This document shows positions 1 to 64,000 of a DNA stretch of 64,000 bases, piece after piece (positions within the stretch are counted from its first letter, which is position 1; every line of letters starts with the position of its first letter). The stretch comes from Actinomycetota bacterium. Its GTDB lineage: Bacteria; Actinomycetota; CADDZG01; WHSQ01. Under the pieces are notes generated by a model. That model had not been told where the DNA came from and searched no databases. It saw nothing but the letters and a program-made list of their open reading frames with translations. The position numbers and the translations under genes are program-made. The stretch is taken from positions 554,036 to 618,035 of the forward strand of contig JAUJNI010000002.1 in the NCBI GenBank assembly GCA_030446465.1, in the 5' to 3' direction.

Positions 1-75
1 ACACCGACACCGACACCGACTGCGACCGCGACACCGACCCCTACGCCTACGCCGACACCGACACCCACGCCTACC
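1..75 (+). repeat. Short-period ACACCG/ACGCCT repeat coding a Thr-Pro linker
   Basis: The first 75 bases are a degenerate hexanucleotide tract (ACACCG, ACGCCT, ACCCCT variants) translated as (Thr-Pro)n with two Thr-Ala units. It is the linker of the RodZ-like protein and probably length-variable by slippage. It continues past the window edge, so the repeat number is unknown. Confidence 0.7.
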
Positions 76-363
76 GATGGGGCCCTCATCTCTTTGGCAG
101 ACGGCATAGAGGTAAGGATCACCGCGCCGCGCCGCCGTTGCTGGATAGACATCACCGCCGACGGCATCAATAAGACTCCCGGCGGCATCACCCTCGAGGT
201 GGGGGACAGCGCGGGGCCTTTCAGGGCAGAGAGTGACATGGACATCGTCCTCGGTGATGCGGGTGGCGTGGACCTCATCGTGAACGGAAGGAACCTCGGC
301 CCGCCCGGAGGCGTCGGCCCGACGGTCGTCAACATCCCGGAAGACGTTCAGGACCTTTTCTAG
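1..363 (+). CDS. RodZ-like protein, C-terminal DUF4115 domain (5' end outside window)
   Basis: The reading frame is open from base 1 to the TAG at 361-363. The first 25 or so codons are an alternating Thr-Pro/Thr-Ala linker, followed by an all-beta domain with the landmarks of the RodZ C-terminal domain (DUF4115): a CWIDI strand, a G-x-x-x-x-F turn, and the VNGRNLGPPGG segment near the end. In RodZ-type proteins this domain lies outside the membrane, tethered to a cytoplasmic HTH through one transmembrane helix and a Pro-rich linker, and works with the cell-shape machinery. The HTH and membrane parts lie upstream of the window. It ends 3 bp before rimO, so it is probably co-transcribed with it. 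Confidence 0.75.
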   Translation, partial: TPTPTPTATATPTPTPTPTPTPTPTDGALISLADGIEVRITAPRRRCWIDITADGINKTPGGITLEVGDSAGPFRAESDMDIVLGDAGGVDLIVNGRNLGPPGGVGPTVVNIPEDVQDLF

Positions 364-366
364 CGC

Positions 367-1716
367 ATGGCGCGGGTCTCCATAGTCACCCTTGGTTGCC
401 CCAAGAACGCGGTCGACTCGGAGGGCCTGGGGGGCCTGCTTCAGGCGGGGGGACACGATGTCACCGAGCAGCCCCAGGGTGCAGAGGTCGTGCTCGTCAA
501 CACCTGCGGCTTCATCGACCCGGCCCGGCGCGAGACGATTGAGGAGACCCTCGCGCTCGCCGACCTGAAGCGAACCGACGGGCTGAAAGGCCTCGTGTTG
601 ACCGGCTGCCTGGTCGCGCGCTCTGCCGAGGACCTTGCCGACTCCCTTCCAGAGGTCGATGCGCTGGTCGACTTTGCCGCCTACCCGCGCATGTCCGAGA
701 TCATTGACGAGGTTGCCGCGGGCACCCTGGCGCAAAGGGTTCATGGTGATCCCGGCACGCGCTTCGATCCGGCCTGGTGGGATGCTGCCATGGCAGCGAG
801 TCCACGCTTGCGGTTCGGACGCACGCCGTGGGCCTATCTCAAGATTGCCGAGGGATGCGACAGGGGCTGCACCTTCTGCGCGATCCCCCTCATGCGCGGA
901 AAGCTTAGGTCGCGCGCGCCCGAGATCATCGAGCAGGAAGCCCGCATGCTGGTGGCGCAGGGCGTCTCCGAGCTATCCCTCGTGAGCCAGGACTCGGTGA
1001 TGTGGGGACGGGACATCGGCGCCGGAGACCTGGTGTCGTTGCTCGAGAGACTGCAGCGAATCGACGGGCTCGAGCGGCTGCGGCTCATGTACCTGCACCC
1101 TCAAGGGGTAACCAACGAGCTGATCGACACGATGATCGAGTCGGACGTCGTCGCAAGCTACTTCGACCTGTCGCTTCAACACGTGGCCCCCCAGGTTCTC
1201 AAGGCCATGGGGCGGTGGGGCGGGCGCGCGCGGTTCGAGAAGACGATCGACCGGATTCGAGACCTCGATCCGCTCGCCGGTATCCGATCCAGCTTCATCA
1301 TGGGCTTTCCAGGAGAGACGGACGATCAGGCGGCGGAGGTCGAGTACTTCTTATCCGACGCCGAGCTCGACTGGATCGGCGTCTTCACTTATTCGCCGGA
1401 GGAGGGCACGCGCAGCCACGGCCTCCCGGATCAGGTGGACGCCTCGGTTGCGCGCGAGAGGACCGAGCGCGTGCAGATCCTTGCGGAAGACCTCATGGCA
1501 CAACGGGCGCGATCGCTCGTCGGCCGGCGGCTCGAGGCCCTCGTCGAACGCCTCGACCTCGAAGAAAGACTGTGGAGCGGCCGCTCGCACAGAGAGGCGC
1601 CCGAGATTGATGGCGAGATCCGCTTCAGCGATGATGGCGTGAGGGTCGGCGACTACGTGCAGGTCGACATCACGGGCCACTTGGGCGCGGATCTGACCGG
1701 CAAGCTCGTTCACTGA
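367..1716 (+). CDS. rimO: Ribosomal protein uS12 methylthiotransferase RimO
   Basis: 449 residues, the usual RimO length. It adds a methylthio group to the conserved aspartate of ribosomal protein uS12. The UPF0004 domain has the auxiliary-cluster cysteines C11, C47 (NTCGF) and C81 (LTGC). The radical SAM core has C164, C168 and C171 (CDRGCTFC), and the last 60 or so residues form a TRAM domain. The RimO-type motif IPLMRGKLRSR after the third cysteine separates it from MiaB, which is also in this window. The ATG lies 3 bp after the upstream stop, and pgsA follows after 28 bp. Confidence 0.95.
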   Translation: MARVSIVTLGCPKNAVDSEGLGGLLQAGGHDVTEQPQGAEVVLVNTCGFIDPARRETIEETLALADLKRTDGLKGLVLTGCLVARSAEDLADSLPEVDALVDFAAYPRMSEIIDEVAAGTLAQRVHGDPGTRFDPAWWDAAMAASPRLRFGRTPWAYLKIAEGCDRGCTFCAIPLMRGKLRSRAPEIIEQEARMLVAQGVSELSLVSQDSVMWGRDIGAGDLVSLLERLQRIDGLERLRLMYLHPQGVTNELIDTMIESDVVASYFDLSLQHVAPQVLKAMGRWGGRARFEKTIDRIRDLDPLAGIRSSFIMGFPGETDDQAAEVEYFLSDAELDWIGVFTYSPEEGTRSHGLPDQVDASVARERTERVQILAEDLMAQRARSLVGRRLEALVERLDLEERLWSGRSHREAPEIDGEIRFSDDGVRVGDYVQVDITGHLGADLTGKLVH

Positions 1717-1744
1717 GCACTCGCTCTTAGTAGCCTCCACTCGC

Positions 1745-2275
1745 ATGAACCTCCCCAACTGGATCACGGTTTCCAGGATTGCGTTGGTGCCTGCATTCTT
1801 GGTTCTGGGATACGGGCGCTCGCTGGGATCGTCGCTGGCTGCCCTCGCCTTGTTCGGCGTCGCGTCGGCATCCGATTCGCTCGACGGCTACCTCGCGAGG
1901 AGGCAGGAAACCGTCACTCGGCTCGGCGCGTTCCTCGACCCATTGGCGGACAAGCTGCTGGTTGGAGCGGCGCTGGTGGTGCTGGTCGACGCCCGCGGGT
2001 TCCCGTTGTGGGCGGCTGTGGTGATCGCGGCGCGGGAGGTCGCCGTCCAGGTGCTGAGAACCAGGATCGTCAGACGGGGCGGGAGCCTCCCCGCGTCGCG
2101 CATCGCGAAGCTCAAGACGGCGACCCAGATAACAATGGTGTGCTGGTGGTTGATTCCATGGGAATCGATCAACGCCGGTCACTGGGCATTGCTCGCGATA
2201 GCCCTTGCGACAACGTTGTGGTCGGGGGCCGAGTACTTCCTACAGACACCACGATTCAAGGAGCCCGCGCGCTGA
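1745..2275 (+). CDS. pgsA: CDP-diacylglycerol--glycerol-3-phosphate 3-phosphatidyltransferase PgsA
   Basis: 176-residue membrane protein with several hydrophobic helices. The CDP-alcohol phosphotransferase signature D-G-x2-A-R-x8-G-x3-D-x3-D is complete: D47, G48, A51, R52, G61, D65 and D69, with the earlier D44. The family transfers a phosphatidyl group from CDP-diacylglycerol to an alcohol; the PgsA member makes phosphatidylglycerol phosphate. The rimO-pgsA-cinA order is common in Actinobacteria and Firmicutes and supports the assignment. Its stop TGA overlaps the inferred CTG start of cinA. Confidence 0.88.
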   Translation: MNLPNWITVSRIALVPAFLVLGYGRSLGSSLAALALFGVASASDSLDGYLARRQETVTRLGAFLDPLADKLLVGAALVVLVDARGFPLWAAVVIAAREVAVQVLRTRIVRRGGSLPASRIAKLKTATQITMVCWWLIPWESINAGHWALLAIALATTLWSGAEYFLQTPRFKEPAR

Positions 2276-3504
2276 GGGCCGAGATCCTAGGAGTCGGGAC
2301 CGAGTTGCTCCTCGGTCAGATCGCCAACACCAACGCTCAGAGGATCTCCTCGGCGCTCGCCTCGATTGGGGTCGATGTCTTGTGGCACACCGTTGTGGGG
2401 GACAACCTGGAACGTATCGAGGCGGCCGTGACGACCGCGCACTCTCGTGCCGAAGCGGTCGTTATGACCGGGGGGCTCGGGCCGACTCCCGACGACATCA
2501 CCGCGGAGGCGGTCGCGAACGCGCTACGGCGCCCGCTCGATCGGGACGAGCGGCTCGCCGCCACGATCCGATCGATCTTCGAGGACTTGGGGCGGGTCAT
2601 GCCGGAGGAGAACCTCAAGCAGGCCGATCTGCCCCGGGGCGCCACCCCCATAGAGCCAGAGGGCACGGCTCCCGGCTTTTATATGGAACAAGCAGGCTCC
2701 ATCGTCTTCGCTCTTCCCGGCGTGCCGTGGGAGATGGAGGCGATGCTGGTCAAGACCGTGCTCCCTGTGTTGCAACGGCGGGGCGGGGACTCGGTCACCT
2801 TGAGCCGTCACATCCTGGTGGTCGGCCTGGGGGAGTCGCACACGCACGAGAAGATCAAGGACCTCGTTGCCGGCCAGACGAATCCAACGATCGCCTTCCT
2901 GGCGAGCGGGGGCCAGGTGCGCGTCCGGGTGACCGCCAAAGCGACATCGGAGCAAGAGGCCCTGGCGCTGATCGCCCCTGTTGAAGCGGGGCTGAGAGAG
3001 CGTCTCGGTGCCTCGGCGGTGCAAGGAGAGGGCGGGCCGCTCGGGGAGATCCTCGGACAGCTCCTTAGGGCACGGGGCTCGACGGTCGCAGCCGCAGAGT
3101 CGCTGACGGGCGGGCTGCTCGGCGCGGAGCTCAGCCGTGCTCCGGGTGCCAGCGACTACTTCCTCGGTTCGCTGGTGTGCTATTCGGCGGAGTCAAAGAG
3201 GGAGGTTGCCGGACTCTCAGAGGCGGTCCTTGGGGGGCCGGGCCCGGTTAGCGAACAGGCAGCTCGCGCATTGGCCGAGGCCGCAGCGCGCAAGTACGGC
3301 GCGGACCTGGGTCTTTCCACTACGGGGGTTGCCGGCCCCGATGAGCACGACGGCAAACCGGTCGGCACGATCTTCGTGGGGGCGGCTCTCGGGGGGCGGA
3401 CGGAGGTAAGAAAGGTGCGTGGTTACGGCGATCGCTCCAACGTCAGGGCCATCGCCGTGACCGCGGCCCTCGACCTGGGCCGCCGGCTGCTGGATCAATC
3501 ATGA
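2272..3504 (+). CDS. cinA: CinA family protein (nicotinamide-nucleotide amidase), inferred CTG start
   Basis: 410 residues from the proposed start. The N-terminal half is the molybdopterin-binding-like (COG1058) domain beginning RAEILGVGTELLLG. The C-terminal 150 or so residues are the PncC amidase domain (AAESLTGG with the catalytic serine), which deamidates nicotinamide mononucleotide in NAD recycling. The family normally starts M-K/R-A-E-I; here the aligned codon is CTG 2272-2274, overlapping the pgsA TGA as CTGA, with AAGGAG at 2258-2263 eight bases upstream. The only canonical alternative, GTG 2218, would add 18 residues inside pgsA and lacks that spacing. The 3' end overlaps thpR by ATGA. 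Confidence 0.88.
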   Translation: MRAEILGVGTELLLGQIANTNAQRISSALASIGVDVLWHTVVGDNLERIEAAVTTAHSRAEAVVMTGGLGPTPDDITAEAVANALRRPLDRDERLAATIRSIFEDLGRVMPEENLKQADLPRGATPIEPEGTAPGFYMEQAGSIVFALPGVPWEMEAMLVKTVLPVLQRRGGDSVTLSRHILVVGLGESHTHEKIKDLVAGQTNPTIAFLASGGQVRVRVTAKATSEQEALALIAPVEAGLRERLGASAVQGEGGPLGEILGQLLRARGSTVAAAESLTGGLLGAELSRAPGASDYFLGSLVCYSAESKREVAGLSEAVLGGPGPVSEQAARALAEAAARKYGADLGLSTTGVAGPDEHDGKPVGTIFVGAALGGRTEVRKVRGYGDRSNVRAIAVTAALDLGRRLLDQS

Positions 3505-4118
3505 AGGAGGCCGAGCGGCCGCTGCGCCTGTTCGTCGCGGTCGACGTGCCACTGGAGCAGCGGAGACTGCTGCAAGAGGCCGTCGAACCTCACAAGGAAA
3601 GCTTCAAGGGGGCACGCTGGACCGCGGTTGAAAGCCAGCACGTCACTCTCAAGTTCCTCGGGAACACACCGCTGAGCGCGATGGACGCTTTGAAAGAGGT
3701 TCTCGTCGCGCAGGCTTGTGCCGCTAGGCGTGGACCCGTTCGTATCTGGGAGCTTGGAGTGTTTCCCGGCATGACGAGAGCTCGAGTGCTGTGGGCGGGC
3801 CTCGACGATCCGGGCTCAGTGCTTCGATCGGTTGCCGAGGGACTCGACGTCGCCCTGGAAGAGCTCGGCTATGGCGTCGAGAAGCGAAGCTTCACGCCGC
3901 ACCTGACGCTGGCCCGGTTCAAGGCGCCCATCCGATTGGATGCCCCTCTTCCCGCTTTGCCGGTTGAGGATTTGGCTCCCTTCGATGTTGCCAGCATCGC
4001 TCTCTACTCGAGTCGCCTTCATCCGCACGGGGCGCGCTATGAGCCCGTCGCTACCTACGCCCTCGGAGGGGATGTGACGGTGCCCCGACGGGATGCAAAC
4101 GACGCCGCGCTGGGTTGA
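3501..4118 (+). CDS. thpR: RNA 2',3'-cyclic phosphodiesterase (2H family)
   Basis: 205 residues, typical for ThpR. Both HxTx motifs of the 2H phosphoesterase fold are present: H47-V-T49-L and H134-L-T136-L. The enzyme opens 2',3'-cyclic phosphate ends of RNA, and many members also show ligase activity in vitro. The ATG overlaps the cinA stop (ATGA), so the two are translationally coupled, and the cinA-thpR pairing just upstream of recA recurs in Actinobacteria. A second 2H protein lies at 15420. Confidence 0.88.
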   Translation: MKEAERPLRLFVAVDVPLEQRRLLQEAVEPHKESFKGARWTAVESQHVTLKFLGNTPLSAMDALKEVLVAQACAARRGPVRIWELGVFPGMTRARVLWAGLDDPGSVLRSVAEGLDVALEELGYGVEKRSFTPHLTLARFKAPIRLDAPLPALPVEDLAPFDVASIALYSSRLHPHGARYEPVATYALGGDVTVPRRDANDAALG

Positions 4119-4152
4119 CATCTGTGCACCTCACTAAAGGAGAAAGGCCCAC

Positions 4153-4638
4153 ATGAGCGCCGCCGTTCATCCCGACACTCGCATCGGACACGTCCACCTG
4201 AAGGTCTCGGACCTCGACCGCGCCGAGAGCTTCTATAGGGACGTGCTCGGGTTCTCGACGACGACCAGGTACGGAGACGCCGCGACGTTCATGTCGGCCG
4301 GCGGCTATCACCACCACATCGGGCTCAACACGTGGCATAGCAAAGGTGCAGCTCCGGCCCCCGTCAGCTCTGCGGGCCTCTATCACTTTGCGATCCTCTA
4401 TCCCAATCGGCGCGAGCTGGCGATTGCCGTCAAGCGAGTGCTGGATTCCGGCTGGGGCATCGACGGTGCGGCCGATCATGGGGTGAGCGAGGCGATCTAC
4501 CTCCACGATCCCGACCACAACGGCATCGAGCTCTATCGAGATCGGGACCGCTCCGAATGGTCGATTGCTTCCGACGGCTCCCTGGAGATGGGCACCGAGC
4601 CCCTCGACCTGCAGGACCTCCTTACCGAGGCTCTGTGA
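4153..4638 (+). CDS. VOC (glyoxalase/extradiol dioxygenase-like) family protein
   Basis: 161 residues forming a vicinal oxygen chelate fold: an opening GHVHLKVSDLDRAESFY strand-helix unit, then HHIGLN, and a closing DPDHNGIELY segment that supplies a metal-ligand glutamate. It resembles the N-terminal half of Bacillus CatE-like catechol 2,3-dioxygenases more than lactoylglutathione lyase. The substrate cannot be told from sequence. It has a good Shine-Dalgarno (AAAGGAGAAAGG) at about 4135-4147 and lies between thpR and trmB without overlap, so it may be a separate or readthrough unit. Confidence 0.8.
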   Translation: MSAAVHPDTRIGHVHLKVSDLDRAESFYRDVLGFSTTTRYGDAATFMSAGGYHHHIGLNTWHSKGAAPAPVSSAGLYHFAILYPNRRELAIAVKRVLDSGWGIDGAADHGVSEAIYLHDPDHNGIELYRDRDRSEWSIASDGSLEMGTEPLDLQDLLTEAL

Positions 4639-4656
4639 GGTCGACACCTTTGTTGC

Positions 4657-4819
4657 TACAATTGGTTTGTCAGGCGGCTTTGTCGAGGAAGTAAGCGATG
4701 CACGATCGTTCGAACAAGTCACCAGCTAAGCGGTGGATACCGAAGGAGCGTATCCACCGAATCTGAGGTTGACGAGATACAGCCTTAGGCCGTGGGTCCT
4801 CCTTCAGGGTCCACGGCCT
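4657..4819 (+). other. Structured leader with two strong hairpins upstream of trmB
   Basis: This 275-bp gap holds no gene. A -10-like TACAAT (4657-4662) is followed by a perfect 10-bp stem (4731-4740 with 4750-4759, 9-nt loop) and by a second stem (4787-4795 with 4811-4819) that extends through wobble pairs to about 14 bp. Neither is followed by a U-tract, so they do not look like ordinary terminators. About 95 nt separate the second hairpin from the trmB start. It could be a 5' UTR regulatory structure or a small RNA; I do not recognise the family. Confidence 0.4.
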
Positions 4820-4913
4820 TGTCGCGTCCGCACAAGCTCGAGCTCTTAGGCGCGCGGTTGGGCCGTGGTGATTCAGACCCGTCCCTTCTTCTTCTTTCGA
4901 CAAGGAGACCCGC

Positions 4914-5612
4914 ATGCCTCGGAGGAAAACCAGGCTCAACGCAGCCGCGCCCCATGAGCAAGTTCTCGAAAAGTACCTGCTGAAATTGTCCAACAGCGAG
5001 CTGTTCCACGACCCTGAGCGGTTCCCCAAGATGAGCTCGGCTTCTTGGTTCGGCAATGACCACCCCATGGAGTTGGAGGTGGGGAGCGGAACCGGGGAGT
5101 TCCTCTGCGCGCTGGCCCGCAAAGAGCCCGGCACGAACTTCGTCGGGATCGACGTCCACAAGAAGTCGTTACATAACGCGGCGGCCTTGGCCTCGTCGTT
5201 TGCCCTGCGGAACATCGTCTTCGTGAGCGCCGACTTCAAGCTGATGTACCCACTGCTCGCTCCCCAGTCGCTGCACTGCGTGTACCTGCACTTCCCCGAC
5301 CCCAATGTGAAACGCAAGTTCCGCAACCGACGGATCTTTTCGGAGCGTTTCCTCGATGAAGTGCACCGCGCCCTGGTCCCGAACGGCAGGCTCAGCGTCA
5401 TGACCGATCACAGGCCCTACTTCTTCGAGATGCTCCAGCTGGCCGAGCGTGACCAAAGGTGGAGCAAGGGGCACGCCGATCGGTATGTGGTGGGCTTCGA
5501 GCCCCTTGCCAAGTCGCGCTTCCAGCTCAGGTGGGAGCGTCACGGGCTGGCGACCTTGCGCTTCGAGCTGATCAAGGCCTCTGCAGCCTCCACGCGCGGA
5601 GGGATAGAATGA
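4914..5612 (+). CDS. trmB: tRNA (guanine-N7-)-methyltransferase TrmB
   Basis: 232 residues. The SAM-binding motif I reads ELEVGSGTGEFL, followed by VGIDVHKKSL, FVSADF, and the TrmB hallmark VYLHFPDPNVKRKFRNRR, then MTDHRPYF. The enzyme methylates G46 in the tRNA variable loop using S-adenosylmethionine. The ATG is preceded by ACAAGGAGACC. It stands alone between the structured leader and the recA control region. Confidence 0.92.
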   Translation: MPRRKTRLNAAAPHEQVLEKYLLKLSNSELFHDPERFPKMSSASWFGNDHPMELEVGSGTGEFLCALARKEPGTNFVGIDVHKKSLHNAAALASSFALRNIVFVSADFKLMYPLLAPQSLHCVYLHFPDPNVKRKFRNRRIFSERFLDEVHRALVPNGRLSVMTDHRPYFFEMLQLAERDQRWSKGHADRYVVGFEPLAKSRFQLRWERHGLATLRFELIKASAASTRGGIE

Positions 5613-5659
5613 CAGGGCCGTAACTACGGCGGCGTGATTAGGGCCAAATCCTAATCTTC

Positions 5660-5673
5660 CGAACAGATGTTCG
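5660..5673 (+). promoter_or_regulatory. LexA (SOS) box upstream of recA
   Basis: CGAACAGATGTTCG is a match to the actinobacterial LexA operator CGAAC-N4-GTTCG, with perfect CGAAC/GTTCG arms. It lies 97 bp upstream of the recA start and matches the boxes next to lexA in this window, so recA is very likely repressed by LexA and induced by DNA damage. Confidence 0.88.
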
Positions 5674-5769
5674 ATAGGTTGTGGAGACCACAGTTCGTGT
5701 CGTACCCCCTTCCTAGGGTGGTCCTTGACGGATCGAAGAGGGCCCACCGGGCTCGGACAGGAGGACTAA

Positions 5770-6846
5770 GTGGCGAGCATCAGGGACCACCACAACGCCG
5801 TAAAGGACATGAGTCGCGACAAGGGACGGGACGCCACCGTCGAGATGACTCTGGCCCAGATCGAGAAGCAGCACGGCAGGGGGGCCATCATGCGGATGGG
5901 CGACCTCGGGCTGAACATGAACGTCGAGGCCGTGTCGACCGGGTCCCTGGCGCTTGATCTGGCTTTGGGGGTGGGGGGCTTGCCCCGGGGACGCATCGTC
6001 GAGGTCTATGGACCCGAGGGCTCGGGTAAGACGACCGTCAGCCTCCACGTCATAGCCGAGGCTCAGAAGTCCGGGGGCCTGGTGGCGTTCATCGATGCCG
6101 AGCATGCTCTGGACCCCACCTACGCGAAGGCCGTGGGAGTCGACATCGATAACCTGTTGGTGTCGCAGCCCGACACCGGCGAGCAGGCGCTCGAGATCGC
6201 CGACACGCTGGTTCGCTCGGGGGCCATGGACGTGATCGTGATCGACTCGGTGGCGGCGCTGGTGCCGAGGGCCGAGATCGAGGGCGAGATGGGGGACTCC
6301 CACGTCGGCCTGCAAGCGCGGCTGATGTCACAGGCCCTGAGAAAGCTGACCGGAAACGTGAGCCGGTCCAAGACGATCCTGATCTTCATCAACCAAATTC
6401 GAGAAAAAATAGGGATCTCGTTTGGTTCCAACGAAACCACCCCTGGAGGCCGGGCCCTCAAGTTCTACTCGTCGGTTCGCCTCGACGTGCGCCGCATCGA
6501 CGCGCTGAAGGACGGGGCCGAGGTCGTGGGCTCGAGGGTTCGGGTCAAGGTCGTCAAGAACAAGGTCAGCGCGCCCTTCAGGAAGGCGGAGTTCGACATC
6601 CAGTACGGCTCGGGGATCTCCAAGGAAGGCAGTCTGCTCGATGTCGCGATCGACGAAGGCATCGTGAGGAAGTCGGGGGCCTGGTTCATCTACGGCGACG
6701 ATCAGCTTGGTCAGGGACGAGAGAATGCAAAGACCTTCCTCGCCGAGAACCCAGACATCGCCACCGAGATCGAGCTCAAGATCAAGGACAAGCTCGGGCT
6801 TCTCAAGTCCGACCCCGAAGAGGGGGCTCCCCAAGTGCAGGGCTAA
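5770..6846 (+). CDS. recA: Recombinase RecA
   Basis: 358 residues. The Walker A motif GPEGSGKTT is at 81-89, the Walker B strand is [13 protein letters not shown], and the INQIREKIG and [10 protein letters not shown] segments are present. RecA forms filaments on ssDNA for strand exchange and stimulates LexA self-cleavage. The GTG at 5770 is chosen because AGGAGG lies at 5759-5764. An ATG at 5809 would give a more typical N-terminus and also has AAAGGA upstream, so the start is uncertain by 13 codons. No intein is present. recX follows after 21 bp and a LexA box lies upstream. Confidence 0.95.
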
Positions 6847-6867
6847 GGAAGCGGCTGAGGTCCCCGG

Positions 6868-7413
6868 ATGCAGCTCCCACGGTCCAGTGGAGATCAGGAA
6901 GCGTTTTCTGCGCTGCGGCCTCCACTGGACGAGCCGGATGACACGGGTCTCCGGCAGGAGGCAATGACCAGAGCCGGTCGCTTCCTCGCCTTCAGGCCCA
7001 GGACCGTGCGCGAGGTCCGCACCAAGCTCCGGGACGCAGGTTATGGCGACGCGCTGGTCGACGAGGTGGTCGACCGGTTGATCGAGCTGCGGCTGCTCGA
7101 TGACGAAGCATTCGCTCGAGCGTGGATCAAGGAGAGGTCCAGAACCCGCGGCAGGGCCGGGGCGCTCCTGGTGGCCGAGCTAGCCGGCAAGGGGATCTCA
7201 CGAGAGCTGGCCGAGGCGGCGGTCGCAGACACCGCCCCGGACGAGGAGCGCCAGGCGGTCGAGGTTGCCTCCAAACTCTTGCGGAAGGTTGCTCGGCTTC
7301 CCCTTGAGCAGCAGGGCCTCCGTCTTCAACAGATGTTGCTCAGAAGAGGTTTCTCTGCCGAGTCGTCGAGCGCTGGAGCCAGGGCCGTGCTGCCTCCCGA
7401 GGGCTGGGACTAG
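6868..7413 (+). CDS. recX: Regulatory protein RecX
   Basis: 181-residue helical protein with the RecX three-repeat pattern: R-AGRFLAFRPRTVREVRTKL, then LLDDEAFARAWIKER, then GISRELAEAAV. RecX binds RecA and tempers its filament formation. It lies directly downstream of recA, as in most Actinobacteria, and shares its transcript. The first 30 or so residues are an unconserved extension; the ATG at 6868 is the first in frame after recA. Confidence 0.9.
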   Translation: MQLPRSSGDQEAFSALRPPLDEPDDTGLRQEAMTRAGRFLAFRPRTVREVRTKLRDAGYGDALVDEVVDRLIELRLLDDEAFARAWIKERSRTRGRAGALLVAELAGKGISRELAEAAVADTAPDEERQAVEVASKLLRKVARLPLEQQGLRLQQMLLRRGFSAESSSAGARAVLPPEGWD

Positions 7414-7499
7414 AGCTCACTCCGGCCGAGTCCCGGTCCCAGTCGCCGCGAGGGCCCGGTACGTTCTATCGACACTTGACACTTCTTGAAAGGGCAGGG

Positions 7500-7865
7500 A
7501 TGAGCGGATTCCGAGAGCTGTTGGGCATCGAGGTGGATAAGACCGTTGAGGGCGAGGCCCGCCTGAGATTTGAGGCGGGCGATGCCCACCTGAATCCCTC
7601 GGGCACGGTGCATGGAGGCGCCGTGGCGACCCTCGTCGACACCGCCATGGGGGAAGCCGTCGCCACCACCGCGGACGGGCAGACTCCAGTCACGGTCGAG
7701 ATCAAGGTGAACTATCTGGAGCCAGGCAGGCCCGGTGTCCTCATCGCCACGGCCAGGGTTCACAAGCAGGGCAAGCGCTTCACGGTTGTCGAGGCCGAGG
7801 TGGTGCAGGAGGACGGCGGCGATCTCATCACCTTCGCCACGGGGACCTTCACGACCGTCGGGTGA
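7500..7865 (+). CDS. PaaI-type hotdog-fold thioesterase
   Basis: 121 residues of a single hotdog fold. The characteristic NPSGTVHGGAVATLVDTAMGEAV helix holds the HGG and the catalytic-site acidic region of PaaI/YbgC-like acyl-CoA thioesterases. The acyl substrate is unknown. ATG 7500 is preferred over an upstream TTG at 7476 because the fold begins with the GMSGFRELLGIE segment and GAAAGGGCAGGG precedes the ATG. It lies between recX and rny with about 90 bp on the left, so it may be separately transcribed. Confidence 0.82.
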   Translation: MSGFRELLGIEVDKTVEGEARLRFEAGDAHLNPSGTVHGGAVATLVDTAMGEAVATTADGQTPVTVEIKVNYLEPGRPGVLIATARVHKQGKRFTVVEAEVVQEDGGDLITFATGTFTTVG

Positions 7866-7931
7866 GGCTCCGCCACCAGGGGAATGCGCGCCCCTCGGCT
7901 CCCAACGGCGTACCATGGGAAGACAAGCACA

Positions 7932-8075
7932 ATGGCAACACTTCCCAAAAGGTACGAACGAAAAGCGAGATTCGCAGCTTATGTCCCCGTTACCGACGAA
8001 CTGCAGGCACCCGAAGTCAAGACGCACGACGCTGTATCGAGGGCTGACCTGCCCTCCTCGATTGCATCTCGGTAG
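7932..8075 (+). CDS. Possible small basic protein upstream of rny
   Basis: A 47-codon frame that starts MATLPKRYERKARF and ends SSIASR, filling most of the gap between the thioesterase and rny. It has a modest GGGAAG ribosome-binding sequence about 12 bases upstream. I do not recognise the family and no domain can be seen. The even amino-acid mix is unlike the Arg/Ala/Gly-rich shadows common in this DNA, which is the only reason for listing it. Confidence 0.35.
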   Translation: MATLPKRYERKARFAAYVPVTDELQAPEVKTHDAVSRADLPSSIASR

Positions 8076-8162
8076 CTAGGCCACCCTCGCCTTTTCGCTC
8101 GTGCCGGGCCTGTGCCCGGCAGTCGGCGCGCCAGGCCCCCAGGGGTGTGGAAAGGAGCGGAC

Positions 8163-9695
8163 ATGGAGATCGCAATCGGTCTTGTCCTTGGTCTGCTCGC
8201 AGGTGCAGTCGCCGGCTATGTGGCCCGAAGGTCCATGGCGGAGCGCGAGGTCGACTCGGCGGAGGCGAGAGCGAAGGCCATCCTGGCCGATGCCTCCCGA
8301 GAGGCGGACTCGAGCAAGCGAGAAGCACTGGTCGAGGCAAGGGACGAGATCTACCGCATGCGCACGGAGGCCGAAGCCGACCTCAAGAGGCGAAGCGCAG
8401 AGATAGATAAGAAGGAAGACCGCATTGCGGGCCGGGAGCAGGCGCTCGATACGAGGGCCAGCTCGCTCGACCGCAAGGAGCAGTCCATGGAGGACAAAGA
8501 GGCTCACCTCCAACGGGCGAGGGCCGAGCTGGACGAGCTGGCGGCACGCGCCCGCGTGGAGCTCGAGAGGGTCGCCGGTATGACTGCGTCGGACGCGAGG
8601 CAGGCCCTCGTGGAGCAGATCGAGGACGAGGCCAAGCGAGACGCGATGGTGATCGTCCGAGACATCGAGGCCAAGGCGAGGGAGGAAGCGGACAAGCGGG
8701 GGCGCAAGATCATTGCGACCGCAATGCAGCGGGTTGCCTCCGAGCTCACCACCGAGGCGACCGTCACCACGCTGACGCTGCCCAGCGAAGACATGAAGGG
8801 CCGCATCATCGGCAGGGAGGGTCGCAATATCCGCGCCTTCGAAGCCGCCACCGGCACCAACCTGATCATCGACGACACCCCCGAGGCGGTCGTCTTGTCA
8901 TGCTTCGACCCGATTCGCAGGGAGATGGCCCGCCTGACGCTCGAGCGTCTGATCGGTGACGGCAGGATCCAACCCGCCCGCATCGAGGAGATGCACGAAA
9001 AATCGAAGACTGAGGTCGAGAGAGAGATCCGGGAAGGCGGCGAGTGGGCCGTTCTCGAGACCGGCATCACGGATATGCATCCCGAGCTGGTGCGGGTGCT
9101 CGGCAGGCTCAAGTTCCGCACTTCCTACGGGCAGAACGTGCTCAGGCATGTGGTCGAGGCCTCACACATCGCGGGGATGATCGCTGCGGAGCTCGGCACC
9201 GACGTCGCGTTGGCCAAGCGTGGCACCCTGCTGCACGACATCGGCAAGGCGGTGACGCATGAGGTTGAGGGGAGTCACGCTCTGATCGGTGCCGAGATCG
9301 CAAGACGGCTTGGCGAGCGGCCCGAGGTCTGTCATGCGATCGAGGCACACCACAACGAGGTCGAGCCCCGCACGATCGAGGCAGTGATCACTCAGACCGC
9401 CGATGCGATCTCTGGGGCTCGTCCCGGCGCTCGACGGGAAACGCTCGAGACCTACGTCAAACGCCTCGAGCGTCTCGAGGAGATCGCGATGGAGTTTGAC
9501 GGCATCGACAAGGTCTTCGCCATGCAGGCGGGCCGCGAAGTCAGGGTCATGGTGAAGCCGGGAGAGGTCGACGATCTTCAGGCCGAGGTGATGGCCAGAG
9601 ATATAGCCAAGAAGATCCAGGAGGAGCTCCAGTACCCGGGACAGATCAGGATCATGGTGATCAGGGAGCTGAGGCAGTCCGCGTACGCCAAGTAG
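8163..9695 (+). CDS. rny: Ribonuclease Y
   Basis: 510 residues with the standard layout. An N-terminal membrane helix (about 3-22) is followed by a long Glu/Lys/Arg/Ala coiled coil to about 190, a KH domain with [16 protein letters not shown], then an HD domain ([12 protein letters not shown], with HHNEVEP further on). RNase Y is a membrane-anchored endoribonuclease that starts mRNA decay. ATG 8163 follows GAAAGGAGCGG; an upstream frame extension lacks support. It precedes miaB by 55 bp. Confidence 0.95.
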
Positions 9696-9707
9696 GCTCG
9701 AGCTCAA

Positions 9708-9789
9708 TGAGCGCACGCAGTTACTACCTCCGCACGTCGGAGGAGACAGGGTGAAACCGAGCCGCACTTACTACCTCCGGACGTTCGGA
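9708..9789 (+). repeat. Imperfect direct duplication of the miaB N-terminal coding segment
   Basis: TTACTACCTCCG occurs at 9721 and again at 9768, inside 22-base stretches that are nearly identical. The first copy lies in a 15-codon frame (ATG 9708 to TGA 9752-9754) that reads [15 protein letters not shown]. This resembles a MiaB N-terminus, and its stop overlaps the GTG start of miaB. The second copy encodes [10 protein letters not shown] of MiaB itself. The 47-bp offset changes frame. Confidence 0.55.
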
Positions 9790-11147
9790 TGTCAAATGAA
9801 CGAGCACGACTCCGAGCGCCTTGCCGGCATGCTCGAGGCCGAGGGCTACGCGAAGGTGGATGCCCCGCGGATGCCTCAGTGGTGCTCTTCAATACTTGCT
9901 GCATACGCGAGAACGCCGACCAAAAGCTGTACGGCAACCTGGGACACATGAAAGCGCTGAAGGACGTCCGCCCGGACCTGCGCATCGTCGTGGGCGGATG
10001 CCTGGCGCAAAAGGACAAGAGCATCATTCAGCAGCGAGCGCCCTATGTCGACGTCGTGCTCGGCACCCACAACCTGGCGAGCCTTCCACGCCTCTTGCGA
10101 GAAGCCGAGACCGGCCCGGCCTTCGAGATCCTCGAACAGACAGAGGTGTTTCCCTCGGCGCTCCCGGCCCGCAGAAAATCCGGCTGGCACGCGTGGGTGT
10201 CCATCTCCATCGGGTGCAACAACTCGTGCACTTTCTGCATCGTGCCCTCGGTTCGAGGGGTGGAGGTGTCCCGGCGAACGGGCGACATCGTGTCCGAGGT
10301 GCAGGAGCTGGTCGCCGATGGCGTAGTCGAGATCACCCTGCTCGGCCAGAACGTGAACTCCTATGGACGCGACCTCGATGGAACCCCGCTGTTCGCCAAG
10401 CTGTTGCGGGCCTTGGACCGCGTCGACCGACTGCAACGAGTCCGTTTCACGAGCCCCCATCCCAAGGACTTCAGAATGGACACCGTCGAGGCCATGGCGG
10501 AGTGCCGAACCGTGTGCGAGCACATTCACTTGCCCGTGCAGGCGGGTTCCGACAGAGTTCTGAAGAGGATGAAGCGCGCCTATACGCGCAAGCGCTACCT
10601 CGACAAGGTCCAGATGGTTCGCGACGCCCTGCCGGAAGTCGCCATCTCGACAGACATCATCGTGGGCTTCCCTGGAGAAACCGAAGCGGACTTCCAAGAG
10701 ACGTTGACGCTCGTTGAGGAAGTGCAGTACGACTCGGCGTACACCTTTCAGTATTCACCCCGGCCCATGACGGAGGCCGCGACTTACGGCGGCCAGGTTC
10801 CGAAGGAGATCGTCCAGGAGCGTTACGAGCGGTTGACCTCGCTTCAAGACGCCATCTCCTTCAGGCGGAACCAGCGCCACCTCGATGCTATCGAGGAAGT
10901 GATCGTCGAAGGGCCGTCGAAGAAGGACCCCGCCAGGCTGAGCGGACGTACCAGGACCAACAAGCTCGTCCACTTCGACTCGGGCCCTGCTCCAGAGGGA
11001 TCGTTCAGGACGGTTCGAATATCGAAGGTGCATCCTCACTTCCTGGAGGATTCCGGTCGGGCATTCCTTCGAGCCGGCGCGCAGGCGCCTGTCCTTGCCG
11101 CTCGCCGCCGCACCAGCGGGGAGGCAACCTGCTCCTCCTGTAATTAG
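9751..11147 (+). CDS. miaB: tRNA-2-methylthio-N6-isopentenyladenosine synthase MiaB (frameshifted in this sequence)
   Basis: The N-terminal frame (GTG 9751, [13 protein letters not shown]) changes to the -1 frame at the CCCC run 9863-9866. One extra C there restores [22 protein letters not shown] and a complete protein of about 465 residues. Radical SAM cysteines are in [11 protein letters not shown]; the UPF0004 cysteines are in FGCQ, NTCC and GGCLAQKD; a TRAM domain ends the protein. MiaB adds the methylthio group at A37 after MiaA prenylates it, and miaA follows directly. The single missing base in a homopolymer looks like an assembly error, but a real lesion cannot be excluded. Confidence 0.88.
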
Positions 11148-11189
11148 CACCGGCGGTGGGAGTCGGTTGCGTGCTTGCCGGGTGACGGC

Positions 11190-12103
11190 ATGACTCGAGT
11201 GGCCGCCATAGTCGGTCCCACCGCAGCCGGCAAGAGTGAGGTCGCGGTCGAGGTGGCGATCGCCCTGGGCGCCGAGATCATCTCCATCGACTCCATGCAG
11301 ACCTATGTGGGCATGGACATCGGCACCGCCAAGCCCACCGCTGTCATGCAGGAGCGGGTGGCGCATCACCTGCTCGATCGCTGGCCCCCGTGGCACGACC
11401 TCACCGTCGCCGAGTTCCAGCGAGCCGCTCGGGAGGCCGTCACAGACATCTCCGCTCGCGGCCGTCTTCCCCTGTTAGTGGGCGGCTCGGGCCTCTACTT
11501 CCGCTCGGTCGTCGACGACCTCGACTTTCCCCTCGCTCTGCGCCGGTGAGGATGCGGCTCGAGAGCGAGGTCGAGGAGTCGGGCCCGGAGGCGCTTCACC
11601 GGCGCCTGGAGCAACAGGACCCAGTGGCGGCGTCGCGCATGGAGCCGGGCAACGCCCGCAGAATCGTGCGAGCGCTCGAAGTGATAGAGGTCACGGGGCA
11701 GCCCTTTTCTGCAAACGACTCCTGGGATCGCTACGAGAGCCGCTACGAGCTCGCGGTGGCGGGGCTGACAAGACCGCGCCCGGAGCTGTTCGCTCGCATA
11801 GAAGACAGGGTCCGCGCCATGATCGGCGCGGGCCTCATCGTCGAGGCCGAGTCGTTAGCCGAGCAAGGCATGGGCCGGACGGCAAGACAGGCGCTCGGGT
11901 ACCGCCAGGTCCTCGAGCGGCCACGCGATGCGACCGAAGAAGAGGTCGTGGAAGCAATCGTGAAGGCCACCAAGCGCTTCGCGCGGCGTCAGGAGTCGTG
12001 GTTCAGATCGGACCCCCGTGTCAGATGGTTCGAGGCAAGCGAGAGCCGGCCGCCGGTTGAAGCAATGGTGGAATTTTTCCGTGCGTCATTGGGGTTACCG
12101 TAA
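11190..12103 (+). CDS. miaA: tRNA dimethylallyltransferase MiaA (frameshifted in this sequence)
   Basis: MiaA transfers dimethylallyl to A37 of UNN-reading tRNAs. The P-loop GPTAAGKS is at residues 9-16, followed by SIDSMQTYVGMDIGTAKP and LVGGSGLYFRSVVDDLDF. The frame then breaks at the CCCC run 11529-11532 and resumes in the -1 frame with RMRLESEVEESGPEALHRRL, then RQALGYRQVL and RRQESWFRSD. One added C makes an intact protein of about 304 residues. It is the same type of lesion as in the adjacent miaB. dapF starts 4 bp downstream. Confidence 0.88.
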
Positions 12104-12107
12104 GGGT

Positions 12108-12959
12108 ATGAGATTCGCCAAGTACCACGGCATCGGTAACGACTTCATCATGCTGGCCGATATGGACGACTCCTTGTCGTTGACTCCAGAGCTCGTGCGG
12201 TCTCTCTCCAACCGACGGTTCGGCGTCGGAGGGGACGGCGTCATACGGGTTGCCCCGGGCCGGGATGGTTCCGACTTCTTCATGGACTACGTCAACTCGG
12301 ACGGGTCGGTGGGCGAGATGTGCGGTAACGGCATCCGCTGTCTCGCCCTGTTTGCACGCGCCGAGGGCCTCACGGATTCTTCCGAAGTCAAGGTCGCGAC
12401 GAGGGCTGGCATCAAGATCGTCGAGGTTGTCGAGAGCGACAGGGTCCGGGTCGACATGGGACCGCCCATCTTCGTTCCCGCCGACATCCCCGTGAGGTGG
12501 GAGGGGCCCGACGCCCTCCACGCCAAGGTCGATCTGGAGGACGGCGTGCTAGAGGCAGCCTGTCTGTCCATGGGCAACCCCCACGCCGTCATCTTTGTCG
12601 ACGAACCGGACGCAGTGTCCGTCGAAGAGCTAGGACCTGTGATTGAGACCAACGAGTTGTTCCCCAACAAGACCAACGTTGAGTTCGCCCGCGTCGAGTC
12701 TCCTTCGCGCATGCGGATGCGCGTGTGGGAGCGGGGAGCAGGAGAGACGCTCGCGTGCGGCACGGGGGCCTGCGCGGTCGGGGTTGCGGCCCGGCTCCTG
12801 CACGAGACCGACGGACGAGTCACCGTCGAGCTTCCCGGCGGAGAGCTCGTCATCGAATGGAACGGATCGGTGCACGAGCGCACCTCCGTCTTCATGACCG
12901 GACCCGCGGTACGCAGCTTCGGGGGCGAAGTCGATATCGAGGAATACGCACAGGCTTGA
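12108..12959 (+). CDS. dapF: Diaminopimelate epimerase DapF
   Basis: 283 residues. The two catalytic cysteines sit in the repeated motifs EMCGNGIRC (C72) and TLACGTGACA (C217). The enzyme interconverts LL- and meso-diaminopimelate for lysine and peptidoglycan. The N-terminus FAKYHGIGNDF is standard and fixes the ATG at 12108; a longer in-frame extension lies inside miaA. The following aminotransferase starts inside the stop codon (TTGA), which ties both to the same pathway. Confidence 0.95.
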   Translation: MRFAKYHGIGNDFIMLADMDDSLSLTPELVRSLSNRRFGVGGDGVIRVAPGRDGSDFFMDYVNSDGSVGEMCGNGIRCLALFARAEGLTDSSEVKVATRAGIKIVEVVESDRVRVDMGPPIFVPADIPVRWEGPDALHAKVDLEDGVLEAACLSMGNPHAVIFVDEPDAVSVEELGPVIETNELFPNKTNVEFARVESPSRMRMRVWERGAGETLACGTGACAVGVAARLLHETDGRVTVELPGGELVIEWNGSVHERTSVFMTGPAVRSFGGEVDIEEYAQA

Positions 12960-14116
12960 AGACGGCTCGTCGTATAGAGAAGCTGCCTCCGTATCTTTTT
13001 GCGGAGATCGATCGCAAGGTGGCCGCGGCCCAAGCGCGAGGGGCGGACATCATCTCGTTTGGCGTGGGGGACCCCGACCTCCCGACGCCCCCGCATGTCG
13101 TTGAGGCTCTCCGAGAAGCCGCACGCGACCCGGCGACGCACCGCTATCCCTCCTATACGGGGATGCCCGAGTTCCGTGACTCGATCGCAGAGTGGTACCA
13201 CCAGCGTTTCGCGGTGAAGCTCGACGCCGAAGAAGAGGTCCAGCCACTCGTCGGCTCCAAGGAAGGCATCTTTCATCTCCCGATCGCATTCATCGATTCC
13301 GATGATGTGGCGCTGGTTCCGGATCCCGGCTATCCGGTGTACGAGACGAGCACGTTGCTCGCGGGAGGCACTCCTGTGCTGATGCCCCTGACACGGGAGC
13401 GCGCCTTCTTGCCCGATCTCGGCGCGCTCCCGGCGGACGCGGTCGGCCGGGCCAAGGTGCTGTGGCTCAACTACCCGTCGAATCCCACGGCTGCCGTTGC
13501 AACCAAGGAGTTCTTCGAGCAGGCGGTCCAGTGGTGTCTCGCCAACGACGTCCTCCTCGCTCACGACGCGGCCTACACCGAGATCACCTACGACGGCTAT
13601 GTGGCGCCCAGCGTCCTCGAGGTGGATGGAGCGATGGACTGCGCCATAGAGTTCCACTCCCTGTCGAAGACCTACAACATGACCGGATGGCGCATCGGGT
13701 GGGTTGCCGGCGCACCTGAGGCGATAGAGGCAATGAAGCGCCTCAAGACCAACATCGATTCCGGCATCTTCGACGCCGTGCAGCGGGCCGGCATCGCCGC
13801 TCTTGCCGGCCCCCAGGACTACGTGGCCGATTGCGTCGCCACCTACCGCCGTCGCCGGGACCTGCTGTGCGACGGGCTGCGGTCGATGGGCGTCGAGGCC
13901 GAGCCCCCCAAGGGCTCCATCTATGTCTGGGTACCGGTTCCCGAGGGCCACACCTCCGAGTCGTTCACGACCTTGTTGCTCGACCAGGCGGACATCGTCG
14001 TCGCCCCCGGCACCGGATACGGCCCCTCGGGCGAGGGCTTCGTCAGGTTCTCACTCACCATCTCCGACGAACGCCTTCGAGAAGGCGTCGAGCGTCTGAG
14101 GAAGGTCGTCACCTGA
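12956..14116 (+). CDS. dapL: LL-diaminopimelate aminotransferase (DapL-type)
   Basis: 386-residue class I/II PLP aminotransferase. K238 in HSLSKTYNMTGWRIGW is the Schiff-base lysine, and YPSYTGMPEFR, VGSKEGIFHL and NYPSNPT are present. The sequence around K238 is the form seen in LL-DAP aminotransferases, which convert tetrahydrodipicolinate directly to LL-DAP, and the overlap with dapF supports that. A succinyl-DAP aminotransferase is the main alternative. The start is the TTG at 12956 overlapping the dapF stop; no ATG or GTG fits. hflX follows by CTGA overlap. Confidence 0.85.
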   Translation: MKTARRIEKLPPYLFAEIDRKVAAAQARGADIISFGVGDPDLPTPPHVVEALREAARDPATHRYPSYTGMPEFRDSIAEWYHQRFAVKLDAEEEVQPLVGSKEGIFHLPIAFIDSDDVALVPDPGYPVYETSTLLAGGTPVLMPLTRERAFLPDLGALPADAVGRAKVLWLNYPSNPTAAVATKEFFEQAVQWCLANDVLLAHDAAYTEITYDGYVAPSVLEVDGAMDCAIEFHSLSKTYNMTGWRIGWVAGAPEAIEAMKRLKTNIDSGIFDAVQRAGIAALAGPQDYVADCVATYRRRRDLLCDGLRSMGVEAEPPKGSIYVWVPVPEGHTSESFTTLLLDQADIVVAPGTGYGPSGEGFVRFSLTISDERLREGVERLRKVVT

Positions 14117-15423
14117 GCGGCCGGTTCAAGCCCCAGCAAACCAGGCCCGAGCGGGAGCGAGCAGTCCTCGTCGGGGCAGCTTTCGCAGGCTCGTCCAGTG
14201 AGGAGGCCGAGTGGTCCCTCGACGAGCTCGAGGCGCTCGCAGAGACGGCGGGCGCAGACACCGTTGATCGACTTCTGCAGAGGCGCGGGACCCCCGATCC
14301 GGCTACCTATTTGGGAAAGGGCAAGGCCAAAGAGACGGTGCAGCTCGCGTCGGCACTGGACGCCGACGTCCTCATCTTCGACGACGAGCTGACGCCCGCA
14401 CAGGGAAGGAATCTCGAAGACATCGCAGGTGTGAACCCGCTTGCCGAACGAGGGCTCAAGGTGGTCGATCGGACCGGTTTGATCCTGGACATCTTTGCGC
14501 AGCATGCGCGCAGCGCCGAGGGCAAGCTTCAGGTCGAGCTCGCGCAGCTCAACTACAGGCTCCCGCGGTTGCGCGGCTGGGGAGACGTGCTCTCCCGCCT
14601 CGGCGGTGGCATCGGGACGAGGGGGCCGGGTGAGACCGCGCTCGAATCCGAGCGCCGGGCGATCCTGAGGCGTATCCAGCGGGTGAAAAAGGACCTCGAC
14701 GATCTGCAAAGGACGCGGAGGCTGAAGCGTGATCGCCGCACCAAATCAAGGGTTCCCGTCGTCGCGCTGGTTGGTTACACCAACGCGGGCAAGTCAACTC
14801 TCTTGAGGCGGCTGACGGACGCCGACGTGTTGATCCAGGACCAACTCTTCTCCACTCTCGACCCCACCACGCGCCGGCTGCAGCTTCCCTTCGGGCGGGA
14901 TGCGCTGATGACCGACACCGTCGGCTTCGTGAAGAAGCTGCCGCACCAGCTGGTCGAGGCTTTTCGATCGACTCTCGAGGAGGTGAAAGAGGCAACTCTC
15001 TTGCTGCACGTCGTGGATGCCGGACGCGACCCCGAGAGGCAGATCGGCGCGGTGAACGCGGTGTTGCGCGACATCGGGGCAGCCGCGGCCCCTTCGCTGC
15101 TGATGATGAACAAGGTCGACCTCCTGTCGGAGGTCGAGCTCGATAAGCTGCGCGGGCGCTGGCCCGAGGCAGTGTTTTGCTCGGCCGGCACCGGGGCGGG
15201 GCTCGACGACTTGCTCATCCGCATCTCAGAGGAGCTGTCCCGCTTGAAGGTGGAGGTTGAGCTCGACATCCCGTTCGAGCGAGGGGAGCTCGTCGCCCGG
15301 ATTCACGACGAGGGCGAGGTCCTGTCCGAGTCATATACGGAGAAAGGCACGCACCTGGTCGCCCGTATTGCCCACGAGTCGCTGTCCGACTTCAACTCTT
15401 ACCTCGCTCCCGCCCCCGCTTGA
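14113..15423 (+). CDS. hflX: GTPase HflX, inferred CTG start
   Basis: 436 residues from the inferred start. The N-terminal HflX domain has YLGKGKAKE and FDDELTPAQGRNLED, followed by a Gly-rich GGGIGTRGPGE loop. The GTPase core has G1 GYTNAGKST, a DTVGFV G3 and a NKVDLL G4. HflX binds the 50S subunit and splits stalled ribosomes. No ATG, GTG or TTG lies near the expected start. CTG 14113-14115, overlapping the dapL TGA, is preceded by GAGGAAGG (14098-14105) with 7-base spacing, so CTG is the best choice. Confidence 0.9.
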   Translation: MSGRFKPQQTRPERERAVLVGAAFAGSSSEEAEWSLDELEALAETAGADTVDRLLQRRGTPDPATYLGKGKAKETVQLASALDADVLIFDDELTPAQGRNLEDIAGVNPLAERGLKVVDRTGLILDIFAQHARSAEGKLQVELAQLNYRLPRLRGWGDVLSRLGGGIGTRGPGETALESERRAILRRIQRVKKDLDDLQRTRRLKRDRRTKSRVPVVALVGYTNAGKSTLLRRLTDADVLIQDQLFSTLDPTTRRLQLPFGRDALMTDTVGFVKKLPHQLVEAFRSTLEEVKEATLLLHVVDAGRDPERQIGAVNAVLRDIGAAAAPSLLMMNKVDLLSEVELDKLRGRWPEAVFCSAGTGAGLDDLLIRISEELSRLKVEVELDIPFERGELVARIHDEGEVLSESYTEKGTHLVARIAHESLSDFNSYLAPAPA

Positions 15424-16001
15424 TCGGGTCGTCTCCAGCCGTCTCAACTCCGCCGACCGGCGTGGCGTCGCTGTTGGACGAAGGGCATTCCTCGAACATT
15501 CTGGAGCTCACCGCACAAGTTGCCGAAGAGGCAGGCCCAGGCGGCGTCTCCCCATGGCCCCATGTCACCTATCACGTGGCTGGCGACTACGACTTGGCGA
15601 GGCTCGAGGCCGTTCTGGGCGACCTGGCGGCCGCCTCCAGAGCGCTAGTTGTCAGGACCAGCGGTCTCGGCGTCTTCACCGGACCTCACCCGGTCCTTTA
15701 CATCCCGGTCGTCCGAGGACCCGAACTCACTAGCTTCCACAAGCAAGTCTGGAGCGCGATTGCTTCGTTGTCACGCGATCAAGATGTCCACTACCACCCG
15801 GGAAACTGGATTCCGCACATCACTCTGCTGGAGGCGGACTCCCCTGAAGTCGACGTCTGGTCGATCGCCAGACGGCTTGCCGATCGTGACTTTTACTGGG
15901 AGATCGCAGTGGACAACCTTGCGGTTCTGCGCGGCGGCGGCTCGTCGCAGGAGCTAATCGGTAATTTCCGCCTTGCCGGAGGCGTCGCCCGAAATTTCTG
16001 A
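15420..16001 (+). CDS. 2'-5' RNA ligase/2H phosphoesterase superfamily protein
   Basis: 193 residues with two HxTx motifs, HVTYHV and HITLLE, separated by about 90 residues as in the LigT-like 2H fold. It probably acts on cyclic phosphodiesters of RNA or nucleotides; the substrate is not predictable. The TTG at 15420 overlaps the hflX TGA (TTGA), so it is the last gene of the dapF-dapL-hflX chain. It is convergent with lexA, with only 25 bp between the stops. It is distinct from thpR at 3501. Confidence 0.75.
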   Translation: MIGSSPAVSTPPTGVASLLDEGHSSNILELTAQVAEEAGPGGVSPWPHVTYHVAGDYDLARLEAVLGDLAAASRALVVRTSGLGVFTGPHPVLYIPVVRGPELTSFHKQVWSAIASLSRDQDVHYHPGNWIPHITLLEADSPEVDVWSIARRLADRDFYWEIAVDNLAVLRGGGSSQELIGNFRLAGGVARNF

Positions 16002-16026
16002 TCGCGCGCCAGAGGGAAGCTCGAAG

Positions 16027-16668
16027 CTACAGCTTGCGAAAGACGGCCACGACCTTGCCCAGGATCTCCGTGCCTGGGGGGGCCTCGAAGGGTTCCAGGG
16101 CCTGATTAGCCGGCTCGAAGATGACGGCCGAGCCCCGGTGGCGGATGGTCTTGACGGTTGCCTCCGCGGTGTCGCTGTGGTCGCTCGGCATCATGGCGGC
16201 GACGATCTCACCCGAGTGAGCGGTCGGTTGCTGGCGCACGATGACGTAGTCGCCGTTGAAGATCCCTGCCTCGATCATGGAGTCGCCCGCCACCTCGAGC
16301 ATAAAGACGTTGCCATCGCCGACGAACTCGGCGGGCAGTGGATAGATCTCGTCGACGTGCTCCTCGGCCATGATCGGCGTACCCGCCGCGATGCGCCCCA
16401 GCAACGGCACCGAGCGAGCGGGGGAGCGTTCCTGCGCCAGACCGGTATCGGCGTCGTAGAGGACCTCGATCGCACGCGGCTTGGTCGGGTCGATCCGAAG
16501 AAACCCCTTCTTCTGGAGCGCCTGGAGGTGGGAGTGGACGGTGGAGCTCGACGCGAGGCCAAGGGCTTCGCCGATCTCCCGCACTGACGGTGGATAACCA
16601 CGGTCGCCGACGGTCTCGGCGATGAACGAAAGCGCTTGGTGCTGGCGGTCGGTCAGCCCCTGAACCAT
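16027..16668 (-). CDS. lexA: SOS repressor LexA
   Basis: 213 residues. The winged-helix domain carries YPPSVREIGEALGLASSSTVHSHL. The self-cleavage site is A95-G96 in GRIAAGTPIM. The catalytic dyad is S130 (AGDSMIEAG) and K173 (ATVKTI). RecA filaments trigger cleavage and release the SOS regulon. Three LexA boxes lie between lexA and the divergent LysM gene, so lexA is autoregulated. The ATG is at 16668, preceded by GAGGAGGAACAA on the minus strand. Confidence 0.97.
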   Translation of the reverse strand: MVQGLTDRQHQALSFIAETVGDRGYPPSVREIGEALGLASSSTVHSHLQALQKKGFLRIDPTKPRAIEVLYDADTGLAQERSPARSVPLLGRIAAGTPIMAEEHVDEIYPLPAEFVGDGNVFMLEVAGDSMIEAGIFNGDYVIVRQQPTAHSGEIVAAMMPSDHSDTAEATVKTIRHRGSAVIFEPANQALEPFEAPPGTEILGKVVAVFRKL

Positions 16669-16738
16669 TTGTTCCTCCTCGCCGGGTGATGGGCAACTCG
16701 AGACTCTGTCAGCCTACGGCAGGACGGGGCCACTTGCA

Positions 16739-16752
16739 AGAACACACGTTCG
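16739..16752. promoter_or_regulatory. LexA box, lexA-proximal
   Basis: GAACACACGTTC core (16740-16751) with a 3' G, the first of three operators in the lexA/LysM intergenic region. It lies 71 bp upstream of lexA and should mediate autoregulation. Confidence 0.85.
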
Positions 16753-16769
16753 ATAAAGGGTCTTGTCAT

Positions 16770-16783
16770 CGAACACTCGTTCC
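16770..16783. promoter_or_regulatory. LexA box, middle
   Basis: CGAACACTCGTTCC keeps the GAAC-N4-GTTC core (16771-16782). It is central in the divergent control region and starts 31 bp from the lexA-proximal box. Confidence 0.85.
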
Positions 16784-16793
16784 CCTAATATAG

Positions 16794-16807
16794 CGAACAC
16801 GCGTTCG
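16794..16807. promoter_or_regulatory. LexA box, LysM-gene-proximal
   Basis: CGAACACGCGTTCG, with perfect CGAAC/GTTCG arms and the closest of the three boxes to the + strand LysM gene (start 16910). A TATA-like TAATATAG lies just 5' of it, so repressor here would cover that promoter. Confidence 0.87.
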
Positions 16808-16909
16808 GGCGGCACTACCGGTCGCCTGGATGGAACGAAAACTTGTCTCACACCGTCGCTAGCTTGCTCTCAGGAGTCGAGGGCAAAGCGAGGGACCGAA
16901 GGAGAGAGA

Positions 16910-17281
16910 ATGGCAGTCCGAAGAGAGGATCTGAACCTCACGACAGGGTCGGTCGTCGTCAGGTTCCCGGTGGAGCGCGCACGGGGCAGGCGCCGCCGCC
17001 TGGAGATGCAGGTTCGTCGGCGCCGGCTTGTCGCAGCCATCGGCGCGCTGGCAGTTGCGGTTCTGGTGACGTGGGGCGGCGACTCCCCGCAGCTGCCGAC
17101 CGCCTCCAGGACAAGAGCTCCGAGCGCGGTCGTGGTGGAGCCGGGGCAGACGTTGTGGGACCTGGCCTCCCGATATGCGCCCAGCGATGCCGATCCACGC
17201 GCCTACATTCAGGAGCTGGAGAGCCTCAACCACCTGGACGGCAGCCTGCAGGCCGGCGAGCGGATCATCCTTCCCAAATAG
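16910..17281 (+). CDS. SOS-associated LysM protein (YneA/ChiZ/DivS-like cell-division suppressor)
   Basis: 123 residues: a cytoplasmic Arg-rich segment, one membrane helix (about 40-56), a short Ser/Thr/Ala linker and a C-terminal LysM domain (VVVEPGQTLWDLASRY to GERIILPK). A small single-pass LysM protein divergent from lexA matches Bacillus YneA and mycobacterial Rv2719c (ChiZ), which block division during SOS. Three LexA boxes separate the genes. The role is inferred from architecture and position, since sequence identity in this group is low. ATG 16910 follows GAAGGAGAGAG. Confidence 0.8.
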   Translation: MAVRREDLNLTTGSVVVRFPVERARGRRRRLEMQVRRRRLVAAIGALAVAVLVTWGGDSPQLPTASRTRAPSAVVVEPGQTLWDLASRYAPSDADPRAYIQELESLNHLDGSLQAGERIILPK

Positions 17282-17348
17282 AAGGGATTTCTTAGCCCTT
17301 TGCCTTGACTTCCCCTCTCTACAGGTGCGTAATTACAAGGTCGTAAGT

Positions 17349-17364
17349 ACCCCAGATGTTGTGC
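17349..17364. promoter_or_regulatory. Putative NrdR box 1 upstream of nrdJ
   Basis: ACCCCAGATGTTGTGC keeps the palindromic core of the NrdR consensus (acaCwAtATaTwGtGT) at 11 of 16 positions. It is paired with a second box after a 15-bp linker, the tandem spacing described for NrdR operators. nrdR itself lies downstream of nrdJ. Confidence 0.65.
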
Positions 17365-17379
17365 CGCTTCGCTACTCCG

Positions 17380-17395
17380 TCGCTACATCTGGTGT
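17380..17395. promoter_or_regulatory. Putative NrdR box 2 upstream of nrdJ
   Basis: TCGCTACATCTGGTGT reads ACACCAGATGTAGCGA on the other strand and also matches the NrdR consensus at 11 of 16. A -10-like GATAAT (17401-17406) begins 5 bp downstream, so NrdR binding here would cover the promoter. Confidence 0.65.
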
Positions 17396-17447
17396 TGGGG
17401 GATAATCTGATAGCGACCTCGAGGGTCGTCGGAAGGGGGTTTCGTAC

Positions 17448-20400
17448 GTGTCTCAGGCGGTCACACCCGCTCCCGGATCACGGGAGATCGATGCCGAGCT
17501 TCGGCTGAAGCGGCACTTCACAACCGAAGGCGTTCACCCCTACGACGAGATCGAGTGGGAGCTCAGGGACGCCGTCATCCAGAACTACCGCACCGGTGAG
17601 ATCGCCTTCGAGCAAAAGGGCGTCGAGATCCCGAAGTCGTGGTCCCAGAACGCCACCAATATCGCCGCCCAGAAGTACTTCCGGGGATCGCCCGGGACGC
17701 CGCAGCGTGAGCGCAGCGTCAAGCAGATGATCGACCGTGTCGTCAACCGCTACCACGAGGAAGGCCTCGCCCGCGGTTACTTCGGCGACGATGCCGAGGC
17801 CGCCATCTTCAAGGACGAGCTCACCCACCTGCTCGTCAACCAAAAGGCGGCCTTCAACTCACCGGTGTGGTTCAACGTCGGCTGGCGCCCGAAAGGCGAA
17901 GAGCAAGTGAGCGCGTGCCAGCCGTACGACGCCTTGGTGAGCACCCCTGCCGGCTTGATCCCCATCGGCAAGCTAGTGGAGGACGACGCGGTGGGGACCA
18001 AGGTGTATGACGCCGAGGGAATCACCAAGATCGTCGCAACAAAAGCGAACGGAACGAAGGAAGTTCTACGCATCACCACCAAAGCCGGCCATACGCTAGA
18101 CGTAACCGCGGATCACCTCGTGTGGAAACGGACGAGCGAAAAGGGGGGCCGTTTCACTCCGGCTGGTCAGTTGAAGCCGGGAGATGCGCTCGAGTGGCAC
18201 CGTCGCGAGTCCTACGGCGAGTCCGAGATCAACATCCGCGAAATCTCCGAGGCCGCGCTCGCCGGTTGGTTGCAATCGGACGGCTTCGTCGGCCGGTATG
18301 CCGGCACGAATAGGTCGCTGACGATTGAAGCGATGACCGTCAACGACGACGAGTTGGAGTGGGTCACCGGCGCGCTCAACGGGGTGTTCCCGGACGTCCA
18401 TCGACACGAGCGCAAGGTGGTTACACAGAATGAGGCGCTCGACTGCCGTCGCACGCGCCTCTACGGCAAACAACTTCAGCACTTCGTGGACAAGTGGGGG
18501 CTCATGGCGCGTGGCGTCGCCATGGAGGTCCCTAGTCACCTCTTTACTGCCCCCCTGCCGGTTGTGGCCGCGTACCTCAAGAGCATCTTCCAGGCTGAAG
18601 GCAGCGTGTCGGTTCGTGAGCGCACGGCTCGAATCAGTGTGGACATGATCTCGGAGCCCCTCATTCGAGGTATCCAGCACCTGCTGCTCCGCTTCGGCAT
18701 ATTCGCCCGGGTGAGCTTCAAGCCGGACAGTCGGAGCGACCGCAAGGGATGCTGGTCAATCGGTATCCAGACGGCTGGTGACCGGCGGATCTTTGCGGAC
18801 GAGATCGGCTTCGTCGACCGGGCAAAGTCCAAGAGAGTCGAGGACAGTTTGCTTCTGCCGGGCCTCGCCTCGCACCAGACCAAACAGCTCGAGATCGCTC
18901 GTATCGAGCCGTTAGGCGAAATGCCGGTCTACGACATCCAGACCGAGAGTGGGGAATACCTATCGGGCAACTTGCGGGTCCACAACTGCTTCATACTTTC
19001 GGTCGAGGACGAGATGCGCTCGATCCTCAACTGGTATGTCGAAGAGGGGCTGATCTTTAAGCACGGATCAGGGTCGGGGCTCAACCTCTCCAAGCTGCGT
19101 TCTTCGAGGGAGCACCTGCGTTCCGGAGGCACAGCGTCTGGCCCTGTCTCCTTCATGCGGGGCGCGGATGCCTCTGCAGGAACCATCAAGTCGGGTGGAG
19201 CCACCCGACGGGCGGCCAAGATGGTCGTACTAAACGTGGATCATCCTGACATCAAAGACTTCATTTGGTGCAAGGCACTCGAGGAGAAGAAGGCTCGTGC
19301 TCTGGGCGAGGCCGGCTTCGATATGGACCTCGACGGCAAGGACAGCCACTCGATCCAATACCAGAACGCAAACAACTCAGTTCGAGTGACGGACGAGTTT
19401 ATGCAAGCGGTGATTGAAGATCGTGACTGGGACCTCAAGGCTGTCACCACCGGCGAGACAATCGAGCGCTTGAAGGCGAAGGAGCTGTTCCGCGAGATCG
19501 CTCAAGCTGCATGGGAGTGTGCGGACCCCGGGATTCAGTACGACACCACCATCAACGACTGGCATACCTGCCCCAACACCGGCCCAATCACAGCAAGTAA
19601 TCCTTGTTCCGAGTTCCTTCATGTCGATAACTCATCTTGTAACTTGGCCAGCATCAATTTGTTGAAGTTTCTCGATGAGAACGACGACTTTGACATCGAG
19701 TCCTACAAGCACGCGGTCGAAGTTCTCTTCCTCGCACAAGAGATCTCTGTGGGTTTTGCGCACTATCCAACAGAGAAGATTCGAGATAACTCGCTGAGGA
19801 TGCGCCAACTCGGTCAAGGGGTTGCGAACCTCGGCGCCCTCTTGATGGCGATGGGACTGCCATACGACTCCGATCATGGACGCGCCGTTGCTGCGTCGCT
19901 TCAAGCCATTCAGACTGGCCATTGCTACGCCACTTCGGCTCGTATTGCGAAGCGCGTCGGCGCATTTGATGACTTCGATAGAAACCGCGATCCGATGCTT
20001 CGAGTTATGAACAAGCATCGCGACGCGGCTCATCAGATTCGCAGCGCTGTGGTGCCACCTGTCTTTCTTTCGGAGGCCACGCAAGTTTGGGATGAGGCCG
20101 TCAGTCTGGGCGAGATTTATGGGTATCGAAACTCTCAAGCCGTAGTGGCCGCGCCGACCGGCACCATTGCGCTCTTGATGGATTGTGACACGACGGGCAT
20201 CGAGCCTGACCTGGCGCTGAAGAAGACCAAGAAGCTCGTCGGCGGCGGCACCATGTCGATCGTTAACCAGACCGTTCCCAAAGCACTTCGCAAGCTCGGC
20301 TATGACGACGAACAGATTTTGGACATCGTCGCCTACATCGACGGGAACTCCCACGTCGTTGGCGCCCCCCACTTGAAGCAGGAGCACTTGACGGTCTTCG

Positions 20401-21284
20401 ATACGGCAATGGGCGAGAGAAGCATCCATTACATGGGGCATATCAAGATGCTTTCTGCCATCCAGCCGTTCCTGTCCGGATCGGCTAGCAAGACTGTCAA
20501 TTTGCCAGAGAACGTCACGGTCGAAGACGTCGAGCACGCCTACATCGAAGCGTGGCGTCTGGGAGTTAAGTGCCTCGCCCTTTACCGGGACAACTGCAAG
20601 ATGGGCCAGCCTCTTTCAGTCACGAAGAAGGGTGACAACAAGGCTGACATCCCCAAGACGGCTCTGCCGGAGCCGGTCCGACGCAGGCTCCCCAAGAAGC
20701 GCACCTCAAAGACGATCAAGTTCCGTGTCGCAGACACCGAGGGCTACATCACGACGGGCGAGTTCCCCGATGGCACCGTGGGCGAGATCTTCCTCAAGGT
20801 CGCGAAGCAGGGCTCGACGCTCGCCGGAATCATGGATGCGTTCGCCATCTCGATCTCGATGGGACTCCAGTACGGCGTGCCGTTGTCTGCCTACGTCAAG
20901 CAGTTCGTCAACACCCGCTTCGAGCCCTCGGGCATGACGGATGACTCCGACTTCAGGATCGCAACCTCGATCCTCGACTACGTCTTTAGGGTGCTGGCCC
21001 TTGAGTACCTGAGCCCATCCGAGCGTCACGCTCTCGGCATCAGGACCGCGGGGGAACGGCAACTCGAGATCGAGACCAAGCTCGAATCCGGCGACGGTCA
21101 AGCCACCAACGGCCACGGGAATGGCAACGGTCATCCATCGGATGAATCCGTCATCGTGCTGGGCCCGGTGGCGAGTGCTCACAACGATGCTTTGCCCTTC
21201 TGTGGACAGTGCGGCGTGCAGATGAACCCCGCGGGATCTTGCTTCGCATGTCCCTCGTGCGGATCAACGAGCGGCTGCTCCTAA
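17448..21284 (+). CDS. nrdJ: Adenosylcobalamin-dependent (class II) ribonucleotide reductase with intein
   Basis: 1278-residue precursor. Residues 157-513 are an intein; the spliced enzyme is about 921 residues. The N-extein ends QVSA and the C-extein begins CFILSVEDEM, so splicing restores the SACFI active-site cysteine. Later motifs are NPCSEFLHVDNSSCNLASINL and PTGTIALLMDCDTTGIEP. The C-terminus carries CxxC pairs (CGQCG, CPSCG), the usual redox tail. Class II enzymes reduce ribonucleotides using B12 and need no oxygen. GTG 17448 follows GGAAGGGGG. Bases about 19370-20640 appear less GC-rich at third positions than the rest. Confidence 0.93.
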   Translation: MSQAVTPAPGSREIDAELRLKRHFTTEGVHPYDEIEWELRDAVIQNYRTGEIAFEQKGVEIPKSWSQNATNIAAQKYFRGSPGTPQRERSVKQMIDRVVNRYHEEGLARGYFGDDAEAAIFKDELTHLLVNQKAAFNSPVWFNVGWRPKGEEQVSACQPYDALVSTPAGLIPIGKLVEDDAVGTKVYDAEGITKIVATKANGTKEVLRITTKAGHTLDVTADHLVWKRTSEKGGRFTPAGQLKPGDALEWHRRESYGESEINIREISEAALAGWLQSDGFVGRYAGTNRSLTIEAMTVNDDELEWVTGALNGVFPDVHRHERKVVTQNEALDCRRTRLYGKQLQHFVDKWGLMARGVAMEVPSHLFTAPLPVVAAYLKSIFQAEGSVSVRERTARISVDMISEPLIRGIQHLLLRFGIFARVSFKPDSRSDRKGCWSIGIQTAGDRRIFADEIGFVDRAKSKRVEDSLLLPGLASHQTKQLEIARIEPLGEMPVYDIQTESGEYLSGNLRVHNCFILSVEDEMRSILNWYVEEGLIFKHGSGSGLNLSKLRSSREHLRSGGTASGPVSFMRGADASAGTIKSGGATRRAAKMVVLNVDHPDIKDFIWCKALEEKKARALGEAGFDMDLDGKDSHSIQYQNANNSVRVTDEFMQAVIEDRDWDLKAVTTGETIERLKAKELFREIAQAAWECADPGIQYDTTINDWHTCPNTGPITASNPCSEFLHVDNSSCNLASINLLKFLDENDDFDIESYKHAVEVLFLAQEISVGFAHYPTEKIRDNSLRMRQLGQGVANLGALLMAMGLPYDSDHGRAVAASLQAIQTGHCYATSARIAKRVGAFDDFDRNRDPMLRVMNKHRDAAHQIRSAVVPPVFLSEATQVWDEAVSLGEIYGYRNSQAVVAAPTGTIALLMDCDTTGIEPDLALKKTKKLVGGGTMSIVNQTVPKALRKLGYDDEQILDIVAYIDGNSHVVGAPHLKQEHLTVFDTAMGERSIHYMGHIKMLSAIQPFLSGSASKTVNLPENVTVEDVEHAYIEAWRLGVKCLALYRDNCKMGQPLSVTKKGDNKADIPKTALPEPVRRRLPKKRTSKTIKFRVADTEGYITTGEFPDGTVGEIFLKVAKQGSTLAGIMDAFAISISMGLQYGVPLSAYVKQFVNTRFEPSGMTDDSDFRIATSILDYVFRVLALEYLSPSERHALGIRTAGERQLEIETKLESGDGQATNGHGNGNGHPSDESVIVLGPVASAHNDALPFCGQCGVQMNPAGSCFACPSCGSTSGCS
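17916..18986 (+). other. Intein with LAGLIDADG homing endonuclease, inside NrdJ
   Basis: 357 codons from Cys (TGC 17916) to Asn (AAC 18984-18986), followed by the +1 Cys of the C-extein. The N-terminal splicing block is CQPYDALVSTPAGLIPIG, block B is GHTLDVTADHLVW, and the C-terminal block is GEYLSGNLRVHN. Two LAGLIDADG-type helices, LAGWLQSDGFVG and YLKSIFQAEGSVSV, mark a homing endonuclease between them. All residues needed for splicing (C1, penultimate H, terminal N, C+1) are present, so splicing should work. It is inserted exactly before an active-site cysteine, a typical conserved homing target. Confidence 0.93.
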
Positions 21285-21289
21285 GGGCG

Positions 21290-21493
21290 ATGGGCGTCGA
21301 GAGATGCAGCGAGTGCGGGGCTGAGCTGAGGCTCGGTCCCGCCCGCTGCCCACTGTGCGGCGCGGAGCCGAAGGCGAAGCCTCAGCCGCAAGGTCCGGCC
21401 AAGGTGGAAAACGTCGATCACTACCAATCGGATGTCAGGAAGCTGCGCGACCAGCTGAAGAGGCTTCGAGAGGAGGACGCCGAGGCGGTCTAG
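21290..21493 (+). CDS. Small zinc-ribbon protein between nrdJ and nrdR
   Basis: 67 residues. Two CxxC knuckles (CSECG and CPLCG, 10 residues apart) form a zinc ribbon, followed by a Pro/Lys/Gln linker and a charged helix ending RDQLKRLREEDAEAV. It begins 6 bp after nrdJ and ends 12 bp before nrdR, so it is in the same transcript. The function is unknown; position suggests a link to ribonucleotide reduction. The last nrdJ codons just upstream also encode a zinc-ribbon-like tail. Confidence 0.7.
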   Translation: MGVERCSECGAELRLGPARCPLCGAEPKAKPQPQGPAKVENVDHYQSDVRKLRDQLKRLREEDAEAV

Positions 21494-21505
21494 CCGGCGC
21501 CGGCC

Positions 21506-21991
21506 ATGCGTTGCCCCTACTGCACCTCAGAGGAAGACAAGGTCATCGACTCACGGCTGGCCGAAGAGGGCCGCGCCATCAGAAGGCGTCGGGAGTGCAT
21601 CGCCTGCGGTCGTCGCTACACGACCTTCGAGAGGGCAGAAGAGGTGCCCCTGTTGGTTGCGAAGCGAGGGGGCGTCGAGGAGTCGTTCGATCGCACCAAG
21701 ATCATCGAGGGGCTCAACCGTGCCTGCAAGAACCGGCCCATCACCCAGTCCGAGGTCGAGTCGATCGCGGATGACGTCGAAGAAGCCATGCGCGCCGACG
21801 GGCGAAGACCGGTTCCCTCTGCAGAGATCGGCCGAGAGGTGCTGGAGCGCCTGCGATTGCTCGACGAGGTCGCCTACCTGCGTTTCGCCTCGGTGTACAA
21901 GGACTTCCAGGAGCTCACCGACTTCGAGCGCGAGCTCGGCCTTCTCCTCAAGAAGTCACCGCCCAAGCAGGGAGCCGAAGAGAGCCCGTGA
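21506..21991 (+). CDS. nrdR: Transcriptional repressor NrdR
   Basis: 161 residues. The zinc ribbon uses C3, C6, C31 and C34 (MRCPYC and CIACGRRYTTFER), followed by an ATP-cone that senses ATP/dATP (LVAKRGGVEESFDRTKI). NrdR represses ribonucleotide reductase genes when dATP is abundant. Its likely targets are the paired boxes upstream of nrdJ. The 3' end overlaps dut (GTGA). Confidence 0.96.
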   Translation: MRCPYCTSEEDKVIDSRLAEEGRAIRRRRECIACGRRYTTFERAEEVPLLVAKRGGVEESFDRTKIIEGLNRACKNRPITQSEVESIADDVEEAMRADGRRPVPSAEIGREVLERLRLLDEVAYLRFASVYKDFQELTDFERELGLLLKKSPPKQGAEESP

Positions 21992-22419
21992 AGATCGAGG
22001 TCAAGAGGCTCGACCCAGATCTTCCGTTGCCGGCCTACGCGCGGGCAGGCGATGCGGGGCTCGATCTCATCGCTGCCGAGGATGTCACCCTGAAGCCGGG
22101 GGAGCGGGCCGCCATCGGAACCGGGATCGCGGTCGCGATATCGCCGGGATACGCAGGCTTCGTCCACGCACGGTCCGGCCGCGCTCTGGCCGCGGGCCTG
22201 GCTCTCGCAAACGCGCCCGGCTTGATTGACTCCGGCTACAGAGGGGAGCTGAGGGTGGCCTGCGTCAACCTCGACCCCGACGAGCCCATCTACGTAAGGC
22301 GCGGGGAGAAGATTGCGCAGTTGGTCATCCAGCCGGTGGAGCAGGTGGAGTTGACGGAGGTCGAAGAGCTACCGGATTCACCCCGAGGCCCGGGCGGCTT
22401 CGGCAGCACCGGTCGTTAG
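21988..22419 (+). CDS. dut: Deoxyuridine 5'-triphosphate nucleotidohydrolase
   Basis: 143-residue trimeric dUTPase with the five motifs in order: AGDAGLDLIA, HARSGRALAAGL, GLIDSGYRGEL, RRGEKIAQLVI and the C-terminal RGPGGFGSTGR arm. It hydrolyses dUTP to dUMP and keeps uracil out of DNA. The GTG start overlaps the nrdR stop. With nrdJ and nrdR it makes a dNTP-supply operon. Confidence 0.95.
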   Translation: MKIEVKRLDPDLPLPAYARAGDAGLDLIAAEDVTLKPGERAAIGTGIAVAISPGYAGFVHARSGRALAAGLALANAPGLIDSGYRGELRVACVNLDPDEPIYVRRGEKIAQLVIQPVEQVELTEVEELPDSPRGPGGFGSTGR

Positions 22420-22432
22420 GCATAGTTGCGGC

Positions 22433-23053
22433 GTGCGCAAGCTCGTTGTCTCTCTGCTCTTTTTGGCTGTGGTTGCCCTTGCGGGTGACTTCGGTGCCAG
22501 GTTCCTGGTCGAGCGAGCCGTGGCGGCCGAGCTGGCGTCGTCCTTCGGACTTGGAGAGAGGCCGTCGGTCGACATATCGGGCTTTCCCTTCATCCTGCGC
22601 CTCTTGGACGGCAGCTTCCCGACCGTGGAGGCCGAAGCCGACAATCCCTCAGCCAGCGACCTTCAGCTGGACAACGTCGTCCTCACGCTTGTAGATGTCC
22701 GTTTCGATCCGCAACAGGTGTTGCAGGGCTCGCCGGAGCAGGTAAGGACGGCAGGAGGAGATGGAACCGCCACCCTTTCGGACGACTCTGTCACCCAGTC
22801 GCTACGGGACCAGGGAGCAGATGCGTCAGTGACCTTTGGTGAGGGTGAGGTCGTGGTGAAGGCCGGCGGCGGCCGCGCCGGCGGTGATGTCGCTCTCGAG
22901 GAGGGCCGACTCGTGGTCTCGTCGCAGGCCGGCTTTTCGGCAGCAATCCCGCTTCCGACGCTTGGTGGGCATGTCGACTACGCCTCGCTGACGGTCGGCA
23001 ACGGAAGCGCGGAGCTGGCCCTCGATGTTGCGCCGGGTGTGCTGCGCCGCTGA
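22433..23053 (+). CDS. DUF2993 (LmeA-like) phospholipid-binding protein
   Basis: 206 residues with an N-terminal signal or anchor (VVSLLFLAVVALAGDFGARF) and the DUF2993 pattern FPFILRLLDGSFPTVEAEAD, followed by amphipathic beta strands. Mycobacterial LmeA of this family is a cell-envelope phospholipid-binding protein needed for lipomannan maturation. Whether this lineage makes lipomannan is not visible here. GTG start 13 bp after dut. Confidence 0.75.
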   Translation: MRKLVVSLLFLAVVALAGDFGARFLVERAVAAELASSFGLGERPSVDISGFPFILRLLDGSFPTVEAEADNPSASDLQLDNVVLTLVDVRFDPQQVLQGSPEQVRTAGGDGTATLSDDSVTQSLRDQGADASVTFGEGEVVVKAGGGRAGGDVALEEGRLVVSSQAGFSAAIPLPTLGGHVDYASLTVGNGSAELALDVAPGVLRR

Positions 23054-23096
23054 GGATTCGTCGCTGGCGCAGTGCCCGTCGCCGGGCCGGGTGCGG

Positions 23097-23381
23097 TTAG
23101 GCGGAAACTTCCACGCCCCGCCAGAACGCGACGTGACCCTTGATCTCCTTGGCGGCGTCCTTGGGCTCGGGGTAGTACCAGGCCGCATCCTCGTTGACCT
23201 CGCCGTTGACCTTGATGGAGTAGTAGCTGGCCGTGCCCTTCCAGGGGCACACCGTTTGCTTGTCGCTCTGGACCAGGTACTCCTTGCCAACCGACTCCTC
23301 GGGGAAGTAGTGGTTTCCCTCCACCACCACGGTGTCGTCGCTCTCTGCGATGACGGTGTTGCTCCAGACCGCTTTGGCCAT
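23097..23381 (-). CDS. DUF427 domain protein
   Basis: 94-residue all-beta protein typical of DUF427: AVWSNTVIAESDDTVVVEGNHYFP, CPWKGTASYYSI, and AAWYYPEPKDAA. These are small cytosolic proteins of unknown function, widespread in Actinobacteria. It is convergent with the DUF2993 gene and stands alone. GAGGGCGAC precedes its ATG on the minus strand. Confidence 0.85.
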   Translation of the reverse strand: MAKAVWSNTVIAESDDTVVVEGNHYFPEESVGKEYLVQSDKQTVCPWKGTASYYSIKVNGEVNEDAAWYYPEPKDAAKEIKGHVAFWRGVEVSA

Positions 23382-23480
23382 GTCGCCCTCCTTTGATCGT
23401 CTCTCTCAACAACGCAGGGAACTGGTTCTCCCTTCCAGGTCTTCGATCGGGGGCCCGAAACCGCTACAATGGCGTCCTCT

Positions 23481-23552
23481 GCGGGCGTGGCTCAGTGGTA
23501 GAGCATCACCTTGCCAAGGTGAGGGTCGCCAGTTCGAATCTGGTCGCCCGCT
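23481..23552 (+). tRNA. tRNA-Gly(GCC)
   Basis: Complete 72-nt cloverleaf: acceptor GCGGGCG/CGCCCGC, D-arm GCTC/GAGC, anticodon loop TTGCCAA (GCC) on a TCACC/GGTGA stem, T-arm with TTCGAAT, discriminator T. CCA is not encoded. A TACAAT -10 lies at 23465-23470. A strong terminator follows 8 bp after. It borders the accessory region to the right. Confidence 0.96.
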
Positions 23553-23556
23553 CGGA

Positions 23557-24090
23557 TTAAAGGCCCTGGTCACAGGGCCTTTTTCCTTCGACGTGGACAT
23601 GGTCTTCGCACGGGTCGCCAGCCTCCTGCTCTATCTCCTCGAGGGAGTCATGGACGATCGGCTCGGGCTTGGTATCGGGCTCGGTCAACCCGAATGGGTT
23701 CTCGACGGCATATCTAGCGTTGTAATGCGCCACGAGCTCGGGAGCATCGCTGGGAGAAGCGATGCGGAGGAAGCCGATCTCCCACGTGATGCCGTTGCCG
23801 CCGCCTTTGTCCAGGAAGTAGTCCCAGAGCTGTTTTGGCTCCGCCGACCAATACGTGTCTACCCAGCCCTCGACCCACTGAGGGTCGCGGCCCGGTTCTT
23901 TGACCAGAGCGCCGTCGATGCGCCACGGACCGTGGAACGAATCGATGGGACGCTCGATGAGTAGCAGCTCGGTGGTGAGCTCCGGGTTCGGAGAGTCGAC
24001 GAATAGCCCTTGATGCTGCGGGACGCTCCCGTCGTGCGTGAGCTCCATCGGTTCGGTCTTCGTGAACTGAAGATCATCGGGGTTGGTCAT
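23557..24090 (-). CDS. Unknown protein, last gene of candidate defence operon
   Basis: 177 residues, acidic, with no recognised domain. It has strands such as TTELLLIERPIDSFHGPWRIDG and a WxxW-rich centre (WVEGWVDTYWSAEPKQLWDYF). The ATG at 24090 lies within the 3' end of the preceding gene (17-bp overlap). Its last residues (EGKRPCDQGL) are encoded by the tRNA-Gly terminator hairpin, so the native end may have been lost or re-made when the segment came next to the tRNA gene. Confidence 0.6.
   Translation of the reverse strand: MTNPDDLQFTKTEPMELTHDGSVPQHQGLFVDSPNPELTTELLLIERPIDSFHGPWRIDGALVKEPGRDPQWVEGWVDTYWSAEPKQLWDYFLDKGGGNGITWEIGFLRIASPSDAPELVAHYNARYAVENPFGLTEPDTKPEPIVHDSLEEIEQEAGDPCEDHVHVEGKRPCDQGL
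23559..23585 (+). terminator. Intrinsic terminator after tRNA-Gly
   Basis: AGGCCCTG (23561-23568), loop GTCA, CAGGGCCT (23573-23580), then TTTT. Preceding A residues make it usable on the minus strand too, where the last gene of the adjacent operon reads its final codons through it. Confidence 0.88.
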
Positions 24091-24556
24091 CACTTCTCCT
24101 CTCGGTCGCCACGAGTCGCATCCCGAGGCAATCCCCCTCTGTATAGAAGGCTTCGACCACGTAGTTGCTCGCCTCGACATCGACCACGTATCCATTCTCG
24201 ATGTCTCCATGGAACGGGTCCCACACGGTGCAGGCTCCGTTCGGAAGCGCCAGGGTCGTCAACCTGTTCCAGCTGCCCTCGCCGTTGTCATCTAGCTCGT
24301 CTACATCAGTAGTCCAACAGAGCCGTATCGAAACAACGTTGCCCTGACCGTCGCGCTGCACCTCTACCGGCACGTTCTCATCGGCTTCAGTGAATGCCGC
24401 GACCACCGCGACGCCATTTGCAGTCGCATCGATCACGCGGTTGTCAATGTCTGTGGCCTGTAACGCCTCGAACTGCTCAGCGGCGGGGACCGACGTGTCC
24501 GCGATAGCCAGGTAGCTGTCGTGCCCAACCCACCCCAGGGTCGCCCACTCGTTCAT
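24074..24556 (-). CDS. Unknown acidic protein in candidate defence operon
   Basis: 160 residues, strongly acidic and probably mostly beta, opening NEWATLGWVGHDSYLAIAD. No known motif. The ATG at 24556 overlaps the stop of the metallo-beta-lactamase gene as ATGA, and its 3' end overlaps the next gene by 17 bp. Tight coupling implies function with its neighbours; an inhibitor or immunity-like role is only a guess. Confidence 0.6.
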   Translation of the reverse strand: MNEWATLGWVGHDSYLAIADTSVPAAEQFEALQATDIDNRVIDATANGVAVVAAFTEADENVPVEVQRDGQGNVVSIRLCWTTDVDELDDNGEGSWNRLTTLALPNGACTVWDPFHGDIENGYVVDVEASNYVVEAFYTEGDCLGMRLVATERRSDDQPR

Positions 24557-25800
24557 ACCTCCCACCACTCGCCGTCGTCGTGGAGCACCACGTTGGCGAA
24601 GTGGTCCGCGAACCGGTTGGCTGCGAACGAGTGGATCGGGACCAGGCGCTCCGGCGCGACGGCCTCTGCGAGCTTCTTGAGATCATCCACGTAGGCGTGG
24701 CCCGACGCGTGGTGGACCTTTAGGGGGATCGCGTGCTTCGCTAGGAAGTCCTTGTAGGGCTTCGAGTTAGCGCGCTCCAAGTAGCCGGGCCACTGCGACC
24801 ACACCGCGCAGGCGCCTTCGAGACAGTCGGCGCGCTCCAGATCGCGCGCCATGCTCATCCGGAAGGTCATCAACAGCTCACCTCGCCGCTCGGGGAGGGC
24901 CTCAGGGAAGATGCGATGGGCTTTGTCGGGCAGGAGGTCGAAGCTCTCGTCCTCCCTGATCTGCCGACGCAGGAAGTACGGGACGTAGACCAGGAACTGT
25001 TCCCACCCGGGCTTTGGGACCGTCTCCCGTCCCGTCGCGATGGCCATCCGCGCGGTGAGTAGATCGACGACGAGGGTGTGCCCCGTCCGGCGTGCCGCCG
25101 AGTACATCGAGCACATCCGGTCGATGCTCTGCGAGGAGTAGGTGGCGAGCACCATGCCTTTGGTCTCCCTCACCGTACGGGCGAGGTCGGCTCTCAGATC
25201 CTCCTCGCTGATTCCAGGAGCGGGAGCCGGGTCAGCGGTGACGTTGGTGCCTTCCATAAGCATGACGTCCACTTGAGGGGGAGGCTTGCGGAGCATCTCC
25301 TCGAAGATTGCGCGCTTAGGCCCGTGACCTTGAAGGTCTGCGGAGTAGAAGAGACGTCGCCCATCGGCTTCGATCAGCAATGAGTAGGTGTCGAACGCGT
25401 TGTGATCGTTGAGGAAGGGGGTGATGGTGAAGGGGCCCACCTCAAGCAGCTCGCGGTGGAGCAGGTGGCCGGCTGGGGTGATGTCGACACCGGCCTTCGA
25501 GTAGATGCGAGCCGCTGCCCGCAGGATGTCGGCCGCGCCCTTCCCGATGTAGATGGGGACGTTCGGGGAGACCTGCTCGACCAGTCCCCAGTGATCCTGG
25601 TGGCCATGAGAGATGAATAGACCCAGCAGGTCTGGATCGTCAGCGGCCGCCAGTCCAGCCACATCCGGGAGGGGAACGATCTCATCCGCGGCGGCCTCCA
25701 GTGGGCGTCCCACATCGAGCACGATGCGTTTTTCTTGCGCCGCGACCTCGATGCAGTTACCGCCGATCTGCTTCGCCCCGCGGTGGATTCGAACCTTCAC
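24553..25800 (-). CDS. RNase J-like metallo-beta-lactamase (beta-CASP type) nuclease
   Basis: 415 residues. The zinc motif H65-G-H67-Q-D69-H70 is intact; further metal-site residues lie in NDHNAFDTY (D132, H133) and FYSADLQGHG (D155). The C-terminal HHASGHAYVDDLKKLAEAVAP plus VPIHS matches the RNase J/beta-CASP closing motifs. It is shorter than housekeeping RNase J (about 550 residues) and lacks its C-terminal domain, so it is probably a specialised RNA or DNA nuclease. The GTG start immediately follows the stop of the PD-(D/E)XK gene with no spacer. Confidence 0.8.
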   Translation of the reverse strand: MKVRIHRGAKQIGGNCIEVAAQEKRIVLDVGRPLEAAADEIVPLPDVAGLAAADDPDLLGLFISHGHQDHWGLVEQVSPNVPIYIGKGAADILRAAARIYSKAGVDITPAGHLLHRELLEVGPFTITPFLNDHNAFDTYSLLIEADGRRLFYSADLQGHGPKRAIFEEMLRKPPPQVDVMLMEGTNVTADPAPAPGISEEDLRADLARTVRETKGMVLATYSSQSIDRMCSMYSAARRTGHTLVVDLLTARMAIATGRETVPKPGWEQFLVYVPYFLRRQIREDESFDLLPDKAHRIFPEALPERRGELLMTFRMSMARDLERADCLEGACAVWSQWPGYLERANSKPYKDFLAKHAIPLKVHHASGHAYVDDLKKLAEAVAPERLVPIHSFAANRFADHFANVVLHDDGEWWEV

Positions 25801-26697
25801 CTAAGCACCATTCAGATTTGAATCGATCCACTCTTCGAATCTTGGCATTTCCGATATGGCGGGAAGGCGGCATGGTTCTGCAGTGAAGTCAGACCAGTTG
25901 TGAACACGAACATCCAGGGTTGCGTACTCGGTCGCCTTGCGTTTCGCCGCTGTGTGGAGTCGCTCGGTGAGTCCCTTACTGGTGGTGCCCGCATCGAAGC
26001 CCGACATGAGAAGAAGCAAGAGCGGGGCTTTGTCAGCCCGAAGCGCATCGAGTTCGTGCTGGACGACCCCCAACGTTGCCTTCTGCTCAAAGACATGTGG
26101 ATACGTGGCTTGAATGGAGGGATTATTGGCTAGCAATCCCTGATATCTGAGAAGTTGGGGAAAGAAGTCGCCGGCGATCTCTTTGTTGGCAAGAAGCTTC
26201 ACTTCCCCTAAGACCATCTGCTGTTCAGTGGCGTCGTAGAGGAGTAGGTCCAAGCGTTCTTTCTTCCAGCCAGGTTGAACGATCTGGCGGTCCAAGATCA
26301 CGACAGGGGCATCGAAAGCACTGTTGTCACGGATGATCGCGGATTCGAAACTCCGTTCATCCGTTCCTGGCTTGGAGCGGCGTTGCTGGAGCCAGGCAAT
26401 CGCTGGAGCGATGTTAGTGGGGTCGATCTCATCGAGATCCATGGTTCGTTTCGGCCAGAACTCTGGGAAGTCCGTATCCGATTGCGACCCGAGGTGTATC
26501 TGCTTTGCCCTGCAGTGGATCTGGAAGAGGTTGTAACCGCCGTAGTACACATCCACGTAGCTTCCTCTGAGCTGAAGGTCGAGCTCTGTCCGCTCTTTGA
26601 CCTCTTCGAGTATGTGAATCAGAACAGGATGAGAGAGGAAAAGCCTCACGTCCTCCGCCCAGAGACGCCTCCTGAACACTTTCGCCGGTTCGCTCAT
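25801..26697 (-). CDS. Putative PD-(D/E)XK nuclease-like protein
   Basis: 298 residues. A core resembling the PD-(D/E)XK fold runs E118, D150 (KKERLDLLLYD), then E165-x-K167 (MVLGEVKL) and a following QLLRYQ helix. It would cleave or bind nucleic acid using a divalent metal. The family is not one I can name. The ATG at 26697 overlaps the stop of the upstream gene (ATGA) and the stop abuts the RNase J-like gene. Two predicted nucleases in one coupled operon suggest defence or conflict. Confidence 0.65.
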   Translation of the reverse strand: MSEPAKVFRRRLWAEDVRLFLSHPVLIHILEEVKERTELDLQLRGSYVDVYYGGYNLFQIHCRAKQIHLGSQSDTDFPEFWPKRTMDLDEIDPTNIAPAIAWLQQRRSKPGTDERSFESAIIRDNSAFDAPVVILDRQIVQPGWKKERLDLLLYDATEQQMVLGEVKLLANKEIAGDFFPQLLRYQGLLANNPSIQATYPHVFEQKATLGVVQHELDALRADKAPLLLLLMSGFDAGTTSKGLTERLHTAAKRKATEYATLDVRVHNWSDFTAEPCRLPAISEMPRFEEWIDSNLNGA

Positions 26698-27257
26698 CCT
26701 TGCGCCCCTTCCTGGGTCTTCCTTACCGCCTCGATCGTGTCCTCCACGAAGGCGATCACGTCTGTCTCTGCGATCTCTCCTGCTCGCCGTCGCGCCCGTT
26801 TGATGAGTGTTTCGTCTTGGGCCGCCCACAGGACGTTGCCGAGTGCCTCCCGATTGCGCTTGTACATGTCGCTGGGTCTCCGGGCCGAGTAGTGCGATAT
26901 GTCAACGAGCACGTCGACCAGCTCTTCGAGCTGATTAGCCCGGGGAGGCTCTCCGGTAGCCGAGCGGTAACTGACCGCGGTGCTGGAGATTGCCAGGCAC
27001 AGCTCGTACCAGAACATCCCGTCGTCATAGAGGTCGTGGTTAGAGAAGAAGTGTCCGTGGTCCCGGACCTTGGCTAGTCCGTCGCGGGCGAGCTCTGCCA
27101 GCTCGTCCCAGCTGTTCCGGTCGAGCTCCTGGAACCTGGCGAAATGCAGATTGTCGTCGGTAGGTCGGGCGTGACTGACGAGCCTGGCCAGTCTTCGTTT
27201 GAGGTTCCCGAAATCCTCGGCTACAGCCGCTGTTTCGCCCGCTCTGTCCTCGCTCAT
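26694..27257 (-). CDS. Unknown helical protein, first gene of candidate defence operon
   Basis: 187 residues, predicted mainly helical, with LKRRLARLVSHARPTDDNLHFARF near the start and LEELVDVLVDISHYSARRPSDMYKRN in the middle. No domain recognised. The ATG at 27257 opens the minus-strand operon, diverging from the ArdC unit and its leader. Sensor, regulator or structural roles are all open. Confidence 0.6.
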   Translation of the reverse strand: MSEDRAGETAAVAEDFGNLKRRLARLVSHARPTDDNLHFARFQELDRNSWDELAELARDGLAKVRDHGHFFSNHDLYDDGMFWYELCLAISSTAVSYRSATGEPPRANQLEELVDVLVDISHYSARRPSDMYKRNREALGNVLWAAQDETLIKRARRRAGEIAETDVIAFVEDTIEAVRKTQEGAQG

Positions 27258-27364
27258 CCGCCCCCCGTCCGCCTGTGTTTCCTCACGATAGCGAACGCCT
27301 GAGACAGTTTTCCGTCTCCGCTCTGCGCTTCGCACCTCCACCCGGCGGCTATTTCTTTCCTTCT

Positions 27365-27483
27365 AGCGCCGTCCGCTCCTCCGTCAACCGCACGCTGCGC
27401 GTCCATGGATGCTCGCTCGCCTTCGGCGACGGTTGACCTCGTCGACTAGGGGACGGCGCTTGTGCCTCCGGCTCGGAAAGCCG
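27365..27483 (+). ncRNA. Repeated multibranched leader, copy 1 (ardC operon)
   Basis: Outer stem 27365-27374 with 27451-27460 (10 of 10 bp). Inner stem 27383-27390 with 27430-27437 (8 of 8). Two apical hairpins follow (a self-complementary GCGTCCATGGATGC, and CGCC-TTC-GGCG). A 5-bp hairpin (27469-27473 with 27479-27483) lies 10 nt before AGGAGG. The same architecture recurs at 29644 and 33444 with compensating base changes, so it should act as RNA in the 5' UTR, probably on translation. No known Rfam family is recognised. Confidence 0.7.
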
Positions 27484-27504
27484 CCGAGCAACAGGAGGTG
27501 CAAC

Positions 27505-27849
27505 TTGAAGCAGCGAGCAGTCAAACTCATCACCGGCTATGTCGGCCGGCGCGGCGTCGGACGGATCGTTGGTCTCAAGCCTCTCGGTCCGGACGACTAC
27601 GTGTTGGCGATCGAGGACGTCCGCGACGAGCGGGTCCAAGTCGGACGCACACCGACGGACTTCGAGCCGTGGCTCCGTTCGGTCAAGGAAGGCCGTCACG
27701 TCCTCCCAGCGTTCGGGCTGTGCGGACGTTGTGGCGAGATCCACTGCGACCGGGATCTAGACCTAGAGATCCTCCGCACCTGTATCCCGTGTCAGGCGGA
27801 GCTCGTCGAGGTTGGCCTCGAGCTCTACTGCGAGCACGAGGCGGAGTGA
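27505..27849 (+). CDS. Small zinc-finger protein preceding the ArdC-like gene
   Basis: 114 residues from TTG 27505, which is 6 bases after AGGAGG (27493-27498). The N-terminal half is beta-rich (KLITGYVGRRGVGRIVGLKPL); the C-terminal half has a CGRCGEIHC ... CIPC zinc-binding cluster. Its TGA overlaps the ATG of the ArdC-like gene (TGATG), so they are co-translated. Function unknown; small zinc proteins of this kind are common in mobile elements. Confidence 0.65.
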   Translation: MKQRAVKLITGYVGRRGVGRIVGLKPLGPDDYVLAIEDVRDERVQVGRTPTDFEPWLRSVKEGRHVLPAFGLCGRCGEIHCDRDLDLEILRTCIPCQAELVEVGLELYCEHEAE

Positions 27850-28685
27850 TGAACGACAAGCTCCGTGCTGCCCACAACAAACTCCAGGACGCTGTCGCCG
27901 AGATCGTCTCCGGCGATGACTGGAAGCAGATGCTCAAGATCGCATCGAAGTTCCACCGCTACAGCTTCAACAACCACTTGATGATCTTCCTGCAGCGGCC
28001 GGACGCCACCGTGGTGGCCGGCTTCAACCGGTGGAAGTCATTGGGCAGGAGCGTGCGGCGCGGAGAGAAGGGCATCGCCATCTTTGCCCCGTGCCGCTAC
28101 AAGACCAAGGTCGAGACCGATATCGGCGAGGAGCAGACCGTGCAGCAGATACGCGGCTTCAGAGTCGTGCACGTCTTCGACATCTCGCAGACCGAGGGCG
28201 ACGACCTGCCGGACCTCGACGCGGTGCGCCCCAAGCTCCTGGATGCGGACGCGCCGGAGGGCATCTGGGACGCGCTCGTCTCGCAAGCGAACGAGGCTGG
28301 CTTCGAGGTGGTCCGCAACCGTCGTGGAAGTGAGAACGGCTACTGCGACTTCTCGAGCAAGCAGATCGCGGTGCGGCCAGATGTCGCTCCTGCACAGGCG
28401 ATCAAGACGCTGATCCACGAGCTCGGCCACGCGCTTCTACACAGCGAGGAGTTGCCGAGGTCGAAGGAGGTCGCGGAGGTCGAGGTCGAGTCCGTCGCTT
28501 ACATCGTGTGCGATGCGAGCGGTTTCGATAGTGGCGACTACAGTTTCGCCTACGTAGCCCGCTGGCCGGACGGGTCCAGCGACCTGCTCAGGGACTCCGC
28601 CGACCGGGCCATCACGTGTGCCAAGGGGATCTTGGCGAGCCTCGAGAGTCTAGCAAAGAGGAGTAGGGGTTTCTGTCGCTGCTGA
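27849..28685 (+). CDS. ArdC-like antirestriction protein (ssDNA-binding domain plus zincin)
   Basis: 278 residues. The N-terminal domain matches the ArdC-type ssDNA-binding region (FNNHLMIFLQRPDATVVAGFNRWKSLGRSVRRGEKG). The C-terminal half is a zinc metalloprotease domain with H190-E-L-G-H194 and a downstream acidic helix EVEVESVAYIVC. ArdC proteins are carried by conjugative and integrative elements and protect incoming ssDNA or block restriction. The gene is translationally coupled to the zinc-finger gene, with the repeated leader upstream. It points to a mobile origin for this region. Confidence 0.85.
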   Translation: MNDKLRAAHNKLQDAVAEIVSGDDWKQMLKIASKFHRYSFNNHLMIFLQRPDATVVAGFNRWKSLGRSVRRGEKGIAIFAPCRYKTKVETDIGEEQTVQQIRGFRVVHVFDISQTEGDDLPDLDAVRPKLLDADAPEGIWDALVSQANEAGFEVVRNRRGSENGYCDFSSKQIAVRPDVAPAQAIKTLIHELGHALLHSEELPRSKEVAEVEVESVAYIVCDASGFDSGDYSFAYVARWPDGSSDLLRDSADRAITCAKGILASLESLAKRSRGFCRC

Positions 28686-28694
28686 CATCTACGC

Positions 28695-28711
28695 TGTTTC
28701 CGATGGAAACA
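28695..28711 (+). promoter_or_regulatory. Hairpin occluding the PIN gene start
   Basis: TGTTTCC-GAT-GGAAACA is a perfect 7-bp stem with a 3-nt loop. The ATG start codon (28703-28705) lies in the loop and first stem base, so the structure could limit initiation on the downstream PIN gene, just after the ArdC-like stop at 28685. Confidence 0.45.
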
Positions 28712-29578
28712 GTGAGCAACCTCGTGGCGGGCAGAGGGACAGAGCTTCTCTCCCTGTTGGAGACACTGCTTCGCGATCACTCCGAGCTATATCTATGGAA
28801 CTCACGCGACAGCGGGGTTTTCCATACTTCAGGAGACCACGCCTATAGGAAGCTGAGTTCCGAGGGGAAGCAAATCCAATCCCGGCTGTTCGAGGAATAC
28901 ACGGCTTTTGCCAACCTGGTCAGTGTCTTGCTGCGGGAACAGCCCGTTAAAGCAAGGAAGAGTCACGACAAGCATCGCAAGACTGTCCTCGCTGCCATCG
29001 AGCAAGGGGGCCTGACGTGGCACCGCTCGATTGATGAGGAGTGGGACTTCGCGAGTAAGGCGCTGCGAGCCCAGATTGACTCGATCGAGAATCTGTACAG
29101 CACTTCGGGTGAGGGAGATGTTGTCGTAGTTCCAGACACGAATGCTCTCCTGTGGAATGCGGCTCTCGAGGACTGGTCATTCGAGCGGGCCAGTGCCTTC
29201 GAGCTTTGCCTCGTACCTGCGGTACTTAACGAATTGGATTCGCTCAAGGTCAACCACCGCAACGCTGACGTGCGGGAGAAAGCAGAGGGCCTCATTCGAC
29301 GGATCAAGGGTTACAGAGACCGAGGCAATCTTCGAGACGGCGTTCCGTTGAGGAAAGGAGTAAGCCGCCTGCGGTCTATTGCTGTGGAGCCAGACTTTGA
29401 CGAATCTCTTCCGTGGCTGGACGCGTCGAATTCGGATGACCGACTCGTCGCCACCTTCATTGAAGTGATGCGCAAGAATCCTCGTTCGACCGTGGTGCTC
29501 GTGACGCGGGACCTCAACCTCCAGAACAAACTCGAGTTTGCGCGTCTGCCCTTCGCGGAGCCGCCCGATCCGACTTGA
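28703..29578 (+). CDS. PIN-domain ribonuclease
   Basis: 291 residues: a helical N-terminal 130 or so residues, then a PIN domain. The acidic site is D145 (VVVVPDTNALLW), E177 (LNELD), D245/D246 (NSDDRLVA) and D270 (LVTRDLNL). PIN domains are metal-dependent RNases found as toxins and in defence. No antitoxin-like small gene precedes it, so a toxin-antitoxin pair is not evident. It starts 17 bp after the ArdC-like gene, within a hairpin. Confidence 0.8.
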   Translation: METVSNLVAGRGTELLSLLETLLRDHSELYLWNSRDSGVFHTSGDHAYRKLSSEGKQIQSRLFEEYTAFANLVSVLLREQPVKARKSHDKHRKTVLAAIEQGGLTWHRSIDEEWDFASKALRAQIDSIENLYSTSGEGDVVVVPDTNALLWNAALEDWSFERASAFELCLVPAVLNELDSLKVNHRNADVREKAEGLIRRIKGYRDRGNLRDGVPLRKGVSRLRSIAVEPDFDESLPWLDASNSDDRLVATFIEVMRKNPRSTVVLVTRDLNLQNKLEFARLPFAEPPDPT

Positions 29579-29643
29579 TTGCGTCCGACCTGATGCCCAC
29601 CGTTTCGAACTCCCCGGCTGCCGTTCTGTAACAACGCCACGTT

Positions 29644-29778
29644 AGGCCCGCCGCTCCTTCACGCAACCGCCCGCTGCGCGTCCATGGATGCTCGCTTGCC
29701 TTCGGCATCGGTTGCGCTTCGTCACTGATGGCGGGACCTGGTCACTAGGCGTCAGAACGGCAAGGCGCCGGAGGCGCC
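29644..29778 (+). ncRNA. Repeated multibranched leader, copy 2 (ssb)
   Basis: Outer stem 29644-29652 with 29730-29739 (9 bp, one bulged A at 29736). Inner stem 29662-29669 with 29709-29716 (8 of 8). The first apical hairpin is identical to copy 1; the second is TGCC-TTC-GGCA where copy 1 has CGCC/GGCG. A hairpin GGCGCC-GGA-GGCGCC (29764-29778) precedes AGGAGG (29785-29790). The inner stem differs from copy 1 at two positions on both strands, preserving pairing. Confidence 0.7.
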
Positions 29779-29796
29779 CGGAACAGGAGGTGAGCA

Positions 29797-30216
29797 GTGA
29801 ACCAGGTCGCTCTAGTCGGAAACATCACCGACGATCCCGAGCTTCGCTACACCCAGAGTGGCGCGGCCCTCGCAAGCTTCACCGTTGCGGTCAGCCACCG
29901 CAGCAAGCACAACGGCGAGTGGCAGGACGTCAACGACGGGTTCTTCCGCTGCACGGCATGGCGATCGGTCGCCGAGAACGCAGCGCACACGCTCAAGAAG
30001 GGCATGCGGGTCTTCGTGGCCGGCAAGCTCGTCCAGCGGAGCTGGCAGGACAACGACGGCAACAAGCGTCAGACCGTCGAGATCCAGGTCACCCACGTAG
30101 GACCGGATCTTCAGTTCGCTACCGCAAAGGTAGCCAAGTCCACCGCAGAGGGTTTGGGTTCGTCCTCGGACGGTCCTTCGGCTGCGTCCTCGGCCGAGGA
30201 GAAGCAGACCGCGTAG
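29797..30216 (+). CDS. ssb: Single-stranded DNA-binding protein
   Basis: 139 residues. The OB fold opens NQVALVGNITDDPELRYTQSGAALASFTVAVSHR and contains FFRCTAWRSVAENA and WQDNDGNKRQTVEIQV. A short Ser/Ala-rich tail lacks the canonical acidic DDDIPF tip (it ends EEKQTA), which suggests an element-encoded SSB rather than the chromosomal housekeeping copy. GTG start 6 bases after AGGAGG. The repeated leader precedes it and a terminator-like hairpin follows. Confidence 0.93.
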   Translation: MNQVALVGNITDDPELRYTQSGAALASFTVAVSHRSKHNGEWQDVNDGFFRCTAWRSVAENAAHTLKKGMRVFVAGKLVQRSWQDNDGNKRQTVEIQVTHVGPDLQFATAKVAKSTAEGLGSSSDGPSAASSAEEKQTA

Positions 30217-30232
30217 GGCTTAGGCCTCCTAG

Positions 30233-30260
30233 ACGGCTCCGGCATCGTTGCCGGAGCCGT
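30233..30260 (+). terminator. Strong hairpin after ssb
   Basis: ACGGCTCCGGCA (30233-30244), loop TCGT, TGCCGGAGCCGT (30249-30260): a perfect 12-bp stem starting 17 bp after the ssb stop. There is no U-tract, so termination is likely but not certain. The rest of the gap to 30424 shows no gene. Confidence 0.7.
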
Positions 30261-30424
30261 TCGCGCGCGTGACTTGAGAGCCCGGCGAGGCCCACTGCGG
30301 TGCGCAATGGGCATCATGCCGGTTGCTATGTCGGCGAACGCGCCGCCGACTGCTACACGCTCATCTGTGAAGAGCCCCCGTTACGGGACGGCCAACGCGG
30401 GCATCCTTGCGGACAGGGCGCCGG

Positions 30425-30988
30425 TCACTGCCCCAGAGGACGGTAGCGGAGGTACACGATGCCGTTGGTGAACCGACGCTCATCCATCAACTCGAGCTCG
30501 GCGCGGGTGTCTCTCGGCAGTGCCGGCTTGCCTCCACCGACGAGCACTGGATGGACGAACAGGTGACACTCATCGACCAGCCCGCCCTTGAACGCGTGCG
30601 CCGCAAGGCTCGCACCGCCCACGGTCAGATCGCCGGTGGCGGATCGCTTCATGTCCCGCACTGAGTCCGGGTCGAAGCGGCGCTCGACTCGACTCCTGGC
30701 AGTCGAAACAGTCCGCAGCGTCGTGGAGTACACGACCTTGTCCGCAGCCTGCCAGGCCTCAGCGAAGTCGGCCATGGGCTCCGACTGGGCGGCGAGGGAG
30801 CGGTCTGTCTCCCAGACGGCCATGTTCTCGTATAGTCGGCGCCCGTAGAGGAAGGTGCCGACAGAGCGGATGAGGTCGGTGATGAACGCGAACACCTCCT
30901 CGTCGGGCTCGGTCCAGTCGAAATCGCCGCGCGCGTCCTCGATGTAACCGTCAAGAGACACATTCGTCACGTAGATCAGCTTGGCCAC
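30425..30988 (-). CDS. Dihydrofolate reductase/RibD C-terminal domain family protein
   Basis: 187 residues with the DHFR-like fold pattern MAKLIYVTNVSLDGYI, TFLYGRRLYENMAVW and VGGASLAAHAFKGGLVDECHLFVHPVLVGGG. Related actinobacterial proteins are annotated as dihydrofolate reductase family; substrates are unknown. It overlaps the upstream SRPBCC gene by 13 bp and is third in an ArsR-SRPBCC-DHFR-like operon. Confidence 0.85.
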   Translation of the reverse strand: MAKLIYVTNVSLDGYIEDARGDFDWTEPDEEVFAFITDLIRSVGTFLYGRRLYENMAVWETDRSLAAQSEPMADFAEAWQAADKVVYSTTLRTVSTARSRVERRFDPDSVRDMKRSATGDLTVGGASLAAHAFKGGLVDECHLFVHPVLVGGGKPALPRDTRAELELMDERRFTNGIVYLRYRPLGQ

Positions 30989-31482
30989 GCCGCTACACCT
31001 TGATGATTGGCCGCAACAGCCTGGGCACTAATCAGCGTGGCATCCAGCTTGGTGAAGGCTTCAAGCCAACCCTCCTCGCTGGGGCCCGCCAGGTGTTCGG
31101 GGAGCCACTGGCGAATCTCGAGTCGCGTGCGTCCATCGGTCTCGTCGTGGAACTCGATTCGGAATCTCGTCTCGAACGGCTCGATGCCCTCCTGCAGCTG
31201 GCCAGTTACGTGCATGACGCCCTCGAGCAGCTCGCCGTCGGCCACGTCTGTGAGGTCGACGTAGATGTGAACGCGCAGGGCGGGTTCGGCGGCGGAGACC
31301 TCCGTCCACCGTTGATAGCCGTCGGGACGCACATTGAATTCGATCTCGTCGGGCGGCACTGAGTTGCCGATCGGGCCCCACCACGCTGCCAGGTGGTCCG
31401 GATCGGTGAAGGCTCGGTAGACGAGCTCCCGCGGCGCATCGAACACGCGCGAGATAGCGAGCTGCGAGTTTTCGGTGTCCAT
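30976..31482 (-). CDS. SRPBCC (AHSA1-type) domain protein
   Basis: 168 residues. The START/Bet v1-like fold is marked by RVFDAPRELVYRAFTDPDHLAAWWGP at the start and GWLEAFTKLDA near the end. Such proteins bind hydrophobic ligands and are typically paired with an ArsR regulator in Actinobacteria. Its ATG shares one base with the regulator stop (TAATG). Confidence 0.85.
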   Translation of the reverse strand: MDTENSQLAISRVFDAPRELVYRAFTDPDHLAAWWGPIGNSVPPDEIEFNVRPDGYQRWTEVSAAEPALRVHIYVDLTDVADGELLEGVMHVTGQLQEGIEPFETRFRIEFHDETDGRTRLEIRQWLPEHLAGPSEEGWLEAFTKLDATLISAQAVAANHQGVAAWPS

Positions 31483-31880
31483 TAAAGCTCCTTGTCGAGG
31501 ACCTTGTTGTCGGGGACGCTGGGGTCCTGGGCCATCCCCTCCGTTTCGCGTCCGGCAGCCTGCACCGCGGCAAGGTGGGCGTCGAGGCGGGTGAGCGACG
31601 AGTCCCAGAACCGCCGGTAGCGCTCGATCCAATCGGCCGCGTCGCGTAGCGGGGCGGCCTCGAGGCGGCTCGCGCGCCACTTGCCCAACCGCCTTCGCGA
31701 GATGAGAGCGGCGCCCTCGAGCACCTTCAGGTGCCGCGACACCGCCGGCATCGAGATGGGGAGGGGAGCGGCGAGCTCGGTGACCGTGGCGTCGCGGTCG
31801 GCCAGCTCGGCGAGGATCGCCCGTCGAGTGGGGTCTGCGAGCGCCGAGAACACGGCGCTGAGCTGGTCTGTGGCGGCCAC
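31482..31880 (-). CDS. ArsR-family transcriptional regulator
   Basis: 132 residues. The winged helix has VFSALADPTRRAILAELADRD and the recognition helix SMPAVSRHLKVLEGAALISRR. No metal-binding cysteine cluster is present, so it is the SRPBCC-linked rather than the metal-sensing type. GTG 31880 is chosen because GAAGGGAA lies 6 bases upstream on the minus strand; a longer frame to 31937 runs into the promoter dyad. Confidence 0.87.
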   Translation of the reverse strand: MAATDQLSAVFSALADPTRRAILAELADRDATVTELAAPLPISMPAVSRHLKVLEGAALISRRRLGKWRASRLEAAPLRDAADWIERYRRFWDSSLTRLDAHLAAVQAAGRETEGMAQDPSVPDNKVLDKEL

Positions 31881-31894
31881 CCAATTCCCTTCAC

Positions 31895-31910
31895 TTAACC
31901 AATACGTTAA
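31895..31910. promoter_or_regulatory. Inverted repeat upstream of arsR-like gene
   Basis: TTAAC (31895-31899) and GTTAA (31906-31910) form a dyad 15 bp upstream of the regulator start, in the only AT-rich patch here. This is the expected place for the ArsR-type operator/promoter. Confidence 0.55.
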
Positions 31911-32061
31911 ATGTAATGAACGGAGCGCTGTAGTCAAGTGGTTGCGGTCGCCGGGTCGATTAGTTGCGAGGAGCGTTCATTTAGCGCGTTCAACTTGACC
32001 CACCCGGACCCTCTGGCCCTGCGGCGGCCGCCGGGTAAACCCCTCCTCACCCGGCACGTGG

Positions 32062-32085
32062 GGAGCCCGGCTTCGGCCGGGCTCC
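32062..32085. terminator. Strong hairpin with TTCG loop
   Basis: GGAGCCCGGC-TTCG-GCCGGGCTCC, a perfect 10-bp stem capped by a TTCG tetraloop. It lies in the gap 31911-32128, which has no gene, 44 bp past the end of the minus-strand RNase H gene, so it may be a shared or minus-strand terminator. There is no T-run. Confidence 0.5.
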
Positions 32086-32128
32086 TAGCGCGAGAACTAT
32101 TGCGGTGCCGGTGTGGGTGGAAGGCTAG

Positions 32129-32749
32129 CTACTTGGGCTTGGACTTCCGCTTCCAGTCCGGCGCCTTTCTGGATCTGTAGGTCTCGCCAGCAAGAATGCG
32201 TTCTTTGTTGGCCTTGTAGGCCTTGACCGCGCGTGACGACTTTCGTTTGCGTGCCTTCTTCTTGGCGAGTGCCTTTTTGGTCGGCTTCTTCGGCTTCGTC
32301 TGGCCAAGCGCCTCCCGTACCAGAGTGTCTGCCTCTGCGTTCCGCTGGCGCGGGATCCACGAAAGGCGGAAACCCATGTCTGGCGCGAACTTCTTGATGA
32401 GCTTGCGGGCTTCTCTGTAGAGAGGAACTAGGTCTTTCTCTTTGGGTGTGACACCGTTGTTGACCTGCTCGACGATGAACTCGGAGTCCATGAAGGCTCT
32501 CACGTGCGTAGCTTCGTGCTTTATGGCGGTTCGTAGTCCTTCGAGAAGCGCTTCGTACTCGGCTTCGTCGTTCATCCTCGGGCCTATACGGCGACCAAAG
32601 GTTTCCACGACGGCCTCGGTCTTTCGGCCCTTCTTGGTCTTCTTGAGAACCACCGCTATGGCGGCTTCGCCGGGAGGGTCGTCATCGGCGCGACGGCCCG
32701 ATGACACCATGCCTCCGTCGGTATTGAGGATGTAGTAACCGGACGTCAT
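32129..32749 (-). CDS. RNase H-like protein with basic tail
   Basis: 206 residues. The RNase HI carboxylates are present: D11 (NTDGG), E64 (NDEAEYEAL), D88 (FMDSEFIV) and D141 (NAEADTLV). This would cleave RNA in RNA-DNA hybrids. Residues 150-206 are a Lys/Arg-rich tail (KKPTKKALAKKKARKRK), probably for nucleic-acid binding. The ATG overlaps the stop of the upstream zinc-ribbon gene, so they form a pair. Confidence 0.85.
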   Translation of the reverse strand: MTSGYYILNTDGGMVSSGRRADDDPPGEAAIAVVLKKTKKGRKTEAVVETFGRRIGPRMNDEAEYEALLEGLRTAIKHEATHVRAFMDSEFIVEQVNNGVTPKEKDLVPLYREARKLIKKFAPDMGFRLSWIPRQRNAEADTLVREALGQTKPKKPTKKALAKKKARKRKSSRAVKAYKANKERILAGETYRSRKAPDWKRKSKPK

Positions 32750-33360
32750 CGCGCTGTCCGGGGTGGTGGCACGTCGTTGGTGCGGAGGTAGGCGTTGATG
32801 TCGCCCTCAGGGTAGAGACCGAGCTGCCGGAGCTCTTCGGCGACGCGCTGGTTGTGTTCCATGTAGCGCCGCTTCGCCTCTTCCTCCGAGCCTGGAACCT
32901 TGGAGTCGTACATGTACATCTCCTGGATGGCGTCGAGGTCGACCACGCGGCCAGACTCGTAGATCCGGTGTCGGCGATCGTTGGTCATGCGGTGGGTTGC
33001 GTAGAACTCTAGGTACTTCTCTCCGTCGTAACCGAAGAGGTAGTTGATGGTCCAGCCCGCCTTGAAGATGGTGCCCCGGTCCGCGGTGTCCTCCGCGCCG
33101 GGAGGCAACTCAATCTTCCAATTGGCGAAGTACTCGGCGAACCTGCTGCTGATCTGAGTAGTGCTCGCGCTCTGGGAATGGCTCCACAAGGATCCACAGT
33201 CCCGACAGGCGAGCTGGGGGTCCTCGCCGCTGACGACACAGCCAGCCAGGACGATCTCGCCTCGCTCAGCTTGCTCCATCGCTTCAGGGGCCGGCATCCC
33301 GTAGAGGATCCTCGCCGTCTTGTCACTGCCGCAGTGTGGGCAGATCGTTGCTGAGCTCAT
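32746..33360 (-). CDS. Zinc-ribbon protein of unknown function
   Basis: 204 residues. CPHCGSDK and CRDCGSLW form a zinc ribbon, with an alpha-beta region afterwards (YLFGYDGEKYLEFYATHRM, then a helix SEEEAKRRYMEHNQRVAEELRQLGLYPEGD). Not recognised. ATG 33360 is chosen; ATG 33396 is possible. It is divergent from the third repeated leader and coupled by ATGA to the RNase H gene. Confidence 0.65.
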   Translation of the reverse strand: MSSATICPHCGSDKTARILYGMPAPEAMEQAERGEIVLAGCVVSGEDPQLACRDCGSLWSHSQSASTTQISSRFAEYFANWKIELPPGAEDTADRGTIFKAGWTINYLFGYDGEKYLEFYATHRMTNDRRHRIYESGRVVDLDAIQEMYMYDSKVPGSEEEAKRRYMEHNQRVAEELRQLGLYPEGDINAYLRTNDVPPPRTAR

Positions 33361-33409
33361 AGCCCCAGGGTAGGCGCGGGCTGCGACGGTTTTCATCCCC
33401 TTGGTCCAT
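33323..33409 (-). CDS. Possible short upstream reading frame
   Basis: 28 codons beginning MDQGDENRRSPRLPWGYE, with the best ribosome-binding sequence in the neighbourhood (AGGAGGGG, 4 bases before the ATG). It overlaps the start of the zinc-ribbon gene in another frame. It may be a leader peptide, or mark a sequencing error at the true start of that gene. Confidence 0.3.
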   Translation of the reverse strand: MDQGDENRRSPRLPWGYELSNDLPTLRQ

Positions 33410-33443
33410 GTGCCCCTCCTGGGTCGACGGCCGCTTTCCGTCT

Positions 33444-33569
33444 AGCGCACGGCGCTTAGGGGTCAAGGCGGCTCCGGTACCGCTTCGCTCCTTATCCTCG
33501 CCGCCGGCTCCGCCGGTTCCCTTGACCCCTTCGCTGATGCCGCGCGCTCCCGGGCGACGAAAGCCGTCG
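33444..33569 (+). ncRNA. Repeated multibranched leader, copy 3 (small island unit)
   Basis: Outer stem 33444-33453 with 33539-33548 (9 of 10 bp). Inner stem 33459-33468 with 33520-33529 (10 of 10). The apex holds a palindromic CGGTACCG in place of the CCATGG unit and a CCGGC-TCC-GCCGG hairpin in place of the second apical hairpin. A CGACG/CGTCG hairpin (33555-33569) ends 6 nt before AGGAGG. Little primary sequence is shared with copies 1 and 2, but the layout is the same. Confidence 0.65.
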
Positions 33570-33586
33570 ACCAAGAGGAGGGCGCA

Positions 33587-33819
33587 ATGGCACTACTCGA
33601 GCAGGAAGTAACCCGGTTCGCGCAGTCGCTTGACGACTACGAACACGTCTCGGTTAAGGACATCGGGGCTGGGGGCCGGCCGGCTTCTGGCTCGTCGTAC
33701 ACGATCATCGCTTCGAGCGTGACTACGGGATCGCCTCCCACTGCGACTACTGGGACTTCATCGACGCGCTGGTGAATCACAAGCAGTACATCGGCCGAGT
33801 GGTCGAGACGGCCGCCTGA
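33587..33819 (+). CDS. Small unknown protein (frameshifted in this sequence)
   Basis: ATG 33587 follows AGGAGG by 5 bases and reads MALLEQEVTRFAQSLDDYEHVSVKDIGAGG. After the GGGGG run (33671-33675) the sensible frame is -1: GFWLVVHDHRFERDYGIASH, then WDFIDALVNHKQYIGRVVE to TGA 33817-33819. Adding one G gives an intact protein of about 77 residues. Function unknown. The stop overlaps the next ATG (TGATG). It is controlled by leader copy 3. Confidence 0.6.
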
Positions 33820-34255
33820 TGACGAAGAGTTGTTACTGGTGCCACGAGCCGCTTCCTCCTCTCCCGGAGGATGCGAGCTACGTGGACGAGATCAACCACT
33901 ACGCCCACGACGAGTGTCTCGAGGAACGAGACGAACGCAACCGCGCATGGATGAGTTGCGCTCGGGCATCGTGGAAGGGTCGATCGACTCGATACCCGAC
34001 GTCCTGCGACAAGCGGTGTTGGACCACATCAAGACATCGGGGTTCTCGCGTCGCTGCCCATGCCTGTACGACCCGGAGTACGGCTTCCAGGGATACGAGT
34101 CGCACTCGTTCTCCAACGGCGAAGCCGAGGTAGACGATTACGACGAGCGCAACAGCGTGAAGGGCTGCGAGCTCTGCAACGGCTCTGGCGCTCCAGGGGT
34201 TTGCTCTCGCAGCGGACCATCAGGCATGAACCAAGTTCAGCTATGGTTCGACTAG
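33819..34255 (+). CDS. Cysteine-rich unknown protein (probably frameshifted)
   Basis: ATG 33819 opens MTKSCYWCHEPLPPLPEDAS with a CxxC and a later HDEC, a possible zinc site. Near the GG at 33949-33950 the frame becomes implausible, and the -1 frame continues DELRSGIVEGSIDSIPDVLRQ, then CPCLYDPEYGFQGYE and CELCNGSG to 34255. One added base makes a single protein of about 145 residues. The alternative is two overlapping genes with the second starting at ATG 33947, which lacks a ribosome-binding site. Confidence 0.5.
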
Positions 34256-34719
34256 CGGTCCGCCACGCGCAGATGCCTAACCGGAGAAGGAAGATCCTTC
34301 TCCCCATGCCCCGCTACCTGGACCCTCACCGATGCTTGAGCACCCGACCTAACCCGCGAATCTCAATGACAGTCCCCGTGATTCCGGCGACTCCCAGGGA
34401 ACGACTACTTCCTGGCCCGGTCGAATGCCAGTTATCTTTCTTTCAAGCAGCAGGCGCAGTGTGGGCAACGTCCTTCAGCACTTGCTGCTAGATCTTGATA
34501 TCCGTTGGTCCCTCCAGGACGGTAGAGGATGTCGAGACGACCGTAGGCGGTCATAAGGTTCAAGAATCTAAAACCACGATCCACCGCTGAAGGTCTTTAC
34601 AGCCCGATCAGTTTCGGCTCGCCTAGCCGTCTAAGTTCCCGAGAGCAACCAAGAAGGGAGATGGAATGACCGACATGATTCGGACGTCGGGGCTAGCGAA
34701 GCGCTAGCGGGTTAGACCG
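34256..34719. other. Gene-free stretch at the right edge of the island
   Basis: 464 bp with no convincing reading frame. It holds a GACCG/CGGTC mini-hairpin near 34545 and a GCTAGCG-AAG-CGCTAGC hairpin (34692-34708) just before the STAS gene. I found no tRNA fragment or copy of the tRNA-Gly 3' end. It is probably decayed sequence where the accessory region meets the core chromosome. Confidence 0.5.
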
Positions 34720-35013
34720 GTGGGGGGCAGCGATGCCGATGTGGTCGTCTGCGATGTCCGCGCGCTCGTCGACCCCGACGCTGCTGCGATCGATGCCTTG
34801 GCCAGGTTCCAGCTCACCGCCCGGCGGTCGGGGGGTCAGGTTCGGCTCCGCAACGCGTCTAGCCGGCTGCAGGAGCTGCTCTTTTTGATGGGACTATCCG
34901 ACGTCCTGCCGTTGTGGCGAGAGCTACGGCTCGAGTCGAGCGGGCAAGCCGAACAGCGGGAAGAACCTCGCGGTGTCGAGGAAAAAGCTGATCCCGCTGA
35001 TCCGACCCGCTGA
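34720..35013 (+). CDS. STAS-domain (anti-sigma antagonist-like) protein, N-terminally short
   Basis: 97 residues. DADVVVCDVRALVDPDAAAIDALARFQLTARRSGGQVRLRNASS and LQELLFLMGLSDVLPL fit the second half of an actinobacterial STAS domain. The first strand-helix (about 40 residues) expected upstream is missing: an in-frame TAG lies at 34705. GTG 34720 is the first start, so the gene may be a truncated remnant. Its last 90 bp overlap the 3' end of the convergent sigma-factor gene. Confidence 0.6.
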   Translation: MGGSDADVVVCDVRALVDPDAAAIDALARFQLTARRSGGQVRLRNASSRLQELLFLMGLSDVLPLWRELRLESSGQAEQREEPRGVEEKADPADPTR

Positions 35014-35936
35014 CACCTCGAGGACCTGCAGGGACCACGGGTCGTAGCCGCCATCGTCTGCGGGCTTGTAATGCCCGAACGCGGGCGCACCGTTCGCCAC
35101 GGTGGGGACCAAGCGGGAGCCGCGGCAGCCCATGCCCGTCCCGAGGCAGAACCGGCGGATATCGAGGTGTGTCTGAAGCCATAGCTCGTACGGCGGCATC
35201 GACCAGGTGGCGTCCTCGTGGAGCAACGAGGTGAGCGAGTCGAGGTCGTAGCGCTCGAAGGCGTCGACATAGCGGGACAACAGCGCCTGCTGCTCTTCGT
35301 CCATCGGCTGGAGCGGGGCGGTGTCCGTTACGTCGCTGGCCGCGATCGCCGAGCGGGCCCGTTGGAGCGCGCTGTTGACCGATGCGACGCTGGTGTCGAG
35401 CAGCTCTGCGACCTCGGTCGCCTTCCAACGCAGGACTTCGCGCAGGAGCAGCACCGCTCGTTGCCGCGGCGGGAGGTGCTGCAGGGCAGCGACGAACGCT
35501 AGACGGATCGTCTCGCGCTGCTCTGCCACCTCGGCAGGGTCGCCGCTCTCAACCACGGCACGACCGTCGGGGATCGGTTCCAACCAGGTGACCTCGGGCA
35601 GAGGGTTCCCCAGCGGTGCATCGGCCGCTTGGCGGGGCCCAGATCCATCGGCCGGGCGCGCCGCTGGCTGCCGCCGAGCATGTCGAGGCACACGTTGGTG
35701 GCAATGCGATAGAGCCACGAGCGCAACGCCGCCCGGCCCTCGAAGCTGTCGAAGCTCCGCCACGCCCGCAGAAGGGTCTCCTGCACGGCGTCCTCTGCCT
35801 CGAACGCCGACCCCAGCATGCGGTAGCAGTGGGCGGTCAGCTCGACCCGATGCTGTTCCAGCGCGCGCTCGAGCTCGCCGGAGCTGGGGGCCTGGGTGTG
35901 GGGGGCTCTCTCCTCTGTGGCCCTCAACTCCGTCAT
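34924..35936 (-). CDS. Sigma-70 family ECF sigma factor with SnoaL-like tail (frameshifted in this sequence)
   Basis: Region 2 is [29 protein letters not shown] ... [15 protein letters not shown]. After MDLGP the frame breaks at the GGGG run 35634-35637 (+ strand) and resumes with [19 protein letters not shown], region 4 ([31 protein letters not shown]) and a SnoaL-like C-terminal domain. This is the layout of the SigG/SigJ/ECF41-type group. One added base gives about 337 residues. Such sigma factors are regulated through the fused C-terminal domain. No anti-sigma gene is adjacent, though a STAS gene is convergent. Confidence 0.83.
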
Positions 35937-36021
35937 CCCGCCACTCTATGACGGCGACTGTTAGGGACACCAATCGAGTCGGCGTGCACCACGACGTGCT
36001 ACCTGAGGCAGAGTACGGGCC

Positions 36022-36852
36022 ATGCGCACCGCCGTCGTAGGACACCTCGAGTGGGTTGACTTCATACGGGTCCAACGGCTTCCGTCCCTCGGAGAGATCG
36101 TTCACGCGACCGAGTGGTGGGAGGAGCCGGGCGGGGGAGGACCAGGGGCGGCGGTTCAGCTTCACAAGCTCGGCGAAGAGACGCTGTTCTTCACAGCCCT
36201 GGGCGACGACGAGCTAGGCCACCGCGCCTATCGCGATCTGGCGGCGCGCGGCGTTCGGGTCGAAGCCGTCTTTCGCCAAGAGCCAACTCGCCGCGCAGTG
36301 ACCCACATCGACGTGGCCGGCGAGCGCACCATCACCGTGCTGGGTCAACGGCTGGCGCCCCATGAGGATGATCCGCTGCCGTGGGACGAGCTCGAGCAGG
36401 TCGACGCGGTCTATTTCACCGCGGGCGACCGCGGAGCGTTGCGCTTGAGCCGGCGCGCGCGCGTCCTCGTTGCAACCTCACGCGTCCTCTCGGTGATCGC
36501 CCAGTCCGGAGTAGAGCTGGACGCGTTGGTGGGCAGCGGGAGCGACCCGGACGAGGCATATGAGGCCGGGGTGCTGGATCCGGCCCCCCGCCTGGCGGTG
36601 TGGACCGACGGCGCCGCGGGCGGCGCCTTTTCGATCGGAGGGGGCCCCAAACGCGTCTACGGTCCCGCCCCTCTGCCTGGCCCGGTGATCGATCGCTATG
36701 GGGCGGGGGACAGCTTCGCCGCCGGACTGACTCATGCGCTGGGACAAGGGCAGCCGCCGGAGAGCGCGCTGTCGTTCGCAGCAAGATGCGGTGCGGCAGC
36801 GATCACCGGACGGGGACCCTACGAGGGCCAATTGCGGAGCTCGGGGCCGTAA
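36022..36852 (+). CDS. PfkB-family carbohydrate kinase
   Basis: 276 residues. The C-terminal signature DRYGAGDSFAAGL carries the catalytic Asp and anion hole; the N-terminal half has a GGGGPGAAVQLHKLGEETLFFTALGDDELG sugar-binding region. The phosphorylated sugar or nucleoside cannot be inferred. Transcribed divergently from the sigma gene. Confidence 0.8.
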   Translation: MRTAVVGHLEWVDFIRVQRLPSLGEIVHATEWWEEPGGGGPGAAVQLHKLGEETLFFTALGDDELGHRAYRDLAARGVRVEAVFRQEPTRRAVTHIDVAGERTITVLGQRLAPHEDDPLPWDELEQVDAVYFTAGDRGALRLSRRARVLVATSRVLSVIAQSGVELDALVGSGSDPDEAYEAGVLDPAPRLAVWTDGAAGGAFSIGGGPKRVYGPAPLPGPVIDRYGAGDSFAAGLTHALGQGQPPESALSFAARCGAAAITGRGPYEGQLRSSGP

Positions 36853-36856
36853 GGCG

Positions 36857-37363
36857 CTAGTCGAACGTGTGCGCAGCGTCGGAACAGCTCGCCGAGAGCC
36901 TCAACAGGACGGCTTCTCGGCGCCTGATCTCGTCTTCCCTGGCCCCCGCTAGCTCCGCCGGGAGGTCATCGAGGTCGGTGGCGACCTCTGCTGCGACCAG
37001 GCACTCGGCGGCCCGATCACTGCTTGGCCCCCTCCACGCCGACAGCACTCTCCAGCCCTCGTGCCAGCTCGACGGCAAGCGAAAGGGCTCATAGCGATCC
37101 GAGGGGGGTTCGACGACGTCGCCGCGGAGCGCCTTCCGGGGCCCTACATAGAGCCGGAAGGCAAAGTCCGCAGCACCCTCCTGGACGCCCTGGCCCGCGG
37201 GCTCGAAGTCGCCGGCGACTGTGGCCGCGGCCAACTGGTCGCGGCCCACGCCTTCGTAGTCGGTGCATCCGGTGAGCCCGAGCACCATCCCCTGCAGTCC
37301 CAGCAGCATTAGGACGGTCCTGGCCTCCGAGGAGGCGCTCCGGCCCTTATGAGGCCGCGACAT
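36857..37363 (-). CDS. Putative lipoprotein, unknown function
   Basis: 168 residues. A charged N-region is followed by a hydrophobic segment and a lipobox (LMLLGLQGMVLGLTGC), then a soluble domain with no recognised motif. ATG 37363 overlaps the 3' end of the methyltransferase gene by 17 bp; ATG 37309 would also keep the lipobox. Co-transcribed with the methyltransferase. Confidence 0.55.
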   Translation of the reverse strand: MSRPHKGRSASSEARTVLMLLGLQGMVLGLTGCTDYEGVGRDQLAAATVAGDFEPAGQGVQEGAADFAFRLYVGPRKALRGDVVEPPSDRYEPFRLPSSWHEGWRVLSAWRGPSSDRAAECLVAAEVATDLDDLPAELAGAREDEIRRREAVLLRLSASCSDAAHTFD

Positions 37364-38246
37364 TGAGCGCGACACCTGGGAGCTCGTAGCCCTGTCCGTC
37401 ACGAAAGCCCTCGATCGCCTTCTCGACCACTCGCCGCAGCTCATCGCGTTCGGGGTTGCTAAGGGTCCGTAGGAAGACCGCGATACCCCCGGCGAGCTCG
37501 GTCAGAAAGGTCCAGAAACCGGCGAAGTCCTCGAAGCGCCAGTGGACCTCCATCTCCTCCGTCTCGGCCTGCTGGAAGCCGGCGCCGGCAATCATCGAGC
37601 GCACCTGCTCTTCGCTTGCCATCGAATACATTCCGCCAGGCCCGAACGGGTCTCCGGGCGGTTCGTAACCCTGTTGGCGCAGCACCATGCCGATGATGCC
37701 TACCCAGGGGTTCTTCTCTGGCCCCGTCCATACCGCAAAGGCGAGACGGCCACCGGGTCGGAGAACCCGCCGACACTCTGCAAGTGCCGCCTGCGGGTCG
37801 AGCATCAGCATGAACCCGAAGCGGCAGAGGATCCCGTCCACGGCGTTGTCGGCCAAGTCGATGTTCTCGGCATCCATCACCCGGAACTCTGCGTTGCTCA
37901 CCCCGAGTGAGCCGGCCCTGGCCTCCGCGACCTCGACCATGTTGGGCGAGAAGTCGGTCGAGATCAGGCGGCCATCCTTGCCGACGAGCCTGGCGGCCAC
38001 GAAACCCGTATCACCAGGTCCTGCGGCGAGCTCCACGATGGTCTGTCCCGGCTCGGGGGCGACCTTGTCGACGAGCCACTCACCGACCTGGAGCGACGCC
38101 TGCCAGATGACGTCGTTGTGGCGCTGCCAGCCCGCGGCCATCTCGTCCCATACACCCTTGCTTCTGGCCCGCCCTTCATCGAGGGCCGCGGCCGACGCTG
38201 GGCTCTGATCCACCGCGCGACTATGCCAGAAAGGTCCTTTCCCCAT
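37347..38246 (-). CDS. Class I SAM-dependent methyltransferase
   Basis: 299 residues. Motif I is VELAAGPGDTGFVAARL, motif II DAENIDLADNAVDGILCRFG, and the post-motif is ECRRVLRPGGRLAFAVW, as in UbiE/COQ5-like enzymes. The substrate is unknown. ATG 38246 is the first start consistent with the domain; upstream frame is unlike protein. It diverges from the SRPBCC gene. Confidence 0.85.
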   Translation of the reverse strand: MGKGPFWHSRAVDQSPASAAALDEGRARSKGVWDEMAAGWQRHNDVIWQASLQVGEWLVDKVAPEPGQTIVELAAGPGDTGFVAARLVGKDGRLISTDFSPNMVEVAEARAGSLGVSNAEFRVMDAENIDLADNAVDGILCRFGFMLMLDPQAALAECRRVLRPGGRLAFAVWTGPEKNPWVGIIGMVLRQQGYEPPGDPFGPGGMYSMASEEQVRSMIAGAGFQQAETEEMEVHWRFEDFAGFWTFLTELAGGIAVFLRTLSNPERDELRRVVEKAIEGFRDGQGYELPGVALNVAAS

Positions 38247-38314
38247 TCGCCCCAGGCTGGCCCGCTCATAATTCCTCCCGTGCGGTTTCCTTAGCGAATG
38301 GAGGGGCGACGGCC

Positions 38315-38773
38315 ATGAAACCCATCTCGCTGTCCGCTCAGCGCGTAACGGTCGCTGCGCCGAGGCCCCTGGTATTCGAGGTAGTGGCGTCGGCAGGCAC
38401 GGTCCTCGAGCAGATGTCGGAGAACCAAAGGCTGGTGCGGTTCGTGACCCAGTGGCGGGGCCGGACGATCGAGACGGACGAGTTGCTTCACCTCCACCCT
38501 CCCCACCACATTGATTACTCGTGGGTGAAGGGGCCACTACGGGAGGTGCAGGAGAGGATCGCTTTTGAAGAAGAGGGCGAGGGGGCCACGACGCTCGTGT
38601 ACCACGGCCACTTCTCAATGGGTCCTGGGGTGCTTCGCTGGCTGATCGGCAAGCTGAGGATCAAAAAGGCTTTCGATAGCCTTGTTCGCGCGCATCTGGA
38701 AGATGCCAAGACGATTGCCGAGCAGCGGGCACGGCGCAGTCGTCGCTATCCAAGCAGCACCGGTGACGGTTGA
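38315..38773 (+). CDS. SRPBCC-family protein
   Basis: 152 residues with the polyketide cyclase/START-like outline: VTVAAPRPLVFEVVASAGTVLE at the start, VTQWRGRTIETDELLHLHPP in the middle, and a C-terminal helix LRIKKAFDSLVRAHLEDAKTIAEQ. It probably binds a small hydrophobic ligand. It is followed directly by a DUF892-like gene. Confidence 0.75.
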   Translation: MKPISLSAQRVTVAAPRPLVFEVVASAGTVLEQMSENQRLVRFVTQWRGRTIETDELLHLHPPHHIDYSWVKGPLREVQERIAFEEEGEGATTLVYHGHFSMGPGVLRWLIGKLRIKKAFDSLVRAHLEDAKTIAEQRARRSRRYPSSTGDG

Positions 38774-38820
38774 TAATCGAAGAACCGCTGGGAACGACCA
38801 GGTCTATGGGAGGCGAAAAA

Positions 38821-39318
38821 GTGGACGACGGCTCGATGAAAGAAAAGCTGGTGAGTTATATCCAGGACAGCCACGCCATGGAGATGAATGTCATGCGCAT
38901 GCTGGACTCCCAGATAGCGACCACCACCGACGAGGAGATGCGTACCAGGCTCCAGCACCACAAGGGTGAGACCGAACGGCAGATCGAACGCCTCAAAGAG
39001 CGGCTGCGAGCCCATGGGCAAGAGCCCAACCGGCTCAAAGACGTGCCGGCCTTGCTGGGCGCGTTGACGAAGGGCATCGGCGACGCCGTCAGGAGCGACA
39101 AGCCAGCAAAGAATGCGCGCGACGGATTCGTAACCGAGCAAATGGAGATCGCGGCCTACGAGTTGCTCGAACGGCTGGCGCATCGGGCGGGCGACGAAGA
39201 GACCGCCAAGGTGGCGCGTGCCAACCTCGAAGAGGAACAGCTCATGGCGGACTTCATCGCTTCCACGTGGGACAAGGTCGTCGACCTCACCCTCGAGGAG
39301 GACGGAATCACCGCCTGA
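38821..39318 (+). CDS. DUF892 (YciE/YciF-like) ferritin-like protein
   Basis: 165 residues of four long helices: MKEKLVSYIQDSHAMEMNVMRMLDSQ, LQHHKGETERQIERLKERL, EQMEIAAYELLERLAHRAG and LEEEQLMADFIAS. The family is stress-linked. GTG 38821 is preferred because GGAGG lies 6 bases upstream; ATG 38836, ATG 38806 and a TTG at 38770 overlapping the previous stop are alternatives. It ends 11 bp inside the convergent glycosyltransferase. Confidence 0.78.
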   Translation: MDDGSMKEKLVSYIQDSHAMEMNVMRMLDSQIATTTDEEMRTRLQHHKGETERQIERLKERLRAHGQEPNRLKDVPALLGALTKGIGDAVRSDKPAKNARDGFVTEQMEIAAYELLERLAHRAGDEETAKVARANLEEEQLMADFIASTWDKVVDLTLEEDGITA

Positions 39319-40216
39319 TCGGGACGTCTCCGCGCGATGTGACATTCAGCGTTCGCACGTCGGTGCGCACGGGTGAGCTAAGTGACCTTCTTTCTTTCAG
39401 GACCCCAGGCAGACCGGCGACCGCGTCGAAGACGCCTTGCCGAGCGGCGGGGTCGCGCGCGCTCGCTGTGAGCGCGGCACTCGTCTGTTTCAACAGCTCG
39501 GGTGCCGGGTGGCGAAGCCACGAGGTCCACAGCGCGTTTCTGGTCACCACGCGTCTGCGACGATGCGGGTCTCGAGACTTCGAGGGGTGATGATGAGCAA
39601 CGATGTCGTCCACATAGCACAACGACCACCCGGCGCTGGTCAGGTTCAAAGAGAACAGCGCTTCCTCGCCCCCGACGCCGAATCGCTCGTCGAACCCGCC
39701 GACCTCTAGGAAGGCCGAGCGCCGGACAACCGCGCCACAGGCAATGAATCCGAGCACGCGGGGTCCGGGCAAGGTCCTGTGCGTGAACAGTGGGCTCGAC
39801 GCCATCTCGACGCAGGTTGGATCGAGGCTTTGCTGCGGTCCGACCAGCACCCTCGCGGCCAGCAGCCCAATCCTCGTATGACGGTCCAGCAGTGCCACCG
39901 CTTTGGGCAATGCCTCGCTTGCCCACCACGAGTCATCGTCGGCGAAGGCCACATAGGGGACGTCGAGGTGCTCCACGCCGATATTGCGAGCGGCCGCTGC
40001 GGCGTTTCTCTGCAAGGCGATGACGTGCACGTCGGGGTGATGGCTACGAACCACTTCAGGCGTAGCGTCGGTCGAAGCGTTGTCTACGACGACGATAGGA
40101 GGCCGACCCTCCAGGGTCGTTAGGTGCTGAAGCGCTCCGAGGAGATTGCGCGCGCGATTGCGCGTCGCTATTACTATGCCGACGCGCGAAGAGGCCCTCG
40201 AGATTCCCGTCGTCGT
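39308..40216 (-). CDS. Family 2 glycosyltransferase without a canonical start codon
   Basis: About 302 residues. The GT-A fold begins VGIVIATRNRARNLLGALQHL, continues IVVVDNASTDATPEVV, VAFADDDSWW (DxD) and GGFDERFGVGGEEALFSLNL. It would transfer a sugar from a nucleotide donor. The frame is closed by TAA 40222-40220 (minus strand), and no ATG, GTG or TTG lies between that stop and the GT-A start. GGAGGTG at 40229-40223 is 7-8 bases before ACG 40216 (GTC 40219 is also possible). Mutation, sequencing error or a rare start are all possible. Confidence 0.7.
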   Translation of the reverse strand, partial: TTTGISRASSRVGIVIATRNRARNLLGALQHLTTLEGRPPIVVVDNASTDATPEVVRSHHPDVHVIALQRNAAAAARNIGVEHLDVPYVAFADDDSWWASEALPKAVALLDRHTRIGLLAARVLVGPQQSLDPTCVEMASSPLFTHRTLPGPRVLGFIACGAVVRRSAFLEVGGFDERFGVGGEEALFSLNLTSAGWSLCYVDDIVAHHHPSKSRDPHRRRRVVTRNALWTSWLRHPAPELLKQTSAALTASARDPAARQGVFDAVAGLPGVLKERRSLSSPVRTDVRTLNVTSRGDVPIRR

Positions 40217-40354
40217 GACTTACACCTCCGGGGCTTGGTGGCGGGGCCAAAACCCGCTAAGTTACCTATAGATAAGTTACTTCTCGACGGATGGTGCTTC
40301 GTTGCTGTCTGCTGCAGGACGGTGGCGAGACGGTAACGGAAGAGGGGACACAGT

Positions 40355-42004
40355 TTGCGAGTTCTTGGCATCAATGCTGTATTTCACGACCCGGCGTCCG
40401 CGATCGTGGTCGATGGAGACGTCGTTGCTGCCGCGGAAGAAGAGCGGTTCAGCAGGCGAAAGCATGGAAAGGCGCCGGTTCCGTTTTCGACCTGGGAGAT
40501 CCCCGAGCAGTCGGCCGCATGGTGCCTTAAGGAAGCGGGCGTCGCGCCGGAAGAGCTCGACGCGGTCGCGTATTCGTACGACCCTGCACTGGCTCGGCCC
40601 CCAAAGGACGACATCACCGCCGACGTGTGGGAAGGGTTGAGGACGATTTATGCGCAACGGGCGCCTCTGTTTCTAGCGGCGGCGTTGCCCGGACTCGATC
40701 CGGCGGTCGTTCGTTTCGTCCCTCACCACGTCGCGCATGCCGCGTCGGCGTATCTGGCGGGGCCGTTTAAGTCTTGCAGCGTCATGGTGCTGGACGGAAG
40801 GGGCGAGGACTCGTCGTACCTCGCGGGGCGCTCCGTCAACCGCAAGCTGGACGTCCTTGCAACCCAGGCGCTTCCTCATTCACTCGGGCTGTTGTACGAA
40901 GAAGCCACCGCCCATCTCGGCTTTAGGCGTTCCTCCGACGAATACAAGGTCATGGCCCTGGCTTCCTATGGGAAGCCGACACTCCTGCAAGAGCTCAGGT
41001 CACTCGTGACAACGGACGGTGCAGGAGGGTTTGTCGTCCAACCGATCGAGTGGGACGCGCTGGCGAAGCGACGGGATAGTGACGATGAGTGGGGGGCCGA
41101 GCACGCAAACCTGGCCTGCAGCGTGCAAGCGAGGCTTCAAGAGGTGCTTCTGGAGCTCGCCGGGTGGTTGCACGCTCAGACCGGCGACGACGAACTCGTC
41201 ATGGCCGGTGGTGTCGCGCTGAACTGCGTTGCGAACTCCGTGCTGTTCGAGCGGAGCCCCTTCGATGACATCTGGGTGCAGCCTGCTGCCGGCGATTCGG
41301 GGACCGCTCTGGGGGCGGCGCTATACGTCGCCCAGTCGATGGGCGACGACGTGCAGCCCATGACCACCGCCGCCCTCGGGCGACGGTGGTCCGACGATGA
41401 GCTCGAGACGTGGCTGCAAACGGCCGATGTCGTCTATGAGAGACCGGACGACGTTGCCGACGCGGCCGCCGAAGTCATTGCATCAAATGGAGTGGTCGCG
41501 TGGTTCCAGGGTCGCAGTGAGTACGGCCCCCGCGCGTTGGGGAACCGCAGCTTGCTTGCCAACCCGATGGTCGCGGCCAACCTCGAGCGGCTCAACAACG
41601 TCAAGGGCAGGGAGCAGTTCCGTCCCGTCGCACCCATGGTGTTGTCGGAGCGCGCCGCCGAGATCTTCGACGGACCTCTGCCGAGCCCCTACATGCTGTT
41701 CACGCACCGCGTACGCCCCGAGTGGCGAGAGCGCATCCCCGCGGTGGTTCACGTCGACGGTTCTGCGCGCATACAGACGGTGGATCGCACTCAAGTGCCC
41801 CTGGTCGCGCGCCTGCTGGAGTGCTTCGAAAAAAGGACGGGTGTCCCCGTGGTCGTGAACACGAGCCTCAACACCGCCGGAAGGCCGATGGTCGACGACC
41901 CAAGGGACGCCCTCGAATGCTTCGGGTCCGCTCCCGTCGACGCCCTCGCGCTCGGCCCCTTTCTGGTCAGGCGCGGGTCTGTGGCCGGGCGGGGAACGCC
42001 GTGA
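40355..42004 (+). CDS. NodU/CmcH/WapO-family carbamoyltransferase
   Basis: 549 residues. The N-terminal ASKHA-fold domain opens LGINAVFHDPASAIVVDG and contains HHVAHAASAYL, followed by DEYKVMALASYGKP and ALNCVANSVLFE. The C-terminal domain has GRSEYGPRALGNRSLLANP and FRPVAPMVL. These enzymes use carbamoyl phosphate and ATP to carbamoylate a sugar or antibiotic hydroxyl. In Pseudomonas LPS core, WapO carbamoylates heptose; the heptose genes downstream make that a reasonable analogy. TTG start, first gene of the glycan operon; it overlaps the next gene (GTGA). Confidence 0.88.
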   Translation: MRVLGINAVFHDPASAIVVDGDVVAAAEEERFSRRKHGKAPVPFSTWEIPEQSAAWCLKEAGVAPEELDAVAYSYDPALARPPKDDITADVWEGLRTIYAQRAPLFLAAALPGLDPAVVRFVPHHVAHAASAYLAGPFKSCSVMVLDGRGEDSSYLAGRSVNRKLDVLATQALPHSLGLLYEEATAHLGFRRSSDEYKVMALASYGKPTLLQELRSLVTTDGAGGFVVQPIEWDALAKRRDSDDEWGAEHANLACSVQARLQEVLLELAGWLHAQTGDDELVMAGGVALNCVANSVLFERSPFDDIWVQPAAGDSGTALGAALYVAQSMGDDVQPMTTAALGRRWSDDELETWLQTADVVYERPDDVADAAAEVIASNGVVAWFQGRSEYGPRALGNRSLLANPMVAANLERLNNVKGREQFRPVAPMVLSERAAEIFDGPLPSPYMLFTHRVRPEWRERIPAVVHVDGSARIQTVDRTQVPLVARLLECFEKRTGVPVVVNTSLNTAGRPMVDDPRDALECFGSAPVDALALGPFLVRRGSVAGRGTP

Positions 42005-43530
42005 GCCATTACGACATCGTCATACCGACGATCGGACGGGACTCGCTGGCTTCGCTGCTGACGAGCCTGGACCGCTGTGCCGGCTGGGAACCCGCAACGA
42101 TCTGGCTGGTCGACGACCGGCGGCGGCCCGACCGAGTACTCGAGGAGCGTCTTGGGCCCTGGGGCCATCTGCCGTTGAACGTCCTGTCGGGTCCTTCGGC
42201 AGGCCCGGCCGCAGCACGCAATGTCGGCTGGCGGGCCTCGAATGCCGAGTGGGTCGTCTTTCTCGACGACGATGTCGAGGTGACCCCAGAGTGGGCCGAG
42301 CACTTGATGCACGATCTGGCCTCGGCCGGGCCTCGAGTCGCCGGCGTTCAGGGCCGCATCGTGGTACCTCGACCTGCCGGTCGACGGCCGACCGACTGGG
42401 AGCGCAACGTCATGGGGCTCGAGCAGGCCCAATGGGCAACCGCAGACATGGCGTACCGGCGCTCTGTCCTGGCAGAGGTCAAAGGATTCGACGAACGCTT
42501 TCCGCGCGCCTATCGAGAGGACGCCGACTTGGCTCTGCGAGTTCTTCGGCGCGGCTACTCCCTGGAGCGTGGAACCCGCACGGTCCTACATGCCGTTCGC
42601 CCCGCCGACCGGTGGGTCAGCGTCAGGCTTCAAGCCGGCAATGCGGACGATGTTCTGATGAGGGCGCTGCACGGACGCGACTGGCGGGAGCAAGCGGGCG
42701 CGCCCGCGGGGCGCCGGCCGCTGCACGTTGCTACAACCGTCGCAGCAGTCGCCGCGGTGGCGGCCTCGGTGCTTCACCGCAGGACCACTGCCGCAGGGGC
42801 CGGGCTCGTCTGGCTGGCAGGGACGGGGGAGCTTGCATGGACAAGGATCGCCCCGGGCCCCCGCACGCGGTCCGAGGTCACCACCATGCTCGCCACCAGC
42901 GCCGTCATCCCGGTGGCCGCCACCTGGCACTGGCTGAGAGGCCTCGCCGGGCGGCGCCGTCTGACCGCCCAGCCGGATCCGGCCCCCGACACCGCCGGTC
43001 CGGAGCAAGCGGTCCCGCAGGCCGTGCTCTTTGACCGCGACGGCACGCTGGTCGACGACGTCGCCTACAACGGCGACCCGGCCCGAGTGGTGCCCGTGCC
43101 CGGCGCGCGCGCGGCACTCGACCGCCTGAGGGAGCGGGGGATCCCCACTGCGGTGATCACCAATCAGAGCGGAGTGGCCCGCGGTCTTCTTACGCTCGAG
43201 CAATTTCGGGCGGTCAACCAAAGGATCGAAGAGCTTCTCGGACCTGTCGGGCCCTGGTTCGTCTGTCCACACGGCCCCGACGAGGGCTGCGGCTGCAGGA
43301 AGCCGGCCCCCGGCCTCGTCCTTCAGGCAGCCGAGGCCCTCGGCGTGCCGGCCTCTGCCTGCGCCGTGATAGGCGACATCGGCTCGGATATCGAGGCCGC
43401 CCGAGCGGCCAGGGCCCGCGGCGTCCTGGTGCCGACGCCGAAGACGAGGCCCGAGGAGGTCGCGGAGGCGCCGGAGGTTGCTCGGGACATCGTGTCTGCG
43501 GTAGAGCGTCTCCTCGGAGAGCCGGCATGA
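42001..43530 (+). CDS. GT2 glycosyltransferase fused to GmhB-like HAD phosphatase
   Basis: 509 residues in two enzymes. Residues 1-300 or so are a GT-A transferase (HYDIVIPTIGRDSLASLL, VFLDDDVEVTPEW, GFDERFPRAYREDADLALR). A hydrophobic stretch at about 240-310 is followed by a HAD phosphatase from about 340: FDRDGTLVDDVAYNGDP, VITNQSGVARG, and the GmhB-type zinc loop CPHGPDEGCGCRKPAPG. GmhB removes the 7-phosphate from heptose 1,7-bisphosphate. Overlaps of GTGA upstream and ATGA downstream place it in the operon. Confidence 0.88.
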   Translation: MSHYDIVIPTIGRDSLASLLTSLDRCAGWEPATIWLVDDRRRPDRVLEERLGPWGHLPLNVLSGPSAGPAAARNVGWRASNAEWVVFLDDDVEVTPEWAEHLMHDLASAGPRVAGVQGRIVVPRPAGRRPTDWERNVMGLEQAQWATADMAYRRSVLAEVKGFDERFPRAYREDADLALRVLRRGYSLERGTRTVLHAVRPADRWVSVRLQAGNADDVLMRALHGRDWREQAGAPAGRRPLHVATTVAAVAAVAASVLHRRTTAAGAGLVWLAGTGELAWTRIAPGPRTRSEVTTMLATSAVIPVAATWHWLRGLAGRRRLTAQPDPAPDTAGPEQAVPQAVLFDRDGTLVDDVAYNGDPARVVPVPGARAALDRLRERGIPTAVITNQSGVARGLLTLEQFRAVNQRIEELLGPVGPWFVCPHGPDEGCGCRKPAPGLVLQAAEALGVPASACAVIGDIGSDIEAARAARARGVLVPTPKTRPEEVAEAPEVARDIVSAVERLLGEPA

Positions 43531-44576
43531 AGCCGCACGTCATGGTGGTGCGGCTCGACAACGACGGCGACGTGCTGCTGGCGGGCCCCGCGATCAGAGC
43601 CCTCGCTGCAGGGGCGAGCCGGGTCACGCTCTGGTGCGGGCCCAGGGGCCGGGCGGCGGCGGAGCTGCTCCCGGGCGTCGATCAAATCCTCGAGCACCGG
43701 GCGGAGTGGATCGACCCTGAGCCGGAAGCCGTCTCTGCTGCGGAGACCAGCGCGCTCGTGGACCGGCTCGCCGAGCTTCACGTCGACGAGGCGTTCGTGC
43801 TCACCTCTTTCCACCAGAGCCCTCTGCCTGCCGCGTTGCTGCTCAAGATGGCCGAGGTCCCCTTCGTCGCGGCCATAAGCGAGGACTATCCGGGCTCTCT
43901 TCTGGACGTCCGCCACCGTGTCCCCAACGACCTGCACGAGGTCGAGAGGTCGTTGAGCCTGGTTGCCACCGGGGGCTACCACCTCCCCGCTGGCGACGAC
44001 GGTGGTCTTGCCGTCAAGGCTCTTCCGCCCCAGGCCGAGTCCGGCGAAGACCCCTACGTGGTAGTGCACCCGGGCGCCTCGGTACCGGCCCGGTCGTGGT
44101 CGCCCGAGCGCAACGCCGCTCTGGTCGAAGCCCTCGTTGTCTCCGGGCGCCGGGTGGTGGTCACCGGGGGACCGGCAGAGAAAGCCCTAACGTCGTTCGT
44201 GGCAGGAGAGGAACGAGTAGCGGTCCAGGATCTCGGGGGCCGGACCGACCTGGGTGGCCTCTCTCAGGTCCTTGCGGGGGCGTCTGTGGTGGTCGTCGGC
44301 AACACCGGTCCAGCGCATCTCGCTGCCGCCGTCGGTACCCCCGTCGTCTCTCTGTACGCGCCGACGGTGCCTGCCGTCAGGTGGCGACCGTGGCGTGTGC
44401 CCCACGTCCTGCTCGGGATCCAGGACATACCCTGCGCGGGCTGTCGCGCCAAGCTGTGCCCCGTTGAGGGGCACCCCTGCATAGAGGCGGTCACGGTCGA
44501 GCAAGTGATGGAGGCGGTGGAGGCGCTCGCTCCACGGGAGGCAGCCCGGGGCTTGAGCGAGGCAGCTGCCCGATGA
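43527..44576 (+). CDS. Family 9 glycosyltransferase (heptosyltransferase-like)
   Basis: 349 residues of GT-B fold. N-terminal VVRLDNDGDVLLAGPAIRALA and C-terminal VVVHPGASVPARSWSPERNAALV, VTGGPAEKAL, VVVGNTGPAHLAAAVGTPVVSLYAPT are the GT9 signatures. GT9 enzymes transfer ADP-heptose in LPS cores. CxxC-like cysteines (CAGCRAKLC) near the C-terminus resemble those seen in some bacterial GT9 members. It overlaps both neighbours by ATGA. Confidence 0.88.
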   Translation: MKPHVMVVRLDNDGDVLLAGPAIRALAAGASRVTLWCGPRGRAAAELLPGVDQILEHRAEWIDPEPEAVSAAETSALVDRLAELHVDEAFVLTSFHQSPLPAALLLKMAEVPFVAAISEDYPGSLLDVRHRVPNDLHEVERSLSLVATGGYHLPAGDDGGLAVKALPPQAESGEDPYVVVHPGASVPARSWSPERNAALVEALVVSGRRVVVTGGPAEKALTSFVAGEERVAVQDLGGRTDLGGLSQVLAGASVVVVGNTGPAHLAAAVGTPVVSLYAPTVPAVRWRPWRVPHVLLGIQDIPCAGCRAKLCPVEGHPCIEAVTVEQVMEAVEALAPREAARGLSEAAAR

Positions 44577-45511
44577 GGATCCTCATGTGGCACGTGCACG
44601 GCTCGTGGACGACCTCGTTCGTCCAGGGACGCCACGACTACATCCTTCCCGTGGTCCCCGATCGGGGACCCCACGGCCGCGGGCGCGCCGAGACGTGGGA
44701 CTGGCCCGCTTCGGCGGTCGAGCTGACTCCTAAAGAGCTCGCCGAGACCGACGTAGACGTCGTCATACTGCAGCGCCCCGAGGAGCTCCACGGGCTGGCC
44801 GAGCGCTGGCTCGGTGGCCGTCGGCCGGGACGCGACTTGCCCGCCATCTACCTCGAGCACAGCTCGCCCCAGGGCCGCATCGCAGAGATGCGGCATCCCG
44901 CCGCCGACCGGCGTGACCTCGTCCTCGTGCACGTCACCCACTTCAATCACCTGTTCTGGGATGCGGGCACCACCGCTACGAGGGTCATCGAGCACGGCAT
45001 CGTCGATCCGGGGTACCGGTATAGCGGCGAGCTTCAGCGAACCGCCGTGGTCATCAACGAGCCGATCCGGCGCGGCCGCGTGACCGGTACCGACTTGCTG
45101 GCCAGGTTTGGTGAGCGGGTGCCCATCGATCTGTTCGGCATGGGCGTCGCGCCCCTTGGGGGAATCGAGAACCTGCCACAATCTGCTCTGCACGACGCCA
45201 TGGCCAAGCGAAGGGCCTACCTGCACCCGGTTCGGTGGACTTCGCTCGGGCTGAGCCTGCTGGAGGCGATGCACCTGGGGATGCCGGTCGCGGCGCTGGC
45301 AACGACCGAGGTCCCGGAAGCGGTGCCCCCGGAGGCGGGCGTGGTGTCCACCCGGGTTGACGAGCTGCTGGCGGGCCTGGAAAGACTCATGGAGGATCGA
45401 GAGCACGCGACGGTGATGGGAAAGGCGGCGCGTGAGGCCGCCCTCGCCCGCTACGGGCTCGACCGTTTTCTCAGGGACTGGGACGAGCTGTTGGAGGAGG
45501 TGGGACGATGA
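44573..45511 (+). CDS. Glycosyltransferase, GT4-like
   Basis: 312 residues. MWHVHGSWTTSFVQGRHDYILP at the start, and VHVTHFNHLFWDAG, DLFGMGVAPLGG, HPVRWTSLGLSLLEAMHLGMPVAAL in the GT-B C-terminal half, where the SLLEAM segment corresponds to the GT4 E-x7-E region. The donor sugar is unknown. It is coupled by ATGA to both neighbours. Confidence 0.78.
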   Translation: MRILMWHVHGSWTTSFVQGRHDYILPVVPDRGPHGRGRAETWDWPASAVELTPKELAETDVDVVILQRPEELHGLAERWLGGRRPGRDLPAIYLEHSSPQGRIAEMRHPAADRRDLVLVHVTHFNHLFWDAGTTATRVIEHGIVDPGYRYSGELQRTAVVINEPIRRGRVTGTDLLARFGERVPIDLFGMGVAPLGGIENLPQSALHDAMAKRRAYLHPVRWTSLGLSLLEAMHLGMPVAALATTEVPEAVPPEAGVVSTRVDELLAGLERLMEDREHATVMGKAAREAALARYGLDRFLRDWDELLEEVGR

Positions 45512-46728
45512 AGGTAGCGATGGTGTCGGAGCACGCCAGCCCTCTGGCCGCTCTGGGGGGGGTGGACGCTGGAGGTCAGAACGTTCACGTCGCCGCCCTT
45601 GCCACCGAGATGGCGACGCTCGGATCGGAGGTCACCATCTACACCCGCCGCGACGACCCCGACCTCCCGTGCCGAGTCGCCATGGCGCCGGGCGTGGTCG
45701 TCGAGCATGTTCCCGCCGGCCCCCCCAGTCAGCTCTCCAAGGATCTCTTGCTCCCCTACATGGACGAGTTTGCCGCCCACCTTGGCCGGGCCTGGAGCGC
45801 CCTGCCCCCCGACGTGGTCCACTCCCACTTCTGGATGTCGGGTCGCGCGGCCCTCGGCGCCAGGCGAGTCTCGAGCGTCCCCGTGGTCCAGACCTTCCAC
45901 GCCCTCGGCGTCGTCAAGCGCAGGAACCAGGGCGCCAAGGACACGAGCCCCCCGCAGCGGCTGGAAGAAGAGAATCGGATAATCCGCCGTGCCGACTGGA
46001 TCATCTCGACCTGCAGCGACGAGGTCTTCGAGCTCAAGCGGCTCGGGGCCGATGCGGGCCGGGTCTCTGTTGTGCCCTGCGGAGTCGACCTCGACCTCTT
46101 CAGCCCCGATGGTCCGGCGGCCCCGAGAAGGCAAGGCCTTCGGCGACTCGTCGTGGTGAGCCGTCTCGTGGAGCGCAAGGGGATAGGAAACGTCATCTCT
46201 GCCCTGGCTCACTTACCCGACACAGAGCTGGTGATCGCAGGAGGCCCCGCCATCGGACACCTGTCGCAGGATCCAGAGGCACAGCGCCTGCGCGCGCTTG
46301 CGGCAACGACAGGAGTGGCGGACCGAGTCACGTTCCTTGGGCAAATCGAGAGAAAGCGGGTCCCTCCGCTGCTTCGCTCGGCCGACGCGGTCGTGTGCGT
46401 GCCGTGGTACGAGCCGTTCGGAATCGTCCCGCTCGAGGCCATGGCGTGCGCCGCCCCGGTGGTGGCAAGTGCGGTGGGCGGGATGATCGACACCGTGGTA
46501 GACGGAGTGACGGGCGTTCACGTCCCGCCCCGCGACCCACAGGCCCTGGTCGAAGCTCTCGGCCGCGTCCTCAACAACGAGGATCTACGTAAGAGCCTCG
46601 GCACCAACGGCGCTCGTCGGGCACGCGAGCGCTATGCGTGGAGGAGCGTCGCGCAGGCGACGCTTCAGGTCTACAGGCAGCTGTGGGGCGCGCCGGCGCA
46701 GGAGACCAAGGGGGCGGTGCGGCGATGA
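45508..46728 (+). CDS. Family 4 glycosyltransferase
   Basis: 406 residues. SEHASPLAALGGVDAGGQNVHVAALA is the nucleotide-sugar loop; VSRLVERKGIGNVISAL, VPWYEPFGIVPLEAMACAAPVVASAVGG give the GT4 domain with the EPFGIVPLE motif. The N-terminal GGVDAGGQNVHV resembles bacterial transferases that act on phosphoinositol- or sucrose-like acceptors, but this is not specific. It overlaps gmhA by ATGA. Confidence 0.88.
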   Translation: MKVAMVSEHASPLAALGGVDAGGQNVHVAALATEMATLGSEVTIYTRRDDPDLPCRVAMAPGVVVEHVPAGPPSQLSKDLLLPYMDEFAAHLGRAWSALPPDVVHSHFWMSGRAALGARRVSSVPVVQTFHALGVVKRRNQGAKDTSPPQRLEEENRIIRRADWIISTCSDEVFELKRLGADAGRVSVVPCGVDLDLFSPDGPAAPRRQGLRRLVVVSRLVERKGIGNVISALAHLPDTELVIAGGPAIGHLSQDPEAQRLRALAATTGVADRVTFLGQIERKRVPPLLRSADAVVCVPWYEPFGIVPLEAMACAAPVVASAVGGMIDTVVDGVTGVHVPPRDPQALVEALGRVLNNEDLRKSLGTNGARRARERYAWRSVAQATLQVYRQLWGAPAQETKGAVRR

Positions 46729-47339
46729 AGCGACCTTCGCCTTTGCCGACCGGGCTCGAGCACCTGTCGTTGCTCCAAGAGACGCTGTCGTCCCTGCAAG
46801 CAGAAGCCGGACGCATCGAGAGCTGGGCCCGCCACCTCGCGCGGGCGCTGACGGATGGGGGCAGGTTGCTGGCCGCAGGCAACGGTGGCAGCGCGGCGCA
46901 GGCACAGCACTTCACGGCGGAGCTGGTCGGCCGGTACCGAGACGAGCGGACTCCGTTCAGCGCTCTTGCGTTGCATTCGGAGACGTGCGCGCTCACCGCA
47001 ATCGGCAACGACTACGGCCTCGAGGAGGCGCTTGCGCGGCAGGTATCGGCGCACGGAAGACCGGGCGACGTGCTGGTCGCGCTCAGCACCTCGGGCCGCA
47101 GCGCCAACGTTCTTGCCGCGGTGGCCCAGGCTCGGGCGGCCGGCATGACCACATGGGCATTGACCGGCCCTACGCCCAACCCCCTGGCGGCGTCGTGCGA
47201 CGACTGCATTGCCATAGACACCGCCTGCGCCGCCACCGTGCAGGAGGCCCACCTCGTGATCATCCACATGATCTGCGCGGCGCTCGACTGTGCCCTCGGG
47301 GTGTCCCATGCCGCCAAATCGTTCGAAGTGGCGACTTGA
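46725..47339 (+). CDS. gmhA: Sedoheptulose-7-phosphate isomerase GmhA-like SIS protein
   Basis: 204 residues. The SIS domain has LLAAGNGGSAAQAQHFTAELVGRYRDERTPFSALAL, then AIGNDYGLEEALARQV and VALSTSGRSANVLAAV, as in phosphoheptose isomerases. GmhA starts heptose synthesis from sedoheptulose 7-phosphate. Its neighbours (GmhB-like fusion, HldE) complete the path to ADP-heptose. ATG within the previous stop; TGATG overlap with hldE. Confidence 0.9.
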   Translation: MKRPSPLPTGLEHLSLLQETLSSLQAEAGRIESWARHLARALTDGGRLLAAGNGGSAAQAQHFTAELVGRYRDERTPFSALALHSETCALTAIGNDYGLEEALARQVSAHGRPGDVLVALSTSGRSANVLAAVAQARAAGMTTWALTGPTPNPLAASCDDCIAIDTACAATVQEAHLVIIHMICAALDCALGVSHAAKSFEVAT

Positions 47340-48730
47340 TGGCGACGCGCCTCGTCGTGGTTGGCGACTCCCTTTTGGATCGCGACCTCGAGGGCACGGT
47401 GGAGCGTCTGTCGCCGGACGCCCCGGTTCCGGTGGTCGACGACCCCAAGGCGATCGCGAGGCCGGGTGGCGCAGGGCTGGCGGCGCTCCTCGCGGCGGGC
47501 GACGGCTGCGAGGTCCGCCTCGTGACCGCGCTGGGCGATGACGAAGCGGGAGTGGAGCTCGGTTCCCTGCTGCAAAGAAACGGCGTCGATGTGGTGAACC
47601 TGGGAACCACCGCCGCCACACCCGAGAAGATCCGGATCCGAGCGGGGGGTCGAACGCTCGTGCGGGTGGACCGCGGCGGCAGGTGGAGCGGCTCGATAGG
47701 CCCCCTCACGGCCGCGCTGGAGGCCCAGCTCGCCGGCGCCGATGCCGTCCTCGTTTCTGACTACGGGAGGGGCGTGGCCGCAGAGCCGAGCGTACGAGCT
47801 GCTCTCGCCCGGCTCCCGGCGCGGGTGCCGGTGATCTGGGACCCCCACCCCCGGGGGCCGCAACCGACCCGGGGAGTAAGGCTTGCGACCCCGAACGCCA
47901 AGGAGGCGGCCGCGCAGACCCCTCAGATCGAGGGCCACAGCCTGACCGCCCTTAGTGAGTGCGCCCGGACGCTGATCTCGAGCTGGGGCGCGGCCGCGGT
48001 GGCCATCACGCTGGGGCCGCGGGGTGCGCTCATGGTGGACGGGAGCGGGACGCCTCTTGTCACTCCCGCCCCCCCGGTGGCCGGCGGCGATCCGTGCGGC
48101 GCGGGCGACCGGTTCGCGTCCACGGCCGCCCGCTTGCTCGCCGAAGGCGCCCTCGCCACCGAAGCGGTGTCGGGAGCGGTGGCTGCCGCATCCGCATTCG
48201 TTTCCTCGGGCGGGGCCTCGAGCGTGTCCCTTGCGTCTTCTTCTCCGAAGGATCCCGAGCACGCCCCGGCCCTCGACGCGCGCGACCTCGTCGAGCGGGT
48301 CAGGGCTACCGGCGGAGTCGTGGTTGCTACCGGCGGCTGCTTCGACCTCCTGCACGCAGGCCATGTCGCGATGCTGAAGGCCGCCCGGTCGCTCGGTGAC
48401 TGCCTCGTGGTGTGCCTCAACTCCGACGAGTCCGTGCGCCGCCTGAAGGGGGCGGACCGCCCACTCGTGTCCCAGGCCGACCGCGCCGCGGTCCTGCTGG
48501 CAGTCGAAGGCGTGGACGGCGTGGTGCTCTTCGATGAGGACACCCCGGAGCGCGTTCTCGAGGAGCTACGCCCCGACGTCTTCGCCAAGGGTGCCGATTA
48601 TGCGGTGAGCGATCTGCCCGAGGCCCGGGTGCTGGCGCGCTGGGGGGGCCAGGCCGTGGTCCTTCCCTACCTCGAGGGACGCTCGAGCACACGACTGATG
48701 GAGGAGGTAATGAGGCGTGGACACAGCTGA
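47339..48730 (+). CDS. hldE: Bifunctional heptose 7-phosphate kinase/heptose 1-phosphate adenylyltransferase HldE
   Basis: 463 residues. The N-terminal PfkB-like kinase (to about 315) carries GGDPCGAGDRFAS. The C-terminal nucleotidyltransferase has GCFDLLHAGHVAMLKAARSLGD (the HxGH motif) and SQADRAAVLLAVEGVDGVVLFDEDTPE. Together they make heptose 1,7-bisphosphate and then ADP-heptose. No HldD-type epimerase is adjacent, so ADP-D-glycero-beta-D-manno-heptose may be the donor. It overlaps the SDR gene by 14 bp. Confidence 0.92.
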   Translation: MATRLVVVGDSLLDRDLEGTVERLSPDAPVPVVDDPKAIARPGGAGLAALLAAGDGCEVRLVTALGDDEAGVELGSLLQRNGVDVVNLGTTAATPEKIRIRAGGRTLVRVDRGGRWSGSIGPLTAALEAQLAGADAVLVSDYGRGVAAEPSVRAALARLPARVPVIWDPHPRGPQPTRGVRLATPNAKEAAAQTPQIEGHSLTALSECARTLISSWGAAAVAITLGPRGALMVDGSGTPLVTPAPPVAGGDPCGAGDRFASTAARLLAEGALATEAVSGAVAAASAFVSSGGASSVSLASSSPKDPEHAPALDARDLVERVRATGGVVVATGGCFDLLHAGHVAMLKAARSLGDCLVVCLNSDESVRRLKGADRPLVSQADRAAVLLAVEGVDGVVLFDEDTPERVLEELRPDVFAKGADYAVSDLPEARVLARWGGQAVVLPYLEGRSSTRLMEEVMRRGHS

Positions 48731-49409
48731 TCTCGGAACGGTCATCGTCACGGGGGCCGCGTCCGGACTGGGGGCCGCGGTTGCCCAGGCGGTCGCCGAG
48801 GAGGGCGGCCGGCCGGTGTCGCTCGACCTGCGGACGCCGCCGCTCGACATCGAGCACGAGATCGTCGATCTGGCCGACACCGGCGCAACCGAGGCCGCCG
48901 TCAGGAGGGTTGCGGAGCAAGGGGGCCGGCTGGACGCCGTGGTCGCCTGTGCGGGAACTGACTCGTGCGGCCAGCTGATCGACGTCTCGACCGAGGAGTG
49001 GGAGCGCGTGATCAAGGTCAACCTCCTGGGAACGGCCGCAGTGGTGCGTGCTTCGCTTCCCTATCTGGTGCCCGTGAACGGCAAGGTCGTGACTGTGGCG
49101 TCGACACTCGGCCTGAGGGCGTTGAGCGACGCCACCGCCTACTGCGCCAGCAAGTTCGGCGTCGTCGGGTTCACCAGGTCCCTGGCGGTCGAGATGGCCG
49201 GACGGGTGGGTGTCACCTTGCTGATCCCCGGGGGCATGCACACCGCCTTCTTCGACGCCAGGGAGGAGCGTTACAAGCCACCTCCGGACGCCAAGCTGAA
49301 CCGGCCGGAGGACGTGGCCGCGTCGGTGATCTTTGCGTTGCGCCAGCCGCCGGGTTGCGAGGTGCGCGAGCTGATCGTGTGTCCTTCGATGGAGTCGTCC
49401 TGGCCCTAG
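48717..49409 (+). CDS. Short-chain dehydrogenase/reductase
   Basis: 230 residues. The Rossmann motif is VTGAASGLGAAVAQAV (TGxxxGxG), the NAG-like segment is VACAG, and the active site is YCASK with an upstream Ser (VASTLGLRA). It is a classical short SDR, not the extended type expected of an HldD epimerase, so a different sugar or nucleotide-sugar oxidoreduction is likely. GTG start overlapping hldE. Confidence 0.82.
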   Translation: MDTADLGTVIVTGAASGLGAAVAQAVAEEGGRPVSLDLRTPPLDIEHEIVDLADTGATEAAVRRVAEQGGRLDAVVACAGTDSCGQLIDVSTEEWERVIKVNLLGTAAVVRASLPYLVPVNGKVVTVASTLGLRALSDATAYCASKFGVVGFTRSLAVEMAGRVGVTLLIPGGMHTAFFDAREERYKPPPDAKLNRPEDVAASVIFALRQPPGCEVRELIVCPSMESSWP

Positions 49410-49426
49410 CCGGCGACCGCCGGCCG

Positions 49427-50365
49427 ATGGTGCTCGTTCTGCGAGCGCTTGGCCTCGGCGATGTCCTCACCGCGGTACCGTCGCTCAGGGGGATCGCGGA
49501 GCGCTTCCCCGACCACAGAAAGGTCCTTTGCGCGCCTGCGCCGCTCGAGCCGCTCGCAAGGCTGACGGGGGCCGTCGACGCCGTGGTCCACACGGAACCT
49601 CTGGCGCCGCTTGAGGACAGCGTCAACGGCGCCGATGTCGCGTTCAACCTGCACGGCAAGGGCCCACAGAGCCACCGGGTGCTTCTGGGGAGCCACCCCA
49701 GAGAGATGGTGGCGTTCGCTCACCCCTCCATTCCCGAGAGCAGCGGCGGTCCCGAGTGGCGAGACGGCGAGCACGAGGTCGCTCGCTGGTGTCGTCTTCT
49801 TCGGCATCGCGGTATCTCCTGCGATCCCAGGTTGCTAGGGCTGGAGGCCCCCGAGCTCCCCCTGGGCGAAGAACTCCGCGGGGCGACGGTCATCCACCCC
49901 GGCGCGGCGAGCCCGGCCCGCAGGTGGCCGCTCGAGCGCTGGGCCGAGGTCGCCCGCAGGGAATCGCGCGCGGGGCGCCGGGTGCTCATCACCGGTGGCG
50001 CAGCGGAGGCCGCTCTTGGGACCGCGCTCGCCGAGCAAGCGGGACTCGGTGCCGGATCCAACCTCTGCGGTCGGACCGATCTGACCGAGCTTGCCGGCCT
50101 CATCGGAGCCGCCGGACGCCTGCTGTGCGGCGACACCGGCGTTGCCCATCTAGCGACCGCGCTCGGCACCCCGTCGGTGGTTCTGTTCGGCCCCACCTCC
50201 CCGGCGCTGTGGGGGCCTCCACGCGAGAGGCCCCAGCACCGCGTGCTGTGGAAGGGAACAACCGGGGACCCCCACGCCGCGGTGCCCGACCCTGGATTGC
50301 TGGCTATCGGGGTGCAAGAGGTACTCGAGGAGCTGGCCCTGCTCGATATGGTTTTCAACCGGTGA
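49427..50365 (+). CDS. Second family 9 glycosyltransferase
   Basis: 312 residues. Starts VLVLRALGLGDVLTAVPSLRGIA; later VIHPGAASPARRWPLERWAEVA, ITGGAAEAAL, GRTDLTELAGLI and CGDTGVAHLATALGTPSVVLFGPT. This is the same GT9 fold as at 43527 but only distantly similar, so the glycan may contain two heptose-like residues. ATG 49427 lies 17 bp after the SDR stop. The stop overlaps the nitroreductase start (GTGA). Confidence 0.87.
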   Translation: MVLVLRALGLGDVLTAVPSLRGIAERFPDHRKVLCAPAPLEPLARLTGAVDAVVHTEPLAPLEDSVNGADVAFNLHGKGPQSHRVLLGSHPREMVAFAHPSIPESSGGPEWRDGEHEVARWCRLLRHRGISCDPRLLGLEAPELPLGEELRGATVIHPGAASPARRWPLERWAEVARRESRAGRRVLITGGAAEAALGTALAEQAGLGAGSNLCGRTDLTELAGLIGAAGRLLCGDTGVAHLATALGTPSVVLFGPTSPALWGPPRERPQHRVLWKGTTGDPHAAVPDPGLLAIGVQEVLEELALLDMVFNR

Positions 50366-51033
50366 CAACGAGTAACGAGCGCTATAAGACGGTGCCGGCG
50401 CCGCGGCGGGATTTGTCCCCGGACGCCGCCCTCGCCGCATCTCGTCGATTTCTCGAGGTCATGACCTCTCGAAGGTCGATGAGGGACTTCTCCACCGAGC
50501 CCTTTGATGAGGAGCTGGTCCACAACGCAATTACGGTGGCGAACCTCGCCCCCTCGGGCGCCAACATTCAGCCGTGGCGCTTCGTCGTCGTCCGTGATGC
50601 TCGGCTGAAGGAACGCATCAGACGGGGCGCGGAAGATGAAGAGCGAGCTTTTTATGAATCACGCGCCTCGCGCGAGTGGCTGGCGGCATTGGAGCCGCTG
50701 GGCACGGATTGGAGAAAGCCTCATCTCGAGGCGGCCCCCTATCTAATAGTCGTGTTCGAGGAGCACCGCAGCAGCAAGACCCCAAAGCCCTATTACGTCA
50801 AGGAGTCCGTAGGCATCGCGGTGGGCTTCCTGCTGGCCGCACTTCACGAGGCCGGGCTTGCGGCGTTGACGCACACGCCGAGCCCCATGCGGTTCTTGAA
50901 CGAAATCTTGGAGCGGCCTAGCTGGGAGCGACCGTTCGCGGTGATCCCCGTCGGCCTCCCGGCCCCCGATGCACGGGTCCCCGACATCACCAAGAAGAGC
51001 GCTGCCGAGGTAACCGTCTGGATGGACGCCTAG
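50362..51033 (+). CDS. Nitroreductase-family flavoprotein
   Basis: 223 residues. MTSRRSMRDFSTEPFDEELVHNAI and APSGANIQPWRFVVVRD are the FMN-binding signatures; the C-terminal half has SVGIAVGFLLAALHEAGLAALTHTPSPM. Reactions of this family are varied (nitro, flavin, iodotyrosine-type reductions). It is the last gene of the glycan operon, joined by GTGA, so its link to glycan synthesis is unclear. Confidence 0.85.
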   Translation: MTTSNERYKTVPAPRRDLSPDAALAASRRFLEVMTSRRSMRDFSTEPFDEELVHNAITVANLAPSGANIQPWRFVVVRDARLKERIRRGAEDEERAFYESRASREWLAALEPLGTDWRKPHLEAAPYLIVVFEEHRSSKTPKPYYVKESVGIAVGFLLAALHEAGLAALTHTPSPMRFLNEILERPSWERPFAVIPVGLPAPDARVPDITKKSAAEVTVWMDA

Positions 51034-51144
51034 TCACCGCTTCGGAACCTAGGGTCGCTCACCGGTGTATCGAGTGGACTGCTTAGCTCGTTAGCTTCGC
51101 GATCATGGCTTTCCAGGCCAATGAGCGAAGGAGCGCACCTCTCG

Positions 51145-52380
51145 ATGACAAAGCGACGCTGCTTGGTTGCTGGCGGGGCCCTGTTGCTAGGGCTGGTGGG
51201 CTGCGCACCTAACGAAGGCCCTCCGGTCGCCGATCCTCCGGTGGTGAGCCCGACCGCCGCGCCGACCGTCTCCTCCTCGCCCCGCGACTCCGCACGGGCT
51301 TCTTTCGATCCGTCCGCGGTCGAGCTCGAGCTGGACGTCGTTGCCGAGGGCCTCGATTCTCCACTCGGGATCACGAACGCTGGAGACGGCAGCGACCGAT
51401 TGTTCGTGACCGAGCAGGTCGGCAGGATAAGGATCGTCGATGGCGGCGAGCTTGTGACCGAGCCATTCCTCGACGTTTCCGAACTGGTCGTCGCAGGCGG
51501 AGAACAGGGTCTTCTCGGTCTCGCTTTTCACCCCGACTACCAAGACAATGGACGCTTCTTCGTGAACTACACCGACACGGATGGCGACACGGTTGTGGCC
51601 GAGTACCGCGTCTCGGACAACCCGGATGTGGCGGATCCCGACTCGCAGCGTGTACTGCTGAGGATCGACCAACCCTTTCCCAACCACAACGGAGGCCATG
51701 TCGCCTTCGGACCGGACGGATACCTCTATGTCGCTACGGGAGACGGGGGAGGTGGGGGCGACCCCCACGAGAACGGGCAGGATCTGACCACGTTGCTGGG
51801 CAAGCTGCTGAGGATCGACGTCGACGCTCCCGGTGGTGAGCCCTACGGCATCCCCGGCGACAATCCGTTCGCGGACAAGGGCGATGCTCGTCCGGAGATA
51901 TGGGCCTATGGGTTGAGAAACCCGTGGAGGTTCAGCTTCGATCGCGCCACGAACGACCTCTGGATAGCAGACGTTGGTCAGTCCGCGTTCGAGGAGGTCA
52001 ACCGCGTGCGGGCCGCGGCCGCCGGACTCGATTACGGATGGGATGTCATGGAGGGGCGCAACTGCTTCGAGGTCGCAGACTGCGAGACTCAAGGAAGGGT
52101 GCTTCCGGTCACCGGCTACTCGCATGATGACGGCTGCTCGATCACCGGCGGGTACGTGTATCGGGGCTCCGATGCTCCTGAGCTTCAAGGTGGTTATGTC
52201 TTCGGTGACTACTGCTCGGGCAGCATCTGGGTGCTGGACGCGCGCGCGAAGGGGTTTGTAGCACCCGTGCGAGTTGCGGCCGAGGCGGGGTCGATCAGCA
52301 CCTTCGGCGAGGATGAGGACGGCGAGCTCTACATGGCGAATCTCGCCTTGGGCCAGATCCTTCAGCTGACCACGCGCTGA
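51145..52380 (+). CDS. PQQ-dependent sugar dehydrogenase-type lipoprotein
   Basis: 411 residues. A lipobox is preceded by a hydrophobic segment (CLVAGGALLLGLVGC), then a Pro/Ser/Thr linker and a six-bladed propeller of the soluble glucose/sorbosone dehydrogenase family (GSDH). Motifs include GLLGLAFHPDYQDNGRFFVNYT, NHNGGHVAFGPDGYLYVATGDGGG, WAYGLRNPWRFSFDRATNDLWIADVGQ and GGYVYRG. Family members oxidise aldoses outside the cell with PQQ. ATG 51145 has GAAGGAG upstream; ATG 51121 lacks it. No PQQ synthesis genes are in the window. Confidence 0.85.
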   Translation: MTKRRCLVAGGALLLGLVGCAPNEGPPVADPPVVSPTAAPTVSSSPRDSARASFDPSAVELELDVVAEGLDSPLGITNAGDGSDRLFVTEQVGRIRIVDGGELVTEPFLDVSELVVAGGEQGLLGLAFHPDYQDNGRFFVNYTDTDGDTVVAEYRVSDNPDVADPDSQRVLLRIDQPFPNHNGGHVAFGPDGYLYVATGDGGGGGDPHENGQDLTTLLGKLLRIDVDAPGGEPYGIPGDNPFADKGDARPEIWAYGLRNPWRFSFDRATNDLWIADVGQSAFEEVNRVRAAAAGLDYGWDVMEGRNCFEVADCETQGRVLPVTGYSHDDGCSITGGYVYRGSDAPELQGGYVFGDYCSGSIWVLDARAKGFVAPVRVAAEAGSISTFGEDEDGELYMANLALGQILQLTTR

Positions 52381-52498
52381 CCGACCGAGGCGCGTGCTCC
52401 ACACTCCGGTTGTCTTCTCGACACCACCACCTTTCCAAGCAATTCACCGCGTGGTAAGAGTGGCCGACCGCAAGAGCCGCGAAGGGTAGATCGAGGGG

Positions 52499-54487
52499 AT
52501 GAGCGAGCCGACCAAGATGACCGGGCCGGAGGAGTGCACGAGAACCAGGCTCCTGGGACCGTTCGAGAAACCGGAGGGGACCGCTCCCAACTCGGACGGC
52601 TATGCCGGGCAGACCCCCTTTCCGCCGATCGCCGACTACGCGTTCCTGTCCGACTGCGAGGTCAATGCATTGGTGGCTCCCAGCGGCAACGTGGAGTGGC
52701 TCTGTCTTCCCCGACCGGACGACCCCAGTGTCTTCACGTCGATCCTCGATCGAGGCGCCGGCGGCTTCAGGGTGGGCCCCTCCAACGTGATGGTTCCGGC
52801 CGGCCGGCGCTACTTGCCGGGTTCTCTCGTGCTCGAGACCACCTGGCAAACCAAGACCGGATGGCTGATCGTGCGCGACGCCTTGTCGATCGGAGACTGG
52901 TATCACACCGATCGCAGGTCCGATCAATACCGTCGGTCGCCGACGGATCACGAAGCCCAGCAGGTCCTGCTGCGCACCATCAGGTGCGTGAGCGGGACGG
53001 TGGACCTGAGCGTCGATTGTGAGCCGGTCTTCGATTACGGGCGAACGGGCGCCAAGTGGTCCTACGCCGGGTCGGGGTATGGAGAGGGAGTTGCGACCTA
53101 CGACGGCTCCGATCTCCAGCTGCGACTGACGACCAACCTCCGCCTTGGCTTCGAAGGCAGGCGCGCGCACGCGCGCAGCAGGCTGAAGGAGGGAGACGAT
53201 GTTTTCGTCGCACTCTCGTGGTCCGATCGTCCACCGCCGAAGTCCTACCCCGAGGCCTCTGATCACATGTGGCAAACGGGGGAGTTCTGGCGTCAGTGGA
53301 TCAACCAGGGCGAGTTCCCCGACCATCCGTGGCGCAGCTATCTCCAGCGCAGTGCCCTCACTCTCAAGGGTCTTACTTACGCGCCCACGGGGGCCATGCT
53401 CGCAGCCGCCACCACATCGTTGCCTGAGACCCCCGGGGGCGAGCGCAACTGGGACTATCGCTTCAGCTGGATCCGGGATTCCACCTTTGCTTTGTGGGGC
53501 CTCTACACACTCGGATTCGACTGGGAGGCCAACGACTTCTTCTATTTCGTCGCAGACGTTGCCGACGACGCGGACCTTCAGATCATGTACGGGATCGGCG
53601 GGGAGAAGGATCTCATCGAACAAACGCTCGATCACCTCTCCGGTCATGAGGGGGCGCGTCCGGTGCGGATCGGCAATGGTGCCTACGACCAAGTCCAGCT
53701 CGATGTCTGGGGGGCAGTGCTCGATTCCGTTTACCTACACACGAAGTCGCGCGATTACCTTCCCGAGCGGGTATGGCCGATGCTGGTGCGTCAGGTTGAG
53801 GCCGCGCTTGCCAACTGGCATAAGCCCGACAGAGGCATATGGGAAGTAAGAGGCGACCCGCAGCACTTCGTCTCCTCGAAGATGATGTGTTGGGTGGCCG
53901 CCGATCGCGGCGCTCGGCTCGCCATGCTGCACGACGATCCCGAGCTCGCAGCCAAGTGGCAGAGCGCCGCCAAGGAGATCCACGCCGACATCTGCACAAA
54001 AGGAGTCGACGAGCGCGGGGTGTTCGTGCAGCACTACGACACCACTGCACTCGATGCTTCATCACTGTTGATGCCGTTGGTTCGCTTCCTGCCTTCGGAC
54101 GACCCCCGCATAAAAGCTACGGTGCTCGCCATCGCGGACGAGCTAACCGTCGACGGGCTTGTGCTTCGGTATCGGGTCGAGGAGACCGACGACGGGTTGG
54201 CCGGCGAAGAGGGGACCTTCACCATCTGCTCGTTCTGGCTCGTGTCTGCGTTGGCGGAGATAGGCGAAGACATGCGGGCTCGTCAGCTGTGCGAGAAGCT
54301 GCTGTCCTATGCGAGCCCTCTGCAGCTCTATGCAGAGGAGATCGATCCGCACACGGGCCGTCATCTCGGCAACTTTCCCCAAGCGTTCACCCACCTGGCC
54401 CTCATCAACGCAGTGATGCACGTGATCCGCGCGGAACGCGGCATCACGCGCAGGCACTTCTCTCCGCCCAGGCATGCCAACGTCTGA
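52499..54487 (+). CDS. Glycoside hydrolase family 15 protein (glucoamylase/trehalase-like)
   Basis: 662 residues. The N-terminal beta domain contains FPPIADYAFLSDCEVNALVAPSGNVEWLCLPRPD. The (alpha/alpha)6 barrel has the catalytic-region motifs RNWDYRFSWIRDSTFAL and GTFTICSFWLVSALAEIG, and GRHLGNFPQAFTHLALINA. No signal peptide is present, so it is cytosolic, as in actinobacterial GH15 trehalases and glucoamylase-like enzymes. It could release glucose for the dehydrogenases nearby. Confidence 0.9.
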   Translation: MSEPTKMTGPEECTRTRLLGPFEKPEGTAPNSDGYAGQTPFPPIADYAFLSDCEVNALVAPSGNVEWLCLPRPDDPSVFTSILDRGAGGFRVGPSNVMVPAGRRYLPGSLVLETTWQTKTGWLIVRDALSIGDWYHTDRRSDQYRRSPTDHEAQQVLLRTIRCVSGTVDLSVDCEPVFDYGRTGAKWSYAGSGYGEGVATYDGSDLQLRLTTNLRLGFEGRRAHARSRLKEGDDVFVALSWSDRPPPKSYPEASDHMWQTGEFWRQWINQGEFPDHPWRSYLQRSALTLKGLTYAPTGAMLAAATTSLPETPGGERNWDYRFSWIRDSTFALWGLYTLGFDWEANDFFYFVADVADDADLQIMYGIGGEKDLIEQTLDHLSGHEGARPVRIGNGAYDQVQLDVWGAVLDSVYLHTKSRDYLPERVWPMLVRQVEAALANWHKPDRGIWEVRGDPQHFVSSKMMCWVAADRGARLAMLHDDPELAAKWQSAAKEIHADICTKGVDERGVFVQHYDTTALDASSLLMPLVRFLPSDDPRIKATVLAIADELTVDGLVLRYRVEETDDGLAGEEGTFTICSFWLVSALAEIGEDMRARQLCEKLLSYASPLQLYAEEIDPHTGRHLGNFPQAFTHLALINAVMHVIRAERGITRRHFSPPRHANV

Positions 54488-54512
54488 TGACAGCCCGGCG
54501 GGTCCTACCCGA

Positions 54513-55274
54513 CTAGGACCTCGACGCCTCCAGCAGGTCGCGGACGGGCGCGAGATCGAACGGATGCCCAACCCCGATGATGAAGTGCTGGGCCCCCGCG
54601 TCCAGGAATGCATCCACGTTCGAGAGACCGTCCGGCCTGATCATGACGGTGCGCTCGATCGCCTGCGGGTCCCGGCCCACTTTGCTGCACCAGTTGTTCA
54701 GAACCTCGTTCTTATGTGCAAAGTTGTCGGGGGGACCTCCGACGTTCCACATGTCGGCGTGCTCGGCGGCGATCCTCAGCGTGACCTTTTCGCCTCCGCC
54801 TCCGACCATTATGGGAAGCGACCCCACGGGAGGGGGATTCAGGCGGCTCAACCGCTCCTTGATGCGCGGCAGCGAAGCGCGCAGTGCCCTGAGTCGGTCG
54901 GGGCCCGTCCCGAACTCGTATCCGTACTCGTCGTAGTCGCGCTCGAACCAACCGGCTCCGATTCCAAGGATCAGACGTCCGCCGCTCAAGTGGTCGACGG
55001 TTCTTGCCATGTCAGCCAACAAGTCGGGGTTGCGGTAGCTGTTGCAGGTGACGAGCGCCCCGAACCGAGCCCGAGATGTGTCAACCGCCATCGCCGCCAG
55101 GAGCGACCAACCCTCGAAATGGGGGCCGTCGGGATCGCCGTAGAGCGGAAAGAAGTGGTCCCACGTCCAGATCGTGTCTACCCCAAGGCCGTCCGCCTCT
55201 TGCCACGCCGAGCGCAGGTCACCGATAGTGCACTGCTGGGGGTGAAGCGTGACGCCGACTTTGAACCGTGCCAT
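54513..55274 (-). CDS. LLM-class F420-dependent oxidoreductase
   Basis: 253 residues of the luciferase-like TIM barrel. [40 protein letters not shown] at the start, [50 protein letters not shown] in the middle. The latter is typical of F420-using actinobacterial members rather than FMN luciferases. The substrate is unknown. Convergent with the GH15 gene; 39 bp downstream of the zinc dehydrogenase gene and on the same strand. Confidence 0.88.
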
Positions 55275-55313
55275 GTCGCTCCTTGAGTCCGGTCGATGGA
55301 GCGAAAAGTGTAG

Positions 55314-56396
55314 CTACCCCGAAAAGGACACGGTCGACTTGATGTCGATCCCGGGGCGGGGCTTCAAGGCTTGTTCGAAGTCGTCCACGGGCACACGGCG
55401 GGTGATGATCCGGCAGCATAGTCCGGGCCAGAGCTCCTCGAATTTGGTGAGGTCGTTCACCGCAGCCTCGAAATAGCGCCGATTGGCGTTGACGGTGCCG
55501 AACACCACCTTGTTCTCCAGCACCATCTCCAGGTTCAGCTTGTCCGCCGGAACCGACAACGTGCGCGCTCCAGCCGATACGCCGGTGAGGCAGACCACTC
55601 CGTTCGGACCGATCGCGTCTATGGCGTCGAAAACTACTTGCGGCACCGCGGTCGCCTCCACGATCAGGTCGATCCCCTTGACCCTCTCGGCCAATTGGGC
55701 GAGCGGCTCCTCGTCTCCCTTGACGTACTCCGCGCCACATGCCTCGACGATTCTTGCCTTGTGGCTGTCGCGCTCGACGAGGTCCAAGGTGAACACCTCG
55801 TAGCCTTTGGCGCGCAGCAACAGCGTCGCCATCAAGCCAATGGGGCCGGCCCCCGTAACCACCGCTTCCTTGGGGTCCCAGGTCATCCGGTTCTGGATCG
55901 CCTCGGTCTGGAGGACGCCTTTCTCCACGACGGTGAGAGGCTCGATCAAGACTCCTATGCCGGCGAGGCTCCCGGGCAGCTTGACGATGTAGTCGGGAAC
56001 CTCGGTGTAGTACTGGGCCATGAAGCCGTGCAGGCCCTTGATGCCACGCTCGGTGTAGAGACCGTTGGAGCACATGTCGAACTCACCGGCGGCGCACTGG
56101 GGGCAGGGGACCGGATCGGGGCGGCGAACGATGCTGACGACGTAGTCTCCGACCGACAAGTCACCGCCGTCGTTTGGAGCCTCGACCACGCGGCCGAAGT
56201 TCTCGTGGCCGATGACGAGGTAGTCATCGCCTTCGGGGGCCTCCCCGTACAGACCGTGGAGGATCTCGAGATCGGTCCCGCAGACTCCCACGTCGATCAC
56301 CTCGACCAAGGCTTGCTCCGCCGCGCGTTCGGGTGTTGGGATGTCCTCCACGCGGCCGCTTCCTTTTTGGCCGGGGGTCACTACGACAGCTCTCAC
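55314..56396 (-). CDS. Zinc-dependent glucose 1-dehydrogenase-like MDR enzyme
   Basis: 360 residues. Catalytic zinc ligands are in GVCGTDLEILHG and GHENFGRV; the structural zinc loop is CPQCAAGEFDMC. The Rossmann motif is VVTGAGPIGLMATLLL. The C-terminal half (ENKVVFGTVNANRRYFEAAVNDL) is the glucose dehydrogenase type. It would oxidise D-glucose (or galactose) with NAD(P). A gluconokinase-type gene is divergent from it, which fits glucose-to-gluconate metabolism. Confidence 0.87.
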   Translation of the reverse strand: MRAVVVTPGQKGSGRVEDIPTPERAAEQALVEVIDVGVCGTDLEILHGLYGEAPEGDDYLVIGHENFGRVVEAPNDGGDLSVGDYVVSIVRRPDPVPCPQCAAGEFDMCSNGLYTERGIKGLHGFMAQYYTEVPDYIVKLPGSLAGIGVLIEPLTVVEKGVLQTEAIQNRMTWDPKEAVVTGAGPIGLMATLLLRAKGYEVFTLDLVERDSHKARIVEACGAEYVKGDEEPLAQLAERVKGIDLIVEATAVPQVVFDAIDAIGPNGVVCLTGVSAGARTLSVPADKLNLEMVLENKVVFGTVNANRRYFEAAVNDLTKFEELWPGLCCRIITRRVPVDDFEQALKPRPGIDIKSTVSFSG

Positions 56397-56475
56397 GGGC
56401 TCCTCCTCAAATGGGGTCTTAGGAATCCGAGACTAAGATGCCGCAGGTCGTGTCCCCCGAAGAAGAGAGAACCTC

Positions 56476-57117
56476 GTGAGCCCGCGCACTATCGACGTAT
56501 CGCTTCCGGTCGGGCCGGGTCTGTTGACGTGGCCCGGGGACCCCGGGATCTCGGTCACCCCGTCGGCTCGTCTAAGCAAGGGTGATCCGTCAAACGTGTC
56601 CCACCTGGAGCTCGGAACCCACACGGGTACGCACGTGGATCCGCCGTATCACTTCATCGACGGAGCCGCCACCATAGACAAGCTCGACCTCGAGCTTCTG
56701 TCGGGTGACGCCTTCGTCGCGGACCTCGGCGACGCCCGCATGGTGGGTGCCGCCGAGCTCTCCAACGCGGGCATCCCAGAGGACTGCGAGCGTTTGTTGT
56801 TGAAAACGACCAACTCAGAGATGTGGCGTGACATGCCGAGGTCCTTTCCCAATCACTATGTTGCGTTGACCGAAGACGGCGCGCAATGGGTCGTCAAGCG
56901 GCGGATTCGAGTCCTAGGGATCGATTTTCTTTCGGTCGAGGCGGCCGACAGTCCAGGCAACCCAGTCCACAAGACCTTGCTGAAGGATGCAGTCATCATC
57001 GTCGAGGGGTTGAACCTGGCCGACGTGGCACCGGGGCGGTACCGCTTCGTTTGCTTGCCCCTCAGGATCGAGGGAGGCGACGGAGCTCCGGCTCGCGCGG
57101 TCCTCATCGAGGAGTAA
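56476..57117 (+). CDS. Cyclase-family metal hydrolase (kynurenine formamidase-like)
   Basis: 213 residues. The metal motif is LELGTHTGTHVDPPYHFI (HxGTHxDxPxH), followed by DFLSVEAADSP. The fold is that of kynurenine formamidase/isatin hydrolase. In this setting a lactone or amide linked to sugar-acid metabolism is possible but not shown. GTG 56476. It starts 9 bp before the next kinase gene region and is co-transcribed with it. Confidence 0.85.
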   Translation: MSPRTIDVSLPVGPGLLTWPGDPGISVTPSARLSKGDPSNVSHLELGTHTGTHVDPPYHFIDGAATIDKLDLELLSGDAFVADLGDARMVGAAELSNAGIPEDCERLLLKTTNSEMWRDMPRSFPNHYVALTEDGAQWVVKRRIRVLGIDFLSVEAADSPGNPVHKTLLKDAVIIVEGLNLADVAPGRYRFVCLPLRIEGGDGAPARAVLIEE

Positions 57118-57125
57118 GAAGCCGG

Positions 57126-58634
57126 GTGAGTCGCGGCGATCCAGTCGTAATCGGCGTCGACGTCGGGACCAGCAACATCAAGGCTATTGCGCATGATGCT
57201 CGCGGGCGGGACCGGGCTCACGCCACGCGAGAGAACGTTACCCACGTGGCCAACGGCGGGCGGGCGGAGCAGAACCCCGATGCCGTTTTGACCTCCGTCT
57301 TCGAATGCATTGTCGATGTCGCTCGACAGCTAAAGGAGATCGATTGCCCGGTCGCAGGACTGTGCCTCAGCACCGCAATGCATACGTTGATCGGGCTCGG
57401 CTCGAGCGGAAGGCCGGTCACCGAATCGATCATCTGGGCGGATAACCGGGCGGCGGCCCAGGCCAGAAAGCTCAAGCTCGAGTCGGATGAAAAAGCGATC
57501 TACACCAGGACCGGCACGCCGGTGCACCCCATGTCTCCGTTCGCCAAGCTGTTGTGGTTCCGGCAAGAGGACCAGGCAACCTTCGACGCTGCCGTGCGCT
57601 GGGTCTCCATCAAGGAATACCTTCTCGAGGGTCTGACCGGCGCCGCCGCCGTCGACCACTCGATTGCATCGGCCACCGGCCTTTTCGACGTCCACAGCCT
57701 GAGGTGGGACGAGGAGTCGCTGGAGCTCGTGGGCCTTCGCGAGGACCAGCTCTCGAAGCTGGTGGAGCCCTCGACCGTGTTCTCCTTGAGGCCGGATGTC
57801 GCCGCTCGCCTGGAGCTCGATCGCGGCGCGCGGGTCGTCGTCGGCGCCAGCGACGGAGCATTGGGCAACCTGGGGCTCAACGTCCTTTCGACCGATGCAG
57901 TCGCGTGCTCCATCGGCACGAGTGGGGCAGTTCGCACCACGGTCGATGGACCGGTTACCGACGAACGGTGCCGGCTCTTTTGTTATGTGATGGGCCAGGG
58001 CCGCTACATCGTGGGCGGCGCCACGAGCAGCGGGGGATTGGCCCTCAAGTGGCTCCTGGACCGGCTCTTCTACGACCTGAAGGCTACGGCTGAGGCCACA
58101 GGAAGCGATGCTTTCGACCTGCTGGATGGTCTCGCCGCCGCCGCCCCGGTCGGGAACGATGGAGTGATCTTCCTTCCTTACCTCGCGGGCGAGAGAGCTC
58201 CCTTCTGGAACCCCGACGTCACAGGAGGCTTTTACGGGCTAACCGTCAAGCACGGCCGTGAGCACATGGTGAGAGCAGTATTCGAGGGCGTCATTTATCA
58301 CCTCTCCAGAGTGGTCTCGGCTCTTGAGGAAACGGTGGGCGGGACGGTCGAGTTCCGGGCCACGGGAGGCTTCGCTCGGTCCTCGCTATGGCCCCAACTC
58401 ATGGCCGATGTCTTTCAACGCAGAATCGTCATCCCGCGCCGGCGCGAAGCCGTGTGCTGGGGCGCATCTCTGTTGGGTTTCGGCGCCCTGGGCGAGCTGG
58501 ATCCCTTCGTGCCCGGGAGCCACGCTGAAGTTGCGGAACGGACCTTCGAGCCGATCGAGGCCAACGTGCACACCTATCAACAGGGAATGAGCCGATTTGC
58601 CGAGCTCTACGACCAGCTGGATTTCGACGCGTGA
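57126..58634 (+). CDS. FGGY-family carbohydrate kinase (gluconokinase-like)
   Basis: 502 residues. VVIGVDVGTSNIKAIAHDARG is the phosphate-1 motif; FLPYLAGERAPFWNPDVTGGF and RATGGFARSSLWPQLMADVFQR complete the FGGY signatures. Sequences of this type (IYTRTGTPVHPMSPFAKLLW) are those of gluconate kinases rather than glycerol or xylulose kinases. With the glucose dehydrogenase it would feed 6-phosphogluconate into the pentose pathway. GTG 57126. Confidence 0.87.
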   Translation: MSRGDPVVIGVDVGTSNIKAIAHDARGRDRAHATRENVTHVANGGRAEQNPDAVLTSVFECIVDVARQLKEIDCPVAGLCLSTAMHTLIGLGSSGRPVTESIIWADNRAAAQARKLKLESDEKAIYTRTGTPVHPMSPFAKLLWFRQEDQATFDAAVRWVSIKEYLLEGLTGAAAVDHSIASATGLFDVHSLRWDEESLELVGLREDQLSKLVEPSTVFSLRPDVAARLELDRGARVVVGASDGALGNLGLNVLSTDAVACSIGTSGAVRTTVDGPVTDERCRLFCYVMGQGRYIVGGATSSGGLALKWLLDRLFYDLKATAEATGSDAFDLLDGLAAAAPVGNDGVIFLPYLAGERAPFWNPDVTGGFYGLTVKHGREHMVRAVFEGVIYHLSRVVSALEETVGGTVEFRATGGFARSSLWPQLMADVFQRRIVIPRRREAVCWGASLLGFGALGELDPFVPGSHAEVAERTFEPIEANVHTYQQGMSRFAELYDQLDFDA

Positions 58635-58700
58635 TCACCCTGGTGACATCGAGGCCGTAATCTCCGCTCTGTTGCTTTTAGCTACGACAGGAGGGTGTCT

Positions 58701-59324
58701 TTGAGCGCTATCGCTGAGGCGGTGGTCAGGCGCAACGTTGCCCGGCCGTCGCTCGTGACAAACGCTGCGTTGGTAGTTCTCGGCAGCCTCGTGGTTGCCG
58801 GGCTCGCGCAACTATCCATCCGCCTGCCCTTTACCCCTGTGCCGATCAGTGGCCAGACGCTTGGCGTCCTTCTGGTCGGCGCATCCCTGGGGTCGGTCAG
58901 GGGCGGAGCATCGCTGCTTCTGTATCTCGCCGAGGGAGCGGCCGGCCTCCCCGTATTCGCGGAGGGCAAGGCGGGCGCCTCTTATCTCCTGAGCCCTGAC
59001 CCACTACACACGACTGGCGGATATCTGTGGGGCTTCGTCCTCGCCGCCTTCGTCGTCGGCTTCCTGGCGGAAAGGAACTGGGACAAGCGGATAGGGAGTG
59101 CGATTGGAGCCATGCTGATAGGGGAGCTGATCATCTTTGTGCTGGGGCTGATGTGGCTGTCGACTGCGCTCGGCGTTCCCTTCCAGGCTCCAGGCCAGAC
59201 CTTCAACGATGCACTCGAGTTCGGTCTCTACCCCTTCGTGATTGGGGAGATCCTGAAGCTTCTCATCGCGGCCGGATTGCTTCCCGCCAGTTGGCGCCTC
59301 CTTGGTGGATCGCCACCACCTTGA
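58701..59324 (+). CDS. bioY: Biotin ECF transporter S component BioY
   Basis: 207-residue membrane protein of about six helices. LRLPFTPVPISGQTLGVLLVGASLG, RGGASLLLYLAEGAAGLPVF and TGGYLWGFVLAAFVVGFLAER are characteristic of BioY. It binds biotin and needs an EcfT/EcfA module, which is not in the window. TTG 58701 lies 6 bases after AGGAGG (58689-58694); the GTG at 58695 is too close to that sequence. Confidence 0.87.
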   Translation: MSAIAEAVVRRNVARPSLVTNAALVVLGSLVVAGLAQLSIRLPFTPVPISGQTLGVLLVGASLGSVRGGASLLLYLAEGAAGLPVFAEGKAGASYLLSPDPLHTTGGYLWGFVLAAFVVGFLAERNWDKRIGSAIGAMLIGELIIFVLGLMWLSTALGVPFQAPGQTFNDALEFGLYPFVIGEILKLLIAAGLLPASWRLLGGSPPP

Positions 59325-59347
59325 TCAACCTGCGAGACTAGCCTTGC

Positions 59348-59422
59348 GGCGGCGTGGCCGAGTGGTTTAGGCAAGGGCCTGCAAAGCCCTGTACAGCGGT
59401 TCGATTCCGCTCGCCGCCTCCA
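59348..59422 (+). tRNA. tRNA-Cys(GCA)
   Basis: Acceptor GGCGGCG pairs with CGCCGCC (59412-59418); anticodon loop CTGCAAA gives GCA; T-arm AGCGG-TTCGATT-CCGCT; discriminator T and an encoded CCA (59420-59422). It starts 23 bp after the bioY stop. Confidence 0.93.
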
Positions 59423-59509
59423 ACTGCGCTCGGGTTCTTTCCGCACCAAACGCCGAAAGCCGGTGTTATTTGCGTAAAGTCCTCGTTCGGTACACTGCCC
59501 GAACGGCTG

Positions 59510-59581
59510 GGGGCGTTAGCTCAGCGGGAGAGCGCTTGCTCGACAAGCAAGAGGTCAGTGGTTCAATCCCACTACGCCCCA
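59510..59581 (+). tRNA. tRNA-Val(GAC)
   Basis: Acceptor GGGGCGT/ACGCCCC, D-arm GCTC/GAGC, anticodon loop CTCGACA (GAC) on TTG/CAA-extended stem, T-arm AGTGG-TTCAATC-CCACT, discriminator A. CCA is not encoded. A TACACT -10 is at 59491-59496. The minus-strand arsC ends 8 bp further on. Confidence 0.95.
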
Positions 59582-59588
59582 CGAACCT

Positions 59589-60011
59589 TCACACGGCGGG
59601 AGCCAGGTCCTCCACGAGTTTTTCCACCCGCCGTCCGATTTCGTCTCTTATCTCCCGCACCTCTTCTATTGGCCGACCGGCGGGATCCTCCAGAGTCCAG
59701 TCCTCATAGCGCTTGCCCGGGTAGATGGGGCAGGCGTCACCGCATCCCATTGTTATGACGACGTCTGCGGCACGGACAACCTCGTCGGTAATCGGCTTGG
59801 GAAAAGACCTCGACAGGTCCACACCGATCTCGTCCATCACTTCTCTTACGTTCTCGTGGATCTCGTCGGCAGGTGTCGAGCCGGCCGAGCGCACGTGGAC
59901 CCTGCCCGTAGCCGCCCGCTCTAGAAGCGCCGCAGCCATTTGCGACCGTCCGGCATTGTGTACGCAGACGAACAGGACCTCGGGGACCCGTGCATCGTCG
60001 GAGGCCGTCAT
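59589..60011 (-). CDS. arsC: Arsenate reductase (low-molecular-weight phosphatase fold)
   Basis: 140 residues. The P-loop is VCVHNAGRSQMAAA with C16; the redox cysteines C90 and C94 are in MGCGDACP, and DWTLEDPAGRP provides the catalytic Asp. It reduces arsenate to arsenite using a thiol relay. It is the last gene of the operon, and its ATG overlaps the aquaporin stop. With the aquaporin it fits downhill efflux of arsenite. Confidence 0.9.
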   Translation of the reverse strand: MTASDDARVPEVLFVCVHNAGRSQMAAALLERAATGRVHVRSAGSTPADEIHENVREVMDEIGVDLSRSFPKPITDEVVRAADVVITMGCGDACPIYPGKRYEDWTLEDPAGRPIEEVREIRDEIGRRVEKLVEDLAPAV

Positions 60012-60718
60012 CCGAGCTCCCCCCTATAGCTGTGGTGAGGAGTCACGATTCGATCCGTAGCGTCGGCGGCGTCGGGGTAAAGGAAGCGCATGAAGGCGGC
60101 TGCAGCCAGCGCCCCCACGATCTGTGCGGGGAAGAAGCCCAGCGACGACCCCGGCCGTATCCCCGAAAAGGTGTCGGTGAACATTCGGGCAAAGGTCACC
60201 GCCGGGTTGGCAAATGAAGTCGACGCCGTGAAGAAGTAGGCCGAAGCAATGTAGGCCCCCACCGCAAATGCAACCGCCGTAGCGGGTCTGCGAGACCGTG
60301 CGCACCCCAGGATGACCGTAACCAGCCCGAAAGCCGCAACCGCTTCCCCGAGCAACAGGCCGGCGCCGCCTCGCTCAGTGTCCGACAGCGCCAGGGCCGG
60401 CTCGCCGTACATGGTGTTGGCCACGACGGCTCCCAACAATCCTCCGCTCAGTTGGGCGCTGACGTATCCGGCACATTGTCTCCACGACATCCCGTCGAGC
60501 CACGCTTCGATCATCGAGACAATGGGGTTCATATGTGCCCCCGAGGCCGGGCCGAAGGCAAGGATCAAGGCGATGAGCCCGGCCCCCGTCGCAAACGCAT
60601 TGATCAGAAGCGCGAGACCGTCGGAGTCGGACAGACGGTCGCCGGCAATTCCGGAGCCAATTACCACGGCGACCAGAAAGGCAGTAGCGGCGAATTCAGA
60701 AGCAAGCCGCCTGCTCAC
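60008..60718 (-). CDS. MIP/aquaporin-family channel in an arsenic operon
   Basis: 236 residues with six hydrophobic helices. The two half-helix motifs are SGAHMNPIVSMI and TSFANPAVTFARM, the first being NPI instead of NPA. In Sinorhizobium, AqpS next to ArsC lets arsenite made inside the cell diffuse out; the operon here has the same logic. GTG 60718 overlaps the stop of the small Cys-rich gene (GTGA); the 3' end overlaps arsC (ATGA). Confidence 0.88.
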   Translation of the reverse strand: MSRRLASEFAATAFLVAVVIGSGIAGDRLSDSDGLALLINAFATGAGLIALILAFGPASGAHMNPIVSMIEAWLDGMSWRQCAGYVSAQLSGGLLGAVVANTMYGEPALALSDTERGGAGLLLGEAVAAFGLVTVILGCARSRRPATAVAFAVGAYIASAYFFTASTSFANPAVTFARMFTDTFSGIRPGSSLGFFPAQIVGALAAAAFMRFLYPDAADATDRIVTPHHSYRGELG

Positions 60719-60789
60719 CGATGTCTCGATCCGGAACCGCCGCAGTCACCGCAAGGGCACCCACAGCACGGGCATCCGCCGTCAGCCAT
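60715..60789 (-). CDS. 24-residue cysteine-rich peptide in the arsenic operon
   Basis: A frame of 24 codons with six cysteines in the order C6, C8, C9, C11, C13, C16 (GCPCCGCPCGDCGG). GAGGAGGTGAGC precedes the ATG. It overlaps the merR-type stop by 8 bases upstream and the aquaporin GTG (GTGA) downstream, so both junctions are coupled. The cysteine density is like a minimal metallothionein or soft-metal chelator. No known family is recognised; it is too short for most gene callers. Confidence 0.7.
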   Translation of the reverse strand: MADGGCPCCGCPCGDCGGSGSRHR

Positions 60790-61207
60790 GCTCACCTCCT
60801 CTCGCTATGAACTCGCTTTCACAGGGCCATCCATCGGAGGGGTTCTCGAGGCACGCTTCGACGGGATATTGCTGGATCATCCGGGCAAGCTCCTGCCTCA
60901 CGCTTTGCAGGCGGGCAAGCTCGGAGTCGACCTCGGCGATTCGTCCCTGAAGCAGCCGTTGGGTGTGACCGCAGGGGCACAGCCCCTTGTCCCGTACCTC
61001 GAGCAGCTCCTTGATCTCACGCAGTCGAAGGCCAAAACGCTGGGCCCCCTTGATAAACCTCAGCCGGTCGACGACCGAGGCCTCGTAGAGCCGGTACCCG
61101 GCCGCGGTGCGCTCGGGCGGCGGCAGGAGACCCTCCTGCTCGTAGAACCGGATGGTGTCGCGGCCGAGGCCAACTTCAGCAGCGAGCTTCGACACGGTGA
61201 GAGCCAT
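60782..61207 (-). CDS. MerR-family metal-responsive regulator
   Basis: 141 residues. The winged helix has VSKLAAEVGLGRDTIRFYEQEGLLPPPERTAAGYRLY; the dimerisation coiled coil follows, with LCPCGHTQ and a late Cys (WPCESEF) as likely metal ligands, near where MerR-type sensors bind theirs. It probably senses As(III)/Sb(III) or Hg(II). It heads the operon for the Cys-rich peptide, aquaporin and ArsC, replacing the usual ArsR regulator. Confidence 0.9.
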   Translation of the reverse strand: MALTVSKLAAEVGLGRDTIRFYEQEGLLPPPERTAAGYRLYEASVVDRLRFIKGAQRFGLRLREIKELLEVRDKGLCPCGHTQRLLQGRIAEVDSELARLQSVRQELARMIQQYPVEACLENPSDGWPCESEFIARGGEHG

Positions 61208-61214
61208 AGCGCAA

Positions 61215-61245
61215 AGCTAAACCGTGGAGTGCACTCCAAGGTCAA
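61215..61245 (-). promoter_or_regulatory. MerR-type promoter with 19-bp spacer
   Basis: On the minus strand, TTGACC (61245-61240) and TTAGCT (61220-61215) are separated by 19 bp, the overlong spacer used by MerR activators. The spacer region (61221-61242) is a near-perfect dyad centred on GGAGTGCACTCC. The -10 ends only 8 bp before the merR ATG, so the transcript would be leaderless or nearly so. Confidence 0.83.
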
Positions 61246-61257
61246 GGGGCAATCCAC

Positions 61258-61500
61258 TCACCCCTGAGGGCGCGACAGGAGCCCGTGAGCGTCGACCACC
61301 TCGACGTCGTCGGGCATGGCTCGCTCGAGGGCAGAGATGAAGTGTGCCCACTCGGCCTCGGACATGGTTAGCGTCCCGCAGTGAACCAGGTGATCGCCCC
61401 GCCCGGCCCGCATATTCACAGTTACATGGGACTCATTGCCCTGCAGCTGAGCCTGATACCTCCCGAGCACGGCGAAGCTGTATGTGAATCTCTCGGACAT
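61258..61500 (-). CDS. Small unknown protein
   Basis: 80 residues, starting SERFTYSFAVLGRYQAQLQGNESHVTVNM and including CGTLTMSEAEWAHFISALERAMP, a beta-beta-beta-alpha pattern. No family recognised. It lies upstream of the merR-type promoter on the same strand, with no overlap. Confidence 0.6.
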   Translation of the reverse strand: MSERFTYSFAVLGRYQAQLQGNESHVTVNMRAGRGDHLVHCGTLTMSEAEWAHFISALERAMPDDVEVVDAHGLLSRPQG

Positions 61501-61565
61501 CCCCCCGCCTAACGGTTCAGGCGCACGGACCGATCGGTTGCTTTATGAAGGAGTGGGCCACCCGG

Positions 61566-62381
61566 TCATTCTGGGTTCTCGCAGTTGATCACGGTCTCGC
61601 CGTTGGTGCACTCGTCGGTGCCACCGCCCCCGTTCAGGCGATCGATGTCTCCTCCGCCGTCGAGGGTGTCATCGCCTTGCTGGCCTCGCACGGTGTCGTC
61701 GCCGCTGCCGCCACCGAGCCTGTCGTTCCCGTCCTCGCCGTTGATCTCGTCATCACCGCTGCCGCCGTCCACTCGATCCCGTCCGCCGGAGGTGAAGATG
61801 GAATCGTCCCCGTCGGCGCCGTCGACGCGGTCATTGCCTCCCCCGACGAAGACGTCGTCGGAGTCGCTTCCTGCGTCGACGAAGTTGTCCCCGCGTCCGT
61901 CAAAGACGTCGTCGTCCCCGCTGCCGCCGCGAATCTCATCGCCTTTCGCTCCGCCATCGAGGAAGTCGTCCCCATCGTCTCCGCGAAGGAAGTCAAAGCC
62001 GGCCCCGCCGAGGAGGACGTCCAGCCCTTCGCTGCCTATCGTGAAGTCGGAGCCGCGCCCGCCCCTGAGTATGTCGATCCCGACGCTGCCGAAGAGGAGG
62101 TCGTTCCCTCTGCCGCCGCGTATTAGGTCGTCGCCTCCCTCTCCGCAGATAAAGTCGTCTCCGCCCATCCCAAAGACCCTGTCGCTTCCCCCCTTGGCCT
62201 CGATCACGTCGGACCGGTTGGTACCCCTGATGACGTCGTCGCCGCCGGTTCCGTGGATGGTGGCGCGCCGGCCCACGCAGAAGCCGCGCTCGCCGGCATG
62301 TGCCGCCGGGGCAGCAGCGACGAGCCCCCCGAGCACCAAGGTCACTGCCGCCACTACCGCCGATTTGCGATGCTTGCCCAT
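61566..62381 (-). CDS. Secreted RTX-type calcium-binding repeat protein
   Basis: 271 residues. A Sec signal peptide (KHRKSAVVAAVTLVLGGLVAAAPAAHA) is followed by about 20 nonapeptide RTX repeats of GGxGxDxUx type (for example GGDDLIRGGRGNDLLFGSVG). RTX repeats bind calcium and fold outside the cell. There is no enzymatic domain, and no type I secretion genes are nearby; the signal suggests Sec export. Two cysteines close the C-terminal tail. Confidence 0.85.
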   Translation of the reverse strand: MGKHRKSAVVAAVTLVLGGLVAAAPAAHAGERGFCVGRRATIHGTGGDDVIRGTNRSDVIEAKGGSDRVFGMGGDDFICGEGGDDLIRGGRGNDLLFGSVGIDILRGGRGSDFTIGSEGLDVLLGGAGFDFLRGDDGDDFLDGGAKGDEIRGGSGDDDVFDGRGDNFVDAGSDSDDVFVGGGNDRVDGADGDDSIFTSGGRDRVDGGSGDDEINGEDGNDRLGGGSGDDTVRGQQGDDTLDGGGDIDRLNGGGGTDECTNGETVINCENPE

Positions 62382-62536
62382 GGCATTCCCCTTAGTCGAT
62401 CCGCCGAAGGCCTCAGAGTAGTGATTTTCTCTATCGATTGCCAGAGGGGCCGGGGAATGTGCCCCTGAAGCCATCGGGAAAGGTCGGTTCCACTAGGAGA
62501 GGTAGTGTCCCGCCGGGGGTAGCCGGGACAACGCAA

Positions 62537-62563
62537 AGAGGGCGGTGAGTTCCACCGCCCTCT
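62537..62563 (-). terminator. Intrinsic terminator after the ferritin-like genes
   Basis: Plus-strand positions 62537-62547 (AGAGGGCGGTG) and 62553-62563 (CACCGCCCTCT) form an 11-bp stem with a 5-nt loop. On the minus strand, TTTGCG follows, a short U-tract. It ends the transcript of the two ferritin-like genes and is 33 bp from the last stop. Confidence 0.75.
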
Positions 62564-62595
62564 CCTTGCACCCTGCAACCTTGTACAGCTTGTAT

Positions 62596-63225
62596 CTAGT
62601 GCGTTACTGCTGCGCCGCCTTCCATTGCGCCTGCGCCTGCCAGGAACGGTTGAACCGCTGCAAGGACGTCGTCCTTTGACAGCGCGGACTCGGTAGATCC
62701 AAAGTAAACGCCGCCCTCGGGCTCCTTGCCCATGAGGTTGCCGAGGATCGCGGCGTGGCGAGCTTCGACCCCGAAGATCCCTGCGGCCGCCTGCAGGATG
62801 GCTTTGTCCTTGATGAACCCTGCAGCGCCAAGGTAGGCCTTCACGCCGGTGTTCTCGAACGTGAACGCAAGACCCAAGAAGGCGTCCCGGCTTGAGAATG
62901 CGTTGCCGAAGTCGACTCCGGGGGCTTCCACGGGAGTTCCACCGAGCTGGTTGATGGTGTCCGAGAGCAGCGCGACGTGAGCGTTCTCGTCGGCGCCGAT
63001 CTGCTGGAGGTAGTCCGCCTCCTTGCCCGATACCAGGTTCTTGCTGAGGCCCTGGCGATAGAACTCGGCCTCGAGGAACTCGAGGGTCAGCGCGAAGTTC
63101 AGCACGTCGACGTCACTACCGAAGTCGGCGCTCTGGGCGAACGCCCAGCGAGTCCCGAGCATCTGGATCGCGACTGTGGAGGGGATCACGGCAGCAGATC
63201 CCTTGAGGAATACACGTCTATCCAT
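62596..63225 (-). CDS. Tat-exported ferritin-like protein (second of pair)
   Basis: 209 residues from ATG 63225. A Tat signal (DRRVFLKGSAAVIPSTVAIQML) precedes a four-helix ferritin-like domain (PF13668-type): VLNFALTLEFLEAEFYRQGLS, IGADENAHVALLSDTI, and IFGVEARHAAILGNLM, with Glu and His residues at the metal-site positions. Its role is unknown. It is a paralogue of the next gene upstream, 13 bp away. Confidence 0.82.
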   Translation of the reverse strand: MDRRVFLKGSAAVIPSTVAIQMLGTRWAFAQSADFGSDVDVLNFALTLEFLEAEFYRQGLSKNLVSGKEADYLQQIGADENAHVALLSDTINQLGGTPVEAPGVDFGNAFSSRDAFLGLAFTFENTGVKAYLGAAGFIKDKAILQAAAGIFGVEARHAAILGNLMGKEPEGGVYFGSTESALSKDDVLAAVQPFLAGAGAMEGGAAVTH

Positions 63226-63237
63226 GAATATCACCTC

Positions 63238-63873
63238 CTACTTGATGAACGGCTTCGCCTGCTGAAGCACGAAGGACATTGGCTTGGAATTTTCGACCGG
63301 AGACGGGAATGGGTCGCCGCCGATGAGGTCGGCGAGGATTGCTGCGTGGCGGGATTCGACGCCGGCGATGCTTCCGGCAGCGGCAAGAATGTCGACACTC
63401 TCGATGTTCGGCACCTGGCCGTGATAGGCGACCACGCCGAGCTCTTCGAAGGTCGAGGCGGTCTTCAGAAAGGTCGCCTTGTCCTTAAAAGTGCCGGCGG
63501 GGTACTTGAACTGCGGCTCCTTGACCGGCTGGCCCCCGAGATCCGAGATGGTCGAGGACAGCATCGAAACGTGCGCCGCCTCGTGGTCCCGGATTGGAGT
63601 GACGAGAGCAAGCTCCCGGCCGGACAATATGCCGCCGTCCACACCCTGCTTGTAGAAGTTGGCCTCGAGGAACTCGAGCGTCAACGCGTAGTTGAGGATG
63701 TCGATGTCGCCTTGGGCGGCCTGCGCCGAGGCGAACTTGGTGCGTGTGCCTGCCGCGACGAGCGTCGCGCCGACTCCGACGATGCCCGCGTACTTCAGAA
63801 AGTTCCGCCGGTCGGTTTCAGAATCGAAGTTGATGACCGGTTGTCCGTTGAACAACGTTGTTTCATCTGGCAA
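63238..63873 (-). CDS. Tat-exported ferritin-like protein (first of pair)
   Basis: 211 residues. Twin-arginine signal DRRNFLKYAGIVGVGATLVAAG after a short N-terminal extension, then a ferritin-like domain: ILNYALTLEFLEANFYKQGV, IRDHEAAHVSMLSST, SIAGVESRHAAILADLIGG. TTG 63873 is used because GAAAGGGGG lies on the minus strand about 10 bases upstream and no ATG is available. It shares about 40% of positions with its neighbour by eye, so they arose by duplication. Genes on the far side lie outside the window. Confidence 0.8.
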   Translation of the reverse strand: MPDETTLFNGQPVINFDSETDRRNFLKYAGIVGVGATLVAAGTRTKFASAQAAQGDIDILNYALTLEFLEANFYKQGVDGGILSGRELALVTPIRDHEAAHVSMLSSTISDLGGQPVKEPQFKYPAGTFKDKATFLKTASTFEELGVVAYHGQVPNIESVDILAAAGSIAGVESRHAAILADLIGGDPFPSPVENSKPMSFVLQQAKPFIK

Positions 63874-64000
63874 TGTTTCTACCCCCTTTCAAGGGTCTTG
63901 CAAAGCGCCGGACGGGCCCTCCGACCGAGCGTGTCACTGCTTTGCTGCTGGAAGACCTATTTTCTTAAGCCCCCCTCCTTTCGCTTGAGTCGTTCGATGG

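Follow-up and report, generated by a model that had tools for sequence, protein, structure and literature searches.

Metallo-beta-lactamase (MBL) and PD-(D/E)XK nucleases, the two enzyme classes considered here, are already familiar in immunity. Among the latter, the RecB/Cas4-like nucleases carry their motifs in the order E...D...E-x-K...QxxxY. Among the former, trypsin-MBL (HamM-type) nuclease-protease pairs are swapped among the Hachiman, Avs, Lamassu, and DRT systems, and HamM itself, a ComEC-like DNase without activity on RNA, is switched on by a trypsin-like protease (PMC12799240). For the beta-CASP proteins, a histidine in motif C is the mark of the RNA-specific members, a motif map is available for MTH1203, and the structurally solved EF2904 has no assigned function (PMC3095777). 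The locus described here, which lies in a 64,000-nucleotide stretch of DNA from an Actinomycetota bacterium (contig JAUJNI010000002.1; hereafter the window), places a member of each class side by side. On balance we lean towards regarding these two genes, g2 and g3, as the conserved core of a mobile two-nuclease module not described before; judged from sequence, its most likely task would be the inactivation of nucleic acid from invading phages or plasmids. A defence module is probable because g2-type and g3-type genes are carried jointly on mobile DNA by widely different bacteria.

The original prediction described five overlapping minus-strand genes as a candidate defence system, and the layout is as it claimed, with respect to start and stop codons as well as to all four junctions. 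The operon's first gene, g1 (26694..27257; 187 aa; ATG 27257 to TGA 26694), shares an ATGA overlap with g2 (25801..26697; 298 aa; ATG 26697 to TAG 25801), which meets g3 (24553..25800; 415 aa; GTG 25800 to TGA 24553) at a zero-base junction; g4 (24074..24556; 160 aa; ATG 24556 to TGA 24074) follows with another ATGA overlap, and g5 (23557..24090; 177 aa; ATG 24090 to TAA 23557) overlaps g4 by 17 bp. For each gene the annotated frame is the best-scoring one by window codon usage, and third-position GC content (GC3) is coding-like at 0.64-0.81, with g2 (0.64) the least host-like. The tRNA gene said to adjoin the operon is a plus-strand tRNA-Gly(GCC) (23481..23553) that ends four bases from the last base of g5, the 3' end of which lies within a hairpin with a 10-bp stem (AAAGGCCCTG-TGAC-CAGGGCCTTT). 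The neighbours were also named correctly, as genes for an ArdC-N/M78 peptidase, SSB, a PIN_4 protein, and an RNase H-like protein were identified. Only g3 is recognised among the five proteins by family searches, and PHROGs likewise matches g3 alone; g1, g4, and g5, which had been described as lacking a recognised domain, indeed match no model of Pfam, PADLOC, or PHROGs, and NCBIfam gave no convincing hit for them.

The g3 protein is an RNase J-like MBL/beta-CASP/RMMBL hydrolase (Lactamase_B_2, 3e-11; RMMBL, 3e-5), in which the predicted HxHxDH signature (H65-x-H67-x-D69-H70) and RNase J C-terminal motif, the latter as the RMMBL match, are both present. All of the motifs that define beta-CASP MBL nucleases were found, namely MBL motifs 1-4 (D29, H65/H67/D69/H70, H133, and D155) and beta-CASP motifs A-C (E183, H368, and H390), each invariant across 18 family members and arranged and spaced like motifs 1-4 and A-C in MTH1203. 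Motif C separates RNA types, with His, from DNA types, with Val; as g3 has His (H390), it is predicted to act on RNA. Its best PDB match is EF2904 (2az4), at 2.2e-17 by sequence and 2.7e-45 with a profile of 18 relatives, and the family profile next matches RNase J, followed by CPSF73 and Cas14.

The g2 protein has no model of its own in Pfam, NCBIfam, PADLOC, or PHROGs, and its family gives no significant Pfam PD-(D/E)XK match, one member touching PDDEXK_9 at 0.0079. Nevertheless, the catalytic D...(D/E)-x-K and upstream acidic helix residue by which PD-(D/E)XK proteins are defined are present as D150, E165, K167, and E114, within a core (E114, D136, D150, E165-x-K167, and Q181-L-x-x-Y185) that we designate type A PD-(D/E)XK-like; an R-x(6)-Y-x-x-G motif precedes it in the N-terminal region. 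When g2 was aligned with ten relatives, each 17-30% identical to it, R44, Y51, G54, E114, D150, E165, K167, and P225 were kept in 11/11 members, including the three residues singled out in the original prediction (D150, E165, and K167), while the QLxxY residues Q181 and Y185 were kept in 10/11. A held-out HMM recovers g2 at 3.7e-21, and contig scans with g2, the MBL protein of locus L037, or A3 as query gave no match. The fold assignment rests on motifs because the AlphaFold models of g2, built from 4 and 5 sequences, are unusable (mean pLDDT 36 and 35); the secondary structure predicted in the model of pLDDT only 35 (H114-124, E132-140, E146-155, E160-168, H178-190, and E226-232) has an element order compatible with an alpha-beta-beta-beta-alpha-beta core. 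Given its QxxxY PD-(D/E)XK motifs, g2 probably acts on DNA. The notion of two likely nucleases in tight coupling is supported by these results, as both proteins carry complete catalytic motifs and their frames adjoin directly.

Conservation of gene order, proposed as a check on the original prediction, holds for the pair, which is encountered repeatedly in different phyla as well as on mobile DNA, but not for the five-gene order. Relatives of g3 were gathered by g3 homology alone, blind to partner, from 13/397 genomes of the phylum (the window's own included), four GTDB contigs, ten plasmids, and eight viral contigs; near-identical copies (one viral contig and one R. phaseoli plasmid) and a distant clade of one genus (23-25%) were left out. 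The resulting 30 loci span actinobacterial-type MAGs, Chloroflexi, Fermentibacterota, Bacteroidota, plasmids, and prophages, and in 22 of them a PD-(D/E)XK-like gene stands within 0.8 kb of the MBL gene. Fourteen of these partners belong to the g2 family (type A) and eight, one of them by a weak assignment, to a second family (type B) with an invariant E...D...E-x-K. When the longest ORF is taken as the reading frame, the two genes overlap or are separated by no more than 30 bp in 19/22 pairs, and in 21/22 they are co-directional; both gene orders occur. Held-out HMMs recover 11/11 type A partners (E 5e-12 to 7e-46) and are weaker for type B, for which the L054 assignment fails (E 0.74). The remaining 8/30 MBL loci have neither a type A nor a type B partner; L044, for example, has a metallophosphoesterase and L045 nothing recognised.

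The association also holds in the reverse direction. On plasmids, an MBL gene adjoins the g2-family gene in 7/7 records, a count that includes two near-identical R. phaseoli plasmids and the query itself, and in the window's own phylum an MBL gene lies beside the g2-family gene in 4/5 genomes. In the fifth genome (G020) the g2-family gene is broken into three frames (L009 9427-10318), which reflects either decay or a sequencing frameshift, and no g3 relative was found there at E 1e-20. The pairing of g2-type and g3-type genes across phyla and mobile DNA is, in sum, well supported. Partner-type labels change 12 times on the MBL tree, with the two families interleaved, and therefore partners have been lost, gained, or exchanged. 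Common descent of types A and B was considered and is not supported, as a profile comparison matched them (E 0.012, probability 3.6%) only in the D...E-x-K region.

The mobility of the pair is evident from its surroundings. Relatives occur on plasmids with relaxases, among phage structural or terminase genes (L055, L058, and L052), and beside Tn7-like TniB/TniQ genes (L040). In the window's family, the tRNA-Gly(GCC) next to lexA-nrdJ-nrdR-dut is an integration hotspot (L082 504-9439, L083, and L084): one genome (G014) has a tyrosine integrase beside the tRNA and an exact 49-bp repeat of the tRNA 3' half about 8.8 kb away, another (G002) has an integrase at the hotspot, and a third (G011) has a remnant and a 45-bp repeat, such that att repeats (45-49 bp) are found in 2/3 family genomes with the hotspot. 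The window has no second att copy of the tRNA-Gly repeat, and no integrase was recognised among the genes scanned near the operon. WYL regulators lie near five relatives (L025, L041, L043, L044, and L056), and those of the BrxR type are known to co-localise with defence systems (PMC9122601). Likewise, type IV, type IIG, or GmrSD/HEC-06-like restriction genes, Cas3e, or McrC are found near L030, L037, L044, L023, and L043; because these neighbours were picked by eye, with no background rate, no enrichment of defence genes is claimed.

Two further features of the window were observed. A 51-nt repeat, bounded by inverted ends (CAACCG...CGGTTG) and containing a hairpin of the GCCTTCGGC type, is present at 27385-27435 and 29664-29714; its two copies (92% identical) are the only ones in the genome and bracket the ArdC-like and PIN genes together with a small ORF. 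It is possibly a cassette boundary or a shared control element, and a strict integron attC identity was rejected on visual inspection because of mismatched end boxes. In addition, the ribonucleotide reductase gene (17448-21284) contains an intein-like insert (...CQPYDALVSTPAGLIPIGKL ... VHNC...), which the family relative in L083 (...EEQVSACFILSV...) appears to lack.

A mobile setting invites the alternative that the pair serves nucleic-acid maintenance for mobile elements, with RNA or DNA processing in replication, transfer, or copy control in place of immunity. The window's pair lies near ArdC, SSB, and PIN genes, which are typical cargo of conjugative elements, and its relatives reside on relaxase-bearing plasmids and in prophages. 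However, the pair is present on only 10/72,556 plasmid records and on none of the annotated phage records, and since it accompanies numerous unrelated mobile elements and also occurs on chromosomes, it has no fixed link to any single type of replication or transfer; we consider a maintenance role unlikely.

The small genes around the pair bear on a second alternative. GIFW small proteins, so called for the motif at the start of the family, lie near the MBL gene on alphaproteobacterial plasmids (L037 6516-6992, L038 6549-6953, L039 8256-8630, and L045 6555-6998); the family, which has no Pfam model, is also found on many plasmids that have no MBL gene, among them plasmids of Acinetobacter, Alteromonas, and Roseomonas. 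Searches of plasmid records placed g1, g4, and g5 on no plasmid. Among 199 genomes, g1 has two relatives, both in one other genome, and g5 has none; no relative of g4 was found. In L065 (6798-8170), an unrelated D...E-x-K protein is followed after 11 bp by one of the g1 relatives, with a NucS/DUF5655-like gene nearby, an arrangement that is possibly a second nuclease pair. The sole trace of g1, g4, or g5 at other MBL loci is a weak tblastn match of g5 (E 0.002) near L027. At 3023-5449 of this locus, an ADP-ribosylglycohydrolase gene separates a stray copy of the first 43 MBL codons from the full MBL gene, an arrangement such as an insertion accompanied by duplication might leave behind. As g1, g4, and g5 are absent beside other pairs, barring that weak match, and from plasmids, a conserved g1-g5 unit was rejected, and with it the original prediction's five-gene system; the set is better described as a local assembly around the conserved pair, given that the three genes were not found with other pairs.

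In this alternative, one nuclease would be a toxin restrained by its partner or by g1, g4, or g5, in a toxin-antitoxin or abortive-infection module, and there are indications in this direction: overlapping frames suggest coupled expression, lineage-specific small partners vary by host (GIFW in four plasmid loci; g1, g4, and g5 in the window), the WYL regulators point to tight control, and a relative of g1 adjoins another D...E-x-K protein. Yet both core proteins retain all of their catalytic motifs, which a typical antitoxin would not, and none of the small partners is shared by all loci, which renders this alternative rather improbable, slightly more so than a maintenance role. That g2 and g3 are unrelated cargo brought together by chance in an island, as the unconserved five-gene order and the lack of partners for g1, g4, and g5 elsewhere might suggest, is very improbable, for their association is reciprocal, seen in 7/7 plasmid records and recurring in both orders, in several phyla, and with overlapping frames.

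Returning to the preferred reading, a mobile two-nuclease defence module, g2 and g3 would probably be translated in a coupled manner from a single message and act jointly, with g2 cutting invader DNA and g3 degrading RNA or trimming the ends made by g2; in this genome the pair is accompanied by three lineage-specific small genes (g1, g4, and g5) next to the tRNA-Gly that serves as an integration hotspot in relatives. A more ambitious version, to which we attach somewhat less than even confidence, is that an RNase J-like beta-CASP ribonuclease has been coupled to exchangeable PD-(D/E)XK DNases in a widespread, undescribed immune module directed against invader DNA and RNA, with host-specific small partners (g1, g4, and g5; GIFW proteins in Proteobacteria). 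In either form, an annotation of the type 'hypothetical plus MBL hydrolase' becomes a testable two-gene module.

The pair was also compared with the known systems closest to it. None of g1-g5 has a match in PADLOC-DB 2.0.0, ten proteins of related loci are likewise unmatched, barring one weak hit (0.0057), and no description of the g2-g3 pair was found in the open-licence literature searched or in PADLOC. The trypsin-MBL systems also join an MBL-fold nuclease to a second gene; however, g3 is of the beta-CASP/RMMBL type, and family searches detected no protease domain in g1-g5 that could stand for the trypsin-like protease, and identity with these pairs was rejected because the partner differs. 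The effector of type VII CRISPR-Cas, Cas14, is a defence beta-CASP nuclease that the g3 profile matches (8yhd, 2.2e-12), but Cas14 has 609 aa and no Cas protein models match g1-g5; a Cas14-type system was rejected as the partner genes differ. While g2 shares the E...D...E-x-K...QxxxY order of RecB/Cas4-like nucleases, it differs in its distinct N-terminal region and in having no significant Pfam PD-(D/E)XK match. RNase J, a bacterial 5'-exo/endoribonuclease, resembles g3 in its MBL core, in its RMMBL domain, and in having the RNA-type His in motif C; nevertheless, g3 scores 56.4 bits against a cut-off of 400 (TIGR00649) and 39.9 against 820 (RnjA), is about 140 aa shorter, and is sporadically distributed, and the possibility that it is the housekeeping RNase J was rejected on grounds of score, size, and distribution. 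RNase J proper combines a cut-off score with a full-length architecture including the C-terminal domain, a combination that g3 does not show; another MBL protein in the same genome, itself a weak match, has a longer, 573-codon open frame. The closest counterpart of g3 in the PDB, Enterococcus faecalis EF2904 (429 versus 415 aa), is a beta-CASP protein with a solved but orphan structure, and its family now gains a consistent genetic partner. If the pair is defensive, it would combine an RNA-type beta-CASP enzyme and a PD-(D/E)XK DNase in one system, and the PD-(D/E)XK families described here would extend the defence search models that now miss it.
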